A stretch of DNA of 64,000 nt from Bacteroidia bacterium (GTDB taxonomy: Bacteria > Bacteroidota > Bacteroidia > CAIKAF01). The notes under the pieces are model-generated. The model had not been told where the DNA came from. It did no database searches and saw only the letters and a program-made list of their open reading frames with translations. Below are positions 1 to 64,000 of this stretch, piece after piece. The translations under genes and the position numbers were made by a program. Positions within the stretch are counted from its first letter, which is position 1. The number at the start of each line of letters is the position of its first letter. The stretch is taken from contig JACVCJ010000006.1 in the NCBI GenBank assembly GCA_016742095.1, forward strand, positions 62,001 to 126,000. Reading direction: 5' to 3'.

Positions 1-1612
1 ACATAGAATCCATATAGGCCCGCATAATATTGTGCATGGCCACCAGGGAATCGTGGTACAGGGCCATTACGGCATCGGCCTGCAGGTAATCGTAGGCATT
101 TACGGGCTGCTGGTAATTGGGCATGCCGGGCAGACCGGGAGCTCCGTTACCGCCGCGGATCATGGCATTGAACGAGGTATTGCCCGGTACGGTCGGATTG
201 GCAGGGGAGTTAAGTGCCCATAATTTTTTGTATTCGGCATTCCAGGCGCGCTGCGGATCGTTCTGGGCCTGGAACAGGTTCGATTCCAGCAGGCGTACGT
301 TCTGCATCAGGAAGGCCGTTACCACTGCATCGTAGGTCTTACCGGCATCTTCGTTGGTGGCATACATGCGGAAGAACCATTTGTCTTTTTCGCGGAATTC
401 GATCTTGTTCTGGAAAAAGAGAATGTCTTTCAGGTTGTAGCGGTTCTCGCCCTGGTACACCGTGGTACCGTATCCGAAATTACTCACGGCCATGGCCTCC
501 ACCTTGGGCGTGATCATAAAGTGCAGGGCCACATTGGCCTTGATGTTCTTGGAGTTGTAATTTACCAGGTCCGTTTCTTTATAACCGGTGCGGTAAATAT
601 AGCCCAGTCCCGGGAAGTTCTTGCGCGTAAGGCTGTCGCTCACCCAGTCGTACAGGCCGGCCAGGGCTTCGTCGCCATAGCGGTTCACGGCATCGTAACC
701 GCCGGGGTTGTCCTTGCCGGCTTCGCTGTCGGTAGAGGGATTGTAATTGGTCGCCTGCCAGTCATTGGCACGCATATAGTACATATTCACCTTGTAAGCG
801 AAGATATCGCGGCCTTTTTTGTTCTGGAATTTCTGTGCCCAGCGGGCGGCGCCTTCAAACAGGAGGCGTTCCCCGAATTTGGCCGAAACGCTGAGTCCCG
901 TAAAATCGAACGGACTTTTGGTCTCCATATTGATAACGCCGTTAAAGGCATTGGGGCCGTAGAACGAAGAAGAGGCGCCCTGTATGATGTCTACCCGTTT
1001 AATATCGAGCTCTGAGGAGCCCAGGAAGTTACCGAGCGAAAAGTTGAGGCCGGGCGACTGGTTGTCCACCCCGTCGATCAGCTGCAGCGAGCGTACCGGC
1101 GAGGTGCTGTTGAAACCGCGGGTATTGATCACTTTAAAACCGATGGAGGCCGAGGTAAGGTCTACGCCTTTCATATTTCCCAGGCCTTCGTAAAAGCTGG
1201 CCGAAGGCGTTTCCTTAATGGCGATGATGTCCATACTTTCCACGGTGAGCGGGGCCTGCTTCTGCTTTTCGGATATACGGCTGCCCGTAATTTCTACCGT
1301 ACCCAGGGCCTTCTGGTCGGGGTCCATTTTGATCACGATCTTTTCATTGGGCGACTTTACCTCGTATTCCTGTCTGGCATAGCCCAGGGCGCTTATCACC
1401 AGGGTAACCGGCAGCTTGGGAACGGTGAGGGTGAAATTTCCTTCCGGGTCGGTGCCCACCCCGTTGCGTGTGTCTTTCTGCATGACCGTTACGGCATACA
1501 TGGCTTCGCCGCTGCCCGCATCGGAAACTTTTCCGCTGATCTTTACCTGGGCCAGGGCGCTTGTAAGCGAAAGAAACAAAAAAGAAAGAAATAGGGTAAA
1601 CCGTTTTTTCAT
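1..1612 (-). CDS. TonB-dependent receptor, SusC/RagA-like (3' end cut by window edge)
   Basis: Outer-membrane receptor for TonB-driven uptake of an unidentified substrate. The first 537 residues are visible; the rest of the barrel lies beyond base 1. A signal peptide (MKKRFTLFLSFLFLSLTSA, then LAQ) is followed by a carboxypeptidase-regulatory-like domain at about residues 22-95 (VKISGKVSDAGSGEAMYAVT, later GNFTLTVPKLPV). A plug domain follows, with typical NTRGFN, LQLIDGVDN and IIQGASSSFYGPNAFNGVIN segments, and then the first barrel strands. The ATG at 1612-1610 gives a perfect signal peptide and sits downstream of a good promoter on the same strand. The substrate cannot be read from the sequence, and no SusD-like partner is visible because the downstream side is outside the window. 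Confidence 0.93.
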   Translation of the reverse strand, partial: MKKRFTLFLSFLFLSLTSALAQVKISGKVSDAGSGEAMYAVTVMQKDTRNGVGTDPEGNFTLTVPKLPVTLVISALGYARQEYEVKSPNEKIVIKMDPDQKALGTVEITGSRISEKQKQAPLTVESMDIIAIKETPSASFYEGLGNMKGVDLTSASIGFKVINTRGFNSTSPVRSLQLIDGVDNQSPGLNFSLGNFLGSSELDIKRVDIIQGASSSFYGPNAFNGVINMETKSPFDFTGLSVSAKFGERLLFEGAARWAQKFQNKKGRDIFAYKVNMYYMRANDWQATNYNPSTDSEAGKDNPGGYDAVNRYGDEALAGLYDWVSDSLTRKNFPGLGYIYRTGYKETDLVNYNSKNIKANVALHFMITPKVEAMAVSNFGYGTTVYQGENRYNLKDILFFQNKIEFREKDKWFFRMYATNEDAGKTYDAVVTAFLMQNVRLLESNLFQAQNDPQRAWNAEYKKLWALNSPANPTVPGNTSFNAMIRGGNGAPGLPGMPNYQQPVNAYDYLQADAVMALYHDSLVAMHNIMRAYMDSM

Positions 1613-1633
1613 AAGCTAACGTCGTAGGTTACA

Positions 1634-1664
1634 CAAAACTAATTTTTTTTTAATACCGGACAAG
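1634..1664 (-). promoter_or_regulatory. Promoter of the TonB receptor gene
   Basis: On the minus strand, CTTG (1664-1661), 19 bases, then TAGTTTTG (1641-1634) fits the Bacteroidota primary sigma pattern TTTG-N19-TAnnTTTG with one mismatch. It lies about 22 bases upstream of the ATG. Confidence 0.6.
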
Positions 1665-1762
1665 GGAATCACAAATTTTAATTTACCGGGGTACAAATAC
1701 GCTAAATGTAGTACAAGCGGGACGGAACAGCGGCCATACCTTTACAGTGCCAAATTATTTAT

Positions 1763-3580
1763 ATGTCTGCATCCCAAACACTCCGCACCGCACTGAACCT
1801 TGGGTTCATGAGTATCCTATATCTGCTTTCCGTATATACGTACGGACAGAGTTGCATCGATGATCTGGGCGAGTCTGCCCGTCGCCTGCATGCTTCCACG
1901 GAGGCCTATTCGCCTGCCGACGTTTCATGGGACTACGTAGATGACGAATACGTACCGGTAGGCGGGAATTACGATTCGCTGATATCGGCCGGTATGAGCC
2001 TTATCGACCGTATTTCTTCCTGTACCGATAACGGCGGATCGGGCCTGGCGGCTTTTGGTATATATAAGAAGGTACATGTGCTGCTCGACCTGTACAGCGT
2101 GGCACAGAAAACCGGTGACGATGACATGCAGGGCCGCCTGCTGGACAAAATGGAATACTTTTACCGTAACCGGACGGATATTCCAGAAAACATCCCGCAC
2201 AGCTCCGGGGGCTCAAACTATACCGTGAAATTCACTTCCGCAGATCAGGCCGAACTCTGGTATGGTATTAAGGAACGCCGCGGCAAATGGCTGTATTCGG
2301 CCCGCCGCTATAAGGAGGCGGTCAGTTCGCTGAAAAACTGTTACGAAAACCGCAACAGTTATAAAATGGGTTCCGACGGCTCCCTGATGTACGCGCACGC
2401 CCTTATCCGCAATGGCGAAAGCCGGGGTACCTACTTTCCTCCGCTTGCCTACAGCATTACCCGCCTGGGCGACGATTATATGAACTGGAACGGGAAAGAC
2501 AGCACCATATACAACAACCGTAAATTTGTGCTGAACAATATACTGAACTATGAATATGCCACTACGGCTGCCCGTAAATACGATAACAACGCCATCGACC
2601 CCGATGGTAAATACCGCGCCGAAATAGCCCGCGGACTCTATTACCTGGACGATGCCGCGCTATCCGGACGTTTTGCCCGGGAAGCCGCCGACTCTTCGCG
2701 CGATGCAGAGTTCGCTTATTTCATCCTGGAAAAGATCGCCATAAAAGATGCCTACAACAGCAGTGCCGATGAAAAAGCCGCCCTGCAGATCCTGAACAAT
2801 GCCCTGCCGCGTATGCAGAACATTCCGGAAGTGCAGAAGGCGCGGGCTTCCTTTGTTACGGCGGGTAACAGTATGTACACGGCCAATGCCGACCGCCGCA
2901 TTGCCGAAATCGAGGAGGCACAGCGCCTGGCGGCAAAACGGGAACGTATGCTGGCCTATCGCCGCAGTATAAGCGTTACGCCCACGATAGAGCTCATAGG
3001 CCTGCCCCTGGGTCACGCACTGATGGGTTTGCGTATACGCAAGGGCAAGGTGCTCAATGAGCTGAATTTCGATTATGTATACAATGGTAAAACACGTTAC
3101 CGTTTCGGCGGCTATCGTGATAAACCGGCCAAGGTCTCTTCGCCGTTCCGCTATACCGGGTTCAGCGTGGGATACGGACTCAGTTACCTGATCCCCAGCA
3201 ATACCAGGTACCGCAAAGGCCGCAGCATTATGAACGGAGCTACCGTGGGCTTTGACCTGCGTTACAGCCAGTGGAACCTGGAGGCCCGCTCGGTGAACCG
3301 CTACAGCGATGCCGAAATGACCCAGTACCTGGGCAACACCGCCGTAAACCCGGTAACCCGCCGCTTTGAACTGGCCGTGCGTACGGGCTACCTGTTCCAG
3401 ACCCGCTGGGTATCATTCGACTATTACCTGGGTATAGGCATCGGTTACCGCACCTTATCGGATAAGGGTACCGATTACCGCAACGAGTACTGGACGGACG
3501 ATCATTACCACAGCGGCCGTTTCAACAAACTGTACGCGCCTTTCCGTTTTGGTATACGCCTGGGCTTTAATATCCTTTAG
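1763..3580 (+). CDS. Secreted/outer-membrane protein: helical repeats plus C-terminal barrel-like domain
   Basis: I do not recognise a named family. The 605-residue product starts with a hydrophobic leader ending near TYGQS (about residue 30). A long alpha-helical, repeat-like part (about 50-400) follows, with tetratricopeptide-like pieces such as RRYKEAVSSLKNCYENRN. The last 200 residues alternate polar and aromatic residues in short strands (e.g. RFGGYRD, GFSVGYGLSYLIP, FELAVRTGYLFQTRW, APFRFGIRLGFNIL), as in an outer-membrane barrel ending in a hydrophobic strand. A TACCTTTA element at 1737-1744 lies just upstream of the ATG. The gene is convergent with the next one and the stop codons overlap. 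Outer-membrane placement is an inference from strand pattern only. Confidence 0.8.
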   Translation: MSASQTLRTALNLGFMSILYLLSVYTYGQSCIDDLGESARRLHASTEAYSPADVSWDYVDDEYVPVGGNYDSLISAGMSLIDRISSCTDNGGSGLAAFGIYKKVHVLLDLYSVAQKTGDDDMQGRLLDKMEYFYRNRTDIPENIPHSSGGSNYTVKFTSADQAELWYGIKERRGKWLYSARRYKEAVSSLKNCYENRNSYKMGSDGSLMYAHALIRNGESRGTYFPPLAYSITRLGDDYMNWNGKDSTIYNNRKFVLNNILNYEYATTAARKYDNNAIDPDGKYRAEIARGLYYLDDAALSGRFAREAADSSRDAEFAYFILEKIAIKDAYNSSADEKAALQILNNALPRMQNIPEVQKARASFVTAGNSMYTANADRRIAEIEEAQRLAAKRERMLAYRRSISVTPTIELIGLPLGHALMGLRIRKGKVLNELNFDYVYNGKTRYRFGGYRDKPAKVSSPFRYTGFSVGYGLSYLIPSNTRYRKGRSIMNGATVGFDLRYSQWNLEARSVNRYSDAEMTQYLGNTAVNPVTRRFELAVRTGYLFQTRWVSFDYYLGIGIGYRTLSDKGTDYRNEYWTDDHYHSGRFNKLYAPFRFGIRLGFNIL

Positions 3581-3936
3581 GGGATCAGGGTAAAAACGTC
3601 CGGGCTCAGCAGTCCGTCGTTCACCGTGTATCGCTGCAGGGCTTTCAGCCGGAAGGCGTCCCGGAGCACGGCGGTAATGTCCGTATCTTCCGTGGCGGGT
3701 ACCAGCAGGGCCTCCGATCCGGTCAGTTCCAGGATGCGGCGCAACCGGATCATCTCTTCCGGAAGTATGTCCCCGCCGCTGACGATGGCATCGATATGCT
3801 GGCGGAAGAGCATTTCCAGCGCTTCTTCCGCTGTGTTACGAACGCTGATCTTCAGGTCCGCATTGTTTTCAAGGGCTTTTTGTACGCGGCCGGTAAACAC
3901 AGCATCGCCGCTCAGTACGATGATCTCTTTTTTCAT
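3577..3936 (-). CDS. Degenerate response-regulator receiver-like protein
   Basis: A 119-residue protein with the size and beta/alpha rhythm of a single CheY-like receiver domain (KKEIIVLSGDAVFTGRVQKAL, then ISVRNTAEEALEMLFRQHID). The usual acidic pair at the end of strand 1 is reduced to one Asp, and the phosphoacceptor position after strand 3 reads AIVSGGDIL, with no Asp where it is expected. No clear conserved Lys is seen at the end of strand 5. It is therefore probably a pseudo-receiver that cannot be phosphorylated in the normal way. It lies 18 bases downstream of the pirin gene on the same strand, so the two are probably co-transcribed. Confidence 0.65.
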   Translation of the reverse strand: MKKEIIVLSGDAVFTGRVQKALENNADLKISVRNTAEEALEMLFRQHIDAIVSGGDILPEEMIRLRRILELTGSEALLVPATEDTDITAVLRDAFRLKALQRYTVNDGLLSPDVFTLIP

Positions 3937-3954
3937 GGTCCTTTTTCTCCTTTC

Positions 3955-4821
3955 TTACATGTGCATAGGCACTTCCATCAGCAGGATCTTAGAAGCTGCC
4001 AGTGTTTTGATCTGTATGGACGAAGCATCCCAGATGCCCAGTCCGTCACGTTTGCCGAGTTTCTGTCCGGCAATTTCTGCTTCGCCTTCGATCATAAAGG
4101 CATATATGCCGTTCGTGGCGTCTTTCAGGGTGTAGGTACGTTCCAGTCCGGCATCCAGGTCGCCCATGTGGAACCAGGCCCGCTGGTTGATCCATACGCC
4201 TTTATCGTTCTCATTGGGAGAAAGTACCTGTACCAGTTCATTCTTTACATACAGATCGCGTATGGCCACCTGGTCGTAACGGGGTTTCACGTTCTTTTTA
4301 TCGGGGAACAGCCATATCTGCAGGAAACGGACCTCCTTATCGGCATTTTTGTTGTATTCACTGTGAAAGATACCGGTACCGGCGCTCATCACCTGTATGT
4401 CGCCCTCGCGGATCACGGTGGAATTGCCCATGCTGTCTTTGTGTTCCAGGTCGCCGTAGAGTGGTATGGAAATGATCTCCATATTGTCGTGCGGGTGGGT
4501 ACCAAAGCCTTTGCCGGCCTGCACAATATCGTCGTTCAGGACGCGCAGCACGCCAAAATGAGTGCGTTCGGGGTTGTAATAATTGGCAAAACTGAAAGTA
4601 TGCCGGCTTTCGAGCCATCCGTGACTGGCATGGCCTCTTGAATCGGATGTATGCAATACTGTGTTCATCGTAATATCCTTTTTGTTGGGTAAATGATTAA
4701 AGCCTGCCTGGGGTAGTTCTTTTTCGGTCTCCTCTTTGCCGGAGCCGGCCGTTATCAGGGGTACGCAGCCCAGTGCTGCGGCTCCTGCCAGACCGGTCCT
4801 GAGAAATTTTTTACGGTCCAT
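3955..4821 (-). CDS. Pirin family protein with N-terminal export-like signal
   Basis: Cupin-fold pirin; family members are iron-containing regulators or quercetinase-like dioxygenases. The core starts at NTVLHTSDSRGHASHGWLES. The metal-site motifs are present: FGTHPHDNMEII, then the GDIQVMSAGTGIFHSEYN segment. The ATG at 4821 has a strong GGAGG five bases upstream and adds MDRKKFLRTGLAGAAALGC, which looks like a twin-arginine-type or lipoprotein leader in weak form (RKKFL rather than RRxFL; ALGC rather than a standard lipobox). A second possible start at 4668 (MNTVLHTS) would give an ordinary cytoplasmic pirin and has AAGGA upstream. I prefer 4821 because of its ribosome binding site. Divergent from ychF. 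Confidence 0.85.
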   Translation of the reverse strand: MDRKKFLRTGLAGAAALGCVPLITAGSGKEETEKELPQAGFNHLPNKKDITMNTVLHTSDSRGHASHGWLESRHTFSFANYYNPERTHFGVLRVLNDDIVQAGKGFGTHPHDNMEIISIPLYGDLEHKDSMGNSTVIREGDIQVMSAGTGIFHSEYNKNADKEVRFLQIWLFPDKKNVKPRYDQVAIRDLYVKNELVQVLSPNENDKGVWINQRAWFHMGDLDAGLERTYTLKDATNGIYAFMIEGEAEIAGQKLGKRDGLGIWDASSIQIKTLAASKILLMEVPMHM

Positions 4822-4941
4822 TTTTCCTCCTTTTTTTACAGTACAAAGTTCCGGCACGGCTTCTGCATCCGAAATGCCAAAAGCAGGGTTAGTAAGGTAA
4901 AAATGAAGGAAAGGACGCCTTCTGCCTTTCAAACATTTGGC

Positions 4942-4949
4942 TATCTTTG
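4942..4949 (+). promoter_or_regulatory. -7 element upstream of ychF
   Basis: TATCTTTG matches the Bacteroidota -7 consensus TAnnTTTG and ends 20 bases before the ychF ATG. No clear TTTG is seen at the expected -33 distance. Confidence 0.45.
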
Positions 4950-4969
4950 CGCCTTCAAAACCAGATCAT

Positions 4970-6070
4970 ATGTCATTGAAGTGCGGTATCGTAGGCCTGC
5001 CCAACGTAGGTAAATCAACATTATTCAACTGTGTATCCAGTGCCAAAGCCCAGGCGGCCAATTTCCCTTTCTGTACCATCGAGCCCAATGTGGGCACGGT
5101 AACCGTTCCCGACGAACGCCTTACCAGACTGTCGGAGCTGGTAAAGCCCGAACGCCTGGTGCCGGCCGTTACGGAAATTGTGGACATCGCCGGCCTGGTA
5201 AAAGGGGCTCACAAAGGCGAGGGCCTGGGAAACCAGTTCCTGAGCAATATCCGCGAGTGCGACGCCATTATTCACGTACTGCGCTGCTTCGATAACGACA
5301 ACATCGTACACGTGGACGGCAGCGTGGACCCGGTACGCGATAAAGAGATCATCGATACCGAACTGCAGCTGAAAGACCTCGACAGCGTGGAGAAACGTAT
5401 ACAGAAGGTAGAAAAACAGGCCAAGACCGGCGGCGATAAAGACGCCAAAAAGCTGTTCGACCTGCTTACCATTATAAAGGCACACCTGCTGCAGGGCAAG
5501 AGCGTACGTTCGGCCCCGGTGGCTGAAGAAGACCGGGAGCTGATCGCTGACCTAGGTCTGCTGACCGATAAGCCCGTGCTGTACCTCTGCAATGTGGACG
5601 AGAATTCGGCTAAAACCGGCAATGCACACGTAGAGCGCGTACGCGAGGCCGTAAAGGACGAAAATGCCGAAGTACTGGTGCTGGCCGTGGCCATCGAAAG
5701 CGATATCGCCGGACTGGAGACCTATGAAGAAAAAATGATGTTCCTGGAAGAGATCGGGCTCGAAGAACCGGGTGTGAACCGCCTGATCAAAACGGCCTAT
5801 CACCTGCTGAACCTGCAGACCTATTTTACGGCCGGGGTGAAGGAAGTGCGTGCCTGGACCATTAAAAAAGGCTTTAAGGCCCCGCAGGCCGCCGCGGTGA
5901 TCCATACCGACTTTGAAAAAGGTTTTATCCGTGCCGAAGTGATCAAATACGCCGATTTTATCCACTATGGCAGCGAAAGTGCCTGCCGCGACAACGGTAA
6001 ACTGAGCGTGGAAGGCAAGGAATACGTGGTGCAGGACGGAGACATCATGCACTTCCGTTTTAACGTATAA
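4970..6070 (+). CDS. ychF: Redox-regulated ATPase/GTPase YchF
   Basis: Obg-family P-loop NTPase of 366 residues, the usual length. YchF/OLA1 proteins bind ATP as well as GTP and associate with ribosomes. Visible motifs are the P-loop GLPNVGKST near residue 10, VDIAGLVKGAHKGEGLGNQFL (G3 plus the family signature, given here only as landmarks), and a NVDE segment in place of the usual NKxD, as expected for this subfamily. The C-terminal TGS-like domain ends with EGKEYVVQDGDIMHFRFNV. The ATG at 4970 gives the family-typical start MSLKCGIVG; upstream in-frame codons overlap the promoter and are not used. A terminator follows. Confidence 0.97.
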   Translation: MSLKCGIVGLPNVGKSTLFNCVSSAKAQAANFPFCTIEPNVGTVTVPDERLTRLSELVKPERLVPAVTEIVDIAGLVKGAHKGEGLGNQFLSNIRECDAIIHVLRCFDNDNIVHVDGSVDPVRDKEIIDTELQLKDLDSVEKRIQKVEKQAKTGGDKDAKKLFDLLTIIKAHLLQGKSVRSAPVAEEDRELIADLGLLTDKPVLYLCNVDENSAKTGNAHVERVREAVKDENAEVLVLAVAIESDIAGLETYEEKMMFLEEIGLEEPGVNRLIKTAYHLLNLQTYFTAGVKEVRAWTIKKGFKAPQAAAVIHTDFEKGFIRAEVIKYADFIHYGSESACRDNGKLSVEGKEYVVQDGDIMHFRFNV

Positions 6071-6100
6071 GATACAAAAAAAACAGCATATTTCCAACAG

Positions 6101-6133
6101 AAAGCGGGGGCGATGGTCTCCGCTTTTTTTGTT
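6101..6133 (+). terminator. Rho-independent terminator after ychF
   Basis: AAAGCGG (6101-6107) pairs with CCGCTTT (6120-6126) and is followed by a run of T. Confidence 0.7.
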
Positions 6134-6210
6134 TTACACATGCGAGTGCCTGTAAATGCCCCGATTGTGTTTTTTTGTGAAAGAAGTTTCCGGAATTTGT
6201 GCCCGACCTG

Positions 6211-8250
<2,040 letters not shown>

Positions 8251-8252
8251 AA

Positions 8253-8465
8253 TTACATAGAGACCCTTTCGGGGGGCAGGGTACGGCGCATACGTTTTTC
8301 AAGCGGCATAAGTGTGTTTCCCCTTCTTTTAAGGACGCCTTCCTTTACTTTTTGCTCAAACCATGCGTTGGCAGCCTCGAGTTCTGCCAGTTTTTTATCA
8401 TCGCTGAGCAACAGCGACTGCTGCGTAAGCAGGGTAACTAAATTTTCGGAAATAAGGGACATCAT
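8253..8465 (-). CDS. Small hypothetical protein overlapping the Clp-fold protease gene
   Basis: A 70-residue, charged, mostly helical protein (LISENLVTLLTQQSLLLSDD, then KKLAELEAANAWFEQKVKEG). I do not recognise the family. Its ATG overlaps the stop of the protease gene by four bases (ATGA), the standard arrangement for coupled translation, so it is probably real and functionally tied to that protease. No signal peptide or membrane segment. It ends two bases from the stop of the convergent lipoprotein gene. Confidence 0.65.
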   Translation of the reverse strand: MMSLISENLVTLLTQQSLLLSDDKKLAELEAANAWFEQKVKEGVLKRRGNTLMPLEKRMRRTLPPERVSM

Positions 8466-9325
8466 TCAAGAATTTTTCTGGTTAATACAAATATAGTAAA
8501 TTGCTGCGAATCTGCATAACCGGAAACTAATCTGTGGTAATTTTTTATAAGTTCGCAGGCAGCGGGATCATGTGAAAAATCGCGTACGCGCAGTTTTATT
8601 TCTTCCTGAAGAGTGTGCATATGTATGGGCCTGCCATGAAGTTTCCAGCGGTTATTATTGCTCAGGCTCCGGGCAATTTCAAGAGCGCGTTGTTCCTGCT
8701 CTGCCGGGGAGGATAAGGGTAATTCCTTAGTGTCCTCCGTAACTTCATTCCTGAAATTGTATTTTACAAGCCAGTCTTTCACCAGGTCTTCTGCCAGACT
8801 TTTAGCCTGCTCATAACCCCGCAGTTCGGCCAGGTCGATATCTTTCAGAATAAGGAATTCTGCCTGTGTAAAATCGGGTTCCTGCGCACGCTGCATCAGT
8901 TCGGCCACTTTGTCGAGGTAGGCGAGTGCCGCTACCCAGCGTCCTTCTTTATTCTGAACTTGCGGATCAATCGGACCCAGTACCGAGGAATAGTCCATAT
9001 AGATATGATCGCCGCTCATACAGAAAATGGTACCGGCGCTGTACGCATAATCGGGAATAAGAAAATTCACTTCCCGGTAATGATGCCGGATTATGTTCAC
9101 ATATCTCTCTACGGCGGTAGCGCTTCCTCCCGGTGTGGTAAGCAGTATCAGCAGTTTTTCTCTTTTGCCGGGATCCGCGGCCAGTTCTTCGGTGATCGCT
9201 TTTATCCGGGATTCAAAACCATCCGTGATCTGTCCGTAATAGGTGAGAATATCGGAGCCGAAGTGATGCTCCAGGCACAGCAGCATGCTGCGCAGTGTGT
9301 TTTTTACTGCGAATTCTAAAGTCAT
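8462..9325 (-). CDS. SDH-family Clp-fold serine proteinase
   Basis: A 287-residue protein of the serine dehydrogenase proteinase family, which has the ClpP/SppA crotonase-like fold. The evidence is LLILLTTPGGSATAVERYV (oxyanion region), FLIPDYAYSAGTIFCMSGD with the likely nucleophile Ser96, and DYSSVLGPIDPQV, the region expected to carry the rest of the active site. No signal peptide or transmembrane segment is seen, so it should be cytosolic or peripheral. The C-terminal 90 residues are helical and charged. Followed at a four-base overlap by a 70-residue protein that may be its partner. The substrate is unknown. Confidence 0.85.
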   Translation of the reverse strand: MTLEFAVKNTLRSMLLCLEHHFGSDILTYYGQITDGFESRIKAITEELAADPGKREKLLILLTTPGGSATAVERYVNIIRHHYREVNFLIPDYAYSAGTIFCMSGDHIYMDYSSVLGPIDPQVQNKEGRWVAALAYLDKVAELMQRAQEPDFTQAEFLILKDIDLAELRGYEQAKSLAEDLVKDWLVKYNFRNEVTEDTKELPLSSPAEQEQRALEIARSLSNNNRWKLHGRPIHMHTLQEEIKLRVRDFSHDPAACELIKNYHRLVSGYADSQQFTIFVLTRKILE

Positions 9326-9486
9326 TGGTAAACGTATTTGAAGCCTAATGTAGCAAATAGAGGCCGACTGCCAGTTTCCTGTGCAAACTTAGCCGTCTGT
9401 TACACGTTTTTGTGGCTGTACCTGAACCTGTTAAAATGAACTTGCAGGAATAACGCGGAAAAGTTTCATTTTCATTACGGAATTAT

Positions 9487-9494
9487 TACTTTTG
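9487..9494 (+). promoter_or_regulatory. -7 element of the SRP RNA gene
   Basis: TACTTTTG fits TAnnTTTG and ends just before the RNA. TTTC at 9464-9467 lies 19 bases upstream as a near -33 box. Confidence 0.55.
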
Positions 9495-9497
9495 CAG

Positions 9498-9597
9498 TGG
9501 CAAGTCTTACACGACCAGTCTCCTTTTGAACCTCCCCAGGACCGGAAGGTAGCAAGGATAGAAAGTCGTAGCGGTGCGATGTAAGTAACTTGCCATT
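9498..9597 (+). ncRNA. ffs: Signal recognition particle RNA (small bacterial type, 4.5S)
   Basis: The RNA scaffold of SRP, which binds Ffh and targets membrane proteins. The ends pair (TGGCAAGTCTTAC at 9498-9510 with GTAAGTAACTTGCCA at 9581-9595). The apical domain holds the conserved Ffh-binding pieces: CCTCCCCAGGACCGGAAGGT, with the GGAA tetraloop at 9543-9546, then AGCAAGGATAG. A T run follows at 9596-9601. The exact ends are estimated from the terminal helix. Confidence 0.93.
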
Positions 9598-9623
9598 TTT
9601 TGTGCCCGGAAGTTTCGTTCCGT

Positions 9624-11102
9624 TCATAGCTGCACACTATCGCGGCGGCCCGGCTCAAATACCGTAATATTAAAGCATTGTGGGAAAAATACGCTGTCGC
9701 GGCGTACAAAATTGCTGTCCAGGAATTTCATAATGGTGGCATCCGGATCGATCAGCGCCGAACCGTCCTGGTAGTAAATAATACGTTTGCCCGGGTTCTG
9801 TTTTACGTAGTCACGTGCCATCATCACATTGTACACCGGGTATATGGACTCGGCCGCCAGGTGCTCGTCGTAATGCTTTGTATCGTTAAAGATCTGCCGG
9901 TTGTAATAGTAACTGAAGTTCAGGCTGGTCCAGTGGGGGTGTATGATCACCATATGCTGCCCGTCTGACTGTGTTTTTACGTAATTCACGGCGTTATTTA
10001 CCTCGCGGTAATAAAACTCCTTCGAGTTGATCTCGATCTTCCGGTACATGAACCAGGCTGCAATCGTGAAAAGTACGCCCGTAATGAATTTCCGGTCGCC
10101 GAAGAGGTAACTGAGAAAAGCCGCCGCAAAAAGGTACAGTCCCACCGAATTGAACAGGATGTAGCGGTTGATGAACATAGGTACCTTTTCGGATATATAA
10201 TACATGAACGTATAGGGAATGAACCACCACAGGAACACCGTGATCAGCCTTTTGGACGCCGGTTTGCGGTTATTGCTCAGGAGTTTGAACAGCAGTCCGG
10301 CTACCAGGAACCAGATCAGCAGATCGTATACCGTTTTGGCATTGAAGAACATATGGATCTGGGCCATGTATTCATCATCGCCCGGAGGTTGCACCCAGGT
10401 GCCTTTGCTCGATTTCAGGAATTGTTTTACGAACAGGTAGGCCATAGGCGAAAAGGCAATACCCGTAATGACCAGCGGCAGCATAAGGCGCAGGAACTTT
10501 TTGAGATCGCGCACGTACAGAAGGGTGCCCAGGAACTGGATCAGCACCACGAACCAGCCGAAATAGTGGGCATATACCAGTACGATATTCGATACAATAA
10601 GTCCGGCCAGCATCCGGCGGTCTTTATCGTTCTCCACAAAAGACAGGAAATAGTATAAGGAAGCGGCCGTACCCAGCGACAACAGGGAATAGGCGCGGGT
10701 TTCCAGGGCAAAATAAAAATGATAGGTAGAAACCAGGAACAGGGCAGAGGCAAAGAACGCCACCCGCAGGTTGAAGAACTTTTTACCCGTGAAATAAATA
10801 AATACCACCGTAAGCGCATTGAAGAGCAGGGGCAGGATGCGTACCGAATAGGGACTGTTGCCGAAAAGTTCGATCCAGAAATGCAGCAGCAGCATGAACA
10901 GCGGCGGATTGGGCTCGTTCTGTGAAGGCAGTATCAGGATCTCCTTCACGCTTTTCTGGGCATGGAAAATGGTAAAAGGTTCGTCCATGCACACGTCACG
11001 GGTACCTATATACGCAAACTTCCAGAAAAAGGCGATCAGGAAGAGTACCAGGGGCACATATATGCTGTATAACTTCTGTTGTTCCGGACGGATTTTGTTC
11101 AC
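9624..11102 (-). CDS. Glycosyltransferase family 39-like membrane protein
   Basis: A 492-residue polytopic membrane protein of the GT-C fold, like dolichyl-phosphate-mannose mannosyltransferases and ArnT-type lipid-linked sugar transferases. The first membrane helix is followed by a periplasmic loop with CMDEPFTIFHAQKSV, whose Asp-Glu fits the catalytic acidic residues of this fold. PNPPLFMLLLHFW follows, then about nine more hydrophobic helices and a C-terminal soluble domain of about 110 residues. The start is GTG (11102-11100), since no in-frame ATG gives a full first helix. It probably transfers a sugar from a polyprenyl phosphate to an envelope lipid, glycan or protein; the substrate is unknown. 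It is a lone gene, convergent with the SRP RNA. Confidence 0.85.
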   Translation of the reverse strand: MNKIRPEQQKLYSIYVPLVLFLIAFFWKFAYIGTRDVCMDEPFTIFHAQKSVKEILILPSQNEPNPPLFMLLLHFWIELFGNSPYSVRILPLLFNALTVVFIYFTGKKFFNLRVAFFASALFLVSTYHFYFALETRAYSLLSLGTAASLYYFLSFVENDKDRRMLAGLIVSNIVLVYAHYFGWFVVLIQFLGTLLYVRDLKKFLRLMLPLVITGIAFSPMAYLFVKQFLKSSKGTWVQPPGDDEYMAQIHMFFNAKTVYDLLIWFLVAGLLFKLLSNNRKPASKRLITVFLWWFIPYTFMYYISEKVPMFINRYILFNSVGLYLFAAAFLSYLFGDRKFITGVLFTIAAWFMYRKIEINSKEFYYREVNNAVNYVKTQSDGQHMVIIHPHWTSLNFSYYYNRQIFNDTKHYDEHLAAESIYPVYNVMMARDYVKQNPGKRIIYYQDGSALIDPDATIMKFLDSNFVRRDSVFFPQCFNITVFEPGRRDSVQL

Positions 11103-11116
11103 GGGACCTGTATAAA

Positions 11117-11163
11117 ACGCCTAAAAGTAAAACTTCCGGTCCAATAAATCAAACCGGAAGTTT
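11117..11163 (-). terminator. Terminator downstream of the LRR-like lipoprotein gene
   Basis: On the minus strand a perfect 10-bp stem AAACTTCCGG / CCGGAAGTTT (11163-11154 with 11139-11130) with a 14-base loop is followed by a T-rich tail. It lies between the lipoprotein stop and the glycosyltransferase start. Confidence 0.6.
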
Positions 11164-11259
11164 CAGTATGCATACAAGGGACCGGCGATATATGTTCCGA
11201 TACCCTCGCAGGCACGGCAGCGCAATCATCAATGTAAAGGGTGTGATACGGCGGCCTTT

Positions 11260-12120
11260 TTATTTTCGCTTTTTGTAGGCGGCCAGCAATTCTTTGTCTT
11301 CTTTCGGAAGGTAAGGATTGCGCAGGTACAGGTCTATTTTGGCGCGGCTGCTGTCGGCCAGGCCTTGCGGCAGGTGATTTGTCTGTCCGCTGAAATGGGC
11401 TTTGCGCAGGCAGGCAAGCTTTTTAAGGTCAAGTTGCCCCAGGTCGGCCGTACCAAAGCGGTATTCGGCCAGGGTAATGTCCTGCAGGCAGCTCAGGCCG
11501 CTGATATCGGAGGGGAATACGTCAAAGCCGGAATGACTCATACGGATCACTTTCAGGTTGGGCAGGTACTTAAAACTGCGCAATCCTTCCATGGCCGATT
11601 TACCCATGATCAGGACCTCGATCCGGCTCAGCCAGGTCCCTGCAGTATCGAGCCTTGCGCCGCCCCATATTTCCAGTACGCGCAATTTTGGAAAAATACC
11701 GGCCCCCTGCAATGCAGGTTTCCTGCCCCAGGGAGTGCCGCCACTATATACGATCTTCTCTACACCACTAAATATACGGAACGAATCCGGGATATCGCTC
11801 AGGCCGTTCAGCACCAACGTACGTATACGCGTGCGAATGCTGTCGTGTGTGTATTGTTCCCATTTTTTACGGAAGTTCCCGGGATCGTTCTCTATGTCCC
11901 AGTGACTGAAAGAGACCGCCACACCGTTGTCTTCATAAGGCGCCACCGGGCTGCAGCGGCATACCGGGATGGCGGAAGCAGGCTCTTCCGGCGGTACGGT
12001 GCTGACGGACAGGGCTGGTTTTTCTGCAGGGCCGGCATTTTCAGAAGGAGGAGCGGTAGTCTGTGAGCCGCAGGCAGCCAGCAGCAGCAGAATGAAGAAA
12101 AAAGCGGAACGGGTGTACAT
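11260..12120 (-). CDS. Lipoprotein with leucine-rich-repeat-like region
   Basis: A 286-residue protein with a lipoprotein leader (FFILLLLAACGS; lipobox LAAC, Cys17) and a Pro/Ala/Ser-rich linker to about residue 55. The rest has irregular leucine-rich-repeat-like units about 22 residues apart: IRTLVLNGLSDIPDSF, LRVLEIWGGARLDT, LKVIRMSHSGFDVFPSDI, LQDITLAEYRFG. This suggests a curved, surface-exposed binding domain. Partner unknown. Monocistronic, with a terminator downstream. Confidence 0.75.
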   Translation of the reverse strand: MYTRSAFFFILLLLAACGSQTTAPPSENAGPAEKPALSVSTVPPEEPASAIPVCRCSPVAPYEDNGVAVSFSHWDIENDPGNFRKKWEQYTHDSIRTRIRTLVLNGLSDIPDSFRIFSGVEKIVYSGGTPWGRKPALQGAGIFPKLRVLEIWGGARLDTAGTWLSRIEVLIMGKSAMEGLRSFKYLPNLKVIRMSHSGFDVFPSDISGLSCLQDITLAEYRFGTADLGQLDLKKLACLRKAHFSGQTNHLPQGLADSSRAKIDLYLRNPYLPKEDKELLAAYKKRK

Positions 12121-12194
12121 ATGCAGGATATTAGCTCCCGTAAATCTACCTTTTTTTAAACGGACCTTTTGTTAATTGATATTAAATCAAGCGG

Positions 12195-12635
12195 TTAATT
12201 GCGGCCCTGTACCGAAGGTCTTTTGTGTGCCTTTTCCAGTTCTTTCTGTTCCGTTATACGGATGGCACAGGCTTTCCGGCCGGCTTTTTCCACGGAGGTG
12301 GCGGGGAAACAGATATCGATGCGGCAGAACTGCCCTTCGTTCGTATAGTAATTGTAACGGTAGGTGGTCGTTTTTTCGCCGGGGATGATCAGCTGGGAAC
12401 GGGAACAGCCCTTATTGCGGGCCTCCGGCAGCAGGGCAGCGGCAGAGCGGACAAGAGCCGTATCGCGCTGTGTTTTTTCAAAAAGACGTAAGGCCTTGCG
12501 CATTTTACCTTCTTCCAGGGAATGGATGATCTTTTTCTTGCAGCGGTCCTGTTTCATAAAGGTTCTGTCCCTGGGCACACTTTGTGCGGAGATGTACAGG
12601 GGGATACAGAGTATAAGCAGGAACAGCGCTTTCAT
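12195..12635 (-). CDS. Small secreted protein, unknown function
   Basis: A 146-residue product with a signal peptide (MKALFLLILCIPLYISAQS, cleavage probably after ISA). The mature part is basic and has four Cys (RCKKK, GCSR, FCRIDICF), with one further Cys in KACAIR. No family is recognised. Separate from its neighbours by 64-74 bases on both sides. Confidence 0.65.
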   Translation of the reverse strand: MKALFLLILCIPLYISAQSVPRDRTFMKQDRCKKKIIHSLEEGKMRKALRLFEKTQRDTALVRSAAALLPEARNKGCSRSQLIIPGEKTTTYRYNYYTNEGQFCRIDICFPATSVEKAGRKACAIRITEQKELEKAHKRPSVQGRN

Positions 12636-12699
12636 ATGGTCGGGCTAAAGTACGTTTTTTCGCACTATGTATATGTTAAATATCCTGTTAAGGAAAGCG

Positions 12700-13935
12700 T
12701 CAGGGACAGTCACGAAGAAAAATATCGTCCACGGTATACTGCAGTTCTTTTGCCCTGCGCATATCGTCGCAGTGGTCCCCGCCTGCCAGCACTTTTACGA
12801 TCGCCCGTATAAAATAGGCGCTTCCGTTATCCGGCGCAATGCTTATGGCCTTATTGCAGTCATCCAGCGAGAGCTCCAGTACGGTTTTATCAGCTTTTTT
12901 TGAGGTATTGTAACGGAAATCGAAACAATTCCAGTAATAAGAACAACCCGGAGTTAATGTTTCTTTTTTGCTGAGTGTGATATAGCCAGGGTTCAGCAGG
13001 CGGCTCAGTGCACGTTGAGCATACAGTTCCGCATTGTTCGGGTCCCGCTTTGCGCCTTCCGTGTAATCTGCCAGCGCTTTGGCATAGGACCCGCTTACCA
13101 GGTATGCGTTCCCGCGTTCGAGGTAAAGCGCCTGTGCAGGCCAGTCTCCCCGTTTTATGCCTGATCCCAGTTCACGGATAGCTCCGGGGAGATCGTTCTC
13201 TATATACAGGCATTCCGCCAGGCTCCGGTAGGCGTTCAGTATACTTTCTTTCAGGATCTCCCTGTCCTCTGCCGATGACAGGTAATACAGCCCGATCCCC
13301 TTTTTATAGGCCGCTGCAGCGGCTTTATGGTCCTTTAGTTTCTGTAATGCGTTTCCCCGGAAGATGTGCAGCATGGCGCCGGACGGGAAAGCGGCAATGC
13401 CTGAATCGCAAAGCTGAACGGCCTCTGTGTACTGTCCTCTTTGGTAATGGTAGGCACTGCGCTGGGCAAAGTACAGCGGACTTTCCCGGCTGCAGAGTAT
13501 GGCAAGGGAAGCGCCTATTTCCTGTAGAAATTCAGGCTGTGTGCCCAGGGCTTCGGTAAGATCATACGCCGTATGAAAATCGGCACAGGCTTTGTAGGGA
13601 TCGTCGAGTGCATGCCAGCTCAGGCCCCTGTTGTAATACAGCGTCGGTTCCTGGGGCGACAGGGTGATGCTGCGGTCATAATCGGCAATGGCATTGCTGA
13701 AATCACGCTGTACATAATAGAATACACCCCGGATCAGGTAAAGTTCATAGGCCTTCGGCGCCATACGGATGGCTTTGTCAATGGCTTTCATAGCCGCAGG
13801 TATATCGTTTTGCCCGTACCGTTCCTGGGCAAGCTCGTAATAGTAGGTGTAGCGGCTGCTGTCGATGCTCTGTGCCGATACACTGTGCAGCAGGGATAAA
13901 CAAAGGAGAGTGCCGTAGAGTTTTTGGAGGATCAT
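12700..13935 (-). CDS. Secreted tetratricopeptide-repeat protein
   Basis: A 411-residue protein with a signal peptide (MILQKLYGTLLCLSLLHSVSA) and about eight TPR units. Examples are YYELAQERYGQNDIPAAMKA, YLIRGVFYYVQRDFSNAIAD, YYNRGLSWHALDDPYKACAD and YLERGNAYLVSGSYAKALAD. TPR arrays are protein-binding scaffolds, and the leader places this one in the periplasm or on the surface. The reading frame is open upstream to about 14490, but that part overlaps the next gene in another frame and lacks TPR character. The ATG at 13935 directly precedes the signal peptide and is taken as the start. Confidence 0.85.
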   Translation of the reverse strand: MILQKLYGTLLCLSLLHSVSAQSIDSSRYTYYYELAQERYGQNDIPAAMKAIDKAIRMAPKAYELYLIRGVFYYVQRDFSNAIADYDRSITLSPQEPTLYYNRGLSWHALDDPYKACADFHTAYDLTEALGTQPEFLQEIGASLAILCSRESPLYFAQRSAYHYQRGQYTEAVQLCDSGIAAFPSGAMLHIFRGNALQKLKDHKAAAAAYKKGIGLYYLSSAEDREILKESILNAYRSLAECLYIENDLPGAIRELGSGIKRGDWPAQALYLERGNAYLVSGSYAKALADYTEGAKRDPNNAELYAQRALSRLLNPGYITLSKKETLTPGCSYYWNCFDFRYNTSKKADKTVLELSLDDCNKAISIAPDNGSAYFIRAIVKVLAGGDHCDDMRRAKELQYTVDDIFLRDCP

Positions 13936-13946
13936 GGGAAAGATAT

Positions 13947-14702
13947 TTAGCGTTTTAAAAACAGGCGTTTGTTCCAGAATTCCATCACGGCCATCCAGCA
14001 GATGCCCCAGGCAAAATAGCCGAGGATCAGCAGCCAGAAAGAAGGTCCGGGGAATGCCCGGTTCAGTTCGTCCAGGAATACCAGCAGCAATACGATGGGC
14101 AGTACCAGGGCCGGCAGCCATAACAGGTAGTAAAAAGCATAGGTACGCCAGATGAGTCCGCGGCGCAGCGGGGCCGGATGCATGCGGCGGTAAGCGGCCG
14201 AAGTATAACTGAAGAGAAACGGTATTTGTATACTTTTTTCGCGTTGTATGGGCGTAATGCGTTCCTGGTACAGGGCTGCCAGGGGCATAAAAAAGACGGT
14301 GATCCAGGTGATGGTTTCGTAGGAACCGTCTTCGGCGCGGCGGTTGCGGGTAAGCTGCATGGTGCCGCAGCCGTTGAAATTCCAGCCTTCCAGTGGTTTC
14401 AGCAAGCCTCGGCCGGCCCGGTACAGGGCACTTTCGGAACCGTCGTGGTGTGTTTCTGAAAGAGGGCGCGGACCGGCTGCCGCGCGCCATTTGCGGCGCG
14501 TACGGATAAAAGAGATCATAAGCAGTACTCCGGCCAGCAGGCTGACAGCCAGCAATATCAGGGCCAGGGCCAGTTCTTTGGGTGTAGGTTTTACGTCCAC
14601 CACCACGATGGCGGCAGCGATCATTACGGCGAAATACAGAAAGAAGAGGGAAAGGACGGGTTTAAGGCCGTTCAGGACACGGCGCAGTAAAGATACCTTC
14701 AT
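13947..14702 (-). CDS. Integral membrane protein, unknown function
   Basis: A 251-residue protein with two N-terminal membrane helices (LSLFFLYFAVMIAAAIVVVD and LALALILLAVSLLAGVLLMI), a cytosolic basic domain with CGTMQLTRNRRAEDGSYETI, and three more hydrophobic stretches (ITWITVFFMPLAALY, FYYLLWLPALVLPIVLLLVF, FWLLILGYFAWGICWMAVME). The internal region resembles membrane proteins that sense or transmit but has no catalytic motif I recognise. The ATG at 14702 (MKVSLLRR) is preferred to an earlier in-frame ATG. It lies 11 bases upstream of the TPR gene on the same strand, so the two are likely an operon. Confidence 0.75.
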   Translation of the reverse strand: MKVSLLRRVLNGLKPVLSLFFLYFAVMIAAAIVVVDVKPTPKELALALILLAVSLLAGVLLMISFIRTRRKWRAAAGPRPLSETHHDGSESALYRAGRGLLKPLEGWNFNGCGTMQLTRNRRAEDGSYETITWITVFFMPLAALYQERITPIQREKSIQIPFLFSYTSAAYRRMHPAPLRRGLIWRTYAFYYLLWLPALVLPIVLLLVFLDELNRAFPGPSFWLLILGYFAWGICWMAVMEFWNKRLFLKR

Positions 14703-14726
14703 AGTCTGGTCAAGTGGCTGCAAACA

Positions 14727-14762
14727 TACAAAAAGAGCGGATATCTTACGGATACCCGCTCT
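14727..14762 (-). terminator. Terminator after the frnE-like gene
   Basis: On the minus strand AGAGCGGGTATC (14762-14751) pairs with GATATCCGCTCT (14745-14734) around CGTAA, followed by TTTTGT. One mismatch interrupts the stem. Confidence 0.75.
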
Positions 14763-14798
14763 CTTAAAACTATGAAACCTTAATAACTAACAGAAACC

Positions 14799-15515
14799 TT
14801 ATTTACATTCTTCGCCCGGTGTGCAACTGGCGCCGGATGAAAGTATCTCAAGCGGTTCGGGGTGCGTTTTCTGCCATTCGGCAAAAGACTGCTGCAGCGC
14901 CTCGCTGAAAATAGCGGGCTCCTGCGCCCCCGAAACGCCGTATTTACGGTCGATCACAAAGAATGGCACGCCGCGCAGTCCGAGCGCCTGACCTTCTTCT
15001 ACCTCATGACGTACTTCGCCGGCATAGGCATCCGTGGCCAGCATCTGCAGCACGGCCTCTTTGTCCATACCGATCTCCGCCGCCAGGGTGGCCAGGGTTT
15101 CGGCATCGCCGGTGTTCTTACCTTCGGTAAAGTAAGCGCGGAAAATACGTTCTTCCGCGGCATCGCCCAGTCCCTGGGTCTTGGCCATCTGCATTACGCG
15201 GTGGGCATCAAAGGAATTGGCGATCACCGCCCGGTCGAAATTGTATTCCAGTCCCACGGCACGCGCGGTCTGTGCCACACTGTCGTGCATCTGTTTCGAC
15301 CATTCCAGGCTCTGGCCCTTGCGTTCGGCCAGGTACTGGTACAGGTTTTTGCCCGGCTCGTGCTGCATGTCCGGGTCCAGCTGAAAGCTTTTCCATTCGA
15401 TCTCTACCCGGTCCTTATGCGGGAATTTCTCCAGCGCCGCTTCAAATTTTCGTTTACCGATATAACAGAAGGGACACATTACATCGGACCATATCTCGAT
15501 CTTCATTTTTTCCAT
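14799..15515 (-). CDS. FrnE-like DsbA-family thiol oxidoreductase
   Basis: A cytosolic thioredoxin-fold disulfide isomerase/oxidoreductase (238 residues). The active site is CPFC in EIWSDVMCPFCYIGKRKFE, and the cis-Pro loop is GLRGVPFFVIDRKYGVSGAQ, both typical of the FrnE group. The extreme C terminus, SCTPGEECK, gives a second Cys pair (CX5C) like the C-terminal Cys pair described for Deinococcus FrnE, where it helps regenerate the active site. The ATG at 15515 (MEKMKIEI) is chosen; an internal ATG at 15506 is also possible. It starts eight bases after the stop of the qorB-like gene, so the two are probably one transcript controlled by the nearby HxlR protein. Confidence 0.9.
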   Translation of the reverse strand: MEKMKIEIWSDVMCPFCYIGKRKFEAALEKFPHKDRVEIEWKSFQLDPDMQHEPGKNLYQYLAERKGQSLEWSKQMHDSVAQTARAVGLEYNFDRAVIANSFDAHRVMQMAKTQGLGDAAEERIFRAYFTEGKNTGDAETLATLAAEIGMDKEAVLQMLATDAYAGEVRHEVEEGQALGLRGVPFFVIDRKYGVSGAQEPAIFSEALQQSFAEWQKTHPEPLEILSSGASCTPGEECK

Positions 15516-15523
15516 GATCAACC

Positions 15524-16387
15524 TTATTTAGTATATACGGTATGCAGGTATTCTTCGAGCCGGAGCGGTTCACGGCCCAGCAGTTCCTTCAGTCCGGCGG
15601 AGGGTTCGGCGAACTCCCCGATGGCGGCGGCCTGTGCAAAGGAAGCGAACAGCCCTGCATACAAAGCGGGTACGCCGGCGGCCTGCATGGTGCCCAGGTA
15701 GGTTTCCACATCCGGGTTATGATAGGGTACCGTTTTACCACTTATTTCCGAAAGGATGCGTGCCACATCGGCAAAGCTGCGGGTTTCATCGGAGGCGATA
15801 ACAATATCGCGGTTCTCCGTTCCGGCGCTCAGTACCAGGCGGGCCGCGGCTTCGGCCATATCTTCGCGGGCGGCAAAGCTTACCTGTCCGTCGCCTGCGG
15901 GCAGAAATACGCCCTGTTCAAGCACCTGTTGGCCCAGGAATCCCGGAAGCATGTCCATATACAGGGTATTCCGCATGATCGTGTAGGGGATGCCGGAAGC
16001 CTTCAGCGCCTTTTCGGTGTCCAGGTGACTGTCTGCAACGGCCTGTATCGGGGACCCACTTTCGCTTTTGCGCTGCGTACTGGTGTATACGATATGTTTC
16101 ACGCCCGCTTTTACGGCAGCGTCTACCACATTTTTGTGCTGTTCGGAACGCTGCTGAATATCTCCGGACGAAATGAACAGGAGCGTATCCACGCCGGCAA
16201 AGGCTTTTTCCAGGGACTCCGGATCAAAATAATCGCCCTTGCGGACTTCCACGCCTTTTGCGGCGATGTCCGCTGCTTTTTCAGGATCGCGTACCATGGC
16301 GGCAATGTCCGAGGCGGGCAGTTCCTTCAGCAGGAAATCAATACTGCTCTTTCCGAAATGACTGCCTGCGGCTGTAACTAATATCAT
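15524..16387 (-). CDS. NAD(P)H:quinone oxidoreductase, QorB/NmrA-like SDR
   Basis: A 287-residue atypical short-chain dehydrogenase, the same length as E. coli QorB (YtfG). It should reduce quinones or other electrophiles with NADPH. The N-terminal Rossmann motif is ILVTAAGSHFGKSS, with AMVRDPEKAADIAAKGVEV (cofactor phosphate side), DTLLFISSGD, and KHIVYTSTQRKS following. The ATG at 16387 places the Rossmann strand at residue 1. It is divergent from an HxlR-type regulator, the same arrangement as E. coli qorB/qorR, and is followed by the frnE-like gene. Confidence 0.88.
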   Translation of the reverse strand: MILVTAAGSHFGKSSIDFLLKELPASDIAAMVRDPEKAADIAAKGVEVRKGDYFDPESLEKAFAGVDTLLFISSGDIQQRSEQHKNVVDAAVKAGVKHIVYTSTQRKSESGSPIQAVADSHLDTEKALKASGIPYTIMRNTLYMDMLPGFLGQQVLEQGVFLPAGDGQVSFAAREDMAEAAARLVLSAGTENRDIVIASDETRSFADVARILSEISGKTVPYHNPDVETYLGTMQAAGVPALYAGLFASFAQAAAIGEFAEPSAGLKELLGREPLRLEEYLHTVYTK

Positions 16388-16429
16388 TATACGGTGTATT
16401 TTTTTAAGTTCGTGAAATAAATATGTGTA

Positions 16430-16437
16430 CAAAGTTA
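16430..16437 (-). promoter_or_regulatory. -7 element of the qorB-like gene
   Basis: TAACTTTG on the minus strand (16437-16430) fits TAnnTTTG and lies 42 bases upstream of the ATG. The -33 region runs into the operator area. Confidence 0.5.
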
Positions 16438-16463
16438 CGTACATTTGCTATACTTTTGTAAGT

Positions 16464-16489
16464 AGTATACCCTTATATATTGGTATACT
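16464..16489. promoter_or_regulatory. Palindromic operator between qorB-like and HxlR genes
   Basis: AGTATACC (16464-16471) and GGTATACT (16482-16489) are perfect inverted repeats separated by ten AT-rich bases. A weaker outer pair, CTATAC (16449-16454) and GTATAG (16493-16498), is roughly symmetric about the same centre. A plus-strand -7-like TACTTTTG (16451-16458) sits just upstream, so a protein bound here would cover the start of the HxlR gene's transcript and flank the qorB promoter. Most likely the site of the adjacent HxlR dimer. Confidence 0.65.
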
Positions 16490-16519
16490 TTAGTATAGTA
16501 GAATGTAATTCCGTATTTT

Positions 16520-16891
16520 ATGCTTGATAAAGAGGCCTGTAAAAGTTATGTGGTACCCATACGCGATACCTTGAACGTACTGAGCGGCAAATGGAAACTG
16601 CCCATCATCGGTGCCCTGTATTTCGGTGCCCGCCGTTTTAAGGAGCTGGAACGGGAAATACCGCAGATCACGCCCCGTATGTTGTCCAAAGAACTGAAGG
16701 AGCTGGAACTGAACGAACTGGTGCGGCGTACCGTGTACAATACCACGCCGGTTTCGGTGGAGTATGAGCTGACGGAATCGGGCCGTTCGCTGGAGAAAGT
16801 GCTGAACGCCATGAAAGACTGGGGGCTGGACCACCGGGCACGCGTTACCGGGAAAGACCCCCGTAAAAAAGAAGAAATGGCCGGAATTTAG
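16520..16891 (+). CDS. HxlR-family transcriptional regulator
   Basis: A 123-residue MarR-like winged-helix protein. The family signature is clear: DTLNVLSGKWKLPIIGALYF, then GARRFKELEREIPQITPRML, SKELKELELNELVRRTVYNT and VEYELTESGRSLEKVLNAMKDWG. Cys7 (MLDKEACKSY) lies at about the position of the redox-sensing N-terminal Cys of YodB-type HxlR regulators, so it may respond to quinones, diamide or similar electrophiles (inference). It is divergent from the qorB-like gene with a palindrome between them, and probably represses both itself and that operon. Confidence 0.93.
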   Translation: MLDKEACKSYVVPIRDTLNVLSGKWKLPIIGALYFGARRFKELEREIPQITPRMLSKELKELELNELVRRTVYNTTPVSVEYELTESGRSLEKVLNAMKDWGLDHRARVTGKDPRKKEEMAGI

Positions 16892-16950
16892 GCGGCGATG
16901 GCAGGGGCGGACTGCCCTTTTTTTGGTATCTTCGTTGCAAAGAACGCTAT

Positions 16951-18696
16951 ATGTCAGCCCCGGGGCCTGTTATAAACTGTCATACCCATATTTTCATAGG
17001 GGATAACGTACCGCCGTATATCGCAAAAACTTTTTTACCTGACCCGCTGTACCGGCTTTTTTCGGTAAAGTTCATCCTGCAGATATGCCGGTTCTGGTTC
17101 ATTCACCCCAAAAGTCCGCGGCAGTGGAAATACCTGCCCGTTTATAAGTATACGCAGCTGGCCGTATACAATTACCGCATGTTCGTGCGCCGCCGCCCGG
17201 TACTGAAATTCCTGGTGCGTGCCTTTAACGTGCTGGTCACCTACCATGCCCTGCTGTACTTCTTTTACTGGATCAGTACGTTCTTTATCAAGACCGACCG
17301 CGATACCACCTCCATGCTTTCCGGTGTGGCGGGCTGGCTGAAGGAACATAAGCTCTTTTACTTCCCGGAGCAGTGGTGGATTCGCCTGGCGGCCGTGGCC
17401 TTTACCCTCGTGTTTATCGCTACGGGACGCAAGATCATTTTTTACCTCTGGAAACGCCTGTGGAAATTCCTGAGCATGCTGCCCGATAAGCAAACACTGC
17501 GTTTTATGGCGCGTTACCTGCACATAGGTCGTTTTGCGTATTACCGTAACCAGGGACGTATATTCATCAAACTGAAGAACCAGTACGAGCCGGGCACCGG
17601 GTTTGTGATCCTGCCGATGGACATGCATTTTATGGGCGCTTCGCCGAAAAATGCGCCGGATACCTATGGCAGCCAGATGGAAGAACTGTATAAGCTGAAG
17701 CAGAACCGTAAGTACGGCGAACAGGTATTTCCCTTTGTATTTGCCGATCCGCGCCGCATGCAGGTGGACGGAAAGACGTTCCTGAGCTGGACGGCACAGA
17801 ACGGAACGGTTTCCCTGGGCGATTGTTTCATAAAAGAATACATCGAGGAAAAAGAGTTCAATGGTTTTAAGATCTACCCGGCCCTGGGCTATTATCCTTT
17901 CGATGAAAAACTGCTGCCTTTATGGAAGTACGCGGCCGACAACGATTTGCCCATACTCACGCACTGTATTCGCGGCACTATTTTTTACCGGGGTTCCAAG
18001 AAAAAGGACTGGGACCGCCACCCGGTGTTCCGCGAAAAGAACGAACGCGGCGAATGGGAAGGCCTGCTGCTGCCCGAAATGAAGAATAAGAACTTCATCA
18101 ATAATTTCACGCATCCGCTCAATTACCTCTGCCTGCTGGAAGAACGCCTGCTGCGTATTGTGGTGGGGGACGCTTCCCCGGAAGTGCAGCAACTCTTTGG
18201 CTACAGAGGCCCCGAACAGGAAATGGAGCATAACCTTTCGCACCTGAAACTGTGCTTCGGGCATTACGGCGGCGATGATGAATGGGCGAAATTCTTTGAA
18301 AAGGACCGCGACGGCTATACCAGCCAGATGTTCACCCAGCCCGAAACGGGACTGAACTTTACCAAACCCGGTGATATAAAGCTTTCGCACAATACCCTGG
18401 TACAGATGTGGCATTCGGTGGACTGGTATTCCCTCACCAGCAGTATGATGCTGCAGTACGACCGGGTGTATGCCGATATCAGCTACATTATTCACAACGA
18501 GGATACCTACCCGCTGCTGAAAAAATCGTTGCAGAACATCAAACTGCGTAAACGTATACTCTTCGGAACTGATTTTTACGTGGTGCGCAATCACAAGAGT
18601 GAAAAGCAGATCGTAGCTACCATACAGGCAGCGCTTTCCCCGGTGGAATTCAACGCCATTGCGCGGGAAAATCCCATGGCGTTCCTCTTTCGTTAA
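16951..18696 (+). CDS. Amidohydrolase-2 family protein with inserted membrane helices
   Basis: A 581-residue metal-dependent hydrolase. The barrel begins with VINCHTHIF (metal ligands His11 and His13). Later landmarks are NDLPILTHCIRG near residue 340, LKLCFGHYGGDDEW, and RILFGTDFYVV with the expected C-terminal Asp. Between the HxH strand and the rest of the barrel there are about 200 extra residues with two or three hydrophobic segments (NVLVTYHALLYFFYWISTFF; WIRLAAVAFTLVFIATGRKI) and basic flanks, so the enzyme is probably membrane-anchored. No signal peptide precedes the HxH. The substrate is unknown. The start codon follows the HxlR stop by 59 bases on the same strand. Confidence 0.85.
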   Translation: MSAPGPVINCHTHIFIGDNVPPYIAKTFLPDPLYRLFSVKFILQICRFWFIHPKSPRQWKYLPVYKYTQLAVYNYRMFVRRRPVLKFLVRAFNVLVTYHALLYFFYWISTFFIKTDRDTTSMLSGVAGWLKEHKLFYFPEQWWIRLAAVAFTLVFIATGRKIIFYLWKRLWKFLSMLPDKQTLRFMARYLHIGRFAYYRNQGRIFIKLKNQYEPGTGFVILPMDMHFMGASPKNAPDTYGSQMEELYKLKQNRKYGEQVFPFVFADPRRMQVDGKTFLSWTAQNGTVSLGDCFIKEYIEEKEFNGFKIYPALGYYPFDEKLLPLWKYAADNDLPILTHCIRGTIFYRGSKKKDWDRHPVFREKNERGEWEGLLLPEMKNKNFINNFTHPLNYLCLLEERLLRIVVGDASPEVQQLFGYRGPEQEMEHNLSHLKLCFGHYGGDDEWAKFFEKDRDGYTSQMFTQPETGLNFTKPGDIKLSHNTLVQMWHSVDWYSLTSSMMLQYDRVYADISYIIHNEDTYPLLKKSLQNIKLRKRILFGTDFYVVRNHKSEKQIVATIQAALSPVEFNAIARENPMAFLFR

Positions 18697-18700
18697 GTCT

Positions 18701-19162
18701 CTATTTTATGGCTATATAAATGTCTACTTCGGCATTTGCCGTATCGGCAGAACGGGGGCCGTACACTTCAAAATCGGCCGTGAAACGACGGTCCTGTGCC
18801 GTGTTCCAGATATGTTCCCAGGTTTGGCCGATAATGCCTTCGTGGATATTGCCTTTGGCCGTGTAAATGGTATAGGTACCGCCTTCAAAAGCGAGGGCCC
18901 GGAAGCCTTCGGGCAGTTCCGCCGGCAGTCCGTTCACCCGTACACCCAGCAGGGTGGTGTATGCGCCGGTGTGGTCAGACTCGTATTCGCAATACACGGA
19001 ATACACATCGTCGCTGATCTTCCCGGGAACTTTGGATGCTACCTGCTCGTTGAAAAAACGGCCCCAGAGCGCCTGTATATCTTTCAGGGCCTGTCCGTCA
19101 GTATTGTGCGTACGTATGGCCAGACCGGCCACGTAAAAAGGTTCCACCTGTACTTTTTTCAT
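18701..19162 (-). CDS. GyrI-like small-molecule-binding domain protein
   Basis: A 153-residue stand-alone effector-binding domain of the GyrI/SOUL-like group (AraC effector-binding family). The start KKVQVEPFYVAGLAIRTHN, the middle YSVYCEYESDHTGAYTTLLG and the end HIWNTAQDRRFTADFEVYGP with VDIYIAIK are typical of the two-repeat fold. There is no DNA-binding domain, so it may bind a ligand, hydrolyse one, or sequester it. It is the last of three minus-strand genes (pirin, OsmC, GyrI-like). Confidence 0.85.
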   Translation of the reverse strand: MKKVQVEPFYVAGLAIRTHNTDGQALKDIQALWGRFFNEQVASKVPGKISDDVYSVYCEYESDHTGAYTTLLGVRVNGLPAELPEGFRALAFEGGTYTIYTAKGNIHEGIIGQTWEHIWNTAQDRRFTADFEVYGPRSADTANAEVDIYIAIK

Positions 19163-19186
19163 AGGAACTGCGTTTTGATGTGTATA

Positions 19187-19579
19187 CTAAGAAAGTTCGG
19201 TTTCGATCTGTATCGGATTCGTAAGCGTTTTGTGTATGGGGCAGTTTTCGGCCACATGCAGCAGACGGCTGCGTTCTTCGGGGCTCAGGTTGCCTTCCAG
19301 GCGGATGTGTACCGTAAATTGGGACGTGTTGTTCAGCGTGTCCCGTTCAAAGCTGACGTTGGTGGTAATGCCCTGCAGGTCCCAGCCCTTACGGTTTGCG
19401 TACATGCGCAGTGTAACCGAGGTACAGGCCGAAAGAGAGGCTGCCAGCAGTTCAGCGGGCGAAAAACCGAGATCGAGTCCGCCCTTGTCCTTCGGTTCGT
19501 CGGCAATGATCTCGTGTGCAGACGTTTTTATCGAAGTAGTATAGGTTTCGTTGCCTATATGTGCCTGAACTTTTGCCAT
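19187..19579 (-). CDS. OsmC family peroxiredoxin-like protein
   Basis: A 130-residue OsmC/YhfA-like protein. The catalytic Cys pair is present: SPAELLAASLSACTSVTLRMYA (Cys near 52) and LLHVAENCPIHKTL (Cys near 114). Members reduce organic hydroperoxides with these Cys. Lies 12 bases after the pirin gene and 24 before the GyrI-like gene, all on the same strand. Confidence 0.93.
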   Translation of the reverse strand: MAKVQAHIGNETYTTSIKTSAHEIIADEPKDKGGLDLGFSPAELLAASLSACTSVTLRMYANRKGWDLQGITTNVSFERDTLNNTSQFTVHIRLEGNLSPEERSRLLHVAENCPIHKTLTNPIQIETELS

Positions 19580-19591
19580 GACTATACGTTT

Positions 19592-20461
19592 TTAAGAGGG
19601 GAGGGGCACAAATTCGGTTTCGCCCGCTATTTTCGGAAAGTTTTGTTCCTGCCAGTCTTTTTTGGCCTTGTCGATAAGCTCCTGGCGGCTGGCCACAAAA
19701 TTCCAGTAGATAAGCCGCTCTTCGGGGAAAGCTTCTCCGCCGAACACGTAAATGGTGGTATTGGCCTCCATGGTAAAGTCGCACAGGCTGCTGTCCTTGG
19801 CCACCAGTATGCGTTTGGGCTCAAAATGTTCACCATCGCTTTCGATACTGCCTTCCAGTATGTACATGGCGGCTTCGCCCTGCAGCTCCTGCCCGATGCG
19901 CAATGTCTGCCGGTCCTTACTTTTTATCTCCACGAAGAACAGCGGACTGTACACCGGCACCGGTGAGGTATGTCCGAAGGCCTTGCCTGCGATCAGTTTA
20001 TAGGAAATACCGTTTTGTTCCCAGTGGGGCAGGTCCTCTTCGGACGCGTGGTAGAACGATGGTTCCGTTTCTTCCAGTTCCAGCGGCAGGGCCACCCATA
20101 TCTGCAGTCCGTGCAGCATTTTGCCGGAATGGCGCAGGTATTCGGGTGTACGTTCAGAATGTACGATGCCTTTACCGGCCGTCATCCAGTTCACCTGTCC
20201 GGGAGTGATCTCGATCTCCGTGCCCAGGCTGTCGCGGTGCATGATATTGCCCTCGAACAGGTAGGTAAGCGTAGACAGCCCGATGTGCGGATGCGGCGGC
20301 ACGTCCATGTTCTGGTGATCGTCCATGCAAACGGGCCCCATATGGTCGATGAAAATAAAGGGCCCTACCATACGTTTACCACGGAAGGGCAGCAGGCGGC
20401 CGACCATAAAATTGCCCAGGTCGCGCGGGCGTTCTTCTATAATGAGATCGATGTTGGACAT
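19592..20461 (-). CDS. Pirin family protein
   Basis: A full-length bicupin pirin (289 residues). The N-terminal metal-site motifs are intact: DVPPHPHIGLSTLTYLFEG (His-x-His), then the MTAGKGIVHSERTPE segment. It starts RPRDLGNFMVGRLLPF as in cytosolic pirins, with no leader. This is the second pirin in the window (the other is at 3955-4821) and belongs to another subgroup. It heads the pirin-OsmC-GyrI-like cluster. Upstream of it lies the left end of the AT-rich island; before the insertion it would have followed the SNF2 helicase gene by about 50 bases. Confidence 0.94.
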   Translation of the reverse strand: MSNIDLIIEERPRDLGNFMVGRLLPFRGKRMVGPFIFIDHMGPVCMDDHQNMDVPPHPHIGLSTLTYLFEGNIMHRDSLGTEIEITPGQVNWMTAGKGIVHSERTPEYLRHSGKMLHGLQIWVALPLELEETEPSFYHASEEDLPHWEQNGISYKLIAGKAFGHTSPVPVYSPLFFVEIKSKDRQTLRIGQELQGEAAMYILEGSIESDGEHFEPKRILVAKDSSLCDFTMEANTTIYVFGGEAFPEERLIYWNFVASRQELIDKAKKDWQEQNFPKIAGETEFVPLPS

Positions 20462-20512
20462 ACAGCGTGTTTATATGCCCTAAAACTACGAAAAAAGCGA
20501 CGGGAAGGCAAG

Positions 20513-20683
20513 CTCACTCCAGCAACGCCAGCAGATCCTCCCTCGTCAGCGACTTCGCCGCGGAAACATCCGTTTTGATCAATGTCTCGATCAGCTCCTT
20601 TTTTGCAGCCTGTAATTCCATAATGCGCGATTCTACTGTGTCCGGGCAGATCAGTCGCACGGCCACCACGTGATTTTTCTGCC
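20513..20683 (-). repeat. Left 171-bp direct repeat: displaced 3' end of the SNF2 helicase gene
   Basis: This copy matches 22521-22691 at a constant offset of 2008 bases with nine mismatches by eye (about 95% identity). On the minus strand it encodes the last 56 residues of the helicase plus its TGA, from QKNHVVAVRLICPD to SLTREDLLALLE, without the rest of the gene. Only one residue differs (LIETLIK here, LINTLIK in the other copy); the other seven substitutions are synonymous. There is no start codon or ribosome binding site, so it is an untranslated remnant. Confidence 0.93.
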
Positions 20684-20824
20684 ATTAAACTTAATTAGAT
20701 TGTTTCGGTGCCTTTTATTTCTGTCTTATGTAAGAAAGATGTTGTTTTTAAGTTGCTCATATATTTTGTATTGCGTGATTTCTTCTTTGCTTTTTTTGTA
20801 TTTGAGTGTAAATTTTATTGTTTG

Positions 20825-20855
20825 TTTGGATGTTTTAAGTTATTATGTATATTTG
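20825..20855 (+). promoter_or_regulatory. Promoter of the island ATPase gene
   Basis: TTTG (20825-20828), exactly 19 bases, TATATTTG (20848-20855): a perfect match to the Bacteroidota consensus, 46 bases before the ATG. The surrounding sequence is AT-rich, which raises the chance of accidental matches, but both boxes and the spacing are exact. Confidence 0.65.
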
Positions 20856-20901
20856 ATAATTGTACGATACTGTAAAATAATTCCCTTAAAACTTAAAATT
20901 T

Positions 20902-22438
20902 ATGGAATCAGCATCAAAATTAGATCGTCTGCGATTAGTAATTACAGAAAACCTCCGTGTGCAACGAGGAGGCGCTGAACATGTTCCTTATATTGATGTT
21001 ACTAGTGCCTTAAATGATGTTAAGGCTCGTCAAAACCATGCAATATTTGCTAGACGGGGTTGTGGTAAAACTCTTTTACTCCATCATTCGAAAAAAGAAC
21101 TAAATGAAGATGTCAAAACAATATATTTAAATTGTGAAGATTTCAAAACACATTCCTTTCCTAACGTTTTAATTGAAATACTCGATGCTGTATTTGGAGA
21201 GCTGCAAAGTAATCTATCCGGTTGGTTTGGTAAGAAAAAAAAGTCACGTAACATTATTGGCGAAATAAGATCACAACTTAATGAGTTGAGAAAACAGGCA
21301 GATGAGAGGGTAGAAGATGTTCGTGAAGCGATAATAACTGAGACCAATGACGGAGTGGGCATGAAGACTCTATTCCCTGGTGTAGTAGAAGGCGGCTTCG
21401 AGGCCAATGATTTGCAAAAAAAAGAAGTTGAAAAATCATATAAAAAGTCTGATGACAAATTGCAAGAGTTAAATATTTGGCTTCCTCGACTCAAAAAACA
21501 AATACAAGAGTTCTTTATGCTTTCAACTTCGGTTAAAGCTGTATTTATTTCAAATTGATGATTTTTATCATTTGAAACGCGTAGACCAACCCTTTGTAAT
21601 GGACTATGTTCATCGCCTTTGTAAGGACTTGCCACTATATTTCAAAGTTGCTACTCTTCGTCATGCAAGTGTATTATATGCAGATCGAATAGGTCAACCT
21701 ACAGGAGCGCAAGAAAGACATGATTATCAGCCAATAAATATTGATTTTACTTTTGCAGACTTCCGTAAAACAGAACAACAACTCAAAAGAATCTTTCATG
21801 AATTTGGAAAGCAAGCAAATATGACTTCTGATGAAATTGATGGAATTTTTAAAGGCGACGGTTTTAAAAGGTTAGTTATGGCAGGAGGAGGAGTTCCTCG
21901 AGATTGTTTATCGATATTTCTTGAAGTTCTTGAAAATGTAAGAAATGGTGATAGTCGTATAGGAAAAGATGATGTCCGTATAATGAGTAGAAGTAATTTT
22001 GAGCGCCGAATTGAAGAATTAAAGCAAGATTCTGAGGGGGCCGAACAGAATGTATTGCTCAAGGGTATATACGTAATTAGAAAGTTCTGCATGGATAGAA
22101 AAACAAATCTTTTTTTTATATCGGAACAGATGCTGCAGCAGAAAGATAATTTACGAGAACTTATTTATCGACTATTAGATTATCGAATAATTCATAGTGC
22201 TGGTACCGCAATTACTCATAAATCTCAACCTGGAACTTTTCATGCATTCGTAATAGATTTAGGTTCATATGCACATATGCGAACGTTGCAGGGCAGATTT
22301 AATGAATTAGACATAAGTGATCCCGCTACAAAAGAAAAGATGAGATCATCACCAGTATTAGCCTTCGAAGATTTTCAAGGTCTTTGGGATTCTGTGCCGC
22401 AAGACGTAGAACAAGAATTACTTCGAGAAGATCAATAG
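20902..22438 (+). pseudogene. AAA+ ATPase (ORC/Cdc6-like architecture), split by a +1 frameshift
   Basis: Two reading frames, 20902-21558 (218 residues) and 21572-22438 (288 residues, TTG start), join into one protein of about 510 residues if one T in 21548-21550 is removed. The join reads SVKAVFI-QIDDFYHLKRVD. Domains of the joined protein: Walker A FARRGCGKTLLLHH near residue 50, a charged coiled-coil insertion (about 100-205), Walker B VFIQIDDF, a sensor-1-like strand YFKVATLRHASVLY, a sensor-2-like GGGVPRDCLSIFLEVL, and a C-terminal winged-helix-like part (about 390-470). This order is that of ORC/Cdc6-type AAA+ proteins (inference from motifs). The break separates Walker A from the Walker B acids, so neither half should hydrolyse ATP alone. 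No nuclease, protease or other effector domain is seen. Sequencing error cannot be excluded. Confidence 0.82.
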
Positions 22439-22520
22439 TTGAAATTTTGTACTTGTACTCTAAAATGAATTGTGTGTATTGTTTTGAAAAATGATGTGGT
22501 TGTGTTGATTGGCTTATAGC

Positions 22521-22691
22521 CTCACTCCAGCAACGCCAGCAGATCCTCCCTCGTCAGCGACTTCGCTGCGGAAACGTCCGTTTTGATCAGGGTATTGATC
22601 AGCTCCTTTTTTGCAGCCTGTAATTCCATAATACGCGATTCTACCGTGTCCGGGCAGATCAGTCGCACGGCCACCACGTGATTTTTTTGCC
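22521..22691 (-). repeat. Right 171-bp direct repeat: 3' end of the intact SNF2 helicase gene
   Basis: This copy is continuous with the helicase reading frame and supplies its last 56 codons and TGA. It matches 20513-20683 in the same orientation. The inner edge lies one base beyond the stop codon; the outer edge lies inside the coding sequence at the GQKNH segment, just after the DRVHRIGQ motif. Confidence 0.93.
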
Positions 22692-25600
22692 CGATGCGGT
22701 GCACCCGGTCTATGGCCTGGTTCTCCACGGCGGGGTTCCACCAGGGGTCTACCAGGTAAACGTAATCGGCCTGGGTAAGGTTCAGCCCGGTGCCGCCGGC
22801 TTTCAGGCTGATCAGGAATACACGTACTTCCGGATCTTCGCTGAAGCGTTTTACCCGGGCGGCGCGGTTCCGGGTCTCGCCCGTGAGGTATTCAAAACCG
22901 ATGCCTTCTTTTTCCAGGCGTTCGCGGATCAGTTCCAGCATGGACACAAACTGGGAGAATACCAGTATCTTATGTTCCGGAGCCTTGTTGCGGATCTCTT
23001 CCACCAGGGTCTCGATCTTGGAAGAGGCCGCTCCGTAGTACTTTTCGTCGTTGAGCGTAGCGGGCGAATTGCAGATCTGCCGCAGTTTGATCAGCCCCTG
23101 CAACACGCGCATGCTGCTCTGTGCGGTCTCTTCCTCGCTTTGCCCCAGGATCAGGCTGCGCAATTCCTGCATATAGGCATCGTACACCGCGCGCTGTTCG
23201 GCCTCCATTTCGCAGTAGATCACCATTTCGGTCTTGGCGGGCAGTTCGGCGGCTACCTGTTCCTTGGTCCTCCGCAGGATGAACGGATGTATTTTGCGTT
23301 GTAGCTCCTGCGTGCGGCGGCGGTCCCTGAACTTATCGATGGGAATGGAATAGGTGTCCCTGAAGTACTGTTTGCTGCCCAGCAGTCCCGGACAGGCAAA
23401 GGACAGCTGACCGTACAGGTCAAAAGTGTTGTTCTCCACAGGCGTACCCGTAAGCGCCAGGCGGTTGCGTGCCTGTAACATGCGTACGGCCTTGTAGCGC
23501 TGAGATTCCGGGTTTTTTATGGCCTGCGATTCATCCAGTACGATGTAGTTGAAGCGGTAGCTCTTAAAGATCTTTATTTCGGATTGCAGTACGCCGTAGG
23601 TGGTCAGAATAATTTCGTGCTCATCGAAAACGCTGGTATTCTTTATGCGTCTGCTGCCGTATTGCGTATATACCTTCAGCGTGGGCGCAAAGCGTTTCAG
23701 CTCGTCCTGCCAGTTGAACAGCAGGGACGTGGGTACCACCACCAGGTTCACGTTGTGTGTGCTGCGGCTGCGTTGTGCCAGCAGGAAAGCGATCACCTGC
23801 AGGGTTTTGCCCAGGCCCATATCATCGGCCAGGCAGCCCCCGAAGTTCATTTCGTCCAGGAAATTGAGCCAGTCGAGCCCCTGTTGCTGGTAGCCGCGCA
23901 GTTGTGCCTGGAGTTCTGCGGGTACTTCGCTGCGGCGAATGTTCTCGAAACCGGCCAGTTTAGACTGGTACAGGGCCAGCTGTGAGCGGGTCTCCTGCGT
24001 AAGCATCTCTTCATCATACATCTCGGCAATACCCGAAAAGCTGATGTGCGGCGTGCGGATCTCCTCTTCGCTGATCTCGCCGGCATCGAAAAAACGGGCC
24101 ATTTTCTGCAGCCATTCTTCGGGCAGTATGCCCCGGGTACCGTCGTCCAGCTCGATGTAGCGGCTGCGGTTGCGTACGGCCTTGTGCAGCTGCTTCAGGG
24201 GGACCTGTTTATCACCGAAACTCACGTTCACGCGGGTCAGGAACCAGTCGATGCCGCTGCTTACCTGTACCGCTATTTTTACTTTGTTCGGGTTCAGTTT
24301 GTTGTGGCTTAGCTGACTGAAGCCCAGTATCGTAATGCCCTCGCGGCGCCAGTCCTCGAAGGCGTCGGGGAACCAGTTCTCGTCCAGGAAACGGTCTTTG
24401 TGCAGGTACAGGGATTCGCGGTTCAGCTGTTCTTCAAAACCGCTGTACTGCCGCAACAGCACGCTGATGAAGGCCAGTTCGGCAAATTCGTCGCGGGGCA
24501 CGGAAAAAGCCTGCCCGTTGTAATCGGTATCGTAGATCTGCCGGCGCGACAGCACCGGAACTTCGATATGGCCGTAGCGCATTACCGGTGTAAGCAGTAC
24601 GTATTTGCCCGATTCGGAAAGATACAGCAGTTTTTCCACGGGCTCTGTAAAGCCTTTTTCTTCCAGTTGCTCCTGTGTGGCGGGTTTCAGGAAGGAATAG
24701 CGTATACGCACCTTGTTTTCGAGCCGGGAAAGGACGTTAGCCCGGAAATCTTCGAACTGCGACTGGTGCAGCAGGATCCCCGCATGGCCGCCCCGGAAAA
24801 AAGCGATGATCTTCAGCAGTTCGGGACTGTCGATAAAATACAGGGTGGTACCCAGCAGCAGAAAATGCCGGTAGCGTAACTGTAAAGCATACAGTTCAAA
24901 TACGGCGTCGCCGATATGCAGTTGTCCGCTGATGCGGCAGAAGGGGTCTTCAACGTCCACGCTCAGGCGTACGTCGGCCGGAAGCAGCTTTACCTGTACC
25001 GGACTGAGCGAAGCGCTGCTCACATTTTCGGATATACGGTGGTCGTGGAAGAACGTATCCAGTCCCGCGGCATTGCGGATCACGCTGCGCATGGCTTCCA
25101 GGTCGGTAGGACTGAGTTCAGTACCCGGCAGGTTGCGCAAACGGCTCAGGGCATTGTAAAAACGAAGTACGGCGGGATCTTCGGTATCCGTGACTTTTTC
25201 GAAAGGATCGGCTTCGCGCAGCGGGTTCTTAACCTTGCCGGCCGCGCTAAATGGAGCTTCGTACAAGGCTGCCACGGGAGCGTCGGAATAGGCGTGTTTA
25301 CCGAAAACGAGCAGGCTGCGTACATTTTCTTCCTTTTTGCCGGCGGGTAATGCCGTGGTATCATCGGGGAGCAGCTGTTTTTCCAGGCTCTGCCGGGTAT
25401 CGCGGTTGTAGGGGATCCATTCCTTTACCCGCGGAAGTACGTCGATGTTTTTGTGTCTGTATTGTATTTCGAACCAGGCGTCGGGGTCTTCGGTCTCCTG
25501 CAGACCATATTCGCGGGCTACACTGCGTATTTTTTCGTGCCGGAGGAACTTGTCGAAGAATATACGCAATTCGCGGCGGTTCATGATATTGAACAGTACC

Positions 25601-25896
25601 TGGGTCTGGTGCGTGCAGAGTTTATTTTTGGGTGCGGCGCAGGGACAGTTCAGTATCAGCGTATCGTCCTGCAGCAGGATGCTCACAGGCGGTATGGGCG
25701 GGTATCCCGGGGCCTGGCTGAAAACGGCCTGACCTGTTTCGATCTGTAGCGGTTCCAGTTCGTAAAAACCGCGGGCCGTTGTATCGGTTTCCGTGCCATG
25801 TGTATACAAAAACGTATTGCTGAGCCGGGAGATCGTAAAAGCGGGAAAAACGAATTTTTCCGGGTGTGCGTTTTCTTTTTTTTCCGTTTCGCTCAT
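22522..25896 (-). CDS. SNF2-family DNA helicase/ATPase with SWIM zinc finger
   Basis: A 1124-residue Swi2/Snf2-type translocase. Near the N terminus is a SWIM zinc-finger pattern [15 protein letters not shown] (Cys84, Cys86, Cys94, His96). The SNF2 ATPase core has [16 protein letters not shown] (Walker A, near 695), [11 protein letters not shown] (motif II DESQ, near 787) and LTGTPVENN (motif III). The second lobe has [20 protein letters not shown] and [20 protein letters not shown] (motifs V and VI). Such proteins remodel or translocate along DNA in repair or transcription. Twenty bases downstream of the M61 peptidase gene, so probably co-transcribed. Its final 57 codons are duplicated beyond the island. 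Confidence 0.95.
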   Translation of the reverse strand: [1124 protein letters not shown]

Positions 25897-25916
25897 ACCT
25901 CAAAGATAAAGGTTCC

Positions 25917-27485
25917 TTACTGGTTCAGCCAGCTTTTACGCAGTTTTACCTGTGCTTCCGAAGGTTCGGATATTTCCTGCAGGGCCTGGGTCAGCGGCTG
26001 GTAACGTACGCCGGCTTTCAGCAGGTATTCTTCCAGGGGCGGCGGATCGCCTCTCTCCACGTATTTTTTGAAGAACTGCCGTATCGGTTTCCCGTAGCTG
26101 ATGCGTGCAATGTCATCGAACAGGTCTTTATCCCGGAAAGGAGTATCCTTATTGTAGATCTTCAGCAGGTCGGCCACCATGTTCTGTACGCCGTAACTGC
26201 CGCCCGAAAGTTCGCGCAGCTGTATATCGAGGCACATGTTCACGAGGGCGCCTCTCAGGTAAAAATTGTAATACTGGTCCTGGCGCTGCACGGCCATGCG
26301 GCTCAGGTAGGTAAGGGAGAGCGTATTGTCGTACTGCTGCATGTCCCTGGCCTTCCGGGTCATGTTTTCCATGAACTCATAACTGCTGATCGTACCCGAG
26401 CGCACCGGCAGCAGCTGGGTAAAGTATTCGGTAAGTCCCTCGTAAAACCAGAGGTGCCGCGACATTTCCGGTTCCATGAAGTTGAAGTTGTGTATCTGTT
26501 CCGAATGCAGGGCCAGGGGAATAAGCGTGTGCAGGAATTCGTGACTGGCAATGCCGTACACATTGGCACGTATCAGGTGCAGATCGGGCCGCATGTTCAG
26601 CAGGATCAGGGTAGAACTGTTGTGTTCCAGTCCGTCGGCGGAATAGGAATCGGGCGCGGCCTGTGCATTGTGATGAAGAAGAAACGTATAGTTATCAACG
26701 GGTAGCCGGCCGCCGAGGAAAATCACCTGTTTCTGTAACAGAGGCTCCAGGTGTCCGGCAATAAGCCCCGACATCGGCTGGCCCGAAGTGCTGTACACGG
26801 CCACGCATACCCGGGTGTTGCCGATATCCAGGAAAGTAGTGTCGGGACGGCAGTACATAAGGGGCTGATCGACAAGTGTGCGGTAATCAGGGGCATAAAA
26901 ATGGTCGGTACCGGGACTTTCCGTCAGTTTTCGCAGGCTGGTGGCGCCGTAAAAATATTCGGGATAGCGTATTTCGAGGTGAAAGGGAAGCCGTTCCAGT
27001 CCTTTTATAAAACCAAAGAGATTGTGCTGGTTAATGACAAAAAAGTCGGGATCGAAACTGCTTTCTGCCGAATAGTACATGCCGGAATTACGGGGAATAA
27101 AAGCCTCCCAGCCATCGTCCACCTGGTAGCTGATGCCGGCGATCCGTGCCGCTTCGCTGATCTCCCATTCGTTTACATTGAGCCGTTTTATCCGCAGCGG
27201 CGCGCCGTTCTTGTCAAAGGCCTGCAGGGAGTCGATGTGCTTACCGAAATTCATTTCTGCATAAATACCGGGCACCATTTTTGGAAAGCAGAAAACGACC
27301 TTTTTTTGCTCCAGCGGGTACCTGAAACGGAGGTTTACGGTCAGGCGGTCGTTATACAGCTCGTTGAGATCTACCGTATACTGATAGCTCTGCACTGCCC
27401 TGAAGGCAGGAGTGCTGACCGCTGCAAAAACCTCTGCAGTACAGAGAAACAGAAAATATAGAATAAGCCGGCCGGAAATTTTCAT
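25917..27485 (-). CDS. M61-family metallopeptidase
   Basis: A secreted zinc peptidase of the glycyl aminopeptidase family (522 residues). It has a signal peptide (LILYFLFLCTAEVFA), an N-terminal beta-sandwich domain (about 25-190), and a catalytic domain with IASHEFLHTLIPL (HExxH zinc motif, near 325) and HLWFYEGLTEYFTQLL, which gives the third ligand Glu, as in the M1/M61 clan. This version seems to lack the C-terminal PDZ domain often found in M61 proteins: it ends with the helical domain (GKPIRQFFKKYVERGDPPPL) and a short tail. Lies between the fluoride exporter and the helicase on one strand. Confidence 0.9.
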   Translation of the reverse strand: MKISGRLILYFLFLCTAEVFAAVSTPAFRAVQSYQYTVDLNELYNDRLTVNLRFRYPLEQKKVVFCFPKMVPGIYAEMNFGKHIDSLQAFDKNGAPLRIKRLNVNEWEISEAARIAGISYQVDDGWEAFIPRNSGMYYSAESSFDPDFFVINQHNLFGFIKGLERLPFHLEIRYPEYFYGATSLRKLTESPGTDHFYAPDYRTLVDQPLMYCRPDTTFLDIGNTRVCVAVYSTSGQPMSGLIAGHLEPLLQKQVIFLGGRLPVDNYTFLLHHNAQAAPDSYSADGLEHNSSTLILLNMRPDLHLIRANVYGIASHEFLHTLIPLALHSEQIHNFNFMEPEMSRHLWFYEGLTEYFTQLLPVRSGTISSYEFMENMTRKARDMQQYDNTLSLTYLSRMAVQRQDQYYNFYLRGALVNMCLDIQLRELSGGSYGVQNMVADLLKIYNKDTPFRDKDLFDDIARISYGKPIRQFFKKYVERGDPPPLEEYLLKAGVRYQPLTQALQEISEPSEAQVKLRKSWLNQ

Positions 27486-27535
27486 AGGTATTTCGTGTGC
27501 GGATCAAAGGTACGGAATGCCCCGCTCTTTAAAAA

Positions 27536-28807
27536 CTACCTGCGGGGATAACGCATCAGCCGTTTTTTGGTCGTGCCGAACAGCAGGTGTCCGGGCCGTT
27601 CCGCTGCCTGGGAGCTGTAAATGCCCTTGTGGCCGGAGAAAAAATAGGCCGTGATACAGGCGGGTACCAGGTATATGGCGGTTTCTGCGCCGAAGAGCTC
27701 AATGCCCATCAGTATGCAGGCCAGGGGCGTATTGGAGGCGCCCGCGAATACGGCCGTAAATCCCAGTGCCGTCAGCAGGCTCAGCGGCAGCGGTATCCAG
27801 GGCGAAAGGGCACTGCCCAGCACGGCGCCGGTAAAGAACAGCGGGGTTACTTCGCCGCCCTTGAATCCGGCACCCAGGGTAAAAGCGGTAAAGAGTATTT
27901 TCAGCAGGAAATCATGGGCCGGCGCCGGGCTCCGGAAGGCTTCCCCGATCACGGAAATGCCCAGTCCGGCATAACGTGTACCGCCGTACCAGAAAAGCGC
28001 CGCCAGCACCGTACCGCCCAGCAGGGGCCGCAGCGGAGGCCAGGTAATGTAACGGACAAAGAGACGGGTGCAGGCATGTATGCTTTGTGAAAAAAGCAGG
28101 GCGGCCAGCCCGAAGAGCATACCGGCAGCGATGCAGAAGCCCAGGCTGCTGAAGCTGAACTCAGGTAGTACGGGCCTTGGGTAATGGGTATGCCCGATCT
28201 GCCAGGCGCGGCAGCTGAGATCGGCCACCAGGGCACTGAGCAGGGCCGGCAGCAGCGCGGTGTAACGGGTACGTCCGCCATGCAGTACTTCCAGTCCGAA
28301 AACAGCTCCGGCCAGCGGTGTGCCGAATACCGAAGCAAAACCTCCGCTGATGCCCGTGATCAGCAGTATACGACGTTCTTTTCGGTTGAGCCGGAAGGGG
28401 ACTTTCAGGCGCTCGGCCAGGGCTGCGCCCATCTGTACTGCTGTGCCTTCCCGGCCTGCAGAACCTCCGCCCAGGTGTGTTAGCAGGGTGCCTGCCAGCA
28501 CCAGGGGCGCCATCCGGAACGGAATGGGCCTGCGGGGTGTATGAAATTCTTCGATCAGCAGGTTATTACCGCCCGAAACAGACGCTCCGGCATAGTGGTA
28601 CAGCGATCCGCAGAGTAATCCCAGCAGGGGCAGCAGTAAAAGCATCCAGCTGTGGGCCTCACGGAATTCTGTTGCCTGTTGCAGTAAGGCCAGGAACAAA
28701 GCGGAAGCCGAGCCGGAGAGCAGACCCACGGTGCAACAGAGTAAAAGCCATTTCAGCAGGTAAGGAAGGGAGCCCGGTTTGTTTGTCGTTTTCGTGTCTG
28801 TTTTCAT
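27536..28807 (-). CDS. CLC-F type fluoride/proton antiporter
   Basis: A 423-residue CLC-fold channel/antiporter with about ten hydrophobic helices. Several motifs point to the fluoride branch rather than chloride CLCs. The first anion-site motif is SGGNNLLIEE (Asn81-Asn82) in place of GSGIP, and the gating-Glu motif is GGSAGREGTAVQMG (Glu120) with Thr in place of the usual Pro. GISGGFASVFGTPLAGAVFGLEVL is the conserved helix pair. The call is strongly supported by a fluoride riboswitch in the leader. It should export F- in exchange for protons. Own promoter; the M61 gene follows by 50 bases. Confidence 0.92.
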   Translation of the reverse strand: MKTDTKTTNKPGSLPYLLKWLLLCCTVGLLSGSASALFLALLQQATEFREAHSWMLLLLPLLGLLCGSLYHYAGASVSGGNNLLIEEFHTPRRPIPFRMAPLVLAGTLLTHLGGGSAGREGTAVQMGAALAERLKVPFRLNRKERRILLITGISGGFASVFGTPLAGAVFGLEVLHGGRTRYTALLPALLSALVADLSCRAWQIGHTHYPRPVLPEFSFSSLGFCIAAGMLFGLAALLFSQSIHACTRLFVRYITWPPLRPLLGGTVLAALFWYGGTRYAGLGISVIGEAFRSPAPAHDFLLKILFTAFTLGAGFKGGEVTPLFFTGAVLGSALSPWIPLPLSLLTALGFTAVFAGASNTPLACILMGIELFGAETAIYLVPACITAYFFSGHKGIYSSQAAERPGHLLFGTTKKRLMRYPRR

Positions 28808-28837
28808 ACAAAAGTATACTCATGGCCACTGGCCGTA

Positions 28838-28888
28838 AAACAGACGTCATCAGCACCAAAGTGCGGTTCCGGGCAGACATCATTGCCA
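28838..28888 (-). promoter_or_regulatory. Fluoride riboswitch (crcB motif)
   Basis: Read on the minus strand: stem P1 GGCA (28887-28884) / TGCC (28875-28872), loop containing GATGTC, then AACCGC, stem P2 GCAC (28864-28861) / GTGC (28856-28853), then CTGATGACGTCTGT. The loop GATGTC (28881-28876) can pair with GACGTC (28848-28843), giving the pseudoknot of the fluoride aptamer (five Watson-Crick pairs and one G-U). The conserved AACCGC and GCTGATGAC blocks match the crcB motif as I know it. A GGCCA-G-TGGCC hairpin (28834-28824) between aptamer and ATG may be the expression platform. Confidence 0.88.
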
Positions 28889-28898
28889 CATATTCTTA

Positions 28899-28930
28899 CA
28901 AAGATAGCTAAAAAACAGGTATTCCCCAAA
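28899..28930 (-). promoter_or_regulatory. Promoter of the CLC-F gene and its riboswitch
   Basis: On the minus strand TTTG (28930-28927), 20 bases, TATCTTTG (28906-28899). Transcription would start a few bases before the aptamer. Confidence 0.7.
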
Positions 28931-28966
28931 TGCAGAAAACGGAAGCCATGAGGAGGACTTCCGTTT
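28931..28966 (-). terminator. Terminator after the 29023-29823 lipoprotein gene
   Basis: On the minus strand AAACGGAAG (28966-28958) pairs with CTTCCGTTT (28945-28937), followed by TTCTGC and TTTG. It insulates the fluoride operon from the upstream gene. Confidence 0.6.
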
Positions 28967-29022
28967 CTGCAGGGTATTGTTTACAAGGGATGACGGATGG
29001 GAAGAGCGGGTCGGCGCTGGTA

Positions 29023-29823
29023 TTATTCCACGGTAACGGTCTGTGTGAGCACCACTTCGTTGATGAAGTAGTAATTCTTGTTGTCGATCACCTTTTTAAT
29101 TTCGTTATAAGGCACAGCTTGCATCAGGGCCTGTTCGGAAGCGGGCAGGTCGCCCAGTTCAGAGGCGCTGAAAACGGCGCTGCGGTAATCGGTGTTCGGG
29201 TCGGCCACCATGGTTTTGGTCACGTATTTGTTCCCGGAAGCGATCACGTACAGGATCTTATCGGCCTGCGGATCGGCAGAAAGTGTAAAGGTATAGCCTG
29301 AAGAGCGTTTGATGGTAGTGGACGAGGAGATCACCGGTTTTTCGGGGAAACCTGCGGTACCGGCTTCGTCGGAAATGTTACGGGTAGGCACTTTCCAGAA
29401 GGGAATGGTACCGGTATTGGCCGTTTTAAAGCCGGGGCCCTGCGGATTGGAGGTCGAAGGCTTGTACACATAGGCATTATTGTCCTGCTTTTCGAGGCTG
29501 AAGCTGCTGCCGCTTTGTCCGGCCGCCACGCTTACACTGCCGGCATCGCTGAAATTGCCGCCTGCCAGGTCGCCGAACACGGCCACGGCCGTACCGGTCT
29601 CTACTTCTACGCCGCCGCCGGGCATACCGGGTACGCTTTGTTTGGTAATGGTGCAGATGGCAATGAGGGCTCCGTCGGCATCGGAAGGCATGCCCAGGGT
29701 CTTAAGCGGGTCGGTAGTGGCCGGGGTGTCTTCATCGGGATCGAGGACGTCTTTTTTACAACCGGTCAGGGTGCCGAGGGCGATGCAGAGGCTGAGTGAG
29801 CAGGGAATGAGTATGCGTTTCAT
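29023..29823 (-). CDS. Lipoprotein, unknown function
   Basis: A 266-residue product. The ATG at 29823 gives a lipoprotein leader MKRILIPCSLSLCIALGTLTGC with an LTGC lipobox, followed by the charged KKDVLDPDEDTPATT linker common in Bacteroidota surface lipoproteins. The rest is beta-rich with a Gly-rich stretch (PGMPGGGVEVETGTAVAVFG). No family recognised. Stands alone with its own terminator. Confidence 0.75.
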   Translation of the reverse strand: MKRILIPCSLSLCIALGTLTGCKKDVLDPDEDTPATTDPLKTLGMPSDADGALIAICTITKQSVPGMPGGGVEVETGTAVAVFGDLAGGNFSDAGSVSVAAGQSGSSFSLEKQDNNAYVYKPSTSNPQGPGFKTANTGTIPFWKVPTRNISDEAGTAGFPEKPVISSSTTIKRSSGYTFTLSADPQADKILYVIASGNKYVTKTMVADPNTDYRSAVFSASELGDLPASEQALMQAVPYNEIKKVIDNKNYYFINEVVLTQTVTVE

Positions 29824-29963
29824 AAATTTTGTTTTCAGCAAAGTTGCGGCGGATGGCCTGCAGATATGCTAATACAAATGGTGTATTTTCAGGTGAAAAG
29901 TGAGCTTCGAAATTTTTTTTCAGGTCTAACGGGTTGTTTATTAGAAAGATTCTGTTTTAGTGG

Positions 29964-29971
29964 TATATTTG
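29964..29971 (+). promoter_or_regulatory. -7 element of the small membrane protein gene
   Basis: TATATTTG fits TAnnTTTG and ends 22 bases before the ATG. No clear -33 box. Confidence 0.4.
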
Positions 29972-29993
29972 ATTATCGTTAACACCCTGTAAA

Positions 29994-30428
29994 ATGAAAA
30001 ACCAACAATTGAAAGAGGCATATGATGCGCTTCAGGACGAGCGTCCAAGCCGTATCCGTATAAGTTTTATTATATTCCCGATCTACCTGTTTTCACTGGC
30101 GGCGGGTCTCGTTTTATGTCTGCTGGGAGGAGCGCAGCTTGTGAATGATTTTATGTTTACGGCCCTGTTGGAGGAACTTAAAAATAATGATGTGATACTG
30201 AATAACCAACAGGTAGAAGCACTGATCGGGCTTGCCAACTTTTTTTCCATAGTCTGTCTCAGTATCGGCCTTTGTCTTTTTGTGCTGGTGTACCTTACCG
30301 GTGCTATTCACCGGCGGAACCGCTATATTTCCAGGCAGGAAGAGGTGATTGAAAACCTTCTCCACGAACATAAAATAAGCGAAAGGGTAGCTGTAGAGCT
30401 TAAAGACAGTCTGCGCAGCATCCGCTGA
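29994..30428 (+). CDS. Small membrane protein with two helices, unknown function
   Basis: A 144-residue protein with a hydrophobic hairpin: FIIFPIYLFSLAAGLVLCLLGG near 25-45 and ANFFSIVCLSIGLCLFVLVYLTG near 82-105, separated by a soluble loop with QQVEALIGL. The C-terminal tail (HRRNRYISRQEEVIENLLHE and on) is basic and helical, probably cytosolic. No family recognised. A short hairpin without a strong T run (30433-30449) follows. Confidence 0.65.
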   Translation: MKNQQLKEAYDALQDERPSRIRISFIIFPIYLFSLAAGLVLCLLGGAQLVNDFMFTALLEELKNNDVILNNQQVEALIGLANFFSIVCLSIGLCLFVLVYLTGAIHRRNRYISRQEEVIENLLHEHKISERVAVELKDSLRSIR

Positions 30429-30469
30429 TCCCGGTTTCTTTCAGAAACCTGTGCAGCGGTTGTTTCTGC

Positions 30470-30499
30470 TTTGTTTTTACAAAGTGAAGTGTACTTTTG
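30470..30499 (+). promoter_or_regulatory. Promoter of the lipid kinase gene
   Basis: TTTG (30470-30473), 18 bases, TACTTTTG (30492-30499). Its position rules out the in-frame GTG at 30497 as the start codon. Confidence 0.55.
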
Positions 30500-30520
30500 T
30501 GCTTTAAACGTGCAAGTAGA

Positions 30521-31414
30521 TTGGATGAACAAAAGATAGCCTTTATCGTGAACAAGGGCTCGGGGAATGTATGGAAGAAGGCTTCGAAGATCCGCCTGAT
30601 CGAATACCTGGAGGAATTTACGCCCTATAGGGTCTTTCAGCCGGGAAGCGCTGAAGAATCGGCACAGATCGTACAGCGCCTGGTGCAGGAGCAATACGCG
30701 GCCGTGTTTGCCTGCGGCGGCGACGGTACGCTGAATGCGATCTCGAAACAGCTTTTATACAGTAATACGGCCCTGGGTATTGTGCCCATGGGCAGTGGCA
30801 ACGGTTTTGCGCGGCACTGGAAAATTCCCCTGCGCTGGAATATGGCCATTGCCGTGGCCGAAGATCACCGCGAAGTGCTTATCGATACCGGACGCCTGGG
30901 CGAACGTCACTTTCTGAACGTGGCCGGCGTGGGCTATTCGGCACACGTGGCCAAAGCGTTTAAACAGGCGCATGGCCGCGGCGTATGGGGCTATGTGCGT
31001 ACCATCCTGCTGAACCTGAAACTGGACAAACGCCAGGTGGACATTAAAGGCCCCGGCAGCCGCTGGCAGGGTCTGGCCTGGACCGTGGAGTTCGCCAATG
31101 GTTCGCAATGGGGCGGCAACGTAAAAGTAGCGCCGGCGGCCCGCATGGACGATGCGAAACTGGAAGTGACCGCATTCCGTAAAATTCCCGGTATCCTGCT
31201 TCCCTGGCTCGGGTTACGCGTAGTACTGAACAAGGCGGCCGGGTACAGCAGACGTATCTACCGGACCTCCCTGCCGCAATGCGATATGAATTTTGAAGGT
31301 ATCTGGGAAATACATACCGACGGCGATTACGCCGGCAAGATATCCGGGCAGCTGCACGTGGAAGTAGTGCCTGCGGCCCTGCGCGTATGGGTGCCGCCCG
31401 TTGCTGGGAAGTAA
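30521..31414 (+). CDS. Diacylglycerol kinase-family lipid kinase (YegS/DgkB-like)
   Basis: A cytosolic lipid kinase of about 297 residues that phosphorylates diacylglycerol, a sphingoid base or a related lipid. The catalytic motifs are FACGGDGTLNAISKQL (nucleotide-binding GGDGT) and LGIVPMGSGNGFARHW (second Gly-rich loop), and the C-terminal beta-sandwich domain has the GVGYSAHVAKAF and VEFANGSQWGGNVKVAPAAR segments. The start is placed at TTG 30521 (LDEQKIAFIVNKGSG), because the upstream in-frame GTG overlaps the promoter. Convergent with the next gene, with one base between the stops. Confidence 0.9.
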   Translation: MDEQKIAFIVNKGSGNVWKKASKIRLIEYLEEFTPYRVFQPGSAEESAQIVQRLVQEQYAAVFACGGDGTLNAISKQLLYSNTALGIVPMGSGNGFARHWKIPLRWNMAIAVAEDHREVLIDTGRLGERHFLNVAGVGYSAHVAKAFKQAHGRGVWGYVRTILLNLKLDKRQVDIKGPGSRWQGLAWTVEFANGSQWGGNVKVAPAARMDDAKLEVTAFRKIPGILLPWLGLRVVLNKAAGYSRRIYRTSLPQCDMNFEGIWEIHTDGDYAGKISGQLHVEVVPAALRVWVPPVAGK

Positions 31415-31415
31415 C

Positions 31416-32936
31416 CTAACGGCTGAACGTATATGGATCGTATTCCAGGAAATCGGGCGCTTTTATCTCGACCGATACCATTTTTTTTCCTTTGAAGACC
31501 GCTTTTACGGGGTGCATACCGTATCCCGGGTTGTTGTAACTGAGCAGGAATTCGTTCTGACCCATGTATTCCAGCCTGGCCTTCAGATTTTTATGTAATC
31601 CGAAATGTACCTGCAGTTCCTGGTTCTCTTCTTTGATCTCGATAAGATCGTACAGGAAATTTTTATAAGTACCCGTAATTCCTTTTGTGGGAACGGGCAG
31701 CGCAGGCTTTGCGTTCACTTTATTGCGGTATTCGGCCTGGATGCGGGCGGTCTCCTGCTGTGATCTGCGGTGGAAATTCAGGAAGAAGGCGCTGCGGTCC
31801 ACGTAAGGCATACCCAGGTAGGCATCCAGGATCTGGTAACGAAGAGCTTCAAAAAAGTTCTGGTTGTCCTGGTTGGTCAGGATCACCAGGCCGAGGGTCT
31901 CTTCGGGCACAAAACAGGTAACCGATACAAAACCGAAGGCCCCGCCGGTGTGCCAGTAGATCTGCCGGCCGTTGTAGTCGCCGCTGAACAGGCCCAGTCC
32001 GTACATGGAGAAGTGCTGTGGTGCATAGCTGGATCTACGGGTGTTTACCACCGTATTGCCCTTACGGGTCTCATAAACCGCGCCCCAATCGAGAATGCGT
32101 TTGCCGTTGTAACGGCCGCTGTCCAGCTGTAACTGCAGCCATTTGGCCATGTCCTGTGCACAGCTCAGCATGTTGCCGGCCGGCCCTATGGCGTCCACTT
32201 CGTCGTAGGGAATGGCCTGTAACGGCGTAAACGAAGTAGAGTAGGGCGTGGCTATATTCGGTCTGGAAATGGCGTCACTGCTGGTGAGATAGGTATCGAA
32301 CATGCCCAGCGGCGTAAGGAAATTATCGCGTACGTAGGCTTCCCATTTCTTGCCGCTCACCTGTTCCACTATGAGTCCGGCCGCCGCGTAACCCGCGTTG
32401 CAGTACCCGAAATTCTGCCGGAAGGGAGCCGAAGGCTTCAGCAGGGCCATTTTACGTACCACCTGTTCGCGCGTGAGCGTGGTGCCCCAGAAGGTAAAAT
32501 CGCCCTGGAAGGTCTGTGTGCCCAGGCGGTGACTCAGTATATCGCGTACGCTCACCAGCTGGGTGCTGTTCTTATCGTACAGGCTGAACCAGGGCAGGTA
32601 GGTACTTACTTTTTCGTCCATTTTCAGGCTGCCTTCGTAGTACAGTTTGGCTACGGCCGTGCCGGTGAACAGTTTGGTATTGGAGGCAATGTAGAACAGG
32701 GTCTTATCGTCCACGGGCTTTTGGGTAAGCAGGTCGCGTACACCGTAGCCTTTGCTTAGTACCACCTGTCCGTCTTTTACAATGGCCAGCGACATACCGG
32801 GAATTTCCCAGTCCTGCATGCCGCGTTGTATATAGGTATCCAGGCTGTCGCTGATGAATGCGGGAACGGGCGACTGTGCCTGTACGAACAAAGCCGGGAA
32901 CAGCAGGAGAGCCAGAAGGACGGAGATCTTTTTCAT
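31416..32936 (-). CDS. Serine hydrolase, class C beta-lactamase family
   Basis: A secreted 506-residue serine hydrolase/penicillin-binding-protein-like enzyme. The signal peptide is MKKISVLLALLLFPALFVQA. The active site shows SNTK (Ser85, Lys88), GYCNAGY (YxN motif) and WHTGGAFGF (HTG, the KTG equivalent). The last 110 residues (from VPTKGITGTYKNFLYDLI) form the separate C-terminal beta domain often attached to such esterase/peptidase enzymes. The likely role is hydrolysis of a peptide or ester in the periplasm rather than beta-lactam resistance, as for most of this family. The ATG at 32936 is chosen for its signal peptide. Confidence 0.9.
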   Translation of the reverse strand: MKKISVLLALLLFPALFVQAQSPVPAFISDSLDTYIQRGMQDWEIPGMSLAIVKDGQVVLSKGYGVRDLLTQKPVDDKTLFYIASNTKLFTGTAVAKLYYEGSLKMDEKVSTYLPWFSLYDKNSTQLVSVRDILSHRLGTQTFQGDFTFWGTTLTREQVVRKMALLKPSAPFRQNFGYCNAGYAAAGLIVEQVSGKKWEAYVRDNFLTPLGMFDTYLTSSDAISRPNIATPYSTSFTPLQAIPYDEVDAIGPAGNMLSCAQDMAKWLQLQLDSGRYNGKRILDWGAVYETRKGNTVVNTRRSSYAPQHFSMYGLGLFSGDYNGRQIYWHTGGAFGFVSVTCFVPEETLGLVILTNQDNQNFFEALRYQILDAYLGMPYVDRSAFFLNFHRRSQQETARIQAEYRNKVNAKPALPVPTKGITGTYKNFLYDLIEIKEENQELQVHFGLHKNLKARLEYMGQNEFLLSYNNPGYGMHPVKAVFKGKKMVSVEIKAPDFLEYDPYTFSR

Positions 32937-33014
32937 GTGCGTGGAAATAGGACGCAAAAGTAAAATTTATCGCTGCGGAAGGCGGCAGATTTTAGACAAA
33001 CCCGCCGGAATCGC

Positions 33015-34565
33015 CTACTTTTTGGGCAATAGTATGCGGAAAGTAGTACCCTGACCGGGTTCGCTCCATTTTACGAATACCTTGCCGCTGTGGTAGTTCA
33101 CAATAATGCGTTTCACTAGCGACAGACCCAGTCCCCAGCCCCGTTTCTTGGTGGTAAAACCCGGCTGGAAGATCTGTTTGCGCATGCCTTTGGGTACGCC
33201 TTTACCGGTGTCGGTGATGTCTATGTAGATGCGGCGCCCGGCTTCACCTATTTCCACCCGGATACTTCCTTTGCCTTCCATGGCGTCGGCGGCGTTGCGG
33301 GTCAGGTTTTCGATCACCCAGCTGAACAGGGGTTTGCTCAGCGGTATGGCCGGATCGCTCTGTAACAGGTCGTTAAAACTATACGTAATGCCTTTACCTG
33401 TGCGGGGTTCCATGTATTTCAGGGTCTCCAGCAGGGTACTGCGTACGGGCACCGGTTTTATCTCCGGCACGGAACCTACTTTCGAGAATCGTTCGGCAAT
33501 GGTCTGCAGGCGTTCCAGGTCTTTTTCGATCTCGGAAGTGATGCTTTCGTCCACGCCGTTCACCTTCAGTATTTCCACCCAGCCGCTCAGCGAAGAAAGG
33601 GGCGTGCCTAACTGGTGTGCCGTTTCCTTGCTCATGCCGGCCCATACCAGGTTCTGTTCGGCCCGGCGCGAGGTAGAGAAAAGAAAATACGAAACGATGA
33701 GGAACAGCCCGATGATCGTCAGCTGTACCACCGGGAAATAGCGCAACTGCCGCACCAGGTAACTGTTTTTGTAGAAAATGTAATTGCGTTCCCCGGCATT
33801 GATCTCGATGGCAAAGGGTTCGTTCTCACTGCGCATATCCCCGATCAGCTCCAGGTCGTTCTTGTACCGCAGGGTATCGATATTCCCTTTGGCAATAATG
33901 TGTGTCTGGCTGCTGTCGGTATAGATCACGGGCACCGAGGCCGAATTGATCACGGTTTCCGAAATAAAGGAATCCACCAGGTCTTTCAGAATGTCCTGCA
34001 GCTTGCGGTAGATGCGGGAATCATCGTAATACAGCACATACACGATCTTTTCGCCGAATTCGGTATTGGTAAGCGTAATGGGTTTTTTCTCGGCCTTTAT
34101 GCGTTCCAGTTCCTGCTGAATGTATACACTGTCGGGGTCTTCGCGTTCCAGGTTGCGGTAGGTCCACACGGAACCGTCCTCGTAGGTAATGATCACGGGT
34201 ATGGTGGTATTGCTTTCCAGTACCGAAGCATAAAACGTGAGGTCTTCGCTTTCACTCTGTACGATGCTCAGCATGGCCTGGGCCCAGATATTGGCTTTTT
34301 TGCGTTCGTCCTCCTCGATCATGCTGAACAGGCGTGCGGTCTCCTGCACCAGTTTGGCGCGTCGTTTCACCGCTTCGGCCCAGAGCTTGGCCTTGGCGCG
34401 TTCGTCATTGGAGATGTTCTTTACCAGGCTGCCCGAATACCAGAGCGTGGCCATTACAATAATGGCGGCAAAGGCGGCAAGCCATAGTTTCCACCGCTGT
34501 TTGCGGCTGTATATGTTAATTTTCAAAATGCGACCGTTTTTTATAGACGTATACAAATAAAGCAA
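33015..34565 (-). CDS. Membrane sensor histidine kinase
   Basis: A sensor kinase of about 500 residues. One N-terminal membrane helix (KLWLAAFAAIIVMATLWYSG), an extracytoplasmic sensor domain of about 220 residues beginning with a coiled coil (ERAKAKLWAEAVKRRAKLVQ), and a second helix (VQLTIIGLFLIVSYFLF) precede the HisKA domain SKETAHQLGTPLSSLSGW (phospho-His near 315). The ATPase domain has NLTRNAADAMEG (N box), DTGKGVPKG (G1), FTTKKRGWGLGLSLVKRI (G2). No response regulator is adjacent, so it is an orphan here. The reading frame begins with TTG at 34565; a second TTG (LKINIYSRK) about 13 codons later is also possible. Confidence 0.9.
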   Translation of the reverse strand: MLYLYTSIKNGRILKINIYSRKQRWKLWLAAFAAIIVMATLWYSGSLVKNISNDERAKAKLWAEAVKRRAKLVQETARLFSMIEEDERKKANIWAQAMLSIVQSESEDLTFYASVLESNTTIPVIITYEDGSVWTYRNLEREDPDSVYIQQELERIKAEKKPITLTNTEFGEKIVYVLYYDDSRIYRKLQDILKDLVDSFISETVINSASVPVIYTDSSQTHIIAKGNIDTLRYKNDLELIGDMRSENEPFAIEINAGERNYIFYKNSYLVRQLRYFPVVQLTIIGLFLIVSYFLFSTSRRAEQNLVWAGMSKETAHQLGTPLSSLSGWVEILKVNGVDESITSEIEKDLERLQTIAERFSKVGSVPEIKPVPVRSTLLETLKYMEPRTGKGITYSFNDLLQSDPAIPLSKPLFSWVIENLTRNAADAMEGKGSIRVEIGEAGRRIYIDITDTGKGVPKGMRKQIFQPGFTTKKRGWGLGLSLVKRIIVNYHSGKVFVKWSEPGQGTTFRILLPKK

Positions 34566-34659
34566 AAAGCGGGGAACGCCGCTCTAAATTTTAGGGAAGA
34601 ACGCAGCACGTCGCCGGATGTTGTTTTTTGTCTTATTTTCGTGCCTGTTTGTTTGTACT

Positions 34660-35907
34660 ATGGTAATTTTTAAACCGTTCAGGGCCATACTGCCTGAATT
34701 ACATGTGCTTGATAAGGTGGTAACACGCCCCTTTGATTCCTATACCCGCGAAGAAAGTGCAGAAGTGCTGGCTTCGAACCCGCTTTCGTTCCTGCATGTG
34801 ATCGTTCCGGTGCAGGATGCACGGGCCAAAGCCACCACTCCCTACGACGAGATACTGAACCTGGGCCGCGAAAAACTGGCCTCCATGATGGCCGACGGTA
34901 TCCTGGTACGCGAGGAAGAACCCTGTTTTTTCCTGTACCAGCAGGTGAAAGAAGGCCATGTGTACACGGGTATCATCGGCCTGGCGCACGTGGGCGACTA
35001 CGAAGGCGGCCGCATCCGCAAGCATGAGCAGACCCTGGAACACAAAGAAGAACTGCTGAAACAGTACCTCGATACCATCGATATACATGCCGAACCGGTG
35101 TACCTCGTTTTTGAGAACAATGTACTCTGGGACAACCTGAAGGACGCCTACCTGCGCACGGCGCCCTATGCCTCGTTCAGCGGGCCTGACGGTTTTGTAC
35201 ATACTTTCTGGAAGATCTGTAAAGAGGCCGACCTGGAAACCGTGGAAATGCTTTTTGCCGCGCAGCGATCGGTATACATCGCCGACGGGCACCACCGTTG
35301 TGCGGCCAGTTATCTCTACGGACGCGATAAAGCCTCGCAGTCGGCAGAGGAGGACCCGCAGGCCTGTTATAATTATTTCCTGGCGGCGGCCCTGCCCGAG
35401 ACCGAAGCCCGGCTCTTTGAATTCTCGCGCCTGGTGCGTGACCTGAACGGTTATACGGACGAACAGTTCATTTCGCTGCTGGCCGAAAAATTTCATATAC
35501 AGAAGAGTACGGTGCCCGTAATTCCCGTGGCCCCGCACGAATTCGGCGTATGCCTGGCCGACGGCTGGTATGTGCTGAACCTGAAACGGGAATTCCTGAA
35601 GAACGAACACCCTGCCGACGAACTCGACCCCGAACTGGCCAATATCCATATTTTCGGTCCCGTATTGCAGGTGCACGACCTGCGTAAGGACAAACGTGTA
35701 AAGTTCATCGGCGGAAAGACCGATGCCCCGCGCCTGGAACAGGCCGTACGCTCCGGGAAATTTGCCGCGGCGTTCACCTTTTACCCGGTGCGCATGGAAC
35801 TTTTTAAGCAAATGGCCGACGTCGGGGAAATGATGCCCCCGAAAAGTACTTTCTTTGAGCCCAAATTCCTGAACGGTCTGTTTATTTATAAACTTTCGGA
35901 AGAATAA
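34660..35907 (+). CDS. DUF1015 family protein
   Basis: A 415-residue cytosolic protein of the DUF1015 (COG4198) family, found near serine-biosynthesis genes in other bacteria but of unproven function. The family start VIFKPFRAILP, the VPVQDARAKATTPYDEILNL region and the conserved YIADGHHRCAASYLY motif (near 205) are present, and the sequence ends in GLFIYKLSEE. The ATG at 34660 fits the family start; the hydrophobic upstream extension is not coding by this reading. Its TAA overlaps the ATG of the next gene by one base. Confidence 0.93.
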   Translation: MVIFKPFRAILPELHVLDKVVTRPFDSYTREESAEVLASNPLSFLHVIVPVQDARAKATTPYDEILNLGREKLASMMADGILVREEEPCFFLYQQVKEGHVYTGIIGLAHVGDYEGGRIRKHEQTLEHKEELLKQYLDTIDIHAEPVYLVFENNVLWDNLKDAYLRTAPYASFSGPDGFVHTFWKICKEADLETVEMLFAAQRSVYIADGHHRCAASYLYGRDKASQSAEEDPQACYNYFLAAALPETEARLFEFSRLVRDLNGYTDEQFISLLAEKFHIQKSTVPVIPVAPHEFGVCLADGWYVLNLKREFLKNEHPADELDPELANIHIFGPVLQVHDLRKDKRVKFIGGKTDAPRLEQAVRSGKFAAAFTFYPVRMELFKQMADVGEMMPPKSTFFEPKFLNGLFIYKLSEE

Positions 35908-36572
35908 TGTTCAGCCAGTCACGATACGAAGCGATAAAAGCACAGCTGCCCCCGCAGGTAACACTGGTGGCGGTGTCCAAGACCTATCCGGCCGAAGTGC
36001 TGCAGCAGGCCTACGACGCGGGGGTACGCATTTTCGGGGAGAACCGCGTGCAGGAACTGCTGCCCAAGTACGAAGCACTGCCCAAAGACATCGAATGGCA
36101 CCTGATCGGGCACCTGCAGAGCAATAAGGTAAAATACATCGTGCCTTTTGTGCACATGATCCACAGTGTGGACAGTCTCAGACTCTTTAACGAGATACAG
36201 AAACAGGCCGCCAAAGCCGGACGTACCATACAGGTGCTGCTGCAGATGCACATTGCCTCCGAAGAGACCAAATTCGGTTTTGATGAGGCGGAACTGCTTA
36301 CCATCCTGGAAAGTGGCGTCATGCAGAACGCACCATTTGTAAAAGTATGCGGACTGATGGGAATGGCTTCATTTACAGAGGATACGGAAAAGGTAAAGGC
36401 GGAATTTGCCGGCCTGAAAAAGACCTTTGATACCATAAAAGCGAAAAATTACTTCCCCGGAAAAGATTTCGACGTATTGTCGATGGGGATGAGCGGCGAC
36501 TATCTGATTGCTGTTGAGCAGGGTAGCACCATGGTACGCATCGGCAGCGCTCTTTTCGGCGCCCGGGATTAA
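35907..36572 (+). CDS. YggS/PLPBP family pyridoxal-phosphate homeostasis protein
   Basis: A 221-residue single-barrel PLP-binding protein that buffers vitamin B6 and amino/keto-acid pools. PLP is held by Lys25 in VTLVAVSKTYPAEV. Further family motifs are IFGENRVQEL, WHLIGHLQSNKVK, HSVDSLRL and LSMGMSGDYLIAVEQGSTMVR, the last binding the phosphate. Normal length. Translationally coupled to the DUF1015 gene (TAATG overlap). Confidence 0.96.
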   Translation: MFSQSRYEAIKAQLPPQVTLVAVSKTYPAEVLQQAYDAGVRIFGENRVQELLPKYEALPKDIEWHLIGHLQSNKVKYIVPFVHMIHSVDSLRLFNEIQKQAAKAGRTIQVLLQMHIASEETKFGFDEAELLTILESGVMQNAPFVKVCGLMGMASFTEDTEKVKAEFAGLKKTFDTIKAKNYFPGKDFDVLSMGMSGDYLIAVEQGSTMVRIGSALFGARD

Positions 36573-36612
36573 CCTGTTGAAAAAGAAACTTGTAGTATTT
36601 CTGAAAAAAAGT

Positions 36613-36620
36613 TAATTTTG
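36613..36620 (+). promoter_or_regulatory. -7 element of the type IX-secreted giant protein gene
   Basis: TAATTTTG fits TAnnTTTG, 20 bases before the TTG start. CTTG at 36589-36592 is a possible -33 box at 20 bases spacing. Confidence 0.45.
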
Positions 36621-36640
36621 AGGGTTAATGTATTGATTCC

Positions 36641-39600
36641 TTGCGAAGACTCCTCTTATACCTTCTCCTGAGCGGACTATACTGCCTGAACCAGGTACAG
36701 GCACAGATCACCTATGGTTTCGTGGAAAACCTGGGGCAGTGGGAAGAACCCTATGCTTACCGGGCCGAACTTCCCGGCGCCATGGTGTACCTGGAAGGAA
36801 CTTCTGTACTTTTCGATACATGGGACGCGCAGCTCAAAGCGGAATATGCGCATGCCGCCAAATTCGGCGAATCCCTCGCCGGTTTTCCCGCCAACCTGCA
36901 GAAACATGCCTTCCGCCAGGAATTCATCGGCGCTTCCGCAGCTGCCTACAAAGCCGCACAGCCTAAAAGTGAATATTACAATTATTACCTCGGCAACGAT
37001 TCCTCGCGCTGGCGTTCCGGTGTAAAGATCTACCAGGAACTCCGCCAGCCCGGTTTTTACCCGGGTATCGACCTGGTTTATGCCTTCCGGGACAACCAGC
37101 TTAAATACGACTTTATTGTACATCCCGGTGCCGATGCGGCCCATATCCGCTGGAAATATGCGGGTATCGAAAAAATGCGTGTCCGTAACGGCGAACTGGT
37201 ATTGCAGACGGCCGTGGGCGACGTTCGTGAAGTAAAACCCTATGCCTACCAGCTGCTGAACGGCGCTAAAAAAGAAGTGGAAACAGAATTCCGCATCCGC
37301 GGACAGGAAGTAAGCTTTCATTTCCCGAAGGGCTACGATGCTTCGCTGCAACTGGTCATAGACCCCATCATCATTTTTTCTACCTATATCGGCTCCCTGA
37401 GCGACAGCTGGGGTTATACGGCCACGCCGGACCCTACGGGCGCCGGTTATGCGGGCGGTATCGTTTTCGGTTCTTCGTACCCGACCTCGCCGGGCGCCTA
37501 CCAGGTTACCTGGGGTTCGGGTAATATCGATGCGGTGCTTTCCAAATTCGCCTCCAACGGCACCAGCCTGCTGTTTTCCACCTTCCTGGGCGGTAACGGA
37601 CCCGACATGCCGCACTCACTTATCGTTACGCCGGCCGAAGAACTCATTGTGCTCGGCAACACAGGTTCGCCCAGTTTCCCGACCTCGGCAGGCTGTTACG
37701 ACAATAGTTTCAACAATGGCGCACCGCTCATCTTCTTCGGCGGACTCATCAATTACAACAACGGTACGGATATTTTCATAACCAAGTTCAATGCTACCGG
37801 CAGCGCGCTCATCGGCTCCACCTTCCTGGGTGGCAGCGGCAACGACGGACTCAATATGAGCACGGCCCTCAGCGCCAACTATGCCGATGAATTCCGCGGC
37901 GAAGTGATCATCGACGGCCCGGGTAATATTTACATTGCTTCGGTAACACAGAGCAGTAATTTTCCTGTGCTCAGTCCTTTCCAGGCCAGTTACGGCGGCG
38001 GTGGCAGCGATGCGGTGTTCGCGCGCTTCAACCCGACACTGTCTGCCCTGCAGGCCTCTTCGTTCTTCGGTGGTTCCGGCGACGATGCGGCATACAGCAT
38101 TCAGCGGGCTACCAATGGCACCATTTACTTTACGGGCGGTACCAACAGCGGTAATCTTGCCACTACGGGCGGCGTTATCAAACCGGCCTACAGCGGCGGG
38201 GTGGACGGCTTCCTGGTGCGTCTGAACCCGGCGGGTACCGTGCTACAGGCGGCTACCTACATCGGTACCTCCAATTACAACCAGACCTATTTTGTACAGC
38301 TCGACCTGGCCGACAACGTGTTCGTAATGGGGCAGAGTATGGGCGGTTATCCCATACAGGCCGGGCCTTCGGGCAATGTGTACTCGAATGCGGGCACGGG
38401 GCAGTTCGTTCATAAACTGAATCCGGCCCTCACGACCACGCTCATGTCTACCTGTTTCGGGGCGGGCGCTTCGCAGATCAACCTGGTGCCTACGGCCTTC
38501 CTGCTGCACGAGTGCGACCAGATCTACATTGCCGGCTGGGGCGGACAGGTAAACCAGTCGAACGGGGGCATCGGCGGCACGGTATTCGGCATGCCCGTTA
38601 CCCCGGGCGCCTACAAGACCACTACGGACGGCAGCGATTTTTACCTGGCCGTGTTCTATCCCAATGCAGAGAACCTGCTGTATGCCACCTACCTGGGCGG
38701 CGGCAGTTCGGGCGACCACGTGGACGGTGGTACCAGCCGTTTTAACAAGGACGGAGTGGTGTTCCAGGCCATGTGTGCCAGCTGCGGCGGACAGGACGAT
38801 CTGCCCACGACCCCCGGCGCCTATTCCGCTACCAATAATTCCTCCAACTGCAATATCGCGCTCGTAAAATTCGACGTGTCGGCGCTTACGGCCTATCTCG
38901 ATGCCAATGTGAGTGCAGTGTGCGAAGGCACCAATGTGGTATTCCAGAACCTGAGCAACGGCGGTACCTCGTTTACCTGGCACTATGGCGACGGCGCTTC
39001 CAGTACGGGTGTGAACGGCTCGCATACCTACAATGCACCGGGTACCTATACCGTAACGCTGGTGGCATCCGATCCGCAGAACTGTGTACCTTCGGATACG
39101 GCCCAGATACAGGTGCAGGTACTGCCCAAACCGGTGGCCAGCATTGGGCCCGTGGCGCCTATCTGTCCGCTGGACAGTATACAGCTGCAGGGTTCCGGCG
39201 GTACGACCTATTCCTGGCTGGTGGTACCGGGTCTGCACAGTTCGCAGGCCAACCTGGCCAGTCCCTGGGTGCATCCGCCGGGCACGACCACGTACACACT
39301 CATTGCCAGCAACAACTGCGGCAACGATACGGCGCAGGTGCTGGTACCGGTGATCAATTTTTCGATACAGACCTCTGATAATGATACCATATGTATCGGC
39401 AACAGCACACAGCTCACAGCTTCGGGCGGAATTTCCTATTCCTGGTCGCCGGCAGCCACGCTCAGTGACCCGCATATTGCCAACCCGGTAGCCACGCCGT
39501 CCAGCACCACCATTTACGTAGTAACGGTGCAGAATCCCGACGGATGTGTTCTGCGCGACAGCACACGGATACAGGTAGATTTTCAGCCCCAGGCCGATGC

Positions 39601-40537
39601 CGGGCCGGATACCCTGATCTGTCACGGCGACGGCATTCAGCTTTCGGTTTCCGGCGCCACGCATTACCTGTGGACACCGCCTACCTACCTCAGTAACCCG
39701 AATATCAGCAATCCGAACTGCACGCCTGACCAGGACATTACCTACATTGTACGCGGCCGTAATGCCTGCGGCGACAGTTACGATACCATGTCGGTGAACG
39801 TAAAGCGTATATACCCCATAAGCGGCCCGGATACACTGATCTGTCCCGGTAATCCCGTGCGTCTGTACAGTTCGGGCGGGGTATCGTACCAATGGTTCCC
39901 GACGGTGTATCTCGATTCGTCCACGGTGCAGTACCCGACGGCCGTTATACCCTATGCGGTTACCTTCAGTGTGATCATTACCGACAGCATCGGCTGTACC
40001 ACCAGTGATACCGTGCAGGTGAACACCTACGGCATTACCGATGTGTACGCGGGGCCCGATCAGTATATCGAATACGGCGAAAAGGCCATACTGACGGCTT
40101 CCGGGCCGCCCCACGGTACCTACCAGTGGATACCGCCCACGGATCTTTCCTGCAATTACTGCCGCACCACGGTTTCATCCCCGTCCATTACCACTACCTA
40201 CGGCCTGTTTTACACAGATACCAACGGTTGTTACTTTATCGACAGCGTAACGGTTTTCGTTTTAGGTAACATTTATGTACCAAATACGTTTACTGTAGAC
40301 GGGAACGGTCTGAATGAACTCTTCCGGGCGTACGGGGTCGATATCGAACAGTTTGATATGGTTATTTTTAACCGATGGGGCGAAGTGGTATGGAAAACCG
40401 ATTCGTTTGAAAAGGCATGGAACGGTATGTGCGGTAACAAACCCTGCAAACAGGATACCTATGTGTGGCGTATCGTCTATACAGAAAAGTACGGGCGCCA
40501 GGGTGAGTTGTTCGGACATGTGAACCTTTTGCGATAA
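36641..40537 (+). CDS. Giant secreted adhesin-like protein with type IX (CHU_C, gliding type) C-terminal domain
   Basis: A 1298-residue cell-surface protein. After the signal peptide (RRLLLYLLLSGLYCLNQVQA, then QITYG) comes an N-terminal domain with VENLGQWE and DLVYAFRDNQLKYDF. Then come SBBP-like beta-propeller repeats (LLFSTFLGGNGPD, LIGSTFLGGSGND, ASSFFGGSGDDAAY, LYATYLGGGSSGDHV), one PKD domain (FTWHYGDGASSTG, YTVTLVASDP) near 770-830, and four or so Ig-like modules, each with a C-G-N/D pattern around SYSWSPAATLSDP. The C terminus (VPNTFTVDGNGLNELFRAYG, FNRWGEVVWK, NGMCGNKPCKQDTYVW) is the gliding-motility-associated T9SS sorting domain. The TTG start at 36641 is the only in-frame codon giving a full leader. 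Confidence 0.92.
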   Translation: MRRLLLYLLLSGLYCLNQVQAQITYGFVENLGQWEEPYAYRAELPGAMVYLEGTSVLFDTWDAQLKAEYAHAAKFGESLAGFPANLQKHAFRQEFIGASAAAYKAAQPKSEYYNYYLGNDSSRWRSGVKIYQELRQPGFYPGIDLVYAFRDNQLKYDFIVHPGADAAHIRWKYAGIEKMRVRNGELVLQTAVGDVREVKPYAYQLLNGAKKEVETEFRIRGQEVSFHFPKGYDASLQLVIDPIIIFSTYIGSLSDSWGYTATPDPTGAGYAGGIVFGSSYPTSPGAYQVTWGSGNIDAVLSKFASNGTSLLFSTFLGGNGPDMPHSLIVTPAEELIVLGNTGSPSFPTSAGCYDNSFNNGAPLIFFGGLINYNNGTDIFITKFNATGSALIGSTFLGGSGNDGLNMSTALSANYADEFRGEVIIDGPGNIYIASVTQSSNFPVLSPFQASYGGGGSDAVFARFNPTLSALQASSFFGGSGDDAAYSIQRATNGTIYFTGGTNSGNLATTGGVIKPAYSGGVDGFLVRLNPAGTVLQAATYIGTSNYNQTYFVQLDLADNVFVMGQSMGGYPIQAGPSGNVYSNAGTGQFVHKLNPALTTTLMSTCFGAGASQINLVPTAFLLHECDQIYIAGWGGQVNQSNGGIGGTVFGMPVTPGAYKTTTDGSDFYLAVFYPNAENLLYATYLGGGSSGDHVDGGTSRFNKDGVVFQAMCASCGGQDDLPTTPGAYSATNNSSNCNIALVKFDVSALTAYLDANVSAVCEGTNVVFQNLSNGGTSFTWHYGDGASSTGVNGSHTYNAPGTYTVTLVASDPQNCVPSDTAQIQVQVLPKPVASIGPVAPICPLDSIQLQGSGGTTYSWLVVPGLHSSQANLASPWVHPPGTTTYTLIASNNCGNDTAQVLVPVINFSIQTSDNDTICIGNSTQLTASGGISYSWSPAATLSDPHIANPVATPSSTTIYVVTVQNPDGCVLRDSTRIQVDFQPQADAGPDTLICHGDGIQLSVSGATHYLWTPPTYLSNPNISNPNCTPDQDITYIVRGRNACGDSYDTMSVNVKRIYPISGPDTLICPGNPVRLYSSGGVSYQWFPTVYLDSSTVQYPTAVIPYAVTFSVIITDSIGCTTSDTVQVNTYGITDVYAGPDQYIEYGEKAILTASGPPHGTYQWIPPTDLSCNYCRTTVSSPSITTTYGLFYTDTNGCYFIDSVTVFVLGNIYVPNTFTVDGNGLNELFRAYGVDIEQFDMVIFNRWGEVVWKTDSFEKAWNGMCGNKPCKQDTYVWRIVYTEKYGRQGELFGHVNLLR

Positions 40538-40578
40538 GATAAAATATGAAATCCTCTGTCTCTCTGCTACACATATTT

Positions 40579-40586
40579 TAAATTTG
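40579..40586 (+). promoter_or_regulatory. -7 element of the ybaB-like gene
   Basis: TAAATTTG fits TAnnTTTG, 17 bases before the ATG. No good -33 box. Confidence 0.4.
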
Positions 40587-40603
40587 AACAAATACAGGAA
40601 TTT

Positions 40604-40909
40604 ATGTTGGGAAATATGATGGAAAAGCTGCAGGAAATGCAGCAGAAAATGAAGGAGAGTAAAGAACGGCTCGACCGCCTGCGTATTGAAGCAGAAGCCG
40701 GTAACAACGCTGTAAAAGTGGTGGTGAACGGTAACAGGGACTTAAAAAGCATAGAAATAGAACCCTCTATGTGCCTGCCTGAACGCCGCGAAGAACTCGA
40801 AGATTTTATTGTGATCGCCCTGAACCGGGCCCTGAAACAGGCAGAAGCAAGCTGGGAAACAGAAATGCGCGGCAATGCCGGCGGATTGCTGTCGAATATG
40901 GGTGTATGA
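40604..40909 (+). CDS. YbaB/EbfC family nucleoid-associated protein
   Basis: A 101-residue DNA-binding dimer protein. It shows the usual helix-rich start (GNMMEKLQEMQQKMKESKER), the central strands AVKVVVNGNRDLKSIEIEP and a helical end (LEDFIVIALNRALKQAEASW). YbaB proteins bend and coat DNA and are often next to recR/dnaX; here the partner is a DinB-like gene overlapping by four bases. Confidence 0.93.
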   Translation: MLGNMMEKLQEMQQKMKESKERLDRLRIEAEAGNNAVKVVVNGNRDLKSIEIEPSMCLPERREELEDFIVIALNRALKQAEASWETEMRGNAGGLLSNMGV

Positions 40910-41436
40910 GAAATGCAGACGTCCGCCTGGAACGGCTCGAAAATTCGCGTATACAGCTGGAACAACTGCTGCAGGGATACTCCGCGGAACAGTTGAACAA
41001 AACACCTCCGCCGGGAGGATGGTCCCCGGCGGAGGTGCTGAAACATATTCTGGATGTTGAAAGCGCTACCTTATCGTATTGCGTGCATAAACTGCAGAAG
41101 CACGGCGCGGAACTGAAACCCGTGGGCTTTCGCGAAAAGCGGAATGCCTTTCTGTTGCGGCTGGCCCTGCGTTCTCCGCTGCGTTTCCGGGTACCTTCGG
41201 CGCTGCCCGAAGTAAAAGGCCCTTACGATGCGGATGCATTGCTCCGCCAATGGACGGAAGTACGGGAACGTTACCGTGAATTTGTACGATCTTATCCGCC
41301 GGCACTGGAAAAGGCAGGACTGTTCAGGCACCCGCGGTCCGGTATGCTCAGTTTAGAACAGACCCTCGCTTTTCTGCAGGCGCATCTCAACCGGCATTTG
41401 AAACAGCTGAAACGGGCGCTGCCGGGGTCTGCGTAG
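40906..41436 (+). CDS. DinB-like four-helix-bundle metalloprotein
   Basis: A 176-residue protein of the DinB/YfiT superfamily. It has a helical bundle with putative metal-ligand His in WSPAEVLKHILDVESAT and in the C-terminal FLQAHLNRHLKQLKR (HxxxH), plus GWSPAEVLKH, the typical 'W-s-p-a-E-v-l-x-H' segment. Some members are thiol S-transferases; its substrate here is unknown. Its ATG overlaps the ybaB stop (ATGA). Its 3' end overlaps the convergent lipoprotein gene by about 50 bases. Confidence 0.87.
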   Translation: MRNADVRLERLENSRIQLEQLLQGYSAEQLNKTPPPGGWSPAEVLKHILDVESATLSYCVHKLQKHGAELKPVGFREKRNAFLLRLALRSPLRFRVPSALPEVKGPYDADALLRQWTEVRERYREFVRSYPPALEKAGLFRHPRSGMLSLEQTLAFLQAHLNRHLKQLKRALPGSA

Positions 41437-42055
41437 CTTCTGCCGGATCGATCCACTGGTCAAGCTCGATGGAAACGCCCCTGTTCATTTTTACAATGAT
41501 CGGGAAGGCGGGATTTTTCAGTATCCATACTTCGCCCGTTTTGTCCAGGTTGCTGCACTTCATGCAGGTCATAAAAACGACCTTGGAATTGTAGGAAAAG
41601 GCCACTTCTTCGTTCTGTGCAAAGAAATAGCTTTCCAGGCCGCTGCCCAGGTCCAGTACGGTCTCGCCGGCTTCCAGCAGGTCCCGGAAGGCCATCTGGC
41701 TCAGCAGCAGGGACGACTGGTTCCCGGCAATCGGTTTTTCGAGCGGGAAGACCATCTCGAAGCTGTTGGCCGATTTCAGTGCCGCCGGACTCACCTCTAC
41801 GTGTCCGCGCGGGTTGTCCATAAGGTTCATCGAATAGTCGAAAGACAGGTTCTCGTCCATGCGCTGTATGGTAATGTCGAGCCGCGAACGGATACCGTGG
41901 TTGGCATAGAGATAAACGAGACGGGTGCCTTTCTGTGCTTTGGGGAATGCAAAAGAAGTTTCTGAAGGTGGTGTGGAGAGGTCACTGGATCGGTTGCTTT
42001 TACAGGCCGTAGTGACAACCAAAAGCAGAGTAGAGAAAATGATCATCGGTTTCAT
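41387..42055 (-). CDS. Lipoprotein, unknown function
   Basis: A 222-residue product with a lipoprotein leader (MKPMIIFSTLLLVVTTAC, lipobox TTAC). The mature domain is beta-rich (TRLVYLYANHGIRSRLDITI) and contains an interesting CMKCSN Cys pair near 167-170. The last 16 codons overlap the DinB-like gene in the opposite direction. No family recognised. Confidence 0.72.
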   Translation of the reverse strand: MKPMIIFSTLLLVVTTACKSNRSSDLSTPPSETSFAFPKAQKGTRLVYLYANHGIRSRLDITIQRMDENLSFDYSMNLMDNPRGHVEVSPAALKSANSFEMVFPLEKPIAGNQSSLLLSQMAFRDLLEAGETVLDLGSGLESYFFAQNEEVAFSYNSKVVFMTCMKCSNLDKTGEVWILKNPAFPIIVKMNRGVSIELDQWIDPAEATQTPAAPVSAVSNAG

Positions 42056-42169
42056 AAGCCTTATGTTTTATCCAAATTTACAAAAAAAACTTTAAATCTA
42101 AAAATATGTTAAATGTTTAAGCGCATTTATTTTCAGAAAAGTATATGAAACCCGAAATGATTCCGGGGA

Positions 42170-42200
42170 CTTGCTAAAACGAGTTTAAGCGTTAGTTTTG
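42170..42200 (+). promoter_or_regulatory. Promoter of efp
   Basis: CTTG (42170-42173), exactly 19 bases, TAGTTTTG (42193-42200). Ends 18 bases before the efp ATG. Confidence 0.6.
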
Positions 42201-42218
42201 CCCTTTAAAATAAATTAT

Positions 42219-42779
42219 ATGGCAAAGGCTTCAGATATTTCCAACGGCAATTTCATTATGTACAATAATGAGCTCTGCCAGATCGTGGAGTGGATCCACC
42301 GCACACCGGGCAACCTGCGTGCATTTTACCAGGCCAAGATGCGTGTGATGCGTTCGGGCAAACTGGCAGAGAACCGCTTCCGTCCCGACGAAGAGGTTGA
42401 AATTATACGCGTAGAGGAACGCGACCTGCAATACCTGTACAAAGACGGTAATGCCGTGGTTTGTATGGATGCCGACACCTATGAGCAGTACTATGTGGAC
42501 GAAACCCTGTTCGGGACCGGTATGCAGTTCATGAAAGAGGGCAATATGGTAAAGGTGTTCTTTGCCGACGACAGTCCCGTATCCGCTAAGCCGCCCAAAT
42601 CCGTCGACCTGGAAGTGACCTATACCGAACCGGGCCTCAAGGGCGATACCGCCACCAATACGCTGAAACCCGCCACGCTGGAAACCGGCGCCGAGATCCG
42701 AGTACCGCTTTTTATTGAAACGGGCGAAATGATCCGTGTAAACCCGGAGACGGGCGAATACATGGAGCGCGTAAAATAA
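42219..42779 (+). CDS. efp: Elongation factor P
   Basis: Ribosome-binding factor that relieves stalling at poly-proline (186 residues, normal length). Three OB-like domains: domain I (KASDISNGNFIMYNNELCQI), domain II (VICMD-like CMDADTYEQYYVDETLFGTG) and a C-terminal domain ending IETGEMIRVNPETGEYMERV, which matches the family signature. The tip of domain I reads HRTPGNLRAF, so Asn32 stands where Lys34 is found in E. coli. The ATG at 42219 is the family-typical start; the preceding in-frame ATG overlaps the promoter. Followed by a terminator. Confidence 0.96.
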   Translation: MAKASDISNGNFIMYNNELCQIVEWIHRTPGNLRAFYQAKMRVMRSGKLAENRFRPDEEVEIIRVEERDLQYLYKDGNAVVCMDADTYEQYYVDETLFGTGMQFMKEGNMVKVFFADDSPVSAKPPKSVDLEVTYTEPGLKGDTATNTLKPATLETGAEIRVPLFIETGEMIRVNPETGEYMERVK

Positions 42780-42806
42780 ACGAAGAATATACTAAAATAC
42801 AGGAAG

Positions 42807-42830
42807 GGCTTCCCGCGGGAGGCCTTTTTT
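42807..42830 (+). terminator. Terminator after efp
   Basis: GGCTTCCC (42807-42814) pairs with GGGAGGCC (42817-42824) with one G-U pair, followed by six T. It reaches the lpxB stop codon from the other side. Confidence 0.8.
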
Positions 42831-43941
42831 AGTTGGACGCCAGCTGTACAATGATGTCTGCCGCCTTGCGGGATGCGCCGCCGTCGCCTACGATGCCGCG
42901 CAGTTCGGCATAACCGGCACGGATGGTCTGCCGGTATTCCCCGTCTTCCATCAGGCGTTTCAGTTCGGCGCTGATGTTTGCCACGGTCAGGTCGTACTGC
43001 AGGTATTCCTTCAGCAGGGGACGTCCCAGGATCAGGTTCACCAGGGAAACGTAGGGAATTTTGATCAGGCGTTTTACGATCTGGTACGAAATGGGGTTGC
43101 CTTTATAACAGATGGTCTGCGGGGTATCGAGCAGGGCGGTCTCCAGGGTGGCGGTACCCGAAGTTACAATGGCCGCCTGGGCCGCTGCCAGGCAGGCATA
43201 GGTCTGTCCGAAGATCACGGGCACATCCTCTTCGAGCCCGTTCTGCCGGTATACGTTCATATCCAGCGCCGGTGCCCCGGCAATTACAAAGCGGTATTGG
43301 GGGAACAGGCGCCGTACCTGCATAAATACGGGCAGCATGTTCTTAATTTCATCGCGGCGCGATCCGGGAAGCAGGGCCACCAGGGGTTTGTCCTGCGGAG
43401 CGAGTTCCGGCACCGGAGGCTGTGCTGCGGCTTTAAAACGCTTGATGGCATCGGCCAGGGGATGTCCGACGTAACGTACCTTTGTGCCGAAACGGGCAAA
43501 AAAAGCTTCTTCAAAAGGAAGTATACTGATCACTTCATCGCAGATGGCGGGCAGGGTATAGGCTCGTTTTTCCTTCCAGGCCCAGGCCTGCGGAGCAATG
43601 TACAGGGCAGTGCGGTAGCCTTTCTGTTTGGCCCATTTGCACATGCGCAGGTTAAAACCGGGATAGTCGATACATACCAGCACGTCCGGGGCAAAGGCTT
43701 CTATGTCCTGTTTGCAGAAGGCAAAGTTACGGCGTATGGTACGCAGGTTCTTCAGCACTTCCACAAAGCCCATGAACGCCAGTTCGCGTATATGCTTCAC
43801 GATATCGGCGCCTTCGGCCTTCATCAGATCGCCTCCCCAGCCGCGTATCACGGCCTGTGGGTCGGCTTCCCGTATGGCGCGGACCAGGTTGCTGCCGTGC
43901 AGGTCGCCGGAAGCTTCACCGGCAATAATGTAGTAACGCAT
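42829..43941 (-). CDS. lpxB: Lipid-A-disaccharide synthase
   Basis: GT19 enzyme that joins UDP-2,3-diacylglucosamine and lipid X to form the lipid A disaccharide at the inner membrane. 370 residues, normal length. Signature start YYIIAGEASGDLHGSNLVRA, then FMGFVEVLKNL, VCIDYPGFNLRMCKWAKQKG, IAPQAWAWKEKRAY, FGTKVRYVGHPLAD, LLPGSRRDEI and TSGTATLETALLDTPQTICY with the sugar-nucleotide site. It starts seven bases after the ferritin stop, so the two are likely an operon. Confidence 0.97.
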   Translation of the reverse strand: MRYYIIAGEASGDLHGSNLVRAIREADPQAVIRGWGGDLMKAEGADIVKHIRELAFMGFVEVLKNLRTIRRNFAFCKQDIEAFAPDVLVCIDYPGFNLRMCKWAKQKGYRTALYIAPQAWAWKEKRAYTLPAICDEVISILPFEEAFFARFGTKVRYVGHPLADAIKRFKAAAQPPVPELAPQDKPLVALLPGSRRDEIKNMLPVFMQVRRLFPQYRFVIAGAPALDMNVYRQNGLEEDVPVIFGQTYACLAAAQAAIVTSGTATLETALLDTPQTICYKGNPISYQIVKRLIKIPYVSLVNLILGRPLLKEYLQYDLTVANISAELKRLMEDGEYRQTIRAGYAELRGIVGDGGASRKAADIIVQLASN

Positions 43942-43948
43942 TGCGGAC

Positions 43949-44482
43949 TTAGGCGGCGCCCCCTCCGCTTTCCTGGGTCTTCATTTCGGTAGCCACCTGG
44001 AAACCGGCCATATCCTTGTCGAAAAGGTACAGCCCCTGACCTTTGAGACCGATGATCTCGATCTTGTCCAGGATGGAACGCGCCAGTTTCTCTTCTTCGT
44101 GCTGTTCGGTAACGTACCATTGCAGGAAGTGCAGCGTGGTATAATCGCGCAGTTTGGTGCAGGTATCGATGATATCGTGTATGGATTCCGAAATATGCAT
44201 TTCACTTTTCAGTACCAGTGAAAATATTTCGGTCACATCCCTGAACTGGAATTGAGGCTCGGGAATGGAAGGTACGCGGGCATGACCGCCGCTGTCGCTG
44301 ATGTATTTCATCAGTTTCAGCATATGGGTACGCTCTTCATCGGCCTGGTCGTATAAAAAAGCGGCACACCCGTCCAGACCTTTGGTATCGCACCAGGAGG
44401 CCATGGAAAGATACAGGGACGAAGAGGCTGCTTCTTTGGCAATCTGTGTATTCAGTATTTTTTCTACTTTTTCGTTGAGCAT
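43949..44482 (-). CDS. Ferritin (non-heme)
   Basis: A 177-residue bacterial ferritin of the FtnA type, which oxidises and stores iron in a 24-subunit shell. Four-helix bundle with the ferroxidase residues: KEAASSSLYLSMASWCD (first Glu-Tyr), DQADEERTHMLKLMKYISDS (ExxH), and the C-terminal LQWYVTEQHEEEKLARSI with Glu and Gln. A Gly/Ala-rich end (SGGGAA). Upstream of lpxB on the same strand, with only seven bases between. Confidence 0.95.
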   Translation of the reverse strand: MLNEKVEKILNTQIAKEAASSSLYLSMASWCDTKGLDGCAAFLYDQADEERTHMLKLMKYISDSGGHARVPSIPEPQFQFRDVTEIFSLVLKSEMHISESIHDIIDTCTKLRDYTTLHFLQWYVTEQHEEEKLARSILDKIEIIGLKGQGLYLFDKDMAGFQVATEMKTQESGGGAA

Positions 44483-44531
44483 AGTACCGTTTATTTAGGA
44501 AAACAAATATAGGGCTTTTGGGCAGAAGCCT

Positions 44532-45443
44532 TTAAATTTCGTAGGTATTTCCCTCGCGGGCGAGCAGGGTATTGGCGAAAACGGGCTGTGCCTCGTCCAG
44601 GAATTCCTGCAGGTCGGTGTACCGGGTGGAAAAATGGCCCAGGATCAGTTGGGAAGCGCCTGCATCCCGCGCCAGTCCGGCCGCCTGTAAAGCGGTACTG
44701 TGGCGCGTTTCTTTCGCCCGCAGGGCGTGCTTCATGGTAAAGGTAGACTCGTGGTAAATGGTCTGTGCGTCTTTTACGTAAGCGGCCAGCTCTTCAAAAG
44801 GGGCGGTATCGCTGCAATAGGCGTAAGAGCGTGGCGGCAGCGGATCGATGGTGATCTCGGCATTGGGGTAAAAGTTACCATCGGGCGCCTGGTAATCGGC
44901 TCCGTTCTTAATGCGGATGATCTCTTCGGGAGTAAGAAAATACTTGTTGAGCAGCTTCTTATCGAACTTACGGGCCTTTTCCTTCTCACGGAAGAGAAAA
45001 CCGGTACAGGCAATGCGGTGGAACAGCGGAAAGCTGCTGATGAGCATATGCTCGTCTTCGTATAGGATCTGAGGTTCCCTGTGATCGGTAGCGATGTATT
45101 TTACGGGGAAGGTAAGATAGGCGTCGGATATACTGAACGTGGTCTCCAGGAAGGTGCGTATGCCCGGGGGCCCATAGATCTCGAGCGTGTTCTCCCGGCC
45201 GAGCAGGGCCATGGAAGAGAGCAGACCGGGCAGCCCCAGGAAATGATCGGCATGCAGGTGCGAAATGAAAATTTTCTGTATACGCTGAAAACTCTGCTTG
45301 TATTTGCGCATCTGTATCTGCGTTCCTTCGCCGGCATCGATCAGGAAGTGTTTTTCCCTGAAGTTGAGTATTTGCGAGGACGGGAATCGTTCGGCAGTAG
45401 GCAATGCGCTGCTGGTCCCGAGTATGATCACTTCATAATTCAA
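44532..45443 (-). CDS. rnz: Ribonuclease Z (tRNase Z)
   Basis: A 303-residue metallo-beta-lactamase-fold endonuclease that trims the 3' ends of tRNA precursors. Zinc motif FISHLHADHFLGLPG (His62, His64, Asp66, His67), with further ligands in ISSFPLFHRIACTGFLF, YHESTFT and LILGHFSTRY. The exosite arm is present (GADYQAPDGNFYPNAEITID region). Normal length for the short form. Confidence 0.96.
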   Translation of the reverse strand: MNYEVIILGTSSALPTAERFPSSQILNFREKHFLIDAGEGTQIQMRKYKQSFQRIQKIFISHLHADHFLGLPGLLSSMALLGRENTLEIYGPPGIRTFLETTFSISDAYLTFPVKYIATDHREPQILYEDEHMLISSFPLFHRIACTGFLFREKEKARKFDKKLLNKYFLTPEEIIRIKNGADYQAPDGNFYPNAEITIDPLPPRSYAYCSDTAPFEELAAYVKDAQTIYHESTFTMKHALRAKETRHSTALQAAGLARDAGASQLILGHFSTRYTDLQEFLDEAQPVFANTLLAREGNTYEI

Positions 45444-45457
45444 TATACAAAAATAAG

Positions 45458-45485
45458 AAAACCCCGGGAGTATATCCCGGGGTTT
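45458..45485 (-). terminator. Terminator after the T9SS type A protein gene
   Basis: On the minus strand AACCCCGGGA / TCCCGGGGTT around TATAC, followed by TTCTTATTTTT. Strong stem; could act in both directions since the plus strand also has T after it. Confidence 0.85.
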
Positions 45486-45513
45486 CAGGTAAGTTTTTTC
45501 AGACAGGTATAAA

Positions 45514-46329
45514 TTATTTCACGATCATGCGCTTGGTGATGGTAGAACCATTGTATGTAACGCTGTACATATACACACCGGGAGCGAATGAACCTGCATT
45601 GATGTCGATGATGTTTTTACCGCTGTTGGCGCCGATGGTCCTGTCAGAGATCACAGAACCCACCAGGCTGGTGATACGGAAGTTCACTTTACCTGCGGCA
45701 GGTACGTTGAATACGATCTGAGACTCGCCGGTAACCGGGTTCGGGTAGTTCTGGGCAACGTCGAAAGAGTTGTTGCTCAGTTCTTCGGCAACGCCTACAT
45801 AGTACGTACAAGAAGGATCAACGGTGAAGCCTACCGGTATACCGCCGGCATTCAACGCGTCAAAAGAAACGTCGAGGAAGCCCGGGCAGGAAGCGCCTAC
45901 TTTGGCGGTACCTCTTACACGGATGGTATCCTGGTAAGGAGCCGTGAATGTAGCTGAAATAGATACACAGGCTCTGTCAGACGGGTTGGCCGTATTGATC
46001 GGAACCCATGCGCCCGGAGCATACTGTGTGCCGCTCTTGAAGATGGCGAACAGGGGCGGAGTGGTATACAGCGGCCAGTTTGAGATAGAATCCACACGCA
46101 CACTGCACAGTTTTACAGTGCTTCCGCCAAACGTAACTTCGGTAGGTACCACAATGGTGGACGAAGCCTTGTACAGTTCATTGGGACGCGCGCAGGGAAG
46201 GTCTTCGATACCGGCACCTGTGGGACTTGAAGGAGTATAATTCGGGTTCGGGGTACAGGGATCAACCTGTGCATTCACTGCGGCAAACGAGCCAAAAGCT
46301 ACTACAGCTACGAGTAAAAGTTTCTTCAT
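45514..46329 (-). CDS. Secreted protein with type IX (type A) sorting domain
   Basis: A 271-residue secreted protein. Signal peptide (KKLLLVAVVAFGSFAAVNA), a Cys-bearing N-terminal region (QVDPCTPNPNYTP, later LCSVRVD and CVSISAT), and a C-terminal Por-secretion-type domain of about 75 residues: VAQNYPNPVTGESQIVFNVP, then KVNFRITSLVGSVISD, FAPGVYMYSVTYNG and final KRMIVK. The function of the mature part is unknown. It shows that the organism has a type IX secretion system. Confidence 0.9.
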   Translation of the reverse strand: MKKLLLVAVVAFGSFAAVNAQVDPCTPNPNYTPSSPTGAGIEDLPCARPNELYKASSTIVVPTEVTFGGSTVKLCSVRVDSISNWPLYTTPPLFAIFKSGTQYAPGAWVPINTANPSDRACVSISATFTAPYQDTIRVRGTAKVGASCPGFLDVSFDALNAGGIPVGFTVDPSCTYYVGVAEELSNNSFDVAQNYPNPVTGESQIVFNVPAAGKVNFRITSLVGSVISDRTIGANSGKNIIDINAGSFAPGVYMYSVTYNGSTITKRMIVK

Positions 46330-46394
46330 ACGTTTGTTTTCTTTGTGTTTTTTGTTGTTACAAATATGGAAAAAAAAATAGAATATGCAATGGC

Positions 46395-46763
46395 TTACAA
46401 AGATTTTTGGATATCGTCCATGATCACAAAATCAACCGCTTCGGAGTAGGTCGGCGTAATGGTAAGTATGGTGTCCAGCTGGGAGATACTGATGAGTTTG
46501 CGCACGTTTTCGTTCAGGCCGGTCAGTACAAAGGCGCCGTTGAGGCTTTTGCAGGAACGGTTGGCCACCAGCAGGGCGCTCAGTCCGCTGGAATCGATAT
46601 AGCGCACATCGGCCAGGTCGATGATGATATTGCGCTCGCCGTTACCGGTAACCAGCACTATTTCAGCCTTTACCAGCGGCGCCACCGTGCTGTCGAGCTT
46701 CTCGATCTCCGGTTTCAGTACAGTAAACTTATCTTCCTTGTTTACAGTAATTTTCATAGTCAT
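46395..46763 (-). CDS. STAS-domain anti-sigma-factor antagonist-like protein
   Basis: A 122-residue single STAS domain. The conserved segment IIIDLADVRYIDSSGLSALL carries the Ser that is phosphorylated by partner kinases in SpoIIAA-like proteins, and the fold continues LNGAFVLTGLNENVRKLISI. It likely takes part in a partner-switch pathway controlling sigma-factor activity or another target; no kinase or phosphatase partner lies next to it. Downstream of pyrB by 58 bases on the same strand. Confidence 0.9.
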   Translation of the reverse strand: MTMKITVNKEDKFTVLKPEIEKLDSTVAPLVKAEIVLVTGNGERNIIIDLADVRYIDSSGLSALLVANRSCKSLNGAFVLTGLNENVRKLISISQLDTILTITPTYSEAVDFVIMDDIQKSL

Positions 46764-46821
46764 AGAGTAATTAACATTAAACGAATGTACTATTTGTCAT
46801 TCATTTTTCAAATTCTTGTCC

Positions 46822-47769
46822 TTATTCTTTTACGGAGGCCAGGCAGTAAAGTACGGCCATTCGTACGGCCACTCCGTTCTCTACCTGTTCCAGTATGATG
46901 GAATGCTCGCTGTCGGCAATATCGCCGTCCAGTTCCACGCCGCGGTTGATGGGCCCCGGGTGCATAATGGTGATCTGTTTGTCGAGCCGGTTCAGTACTT
47001 CGCGGTTAATGCCGTATTGCATGGCGTATTCGCGCAGCGAGGGGAAATATTTGATGTCCTGCCGTTCCAGCTGTATACGCAGTACGTTGGCCACATCGCA
47101 CCATTGCAGGGCCTTGTGCAGGTCGTATTCCACCTCCACGCCCAGGGTTTCGATATGGCGGGGTATGAGGGTGGCCGGACCGCAGAGCTTTACATTGGCG
47201 CCCAGTTTCTGCAGGCAGTAGATATTGCTCAGGGCCACGCGGGAGTGCATGATATCGCCCACGATGAGTACGTTGAGCCCTTCGATGCGGCCGAAATGGT
47301 TACGGATCGAAAAGGCGTCGAGCAGGGCCTGGGTAGGATGCTCGTGGGTACCGTCGCCGGCGTTCACCACGCGGGCATGGGCGCTTTTGGGATATTTTTT
47401 GAGTTCGTTGGCCAGGAATACGCAGGCGCCGGGGTTCTGGTGGCGCATCACCACCATGTCCACCTTCATGGCCAGGATATTGTTCACGGTATCGGTAAGG
47501 GTTTCGCCCTTGGATACCGAGGAACCGGAGGCGCTGAAGTTCACCACGTCGGCCGAGAGGCGTTTTTCGGCCAGTTCAAAGGAAAGGCGGGTACGGGTGC
47601 TGTTCTCGAAGAACACATTGGCCACCGTAACGTCGCGCAGGGAAGGTACTTTTTTAATGGGCCGGTTGATCACCTCCTTGAAGGAAGCGGCCGTGTCCAG
47701 CAGGGTATGGATATCGTTCTCCGTAATGTATTTAATGCCTAAAAGATGTTCGGTACTTAGTCTGCTCAT
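46822..47769 (-). CDS. pyrB: Aspartate carbamoyltransferase, catalytic chain
   Basis: Condenses carbamoyl phosphate and aspartate in pyrimidine synthesis (315 residues). Carbamoyl-phosphate motif FFENSTRTRLSFELAEKRL, then MRHQNPGACVFLA, NAGDGTHEHPTQALLD (HPxQ), VLIVGDIMHSRVALSN and MHPGPINRGVELD. The ATG at 47769 gives the family start SRLSTEHLLGIKYI; upstream codons lie in pyrR. Four-base overlap with pyrR, so the two are coupled and likely regulated together. Confidence 0.97.
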   Translation of the reverse strand: MSRLSTEHLLGIKYITENDIHTLLDTAASFKEVINRPIKKVPSLRDVTVANVFFENSTRTRLSFELAEKRLSADVVNFSASGSSVSKGETLTDTVNNILAMKVDMVVMRHQNPGACVFLANELKKYPKSAHARVVNAGDGTHEHPTQALLDAFSIRNHFGRIEGLNVLIVGDIMHSRVALSNIYCLQKLGANVKLCGPATLIPRHIETLGVEVEYDLHKALQWCDVANVLRIQLERQDIKYFPSLREYAMQYGINREVLNRLDKQITIMHPGPINRGVELDGDIADSEHSIILEQVENGVAVRMAVLYCLASVKE

Positions 47770-48317
47770 ACTTCGCGTGTAAATAACGTTACTTTTTCCA
47801 GGTTGGTTTGCGCGGCATCCCATTCCAGCAGTACTTTCTGCCCGGCGTGGGTATCTACGGCCTTACCGCAGTAATTGGCCTCGATGGGGATGTGGCGGGT
47901 GTAGCGGCGGTCGATCAGGGTAAGCAGTTCTACCTTGGCGGGTCTTCCGAAGGCCATGAGGGCGTCGAAACCGGCACGTACGCTGCGCCCGGTATACAGT
48001 ACGTCGTCGATAAGCACTACGTTCTTGTTTTCCACCAGGAAGTCGATGCTGGTGGTATTGGGCTTCAGTATATCGTCGCCCCGGCGGAAATCGTCCCGGA
48101 AAAAGGTAATGTCCAGTTTGCCGTGCTGTATGTTGCGGCCGGTCATCTGTTCGAGGCGGCGGTGCAGGCTGGCGCTGAGCAGGGAGCCACGGGGCTGCAG
48201 GCCGATGAGTGCGCAGTTGCTGAAATCGCCGTAATTCTCTTTCAGTTCCAGGCAGAGGCGCTGGAGTACGAGCTCGAGGCCTTTTCCTTCCAATAGGGTC
48301 TTCTGTTCCTGATTCAT
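47766..48317 (-). CDS. pyrR: PyrR bifunctional regulator / uracil phosphoribosyltransferase
   Basis: A 183-residue PRTase-fold protein. It has IGLQPRGSLLSASLHRRLEQ, ITFFRDDFRR, and the PRPP-binding loop VVLIDDVLYTGRSVRAGFDAL, then IDRRYTRHIPIEANYCGKAV. In firmicutes PyrR binds pyr mRNA to attenuate transcription; here it is directly upstream of pyrB with four-base overlap, so a role in controlling this operon is likely, though no antiterminator hairpin pair is evident in the short leader. The ATG at 48317 gives the expected start MNQEQKTLLEGK. Confidence 0.93.
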   Translation of the reverse strand: MNQEQKTLLEGKGLELVLQRLCLELKENYGDFSNCALIGLQPRGSLLSASLHRRLEQMTGRNIQHGKLDITFFRDDFRRGDDILKPNTTSIDFLVENKNVVLIDDVLYTGRSVRAGFDALMAFGRPAKVELLTLIDRRYTRHIPIEANYCGKAVDTHAGQKVLLEWDAAQTNLEKVTLFTREV

Positions 48318-48361
48318 TTTCTCTTCTTGAAGCAAAGCCCGAAGGTAGCGCATTTTTGTGT

Positions 48362-48391
48362 AAAAAAAAGCCCCGATGTTTACCGGGGCTC
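48362..48391 (-). terminator. Terminator after rpsA
   Basis: On the minus strand AGCCCCG (48390-48384) pairs with CGGGGCT (48375-48369) around GTAAACAT, followed by a run of T. Confidence 0.85.
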
Positions 48392-48401
48392 TTTCGTTGT
48401 A

Positions 48402-50255
48402 TTATTCAGCGTCTTCGTCGCTCTTTTTCTTTTTGCCTTTGCTGCCTTTTTCCATTTCCTCTTTCAGATCGGCCAGTACGCTCAGGTCTCCCAGAGTCGT
48501 TTTCTCGATGCCTTTCTTCAGTTTGTCAACGCCTTTGGCAGTGGCTTTGGCTTCTTTTACTTTTTCCGTTCTCTCGGTGTCTTCCTTATCGGCTTCCCAT
48601 ACTTTGGTATGTGAAACGATGAGTTTTTTCTCGTCCTTGTTGAACTCGATCACTTTGAACTCGGCTTTTTCGTCCAGTGCAATGGTGCTGCCGTCTTCCT
48701 TCTTCAGGTGTTTGTTCGGAGCAAAACCTTCGATACCGTATTGCAGGGCAACTACCATACCTTTGTCGGTTTTTTCCACAACGGTACCTTCCTGTACGGT
48801 GCCTACCTCGAAAATGTTTCCGAAGGCTTCCCAGGGATCGGACTCCAGTTGTTTGTGACCTAATGAAAGTTTACGGTTCTCCTGGTCGATCTCCAGTACC
48901 ACTACATCGATCTTGTCGTTGATATTGGTGATCTCGCCCGGATGTTTGATCTTTTTGGTCCAGCTCAGGTCGCTGATGTGGATCAGGCCGTCTACCCCTT
49001 CTTCCAGTTCTACGAAGATTCCGTAGTTGGTGAAGTTCTTAACCACGGCGCTCTGTTTGCTGCCGATCGGGTATTTCTCCTGGATATTGGTCCACGGATC
49101 GTCTTTCAGTTGTTTCAGACCCAGTGACATTTTGCGCTCTTCGCGGTCCAGTGTCAGGATCACAGCCGTAACATCGTCGCCTACTTTTACAAAGTCGCCG
49201 GCGCTGCGCAGGTGTGAAGAGTAGCTCATTTCGCTTACGTGGATCAGACCTTCCACACCCGGAGCGATCTCAACGAATGCACCGTAATCGGCCAGTACAA
49301 CCACTTTACCGGTTACTTTATCGCCCGGTTTCAGGTTGGCATCCAGTTGCTCCCACGGGTGAGCCGTGAGTTGTTTCAGACCCAGGGCGATGCGTTTTTT
49401 CTCATCGTCGTAGTCCAGAACCACCACATTGATCTTCTCATCCAGTTTAACGATCTCTTCCGGATGGTTGATACGGCCCCAGCTCAGGTCGGTGATGTGG
49501 ATCAGACCGTCTACGCCGCCCAGGTCGATGAATACACCGTAAGAAGTGATGTTCTTAACGATACCTTCAAGGATCTGACCTTTTTCCAGTTTAGAGATGA
49601 TATCTTTTTTCTGCTGCTCGAGTTCTTCTTCGAGGAGAATTTTGTGAGAAACCACCACGTTTTTGAATTCCTGGTTGATCTTCACTACTTTGAATTCCAT
49701 GTTCTTACCTACGTATACATCGTAGTCACGGATCGGTTTCACGTCGATCTGTGAACCCGGCAGGAAGGCTTCCAGGCCGAATACGTCCACGATCAGACCA
49801 CCTTTGGTACGGCATTTTACAAAACCGGTGATCAGCTCATCGTTCGTAAAGGCTTCGTTCACACGGTCCCATGCTTTCAGGGCACGTGCTTTTTTGTGCG
49901 AAAGCTGCAGCTGACCGTCTTTGTTCTCCAGGTCTTCCACGTATACTTCCACGGTATCGCCGATCTTTACATCGGGGTTGTAACGGAACTCGGTGCGCGG
50001 AACCACGCCTTCGCTCTTGTACCCGATATTGACCAGGATATCTTTTGAATTGATCCCTACCACGGTACCAACCAGTATCTGGTGAGGAATAATAGAGCTC
50101 ATCGATTTGTCGTAGAACGCTTCGAGTGAGTTTTTCTGGTCCGCTGAATAACCTTCAAATGCGGTCCAGTCGAAAGAGGTATCTCCTTCATTGCCGTAGT
50201 CGGCGAGTGATTTTTTTACGTTTTTCACGTCTTCGGCTTTCAGTTCTTCTGCCAT
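48402..50255 (-). CDS. rpsA: 30S ribosomal protein S1
   Basis: The mRNA-binding ribosomal protein, about 617 residues with several S1 (OB-fold) domains. The repeats share GKVVVLADYGAFVEIAPGVE, then GLIHVSEMSYSSHLRSAGDF and VTAVILTLDREERKMSLGLK, with parallel copies starting GIVKNITSYGVFIDLGGVD and SAVVKNFTNYGIFVELEEGV. The acidic/basic C terminus (KGSKGKKKKSDEDAE) is typical of Bacteroidota S1. The ATG at 50255 (AEELKAEDVKNV) is preferred to an in-frame ATG six codons upstream. The upstream 240 bases contain no gene. Confidence 0.96.
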   Translation of the reverse strand: MAEELKAEDVKNVKKSLADYGNEGDTSFDWTAFEGYSADQKNSLEAFYDKSMSSIIPHQILVGTVVGINSKDILVNIGYKSEGVVPRTEFRYNPDVKIGDTVEVYVEDLENKDGQLQLSHKKARALKAWDRVNEAFTNDELITGFVKCRTKGGLIVDVFGLEAFLPGSQIDVKPIRDYDVYVGKNMEFKVVKINQEFKNVVVSHKILLEEELEQQKKDIISKLEKGQILEGIVKNITSYGVFIDLGGVDGLIHITDLSWGRINHPEEIVKLDEKINVVVLDYDDEKKRIALGLKQLTAHPWEQLDANLKPGDKVTGKVVVLADYGAFVEIAPGVEGLIHVSEMSYSSHLRSAGDFVKVGDDVTAVILTLDREERKMSLGLKQLKDDPWTNIQEKYPIGSKQSAVVKNFTNYGIFVELEEGVDGLIHISDLSWTKKIKHPGEITNINDKIDVVVLEIDQENRKLSLGHKQLESDPWEAFGNIFEVGTVQEGTVVEKTDKGMVVALQYGIEGFAPNKHLKKEDGSTIALDEKAEFKVIEFNKDEKKLIVSHTKVWEADKEDTERTEKVKEAKATAKGVDKLKKGIEKTTLGDLSVLADLKEEMEKGSKGKKKKSDEDAE

Positions 50256-50468
50256 TTTGATAGTGCGGGCCACCCGGGCCCCCGTTAATTGTTAAACATT
50301 AAAATTGCGGGTGCAAAGGTACGCTTTTGTTTTCACATCCACAAGCGGTTATCCCTCAAATGTTGATAAGTGTCCCCGGCCCGCCGCTCTTCCATGCCCT
50401 TTCTTCTTCTGTAAGTCCCGTCCCGCGCTGAATTCATTCTGCCCCCTCCATTCTGCCCGCAATTGTAT

Positions 50469-50476
50469 TACCTTTG
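50469..50476 (+). promoter_or_regulatory. -7 element of hutU
   Basis: TACCTTTG fits TAnnTTTG and ends 21 bases before the ATG. No clear -33 box. Confidence 0.5.
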
Positions 50477-50497
50477 CATTAAAATTACAATGTTGCC

Positions 50498-52180
50498 ATG
50501 ATTACAGCGGATAACAAACTCGATATCTCGAAACTGAGAACACCTACCGGCACGCAGCTCAACACCAAAGGCTGGATACAGGAAGCCGCCCTGCGTATGC
50601 TGCACAATAACCTGGACCCCGACGTGGCCGAACGCCCCGAGGACCTGATCGTGTACGGCGGACTGGGTAAAGCCGCCCGGACCCCCCAGGCCTTCGAGCG
50701 TATCGTAAAAGCCCTGAAAGATCTGAATGAAAATGAAACGCTGCTCATCCAGAGCGGTAAACCCGTGGGTATTCTGCCCACCCATAAAGATGCGCCCCGT
50801 GTGATCATCAGCAACAGTATGCTGGTGCCTAAATGGGCTACCTGGGAGCATTTCCGTGAGCTGGACGCCAAAGGCCTGATGATGTACGGCCAGATGACCG
50901 CCGGTTCCTGGATCTATATCGGCTCGCAGGGCATTGTGCAGGGTACCTATGAGACCTATGCCGAATGTGCCCGTCAGCATTTTGGCGGAACCCTGAAAGG
51001 TACGCTGAACGTAACGGCCGGTCTCGGCGGTATGGGCGGAGCCCAGCCCCTGGCCATTACCATGAACGAAGGGGTGGCCCTGGTGGCCGAAGTGGAGGAG
51101 TGGCGTATCGATAAACGCCTCGAGACCCGCTACCTCGACCTGAAATACAAAGATATCGACGAGGCCATCGATGCGGCCCTGGCGGCCAAAGCCGAAGGTA
51201 AAGCCCTCTCCATCGGGGTGCTCTGCAACGTGGTTGACCTGCTGCAGCGCCTCATCGACCGCAATATCGTTCCGGATACGCTTACCGACCAGACCTCGGC
51301 ACACGATGAACTGATCGGCTATTTCCCGCAGAACATGAGCGTGGAAGAGGCCCGTGTACTGCGCGACGCCAACCCGGAAAAATACATGGAACTTTCGCTG
51401 GATACCATGGCCCGCCACGTAGAACAGATGCTGGAACTGCAACGCCGAGGCGCCATTACCTTTGATTATGGCAATAACCTGCGCGGACAGGCCAAAGACA
51501 AACGCGGTGTGCAGAATGCCTTCGATTTCCCGGGATTCGTACCGGCTTATATTCGTCCGCTGTTCTGTAAAGGCAGTGGCCCCTTCCGTTTTGTGGCCCT
51601 GAGCGGCGACCCGGAAGATATCCGTGTATGCGATGAAAAGCTGAAGGAACTCTTCCCCGAAGATGCGTCCCTGCAACGCTGGCTGAAGATGGCCGCGGAA
51701 AAGATCGCCTTCCAGGGATTACCGGCCCGTATCTGCTGGCTGCCGATGGGCGCCCGTCAGAAAGCGGCCCTGGCCTTTAACCAGCTGGTGCGCGAAGGTA
51801 AGGTGAAAGCCCCGATCGTGATCGGCCGCGACCACCTGGATACCGGTTCTGTAGCTTCGCCCAACCGGGAGACCGAAGCTATGCTCGACGGTAGCGATGC
51901 CGTGGCCGACTGGCCCATCCTGAACGCTCTCATCAACACGGCCGGCGGCGCCTCCTGGGTAAGCCTGCACCACGGTGGCGGCGTAGGTATGGGATACAGC
52001 ATACATGCCGGCATGGTTATTGTAGCCGACGGTACCGACGATGCAGAACAACGCCTGGCACGCGTACTCAACAACGACCCGGCCATGGGCGTGATACGTC
52101 ATGCCGATGCGGGCTACGATATCGCTCAGGACACGGCCCGGGCCTACCGCCTGGACCTGGAAAGCCGCCTGAGCAAATAA
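50498..52180 (+). CDS. hutU: Urocanate hydratase
   Basis: Converts urocanate to imidazolone propionate in histidine degradation; the enzyme uses NAD+ as an electrophilic cofactor. 560 residues, family length. Landmarks are [74 protein letters not shown] (NAD loop), [20 protein letters not shown] with the active-site Cys region, and [20 protein letters not shown]. No other hut genes are in the window. RNase P RNA follows 33 bases later on the same strand. Confidence 0.97.
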
Positions 52181-52302
52181 AAAAGAAAAGAAAGGTCGTA
52201 AGACCTCAAACGTATAAAGGTCCACCTGTCGATCCGGTCTTCAGACCGGGTAGGAAAGTCCGGGCAGCGCAGAGCACCGCACCACCTAACGGGTGGGGTC
52301 TC

Positions 52303-52321
52303 GTCTCGCTTGCAGCGAGAC
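52303..52321 (+). repeat. First CTCGCT...AGCGAG hairpin in RNase P RNA
   Basis: GTCTCGCT-TGC-AGCGAGAC, an 8-bp perfect stem. Shares its core stem with the hairpins at 52355-52371 and 52487-52503. Confidence 0.8.
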
Positions 52322-52354
52322 GGGATACGGAAAGTGCCACAGAGAACGATACCG

Positions 52355-52371
52355 CCTCGCTGTAAGCGAGG
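52355..52371 (+). repeat. Second CTCGCT...AGCGAG hairpin in RNase P RNA
   Basis: CCTCGCT-GTA-AGCGAGG, a 7-bp perfect stem, same core as the others. Confidence 0.8.
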
Positions 52372-52486
52372 TAAGGGTGAAAACGTGAGGTAAGAGCTCA
52401 CGCGTTGTATGGCAACATGCAGCGGGGAAAACCCTGCGGGCTGTAAGACCAAATAGGTCTGCTGCAGCGGGAGTTGCTCGCTCCCC

Positions 52487-52503
52487 TCTCGCTGTAAGCG
52501 AGA
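52487..52503 (+). repeat. Third CTCGCT...AGCGAG hairpin in RNase P RNA
   Basis: TCTCGCT-GTA-AGCGAGA, a 7-bp perfect stem with the same GTA loop as the second copy. Confidence 0.8.
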
Positions 52504-52599
52504 CGGCAGATGGGTAGGTCGCTGAAGGGGCCGTGTGAACGTCTCCGCAGATAAATGACAGGATAATACAGAACCCGGCTTATGGGCCTTTATGGTATT

Positions 52600-52640
52600 G
52601 ATCCCCGTTCTCCGGACGGGGATCTTTATTTTATTTTATT
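52600..52640 (+). terminator. Terminator after RNase P RNA
   Basis: GATCCCCGT (52600-52608) pairs with ACGGGGATC (52616-52624) and is followed by a T-rich tail. Confidence 0.85.
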
Positions 52641-52693
52641 TTGAACCTTCCGTACCAAAAAGGGTATTTATACGTACTATTTGTACCGCGCTC

Positions 52694-54589
52694 ATGACTT
52701 CAGCCACGAAATATATCCTGCTCGTTTTCCTGTTTGTACTGGCCGGCTGCGGCCGCTGGAGCCACAGCACAGGCCCGGCAGACGATAAACGCTTTGCGTA
52801 CCTGCCGCAGCTGGAAAAAGTGGATGACTTCCGTAAACTGGAAGGCAGGCCGCTTTCGGACAAGTTTTCGCATATACGTTCGGTAAAAGTAGTGTATGAT
52901 CTGCATTCAAAAAAGCTCTATTTCGTTAACGGTAATCACTATACGTACCACCACGAATTTGCGGAACAGGTGCTGGGATACGGCATTCCGCTGTACGAAT
53001 TCAACGAGCGCAATTACGGCGCAGGTAAACTGGCGCGGGATCTCCTGCTGGGCAACCTGAACCACGTGCAGAACACAAAAACCTGGTTCCTGGAACTCTC
53101 GCCCTCCGACCAGATGGACATTCCCTACATTGAAACGCTGTACCGTAGCGTAAAAGAGAACTGTGCATTCGGTGACAGTCTGCGCTTTTATGTCAATAAC
53201 CTGCGCCTGTTGCAGGCTGCGGAAAAAGGCACACTGAAACTGCCGCTGATCCGCTCGGAAGGACTGTTCGGCAGCCTGCTTTACCAGCAGGTGTCGGCCG
53301 GGGAGACCGGCGGTATACTGAAGCGTTATACCCTGGATGAACTGAAAAATACAGTGCCGGACCGCAACGAGATCATCCTGCTGAACGGTACGCCACTGAG
53401 CCTGCCCGACGTGAAAGGCATTATCGTTACCGAACTGCAGACCCCGCTGAGTCACCTGGTGCTGCTGGGCCGTAACCGAGGTATCCCGGTAGCTGTCTGC
53501 ACGCAGGCCTGGGACGATCCACGCCTGGCCACCCTGGAAGGTAAAAAGGTAGAGTTTAAAACCCTGGCCGACTCCATGCAACTGCGTGAAAATGCCGCCC
53601 TGCAATTTGAAGAAAAACCCGTACGTACGATCGTACTGGAAAAAGACCTCAGCAAAAAAGGCCTTATTTCTATGGACAAAGTGCCCGACCTGGGACTGGG
53701 CTATGTGGGTGCCAAGGCCTACAATTTTGCCTGCCTGGCCGCCATCAGCCGGAAGAAGCAGGAATTCCGGGTGCCGGAATATGCTTTTGCCATCCCGTTC
53801 TGGTATTATGCGCAGCATGTGGAACAAAGCGGGGCTTTAAAACTCATAGTGGAACTTGATAAAAACAGTGCTACACTAAAAGAAGACCTGAAAGCCGTTC
53901 GTAAAAAGATACAGGAATACCCGGTAGATCCGGAGTTGCTACGCCTGGTGGAGGAACGCATGAACGCACAGGCTGAATTTGCGGCCTTCCGCTTTCGTTC
54001 TTCGACCAATGCGGAGGACCTGAGCGATTTTAACGGAGCCGGACTGTACGACTCCAAATCGGCCGTAAAAGGCGATACCTCCAAAACCGTGGCCAATGCT
54101 ATACGCAAGGTCTGGGCCAGCACCTGGAGCCCGGCGGCCTACCGCGAGCGCGAAATCTTCGGCATCGATCAGCGCTCGGTGGCCATGGGCATACTGGTGC
54201 ACCGTTCCTTCCCGGAAGAAGAGGCCAACGGTGTGGTGGTCACGCAGAACCTGTACCGCGATTACGACGGTATTACGGTAAACGTACAAAAAGGCGAAAG
54301 TTCCGTGGTCCTGCCGGAAAAAGGGATCACGACCGAGATATTTACGGCCTATCCGTTCGAGCAGCCGCCCTGGGACGGCGAGCTGGTACTGGATTATGTG
54401 TCGCACAGTCCGCTGAACGATTACAAGCCCCTGCTCAGCGAAGCCGAAATAAAAAAACTGTACAGCGCCTGCATGGCCGTACGGGCCGGCATGCGCCGCT
54501 ACTGGGGCGAGGATGCCGTATGCGACATTGAATTCAAGCTGGTAGGCCCGGAACGTAAATTATACCTGAAACAGGTACGCATATACTGA
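52694..54589 (+). CDS. PEP/pyruvate-binding domain lipoprotein (PEP synthase/PPDK-related)
   Basis: A 631-residue protein with a lipoprotein leader (KYILLVFLFVLAGC, lipobox LAGC near residue 18). Two parts of PEP synthase/PPDK-type enzymes are seen in swapped order. A phosphohistidine swivel-like domain (about 215-290) has GIIVTELQTPLSHLVLLGRN, then RGIPVAVCTQ with the candidate His. A PPDK-N ATP-grasp domain follows (about 320-630), with VGAKAYNFACLAAI, FRFRSSTNAEDLSDFNGAGL, VWASTWSPAAYRER, VAMGILVHRSFPEEEANGVV and DIEFKLVG. No PEP/pyruvate barrel is present. The ATG at 52694 directly precedes the leader. Role unknown; membrane placement is a prediction. Confidence 0.83.
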   Translation: MTSATKYILLVFLFVLAGCGRWSHSTGPADDKRFAYLPQLEKVDDFRKLEGRPLSDKFSHIRSVKVVYDLHSKKLYFVNGNHYTYHHEFAEQVLGYGIPLYEFNERNYGAGKLARDLLLGNLNHVQNTKTWFLELSPSDQMDIPYIETLYRSVKENCAFGDSLRFYVNNLRLLQAAEKGTLKLPLIRSEGLFGSLLYQQVSAGETGGILKRYTLDELKNTVPDRNEIILLNGTPLSLPDVKGIIVTELQTPLSHLVLLGRNRGIPVAVCTQAWDDPRLATLEGKKVEFKTLADSMQLRENAALQFEEKPVRTIVLEKDLSKKGLISMDKVPDLGLGYVGAKAYNFACLAAISRKKQEFRVPEYAFAIPFWYYAQHVEQSGALKLIVELDKNSATLKEDLKAVRKKIQEYPVDPELLRLVEERMNAQAEFAAFRFRSSTNAEDLSDFNGAGLYDSKSAVKGDTSKTVANAIRKVWASTWSPAAYREREIFGIDQRSVAMGILVHRSFPEEEANGVVVTQNLYRDYDGITVNVQKGESSVVLPEKGITTEIFTAYPFEQPPWDGELVLDYVSHSPLNDYKPLLSEAEIKKLYSACMAVRAGMRRYWGEDAVCDIEFKLVGPERKLYLKQVRIY

Positions 54590-54725
54590 AAGGACGGATT
54601 GAAAAAAGGCCTTTGCCCCGCACCCGATGGGCCGCGCGCAGCGTTATGAGGCACGAATAACCGGAGCCGGCCCGCAGGGACACGGACCTGTATACGAAGA
54701 TACGCGCCCGATTGCGCATAAATAT

Positions 54726-55574
54726 TTACAGATATTGAGCAGAAACGAAGCGCCAGTTGCCGCTGAGGTCTTTGTGGGCCTGTACGTTGGAGAGTCCGGC
54801 TTCTTGCAGGACCCGGCAGGTTTCCCGGGACAGGTACTGGTTGATCTCCGCGTAGAAAAATCCGCCTTTTTTCAGGCATTGCGTAGCGCCCAGGGCCAGG
54901 CGTCGGTAGAAAAGGAGCGGATCGGTACCTTCGGGAAAAAGGGCCTGCTGCGGTTCAAAATCCAGCACGTTCGGATGCATATCCGTTTTTTCGGCAGCTG
55001 AGATATAAGGTGGGTTACTGACGAGTATATCTGTTTTTTCCAGCCGTACGTACGTATCCGGATCGAGCGCATCTGCCCGGAAAAAAGATACGGGGAGCCC
55101 GGTTCTTACGGCGTTTTTCTCCGCTACGGCCAGCGTTTCCGGAAAAAGATCGAAGCCCTGTATTTTCCATTGCGGGCGCCGGCTTTGCAGGGCCAGGGGA
55201 ATACAGCCGCTGCCGGTACAGGCGTCGGTTACGTGTAAGATAGCATTGGGATGGTTTTTCAGGATCAGATCGGCCAGTTCTTCTGTTTCCGGGCGGGGAA
55301 TGAGGGTGTATTCATTTACGAACAGCTGTAATCCATAGAAATGTACGTTTTTGGTTACATACTGGTAGGGCATGCCTTTTTTCAGTTTTTTTACGGCATT
55401 AAAAAACAGCAGCAGTTCACTTTCGCTGAGTTTGGCCGGGGGCGGCTGTACACTGCTGAAGACCTCGCAGAGGGCGTCCCAGATAATGCGCAGTTCCGCA
55501 GGGCTGTACAGCGTCTGCAGCTCGGTATATACGAAATTACGTACGGATCCCAGTGTATTATCGGGCACTTTCAC
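54726..55574 (-). CDS. prmC: Peptide chain release factor N5-glutamine methyltransferase
   Basis: Methylates the GGQ glutamine of release factors RF1/RF2 (282 residues). The SAM-binding site shows ILHVTDACTGSGCIPLAL, and the catalytic motif is ILVSNPPYISAAE (NPPY near 187). RPETEELADLIL is the family N-terminal link motif. Divergent from ribD with 53 bases between them. Confidence 0.96.
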   Translation of the reverse strand: MKVPDNTLGSVRNFVYTELQTLYSPAELRIIWDALCEVFSSVQPPPAKLSESELLLFFNAVKKLKKGMPYQYVTKNVHFYGLQLFVNEYTLIPRPETEELADLILKNHPNAILHVTDACTGSGCIPLALQSRRPQWKIQGFDLFPETLAVAEKNAVRTGLPVSFFRADALDPDTYVRLEKTDILVSNPPYISAAEKTDMHPNVLDFEPQQALFPEGTDPLLFYRRLALGATQCLKKGGFFYAEINQYLSRETCRVLQEAGLSNVQAHKDLSGNWRFVSAQYL

Positions 55575-55615
55575 GCTGCAAAGTTGGCTAAAAGTACGCT
55601 CAATTCAAAAAAGCG

Positions 55616-55623
55616 TACCTTTG
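55616..55623 (+). promoter_or_regulatory. -7 element immediately before ribD
   Basis: TACCTTTG fits TAnnTTTG and ends only four bases before the ribD ATG, so the transcript would begin at or next to the start codon. Confidence 0.5.
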
Positions 55624-55627
55624 TTGT

Positions 55628-56656
55628 ATGCACGAGGCATATATACGACGTTGCCTGCAGCTGGCCGCCATGGGCCGGGGCAGGGTGGCCCCCAATCCGA
55701 TGGTAGGGGCGGTGATCGTGCATAAAGGCCGCATCATCGGTGAAGGCTATCACCGTAAATACGGGGAGCCGCATGCCGAGGTGAACGCCATCGCTTCGGT
55801 GACGGAGCCGGAACTGCTGCCGGAAAGTACCCTGTACGTAAGCCTGGAGCCCTGTGCGCATTTCGGCAAAACGCCGCCCTGTGCCTCACTGATCATCGAA
55901 AAGAAGATCCCGCACGTGGTCATCTGCAATACCGATCCTTTTGAACAGGTGGACGGTAAGGGCATTGACATGCTGCGTGCCGCGGCTGTGCGCGTGGAAA
56001 CCGGTATCCTGGCAGCGGAAGGCCGCCTGCTGAACCGGCATTTTTTTACGTATACAGAAAAGAAACGTCCCTATATAACACTGAAGTTTGCCCGCTCGGC
56101 GGACGGATTCATCGATGGTACGGACAAAAAGCCCGTAGCTGTAACACAAGCGCTGACCAATGTGTTCACGCATCAGCTGCGCACGGAATTTGCCGCTATC
56201 CTGGCGGGTTACCGCACGGTGCTGAAAGACGATCCTTCGCTTACGGTGCGTTTGGTGAGCGGTCCGGCGCCGCTGCGCGTGATCGCCGACCCGGAACTGG
56301 CGCTGCCCCGTACGTTGCGTATATTTAACGATGAACTGCCCCTGGTGGTGCTGAACCGCAAAATGGAAGGGCAGGAAGGGCATATCCGTTATGTGCTGCT
56401 GCGCGAAGACCTGCAGGGCGGAGAAGCCCTGAGTGAAGCGCTGTACCGCCTGAAGATCAATTCCGTACTGGTGGAAGGCGGCGCAGCTATCCTGCAGCAA
56501 TTCATAGACGCCGGGCTCTGGGACGATTGCTACGAATACATAGCCCCTTTGTCGCTGGGCGCCGGTGTAAAAGCACCGGTACTGCCAGCCGGACTTTCCG
56601 GCGAAATTGTATACAAAAACGATACAGATATCGTCTTAAAATACCATCGTTCCTAA
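55628..56656 (+). CDS. ribD: Bifunctional riboflavin deaminase/reductase RibD
   Basis: Two early steps of riboflavin synthesis: deamination then ribosyl reduction of the pyrimidine intermediate (342 residues). The deaminase zinc site is PHAEVNAIA (His49, Glu51) and EPCAHFGKTPPCASLI (Cys76, Cys85). The reductase domain (from about 150) has ITLKFARSADGFIDG, ILAGYRTVLKDDPSLTVR and SVLVEGGAAILQQFIDAGLW. Normal fused form. No FMN riboswitch fits in the very short leader. Confidence 0.96.
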   Translation: MHEAYIRRCLQLAAMGRGRVAPNPMVGAVIVHKGRIIGEGYHRKYGEPHAEVNAIASVTEPELLPESTLYVSLEPCAHFGKTPPCASLIIEKKIPHVVICNTDPFEQVDGKGIDMLRAAAVRVETGILAAEGRLLNRHFFTYTEKKRPYITLKFARSADGFIDGTDKKPVAVTQALTNVFTHQLRTEFAAILAGYRTVLKDDPSLTVRLVSGPAPLRVIADPELALPRTLRIFNDELPLVVLNRKMEGQEGHIRYVLLREDLQGGEALSEALYRLKINSVLVEGGAAILQQFIDAGLWDDCYEYIAPLSLGAGVKAPVLPAGLSGEIVYKNDTDIVLKYHRS

Positions 56657-56724
56657 AAAAGAAAGGGACAACCGGCTTTTACACCCGTCATCCCTTCCTG
56701 TATGTATACGGAAAGCTGAACAGA

Positions 56725-59700
56725 TCAGGCGCTGCGTTCCCTGCGGCTGTATGCCATGCGGAAAATAATGGGGAACACCAGCAGGGTGAGCACGGTGGCG
56801 GTAATAAGTCCGCCGATAATGACAATGGCCAGGGGTTTCTGCGATTCGGAGCCGATGCCGGTGGATATGGCCGCCGGCAGCAGACCGATGGAAGCCATGA
56901 GCGCCGTCATGACCACGGGCCGCGTGCGTACTTTTACGCCTTCGGTGATGGCTTCGTCCAGCGGGTGTTTTTCCTTCCGGTTGCGGTGGAACTCCGAAAT
57001 GAGGATCACCCCGTTCTGCACGCATATACCAAAAAGGGCGATAAAGCCTACCCCGGCCGAAATTCCGAAGTTCATGCCCGTAACATGCAGGGCCAGTATA
57101 CCGCCGATGATGGCAAAAGGTACATTGGCCAGTACCAGCAGGGAATCCTTTACATTGCCGAACATGATGAACAGCAGTACAAAAATACCCAGCAGGCTCA
57201 CCGGTACCACCTGTCCCAGGCGTTTGGTGGCGCGTACCTGGTTCTCGAATTCGCCCGTCCAGCCCAGGGAATAGCCCGCGGGCAGCTGTACGTTCTTACT
57301 GATCTTTGCCTGCGCCTCGGCGATGGTACTGCCCAGGTCGCGTTCACGCACGGAGAACTTCACCCCGATAAAGCGTTTGGTATCGTCGCGGTAAATAAAG
57401 GCCGGGCCGGTGATCTTGCGTATATCGGCAATGGCACGGATAGGGATCTGGGAACCATCGTCAGACGGCACTTTCAGGGCGGCCATATCGTTCTCGTCCT
57501 TGCGGTATTCGGGCAGGTAACGTACGCGTACGTCAAACTTACGCTCGCCTTCGTATTTCTGCGTGGCCGTTTTACCGCCGAAAGCCATTTCCAGCACGGC
57601 CTGTGCATCGGCTACCTTTACGCCGTAAGCGGCCATGCGTTCCCGGTCGAGCACCACGCTTACCTCGGGCTGACCGATATTGCGCAGGATGCCCAGGTCT
57701 TTGATGCCTTCCACGTCCTTGACCTGGTCGATGACCTTATTGGCCAGTTCATCCAGCTGTTCCAGGTCGTCGCCATAAATTTTGATGGCATTGGCCGCCT
57801 TGATCCCCGCGGCCGCCTCGGCCACATTGTCGATGATGGGCTGTGAATAGTTGTAACTGATGCCCTGGTGCATGGAAAGCTGTGCATCCATTTCGGCAAT
57901 GATATCGTCGATGCTTTTGCCTTTGAGCTGGTCCTTGGGCAGCAGGTCTACCTGGAACTGCAGAAAGTTAAAGCCGTTGGGATCGGTGCCGTCGTTGGAA
58001 CGCCCTTCCTGGAAGAGTACATTGTTCACTTCGGGGAATTTCAGCAGGTCGGTGGTGATCTTTTTAGCCATTTCCACACTTTCTTTCTGCGACATGCTCA
58101 TGGGCAGTTCCGCTGTGATCCAAAGCGCCCCCTCGTTCAGTTGCGGAAGAAATTCGGTACCTAAAAAAGAAGCGGAAAAAAAGGTAACGACGAGCAGAAC
58201 GAGGGAGACGGCCAGGGATTTTATGCGATGGCGGAAGGTCCAGTTAAAGCCCTTTTCCACCATGCGGTTCCAGAAATTCACAAAGGGATTGTTCTTTTCT
58301 TTTACGTTCTTATTCAGCAGCAAATGCGTAAGTACGGGCACCAGGGTGAGTGTAAAGAGCAGGGCGCCCAGCAGGGCAAAACCCAGTGTCCAGGCCAGGG
58401 GCGAGAACATTTTACCCTCCACTTTCTGAAAGGCGAAAATGGGCAGCAGGGCGGTAATGATAATGAGTTTGGAAAAGAAGATGGCCTTGCCCATTTCGGC
58501 TCCGCTGCGTTGTATGATGCTGGCCTTGGCCAGGCGGTTGAACTGCTTCATGCCCTTTTTGTGCGCCAGGTGATCGAGGGTAACGAAGAGGCCTTCGACC
58601 ATGACCACGGCTCCGTCGATGATGATACCAAAATCCACGGCGCCCAGGCTGAGCAGATTGGCGCTCATACCCTTGAGTTTGAGGCAGAGAAAGGCAAACA
58701 GCAGGGAAAGCGGGATCACGATGGAAACGATGAGCGTGGTGCGCCAGTCGGCCATGAAAAGGAATACGATCACCGTAACAAAAATGATACCTTCCGTAAG
58801 GTTGTGCATTACGGTGGTGGTGGTGTAATTCATCAGGTTATCGCGGTCATAGAAGGTTTCTATGCTTACGTCCCTGGGCAGTACGTGGTTGTTCAGGTGT
58901 TCGATGCGTTCCTTTACGCGGGCCAGCACTTCGCGCGGGTTTTCGCCCTTGCGCATCACCACGATGCCTTCTACCACATCGTCGTTGGTGTTGAGGCCCA
59001 CCTGACCTACCCGGGGCAGGGAACTGCTTTTTACCGTGGCCACGTTTTTCACCAGTACGGGGTTACCGTCGTTGTTGTCGATGATGATGTTCTCGATATC
59101 GCGGGAGGACTGCAGGAGCCCGATGCCGCGTACCACATAGGCCTGGCCGTTCTTCACCACCACGTCGCCGCCCACGTTCAGGTTGCCGGCGTTCACGGCC
59201 CCGAATACGTCGAGCGGGGTAATATCGTACTGGGCCAGGCGGTTGGGGTCCACGCTCACCTCGTATATCTTCTCCTGTCCGCCGAAGGCCACTACATCGG
59301 CTACGCCGGGCACGGCGCGCATCTGCCGGTCAATGACCCAGTTCTGCAGGGTGAGCAGTTCGTGGGTGTCGCGTTCATCGCTTTTGAGGGTATAGCGGAA
59401 AATTTCGCCGGTCGGACCGTAGGGCGGCTGTACTTCGGGTTCCACGCCATCGGGCAGGGATACGTTGCGCAGCTGGTTGTTCACCTGCTGCCGGGCAAAG
59501 AAATCTTCCACATCGTCCTCGAAAATGATCTTGATCACGGAAAGTCCGAACATGGTCACACTGCGTACGCTGGTTTTCTTTTGTACCGCGTTCATGGAAA
59601 TTTCGATGGGCGCCGTTACGAAACGTTCGATCTCTTCGGCGCTGCGGCCGCTCCATTCGGTAACGATGATGATCTGTGTATTGGTTACATCGGGAAAGGC

Positions 59701-59820
59701 CTCGATGGGCATACTGCGGAAGGAGATAAAGCCGGCCACGGCCAGCACGGCCACCCAGAAAAAGGTAAAAGCCTTGTTCTTCAGCGAAAAGCCGATGATG
59801 TTTTTCAGTATCCTGTTCAT
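56725..59820 (-). CDS. Heavy-metal efflux RND pump, CzcA type
   Basis: A 1031-residue inner-membrane RND transporter with 12 membrane helices. The N-terminal helix and loop (MPIEAFPDVTNTQIIIVTEW) are typical of the HME group. In the fourth membrane helix the proton-relay motif is VDFGIIIDGAVVMVE (near 400), the DFG-x3-DGA form characteristic of zinc/cobalt/cadmium pumps rather than the CusA copper/silver form. FGKTA-like, GGKTATQKYEGERKFDVRVR and GSTIAEAQAKI mark the porter domain. It is the third gene of a czcCBA-like operon. Confidence 0.94.
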   Translation of the reverse strand: MNRILKNIIGFSLKNKAFTFFWVAVLAVAGFISFRSMPIEAFPDVTNTQIIIVTEWSGRSAEEIERFVTAPIEISMNAVQKKTSVRSVTMFGLSVIKIIFEDDVEDFFARQQVNNQLRNVSLPDGVEPEVQPPYGPTGEIFRYTLKSDERDTHELLTLQNWVIDRQMRAVPGVADVVAFGGQEKIYEVSVDPNRLAQYDITPLDVFGAVNAGNLNVGGDVVVKNGQAYVVRGIGLLQSSRDIENIIIDNNDGNPVLVKNVATVKSSSLPRVGQVGLNTNDDVVEGIVVMRKGENPREVLARVKERIEHLNNHVLPRDVSIETFYDRDNLMNYTTTTVMHNLTEGIIFVTVIVFLFMADWRTTLIVSIVIPLSLLFAFLCLKLKGMSANLLSLGAVDFGIIIDGAVVMVEGLFVTLDHLAHKKGMKQFNRLAKASIIQRSGAEMGKAIFFSKLIIITALLPIFAFQKVEGKMFSPLAWTLGFALLGALLFTLTLVPVLTHLLLNKNVKEKNNPFVNFWNRMVEKGFNWTFRHRIKSLAVSLVLLVVTFFSASFLGTEFLPQLNEGALWITAELPMSMSQKESVEMAKKITTDLLKFPEVNNVLFQEGRSNDGTDPNGFNFLQFQVDLLPKDQLKGKSIDDIIAEMDAQLSMHQGISYNYSQPIIDNVAEAAAGIKAANAIKIYGDDLEQLDELANKVIDQVKDVEGIKDLGILRNIGQPEVSVVLDRERMAAYGVKVADAQAVLEMAFGGKTATQKYEGERKFDVRVRYLPEYRKDENDMAALKVPSDDGSQIPIRAIADIRKITGPAFIYRDDTKRFIGVKFSVRERDLGSTIAEAQAKISKNVQLPAGYSLGWTGEFENQVRATKRLGQVVPVSLLGIFVLLFIMFGNVKDSLLVLANVPFAIIGGILALHVTGMNFGISAGVGFIALFGICVQNGVILISEFHRNRKEKHPLDEAITEGVKVRTRPVVMTALMASIGLLPAAISTGIGSESQKPLAIVIIGGLITATVLTLLVFPIIFRMAYSRRERSA

Positions 59821-59832
59821 GCGTAAGAGGGC

Positions 59833-60912
59833 TTAATCGTTGATGGCATCGTAGATGTAGAGCTGGTTGGCAGTGATCACCTTTTCTCCTTCGGAAAGCC
59901 CGGTGGAAATGTAGGCCAGATCGCCCACCTGGCGGTAGATCTCCACCTGCCGGGTCTCGATGTTGTAACGGTCGCGGAACACCATCACGAAGTATTTGCT
60001 TTTATCGAAAATGAGGGCCGAAGCGGGAATGGTCATCATACGCCGGTCTTCGGTATAGGCGATGCGGATATTGGCCCGCATCTGGGGCTTCAGCAGAAAG
60101 TCCTCGTTGTGCAGTTTTACACGTACTTTCATCGATCTGGTCTCCGGGTCGATGATGTTGAAGATCTTGTCCACTTTGCCGCTGTATACCTTATCGGGAT
60201 AGGTGAGGGTGGTCACGTAGGCATCCACGCCCAGTTTTACCTGGTTGATGTCGGCCTCGTTCACGTTGGCGATGGCCCATACCTCGTCGATCTCGGCAAT
60301 GTCGAAAATGTTGTCGGTACGGTCGCTGCGCAGCAACATATCCTGGTTGATGTTCTTTTCGATGATGAAACCGTTCATGGGTGAGCGCACTTCGTATATA
60401 GATCCGGCCCGTATACTGTAGATGTTGAAGGTCTCTTTCATGCGGTTGAGCTGGGACAGGGCCTTGTCGTACAGGCTGCGGGCCTCCATCACGTCGCGTT
60501 CGGTATTGAGTTTGCCGGCGTACAGTTCCTGGGCGATCTTCCAGTTGTTTTTGGCTACCAGTACATCGTTTTCCGCATCACTGAGTTCTTTTTCGAACCC
60601 CGCGGCCTCGGCGCTGCGTATGGTAGCGAGCAGCTGCCCTTTTTTTACGTAGTCGCCCAGTTCTACATTTACATTCAGCACATTACCACCTACGGCCGGG
60701 TATACCTCGGTAAGCTTGTTGTTATCGGCGGTGATGGAACCGTAGAAGCGCAGTTCGTTACGCAGCTGCTGTGTTTCAGCGGTAGCCGTGGTGGTGGTCT
60801 TGAGCATGCTGTCGCTCAGGACAAAGGTCTTACGGGTTTCGGCCGGGGCCGGTCTTTTGCCGCAGGAGGCCAGGCAGAGCACGCCGGCGCATATATACAG
60901 AATGGGTCTCAT
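59833..60912 (-). CDS. RND periplasmic adaptor lipoprotein, CzcB-like
   Basis: Membrane-fusion subunit linking the RND pump to the outer-membrane channel (359 residues). Lipoprotein leader MRPILYICAGVLCLASC. The lipoyl halves are YPAVGGNVLNVNVELGDYVK with GQLLATIRS and, later, SPMNGFIIEKNINQDMLLRS; between them is a helical hairpin (about 105-170). The C-terminal beta domain ends GLSEGEKVITANQLYIYDAI. One base separates it from the TolC-like gene's stop, 12 bases from the pump gene. Confidence 0.94.
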   Translation of the reverse strand: MRPILYICAGVLCLASCGKRPAPAETRKTFVLSDSMLKTTTTATAETQQLRNELRFYGSITADNNKLTEVYPAVGGNVLNVNVELGDYVKKGQLLATIRSAEAAGFEKELSDAENDVLVAKNNWKIAQELYAGKLNTERDVMEARSLYDKALSQLNRMKETFNIYSIRAGSIYEVRSPMNGFIIEKNINQDMLLRSDRTDNIFDIAEIDEVWAIANVNEADINQVKLGVDAYVTTLTYPDKVYSGKVDKIFNIIDPETRSMKVRVKLHNEDFLLKPQMRANIRIAYTEDRRMMTIPASALIFDKSKYFVMVFRDRYNIETRQVEIYRQVGDLAYISTGLSEGEKVITANQLYIYDAIND

Positions 60913-60913
60913 A

Positions 60914-62173
60914 TCAGAATACAGTGGTATTAGTGAGGGAATTGATGGCTTCGCAGTCGATGATGAAGGTCTTGTAGATCTCGTTGTACTGCAGGATGGC
61001 GCGGTTGTAACTCTCCATAAAATCGGTGAATTCGAGAATGGTGATATTGCGGTTCTGGAAATTGCCCAGCATGCCGTTGTATACTTCGCGTATACCGTAA
61101 TTGTTGTAAATGCCGCCCGCTACCTCAAAATTGCTGCGGGATTCGAGCCATTTGGCGTATTGCGTGGCGATCTCGGTCCTGATCTGCATCCCGAGCTGCT
61201 GTTGTTCGGCGCCGAGCTGTTTCAGCTGTGCCTGTGCCATGCGTACACCGCCTTTATTGTGGTTCCAGAGGGGCAGGGGAATACCGGCCGTAAGGTTCAG
61301 CTGGTTGTTGAAGGCCCCGCCGCGCTGGTCATACGCTGCGCCTATGGTAAGATCGGGCACGCGCAGGGACCGTTGCCATTTCAGGTTCCATTCGCCCGCT
61401 TCGGCGCTTTTGGCGGCGGCCAGGAGATCGGGACGGGAAATAAGCGCGTGGTTCTTCAGGGAGTCGATATTGATGCGGACTACCGAGGTGTAACGGGCAT
61501 GATCGGCACTATCGAGCAGGGGAATGATCTCGGCTTCCGTATTCAGCAGTAGCCGCAGATCGGCCTGCCGGTCCAGGATGGCCTCGCGGATGTTCATGCG
61601 TTCGTTCTTGAGGTCGAGCAGCAGGGTCTGCAGGCGCACCAGGTCCTTGAACGAGATATTGCCGCGTACGGCCTGTGCGGAGTATGCCTGCACCAGAGAA
61701 TCGATCTGTACGATCTGCCGGTCGGTGGTCTCGATCTTCTGCAGGTCGAAATACACCGAATAAAAGCTCTCGCGCAGGCGGAACCGTAAATTTCGCAGCA
61801 GGTCGCTGAATTCCAGTTCGGCCACCTGTACATTGGCTTTGGCCAGTTCCACCTCGTTCTTTTTCTTTTTACCGAGATAGAGCAGCTGCTCGATGGCGAA
61901 TTCTTTCTGCCCGGCATTTCCTATGTCGAATGCTCTTTGGGCATCGGGGTTCCAGGCGTTGAGATTGGCCGAAAAATAGGGATTGGGCCAGGCGCGGGCC
62001 TGTATCACGGCGGCCTGCGACGCTTCAATGTTGTAGCGGGAAGCCAGCAGGAACAGGTTGTTGCGCAGGAACTGTTCTTCGCATCCGGCCAGTGTAAGAC
62101 GCTGCTGGGCAAAAAGTAAGCCCGGACACAGGAAGAGAAACAGGAGAAAACGGCAGGTGATAACTTTTACCAT
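60914..62173 (-). CDS. TolC-family outer-membrane efflux protein, CzcC-like
   Basis: Outer-membrane channel of the metal pump (419 residues). The signal peptide is VKVITCRFLLFLFLCPGLLFA. Two repeats with long helices follow: LFLLASRYNIEASQAAVIQA and PYFSANLNAWNPD in the first, PDLLAAAKSAEAGEWNLKWQ, TIGAAYDQRGGAFNNQL and IPLPLWNHNKGGVRMAQAQL in the second; the latter is a typical CzcC motif. The ATG at 62173 gives the leader. First of the three efflux genes, 74 bases below the histidine kinase. Confidence 0.93.
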   Translation of the reverse strand: MVKVITCRFLLFLFLCPGLLFAQQRLTLAGCEEQFLRNNLFLLASRYNIEASQAAVIQARAWPNPYFSANLNAWNPDAQRAFDIGNAGQKEFAIEQLLYLGKKKKNEVELAKANVQVAELEFSDLLRNLRFRLRESFYSVYFDLQKIETTDRQIVQIDSLVQAYSAQAVRGNISFKDLVRLQTLLLDLKNERMNIREAILDRQADLRLLLNTEAEIIPLLDSADHARYTSVVRINIDSLKNHALISRPDLLAAAKSAEAGEWNLKWQRSLRVPDLTIGAAYDQRGGAFNNQLNLTAGIPLPLWNHNKGGVRMAQAQLKQLGAEQQQLGMQIRTEIATQYAKWLESRSNFEVAGGIYNNYGIREVYNGMLGNFQNRNITILEFTDFMESYNRAILQYNEIYKTFIIDCEAINSLTNTTVF

Positions 62174-62247
62174 GGAAGGGATCTGATTGCCTGGCAAAGG
62201 TCCGGGAGCCGTCTTTAAGTTGCCTTAAAAGCGACCTTAAAAACAGC

Positions 62248-63609
62248 TTAAATTTCGAAAGAAAGTATAAAAACGTGTTCGTTTTCCGATACACTCTGAT
62301 ATTGAATACTGCCCCGGTGTGCCTGCATGATACGCTGTGCGATACGTAAACCGAGTCCGAGCCCCGATTTACCTGCGGCGTTACGGCCCCGGCTGAAGGG
62401 TTCAAAAAGGCGGGCCTGTTCAGCGGCGTCCAGTCCGGCACCTGTATTGCTGAACGATACAAGCAGTTGTCCCGGTTCGCTGTAAATGCGTATACGCACT
62501 TTGTTATCGTCGGAATACAGGCAGGCATTGCGCAGCAGGTTGAGGCATACGATCTCGAGCAGTTCCCGGTTGGCCGGCAGTTCGGGCAGTTTTTCCAGGG
62601 CTTCGTCCAGCTCAAATTCCATGCGGAGATCGGGATAGCTTTTCTGTATCTTTTCGAAAGCGGCAAAAATAATTTCGTCCAGGCGTTCGCGGTCGGGCCA
62701 TTGTACCATGCTGCCGTCGGTACGGGTAAGCAGCAGCAGGGAATGGATCAGGTCGCTGAGCTGGTGTACCTCGCGGTCCAGTTCTTCCAGGAACTGAGCG
62801 TCTCCGGGACTGATGCCGGCTTCGTTCTTTTTATTTCCGATCTGGGCGCTGAGCCTGGCCAGCGGCGTACGCAGCTCGTGCGAGGCATAGGCATTAAAGT
62901 CCTTCTGGTTCTTGTACGACAGCTCGATGCGTTCCATCATCAGGTTAAATTCCCTGGCCAGCTGATTGATCTCGTCGTTCCGGTTGCGGGGTTCGATCTC
63001 CAGGCGGTGATCGAGACTGTTTTCATGAATATGCGTAATTCGTTTCAGGAAATTTTCCAGGGGTTTCAGCAGGCGGCTGCTCAGTTTAAAGGAAATGATC
63101 CATACAATGACCGTAAAAACCACGAAAACGCTCAGCAGCACCAGGCCCAGGAACTGCAGTTTCCGGTTCCCCGATTTGTCCTCCGCCGCGATCAGTGCAT
63201 AGTAATCGCTGTTGTCGGAGTCGTAAAAGAAACCGTATATCTCCAGTTCGCCCTGTTTGCGGTACAGGCTGCCGTGTTCCTTTATGTAACGGAAATCGTC
63301 GATGTCGTAACGGATCACCGCATCGTCCACACTGCTGTATATCAGGTGATAATTGGGATCGAAAATGAGGGTTTTTTCGTTGTACAGCTGGTTGATGGAG
63401 TTCTGGTCCACGATGCGCAGCAGGTGTTTGTCCATCTCCTGTACCCTGGTGAGCAGTATGATCGAGGAAAGGGCTTTTTCGCGCAGGCGGTCCTTGAATT
63501 CCTCCTGCCGGAAACTGGAGAACAAGAGTCCGATGATGACCGTGGACAGGGCAAAAACGACGGTGAACAACAGGCTTATGTACAGCGATATCCGGTTCTT
63601 TAGTGTCAT
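62248..63609 (-). CDS. Sensor histidine kinase of the metal-efflux system
   Basis: A 453-residue inner-membrane kinase. TM1 (SLYISLLFTVVFALSTVIIG) and TM2 (FLGLVLLSVFVVFTVIVWII) border a periplasmic domain of about 120 residues. A HAMP segment follows, then HisKA FNAYASHELRTPLARLSAQI (His near 245), NLLRNACLYSDDNKV (N box), FSNTGAGLDAAEQARLFEPF and SGLGLGLRIAQRIM (G boxes). Its ATG overlaps the stop of the response regulator by one base (TGATG). Likely senses metal stress and controls the adjacent czcCBA-like genes (inference from position). Confidence 0.94.
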   Translation of the reverse strand: MTLKNRISLYISLLFTVVFALSTVIIGLLFSSFRQEEFKDRLREKALSSIILLTRVQEMDKHLLRIVDQNSINQLYNEKTLIFDPNYHLIYSSVDDAVIRYDIDDFRYIKEHGSLYRKQGELEIYGFFYDSDNSDYYALIAAEDKSGNRKLQFLGLVLLSVFVVFTVIVWIISFKLSSRLLKPLENFLKRITHIHENSLDHRLEIEPRNRNDEINQLAREFNLMMERIELSYKNQKDFNAYASHELRTPLARLSAQIGNKKNEAGISPGDAQFLEELDREVHQLSDLIHSLLLLTRTDGSMVQWPDRERLDEIIFAAFEKIQKSYPDLRMEFELDEALEKLPELPANRELLEIVCLNLLRNACLYSDDNKVRIRIYSEPGQLLVSFSNTGAGLDAAEQARLFEPFSRGRNAAGKSGLGLGLRIAQRIMQAHRGSIQYQSVSENEHVFILSFEI

Positions 63610-64000
63610 CAGTCGCCCTGTTTTAAATAATAGCCGTACCCCGTACGCGTCTGGATCAGCTTTTCGCTGTGCCGGCTGTCGATCTTTTTGCGCAGGAAAT
63701 TGATGTACACCTCGATGGTATTCGGACTGGTAAGCACGTTATCGTCCCAGAGGTCTTCCGCGATGTTCTGCTTGGATACCACGCGTCCCTTTGCCCGCGC
63801 CAGGATCAGCAGCAGGCGGTATTCCTTCGGGGTCAGACTGATCCGTTCTCCGGCCCGTGTCACCGTACTTTCGGAGACGTTTATACGAAGATCGCCCACT
63901 TCGATGAGCTCAGCCATTTCCACGGAGTTTTCCCGGCGGCGCAGCAGGGCGGTCACCCGCATAAAAAGTTCGTCGAAATGAAAGGGCTTCACCAGGTAAT
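63609..64000 (-). CDS. OmpR-family response regulator (5' end cut by window edge)
   Basis: About 130 C-terminal residues are visible. The end of the receiver domain is YLVKPFHFDELFMRVTALLR, with the conserved Lys-Pro. After a linker, the winged-helix DNA-binding domain has DLRINVSESTVTRAGERISL, TPKEYRLLLILARAKGRVVS and TIEVYINFLRKKIDS (recognition helix), ending TRTGYGYYL. The CusR/CopR-like type fits a metal-responsive regulator of the efflux operon downstream. Confidence 0.95.
   Translation of the reverse strand, partial: YLVKPFHFDELFMRVTALLRRRENSVEMAELIEVGDLRINVSESTVTRAGERISLTPKEYRLLLILARAKGRVVSKQNIAEDLWDDNVLTSPNTIEVYINFLRKKIDSRHSEKLIQTRTGYGYYLKQGD

Follow-up and report, generated by a model that had tools for sequence, protein, structure and literature searches.

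A predicted fluoride riboswitch ahead of a CLC-F exporter gene in Bacteroidia, with a candidate expression platform at the start codon

A fluoride riboswitch aptamer precedes a predicted CLC-F fluoride/proton antiporter gene on the minus strand of a 64,000-nt stretch of DNA from a Bacteroidia bacterium (hereafter, the window). Sequence comparison and modelled folds suggest that this riboswitch turns on translation of the antiporter without a terminator or a Shine-Dalgarno sequence, a reading to which a probability of roughly 0.8 is assigned. Aptamer and exporter belong to known families, and their pairing is textbook. What appears useful is the comparative case, in which a well-studied aptamer would control translation by covering the start codon in a phylum without Shine-Dalgarno sites. 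It gives a testable model for Shine-Dalgarno-independent translational riboswitches.

Aptamer and exporter gene

The aptamer (crcB motif, RF01734) was located with cmscan at 28834-28896 on the minus strand, scoring 44.3 bits (gathering score 34) with an E-value of 5.4e-9 for 64 kb. The match spans the full model (1-64) and is unique at E <= 0.001 in the whole 3.7-Mb genome (E 7.4e-11). The initial annotation, made from the sequence alone, had proposed a fluoride riboswitch here and suggested a covariance model search as a check; the search is significant, and the coordinates given there are correct. The two stems, the AACCGC and GCTGATGAC blocks and the six-pair pseudoknot that it described are all present. 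The pseudoknot pairs the 5' strand GAUGUC (28881-28876, minus strand) with the 3' strand GACGUC (28848-28843) in 6/6 pairs, one of them U-G, and the aptamer of the family relative G011 likewise forms 6/6 pairs. With a score above the curated cut-off, a pseudoknot that joins the P1 loop to the 3' strand, and a position 5' of a fluoride-related gene, the RNA resembles the crcB motif in sequence, in both stems, in the pseudoknot and in its site before an exporter gene; no difference was found within the aptamer of the window. The pairing of riboswitch and CLC-F exporter is confirmed at the level of the predicted aptamer.

Loss of the pseudoknot in close relatives that keep the gene had been named as evidence against a riboswitch. 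None of 96 Bacteroidia aptamers has lost it (six pairs in 70, five in 26), but in five of seven named CLC-F relatives (L018, L019, L020, L022 and L023) a search relaxed to E 1 gave no aptamer match. The promoter TTTG-N20-TATCTTTG placed upstream by the same annotation was recovered by pattern search at 28899-28930 (minus strand), ending three bases ahead of the aptamer. The TTTG/TANNTTTG-type motif is presumably a Bacteroidota promoter; the window contains two matches to TTTG-N19-21-TANNTTTG, where 0.48 would be expected, which makes the candidate suggestive but not significant alone.

The exporter gene (27536-28807, minus strand) begins 26 nt past the aptamer and encodes a protein of 423 aa assigned to Pfam Voltage_CLC. 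Its closest relatives in the PDB are the CLC-F antiporters 6d0j, 6d0k and 6d0n (E 1.5e-61 to 1.8e-60), the first of which is from Enterococcus casseliflavus. The motifs GGNNLL (79-84) and GREGT (118-122), from which a CLC-F exporter had been proposed, are accompanied by GGEVTPLF (317-324) and Y397; E120 and E319 align with the CLC-F glutamates E118 (external gate) and E318 (inner) of 6d0j. A conserved tyrosine is a feature of CLC-F proteins. The protein thus shares with the 6d0j-type antiporters the fold family, the GREG external-gate glutamate, the inner glutamate of GGEVTPLF and the tyrosine, and differs in carrying Asn81 at the position of the selectivity methionine M79 of 6d0j. Asparagine is found there in 73 of 75 Bacteroidia CLC-F proteins, and the chloride-type serine is absent from the protein of the window as well. 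Known CLC-F proteins carry either methionine or asparagine at this position, so methionine was not treated as required. An ordinary chloride CLC behind a leader that resembles an aptamer by chance is a negligible prospect: NCBIfam does return chloride CLC models alone, all far under their cut-offs, but the best chloride CLC in the PDB reaches only E 2.4e-10 against 1.5e-61 for CLC-F, and GREGT, GGEVTP and Y397 are kept in 75/75 riboswitch-linked CLCs. By its sequence, the 423-aa protein is a member of the CLC-F family.

A predicted helix between the pseudoknot strand and the start region

Immediately behind the ATG, codons 2-4 read AAAACAGAC (28804-28796), to which the strand GUCUGUUUU (28845-28837, minus strand) is perfectly complementary. 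The nine perfect pairs are referred to here as the anti-start helix. GUCUGUUUU starts within the 3' strand of the pseudoknot and takes half of it, namely its last three bases (28843-28845), so that pseudoknot and anti-start helix are mutually exclusive. Folding was performed with RNAfold, which models neither pseudoknots nor fluoride. In the free fold of the whole leader (-38.7 kcal/mol), the nine anti-start pairs have probabilities of 0.82-1.0, and the minimum-energy structure places the start codon in a small hairpin, UAUAC-UUUU-GUAUG (28805-28818, minus strand), stacked on the helix. With the pseudoknot strands kept out of other pairing, the pairing in this hairpin falls from 0.93-0.96 to 0.68-0.70, and the start region becomes more open, its mean unpaired probability rising from 0.32 to 0.54 for one choice of region. 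For another choice, the opening in the window is 0.19 vs 0.06 in shuffles, and 10% of the shuffles reach 0.19.

Helices were scored with simple weights devised for this analysis. Compared with dinucleotide-shuffled versions of the downstream piece, the anti-start helix has a p-value of 0.015, and the energy of the whole duplex is not unusual (p 0.315). These moderate statistics leave room for the reading that the aptamer is real but its match to codons 2-4 arose by chance in this genome, the platform being something else, as does the relative G011, in which the complement lies at -10..-2 and not behind the ATG. We consider this unlikely. None of 34 other leaders has a start region that matches the aptamer arm of the window as well, and of the 118 start regions of ORFs of at least 100 aa in the window, 117 fail to do so, the exception being that of the exporter gene itself. 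The helix also sits where relatives have the same kind of helix, and L026, L034, L061, L076 and L088 likewise have the partner strand over the start codon or behind it, so this register is not unique to the window.

A different element, the GGCCA/TGGCC hairpin between aptamer and ATG, had been put forward as the switch in the initial annotation. The hairpin (GGCC-AGU-GGCC, 28824-28834, minus strand) is stable and suitably placed, but it is formed in both modelled states, with a pairing probability of 0.98-1.0 when folded freely and of 0.82-0.83 with the pseudoknot strands held out. It therefore does not discriminate between them, and its overlap with the aptamer match is limited to G28834. It was rejected as the switch, for which it is a very improbable candidate, and is probably passive; the pseudoknot-strand complement just behind the ATG is preferred instead.

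The proposed sequence of events is as follows. Transcription would start at or just ahead of the aptamer. Without fluoride, the pseudoknot would be weak, and its 3' strand and the U-rich tail, as GUCUGUUUU, would pair with codons 2-4; the AUG would be held in the small hairpin stacked on this helix, so that the ribosome could not start. With fluoride, the pseudoknot would reclaim GACGUC, the nine-pair helix would lose its first three pairs and collapse, and the start region would open. The exporter would then be made and fluoride removed. We infer that fluoride is bound, that the switch acts in the ON direction, and that translation is the controlled step. Translational platforms usually hide the Shine-Dalgarno site. 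Bacteroidota are described as having no Shine-Dalgarno sequences, with translation tuned by structure in the start region (PMC6847099).

Control of transcription is a rival to a translational switch: without fluoride, an anti-pseudoknot helix or the GGCC hairpin would stop transcription, either directly or via Rho acting on exposed, untranslated message. Elsewhere, many crcB-motif RNAs overlap terminators (PMC2864571), 323 of 1901 tested fluoride riboswitches terminate in vitro (PMC13273304), and other riboswitches are known to be coupled to Rho. However, a terminator-like site is absent from the sense strand between aptamer and ATG, and an intrinsic terminator was rejected. Moreover, the helix in the window ends in codon 4, and the sequence after it is ACACGAAAACGAC rather than a T run, and in relatives it ends at or near the ATG. 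A transcriptional switch is accordingly regarded as improbable. The leader has the two properties of a translational riboswitch that were looked for, namely folds that exclude each other, at the level of sequence and model, and the lack of an intrinsic terminator.

The design resembles that of known transcriptional fluoride riboswitches, in which the pseudoknot competes with a downstream stem and covariation has been published for the terminator version (PMC13273304). In the Bacillus cereus and Thermotoga petrophila riboswitches (covarying terminator stem P4), as here, a downstream strand competes for the 3' strand of the pseudoknot and the folds exclude each other (PMC13273304); the competitor here, in contrast, is located at the start codon or in the first codons, with no terminator after it. 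Intrinsic termination is also lacking in two fluoride riboswitches, one from Pseudomonas syringae and one from Burkholderia pseudomallei, that serve as translational controls in PMC13273304. They differ from the present case in that Bacteroidota have no Shine-Dalgarno site (PMC6847099). A literature search turned up neither papers on the platforms of fluoride riboswitches from Bacteroidota nor a start-codon-covering version that covaries across Bacteroidia; subscription papers lay mostly outside the search, and both are weak negatives.

Comparison of leaders across Bacteroidia

The aptamers compared all score above the cut-off and come from a class-wide draw (positive in 39 of 395 genomes, all 44 matches used), from two families (the best-scoring 50 new loci used) and from two named relatives. 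Left out were seven matches below the cut-off (L003 and L067-L072) as well as L141-L143. The resulting 96 aptamers lie before CLC-F genes (75), before CrcB genes as judged by length and motif (15), or before something else (6). Exclusion of L056, with a spacer of 237 nt, left 74 of the 75 CLC loci, and removal of 39 near-duplicates left 35 non-redundant leaders. The start codons were assigned manually for L064 and L092 and placed at leader reading frames for L035, L043 and L098.

In the sequences of these Bacteroidia CLC-F leaders, the complementarity between the 3' strand of the aptamer and the start region is found to covary. The mean best-helix score of the 35 leaders is 17.93, compared to 13.32 (sd 0.54) with arms permuted, and none of 5000 permutations is as high. 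Permutation within the two CLC-F clades gives 0/10000 for both together, also without the window, 13/10000 in the smaller clade (14 leaders) and 0/10000 in the larger (21). A helix of at least six pairs is present in 28/35 leaders, with changes on both sides in several columns; column 9 of the aptamer arm, for example, is G-C in 10 loci and A-U in 16. As a rule, the partner strand in relatives is UUUGUAGG or UUUGCAGG, with its end at or close to the ATG, or else UAAUCAGG, placed a few bases upstream of that. The best helix is centred at -20..+12 of the start in 29/35 leaders (16.6 expected). With the pseudoknot strands held out, opening of the start region exceeds the shuffled mean in 28/35 (Wilcoxon p 1.8e-4), and the predicted opening is among the top 5% of shuffles in 10/35.

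The signal is weaker in single leaders. No six-pair helix with the tested arm, scored at 13, was found in 7/35 leaders, and own pairs beat 95% of the swaps in only 6/35, which we attribute to similar arms being shared by many leaders. One of the misses, L021, represents Pedobacter-type leaders, in which AACAGGC of P3 pairs with GCCUGUU at +2..+8. An earlier test with a broad aptamer arm yielded p < 0.05 in 18/43 loci; it was less sharp because bases of P3 were allowed to compete. In 18 non-CLC loci, the same test gave 13/5000 permutations as good, with own pairs above the swapped mean in 7/18. This signal comes from leaders with enough room; where 5-11 nt separate aptamer and ATG, as in seven CrcB leaders, matches do not exceed four bases.

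For Bacteroidia fluoride riboswitches as a group, a Shine-Dalgarno-independent platform in which the pseudoknot strand covers the start codon is somewhat favoured. The partner would be free to move between about -17 and +14, so that the first codons of some genes (that of the window and several CrcB genes) may form part of the switch and the N-terminus may be shaped by RNA pairing.

Some aptamers precede other genes. In L041, L054 and L055, the aptamer lies before a gene for a 184-aa membrane-like protein with a GTG start, and an 11-pair helix reaches the start codon; by eye, the protein looks like a PAP2-type phosphatase. Other aptamers precede genes named by eye as enolase (L043) and NhaP-like antiporters (L035 and L098), from which they are separated by a short leader frame. 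The ATG of this frame is closely followed by the complement of the pseudoknot strand in L043 and L098, which suggests control via a leader peptide, and L035 has four pairs only.

Exporter distribution and genomic neighborhood

Within the family of the window's genome, represented by 16 genomes, a riboswitch above the cut-off together with CLC-F is found in two, the window's own and G011. CrcB/Fluc is encoded in the other 14 and absent from exactly these two, a perfect split with a chance of 1 in 120 under independence, shared ancestry being left in. In an exporter tree of 61 rows, from which rows more than 85% alike in an ungapped comparison had been dropped, both exporters belong to one clade of 28 rows in which their mutual relation is not resolved; they may have a single origin. 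The alternation of CLC-F with riboswitch and CrcB in one small family is a clean case of exporter replacement.

Downstream of the exporter gene are genes for an M61 peptidase and an SNF2 helicase, which the initial annotation considered partly fluoride-responsive through read-through. Searches for M61 relatives were positive in 15 of the 16 family genomes, the window's own among them, with 32-37% identity for many. For the SNF2 helicase, the 15 family genomes besides the window's own yielded a single marginal match (E 3e-4) and no clear relative, and the exporter of G011 is followed by neither gene, an unrelated long secreted-looking protein being encoded there instead. Joint control with the exporter is therefore unsupported, and a fluoride regulon by read-through was rejected. 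In addition, a promoter-like TACCTTTG is seen by eye in the 50-nt gap ahead of M61.

The SNF2 helicase gene (22522-25896) has DpdE and ZorD as its best PADLOC models, which does not show a role in defence. Its 3' end is present twice, in a direct repeat of 171 nt (20513-20683 and 22521-22691, 95% alike, starts 2008 nt apart). Between the copies are two plus-strand frames, 20902-21558, with a weak AAA match below the Pfam cut-off, and 21572-22438, without a match; they look like one broken P-loop ATPase gene. An insertion between the repeats possibly duplicated the end of the SNF2 gene. Further RNAs in the window are an RNase P RNA of class A (52213-52598) and a Bacteroidales small SRP RNA (9491-9599).
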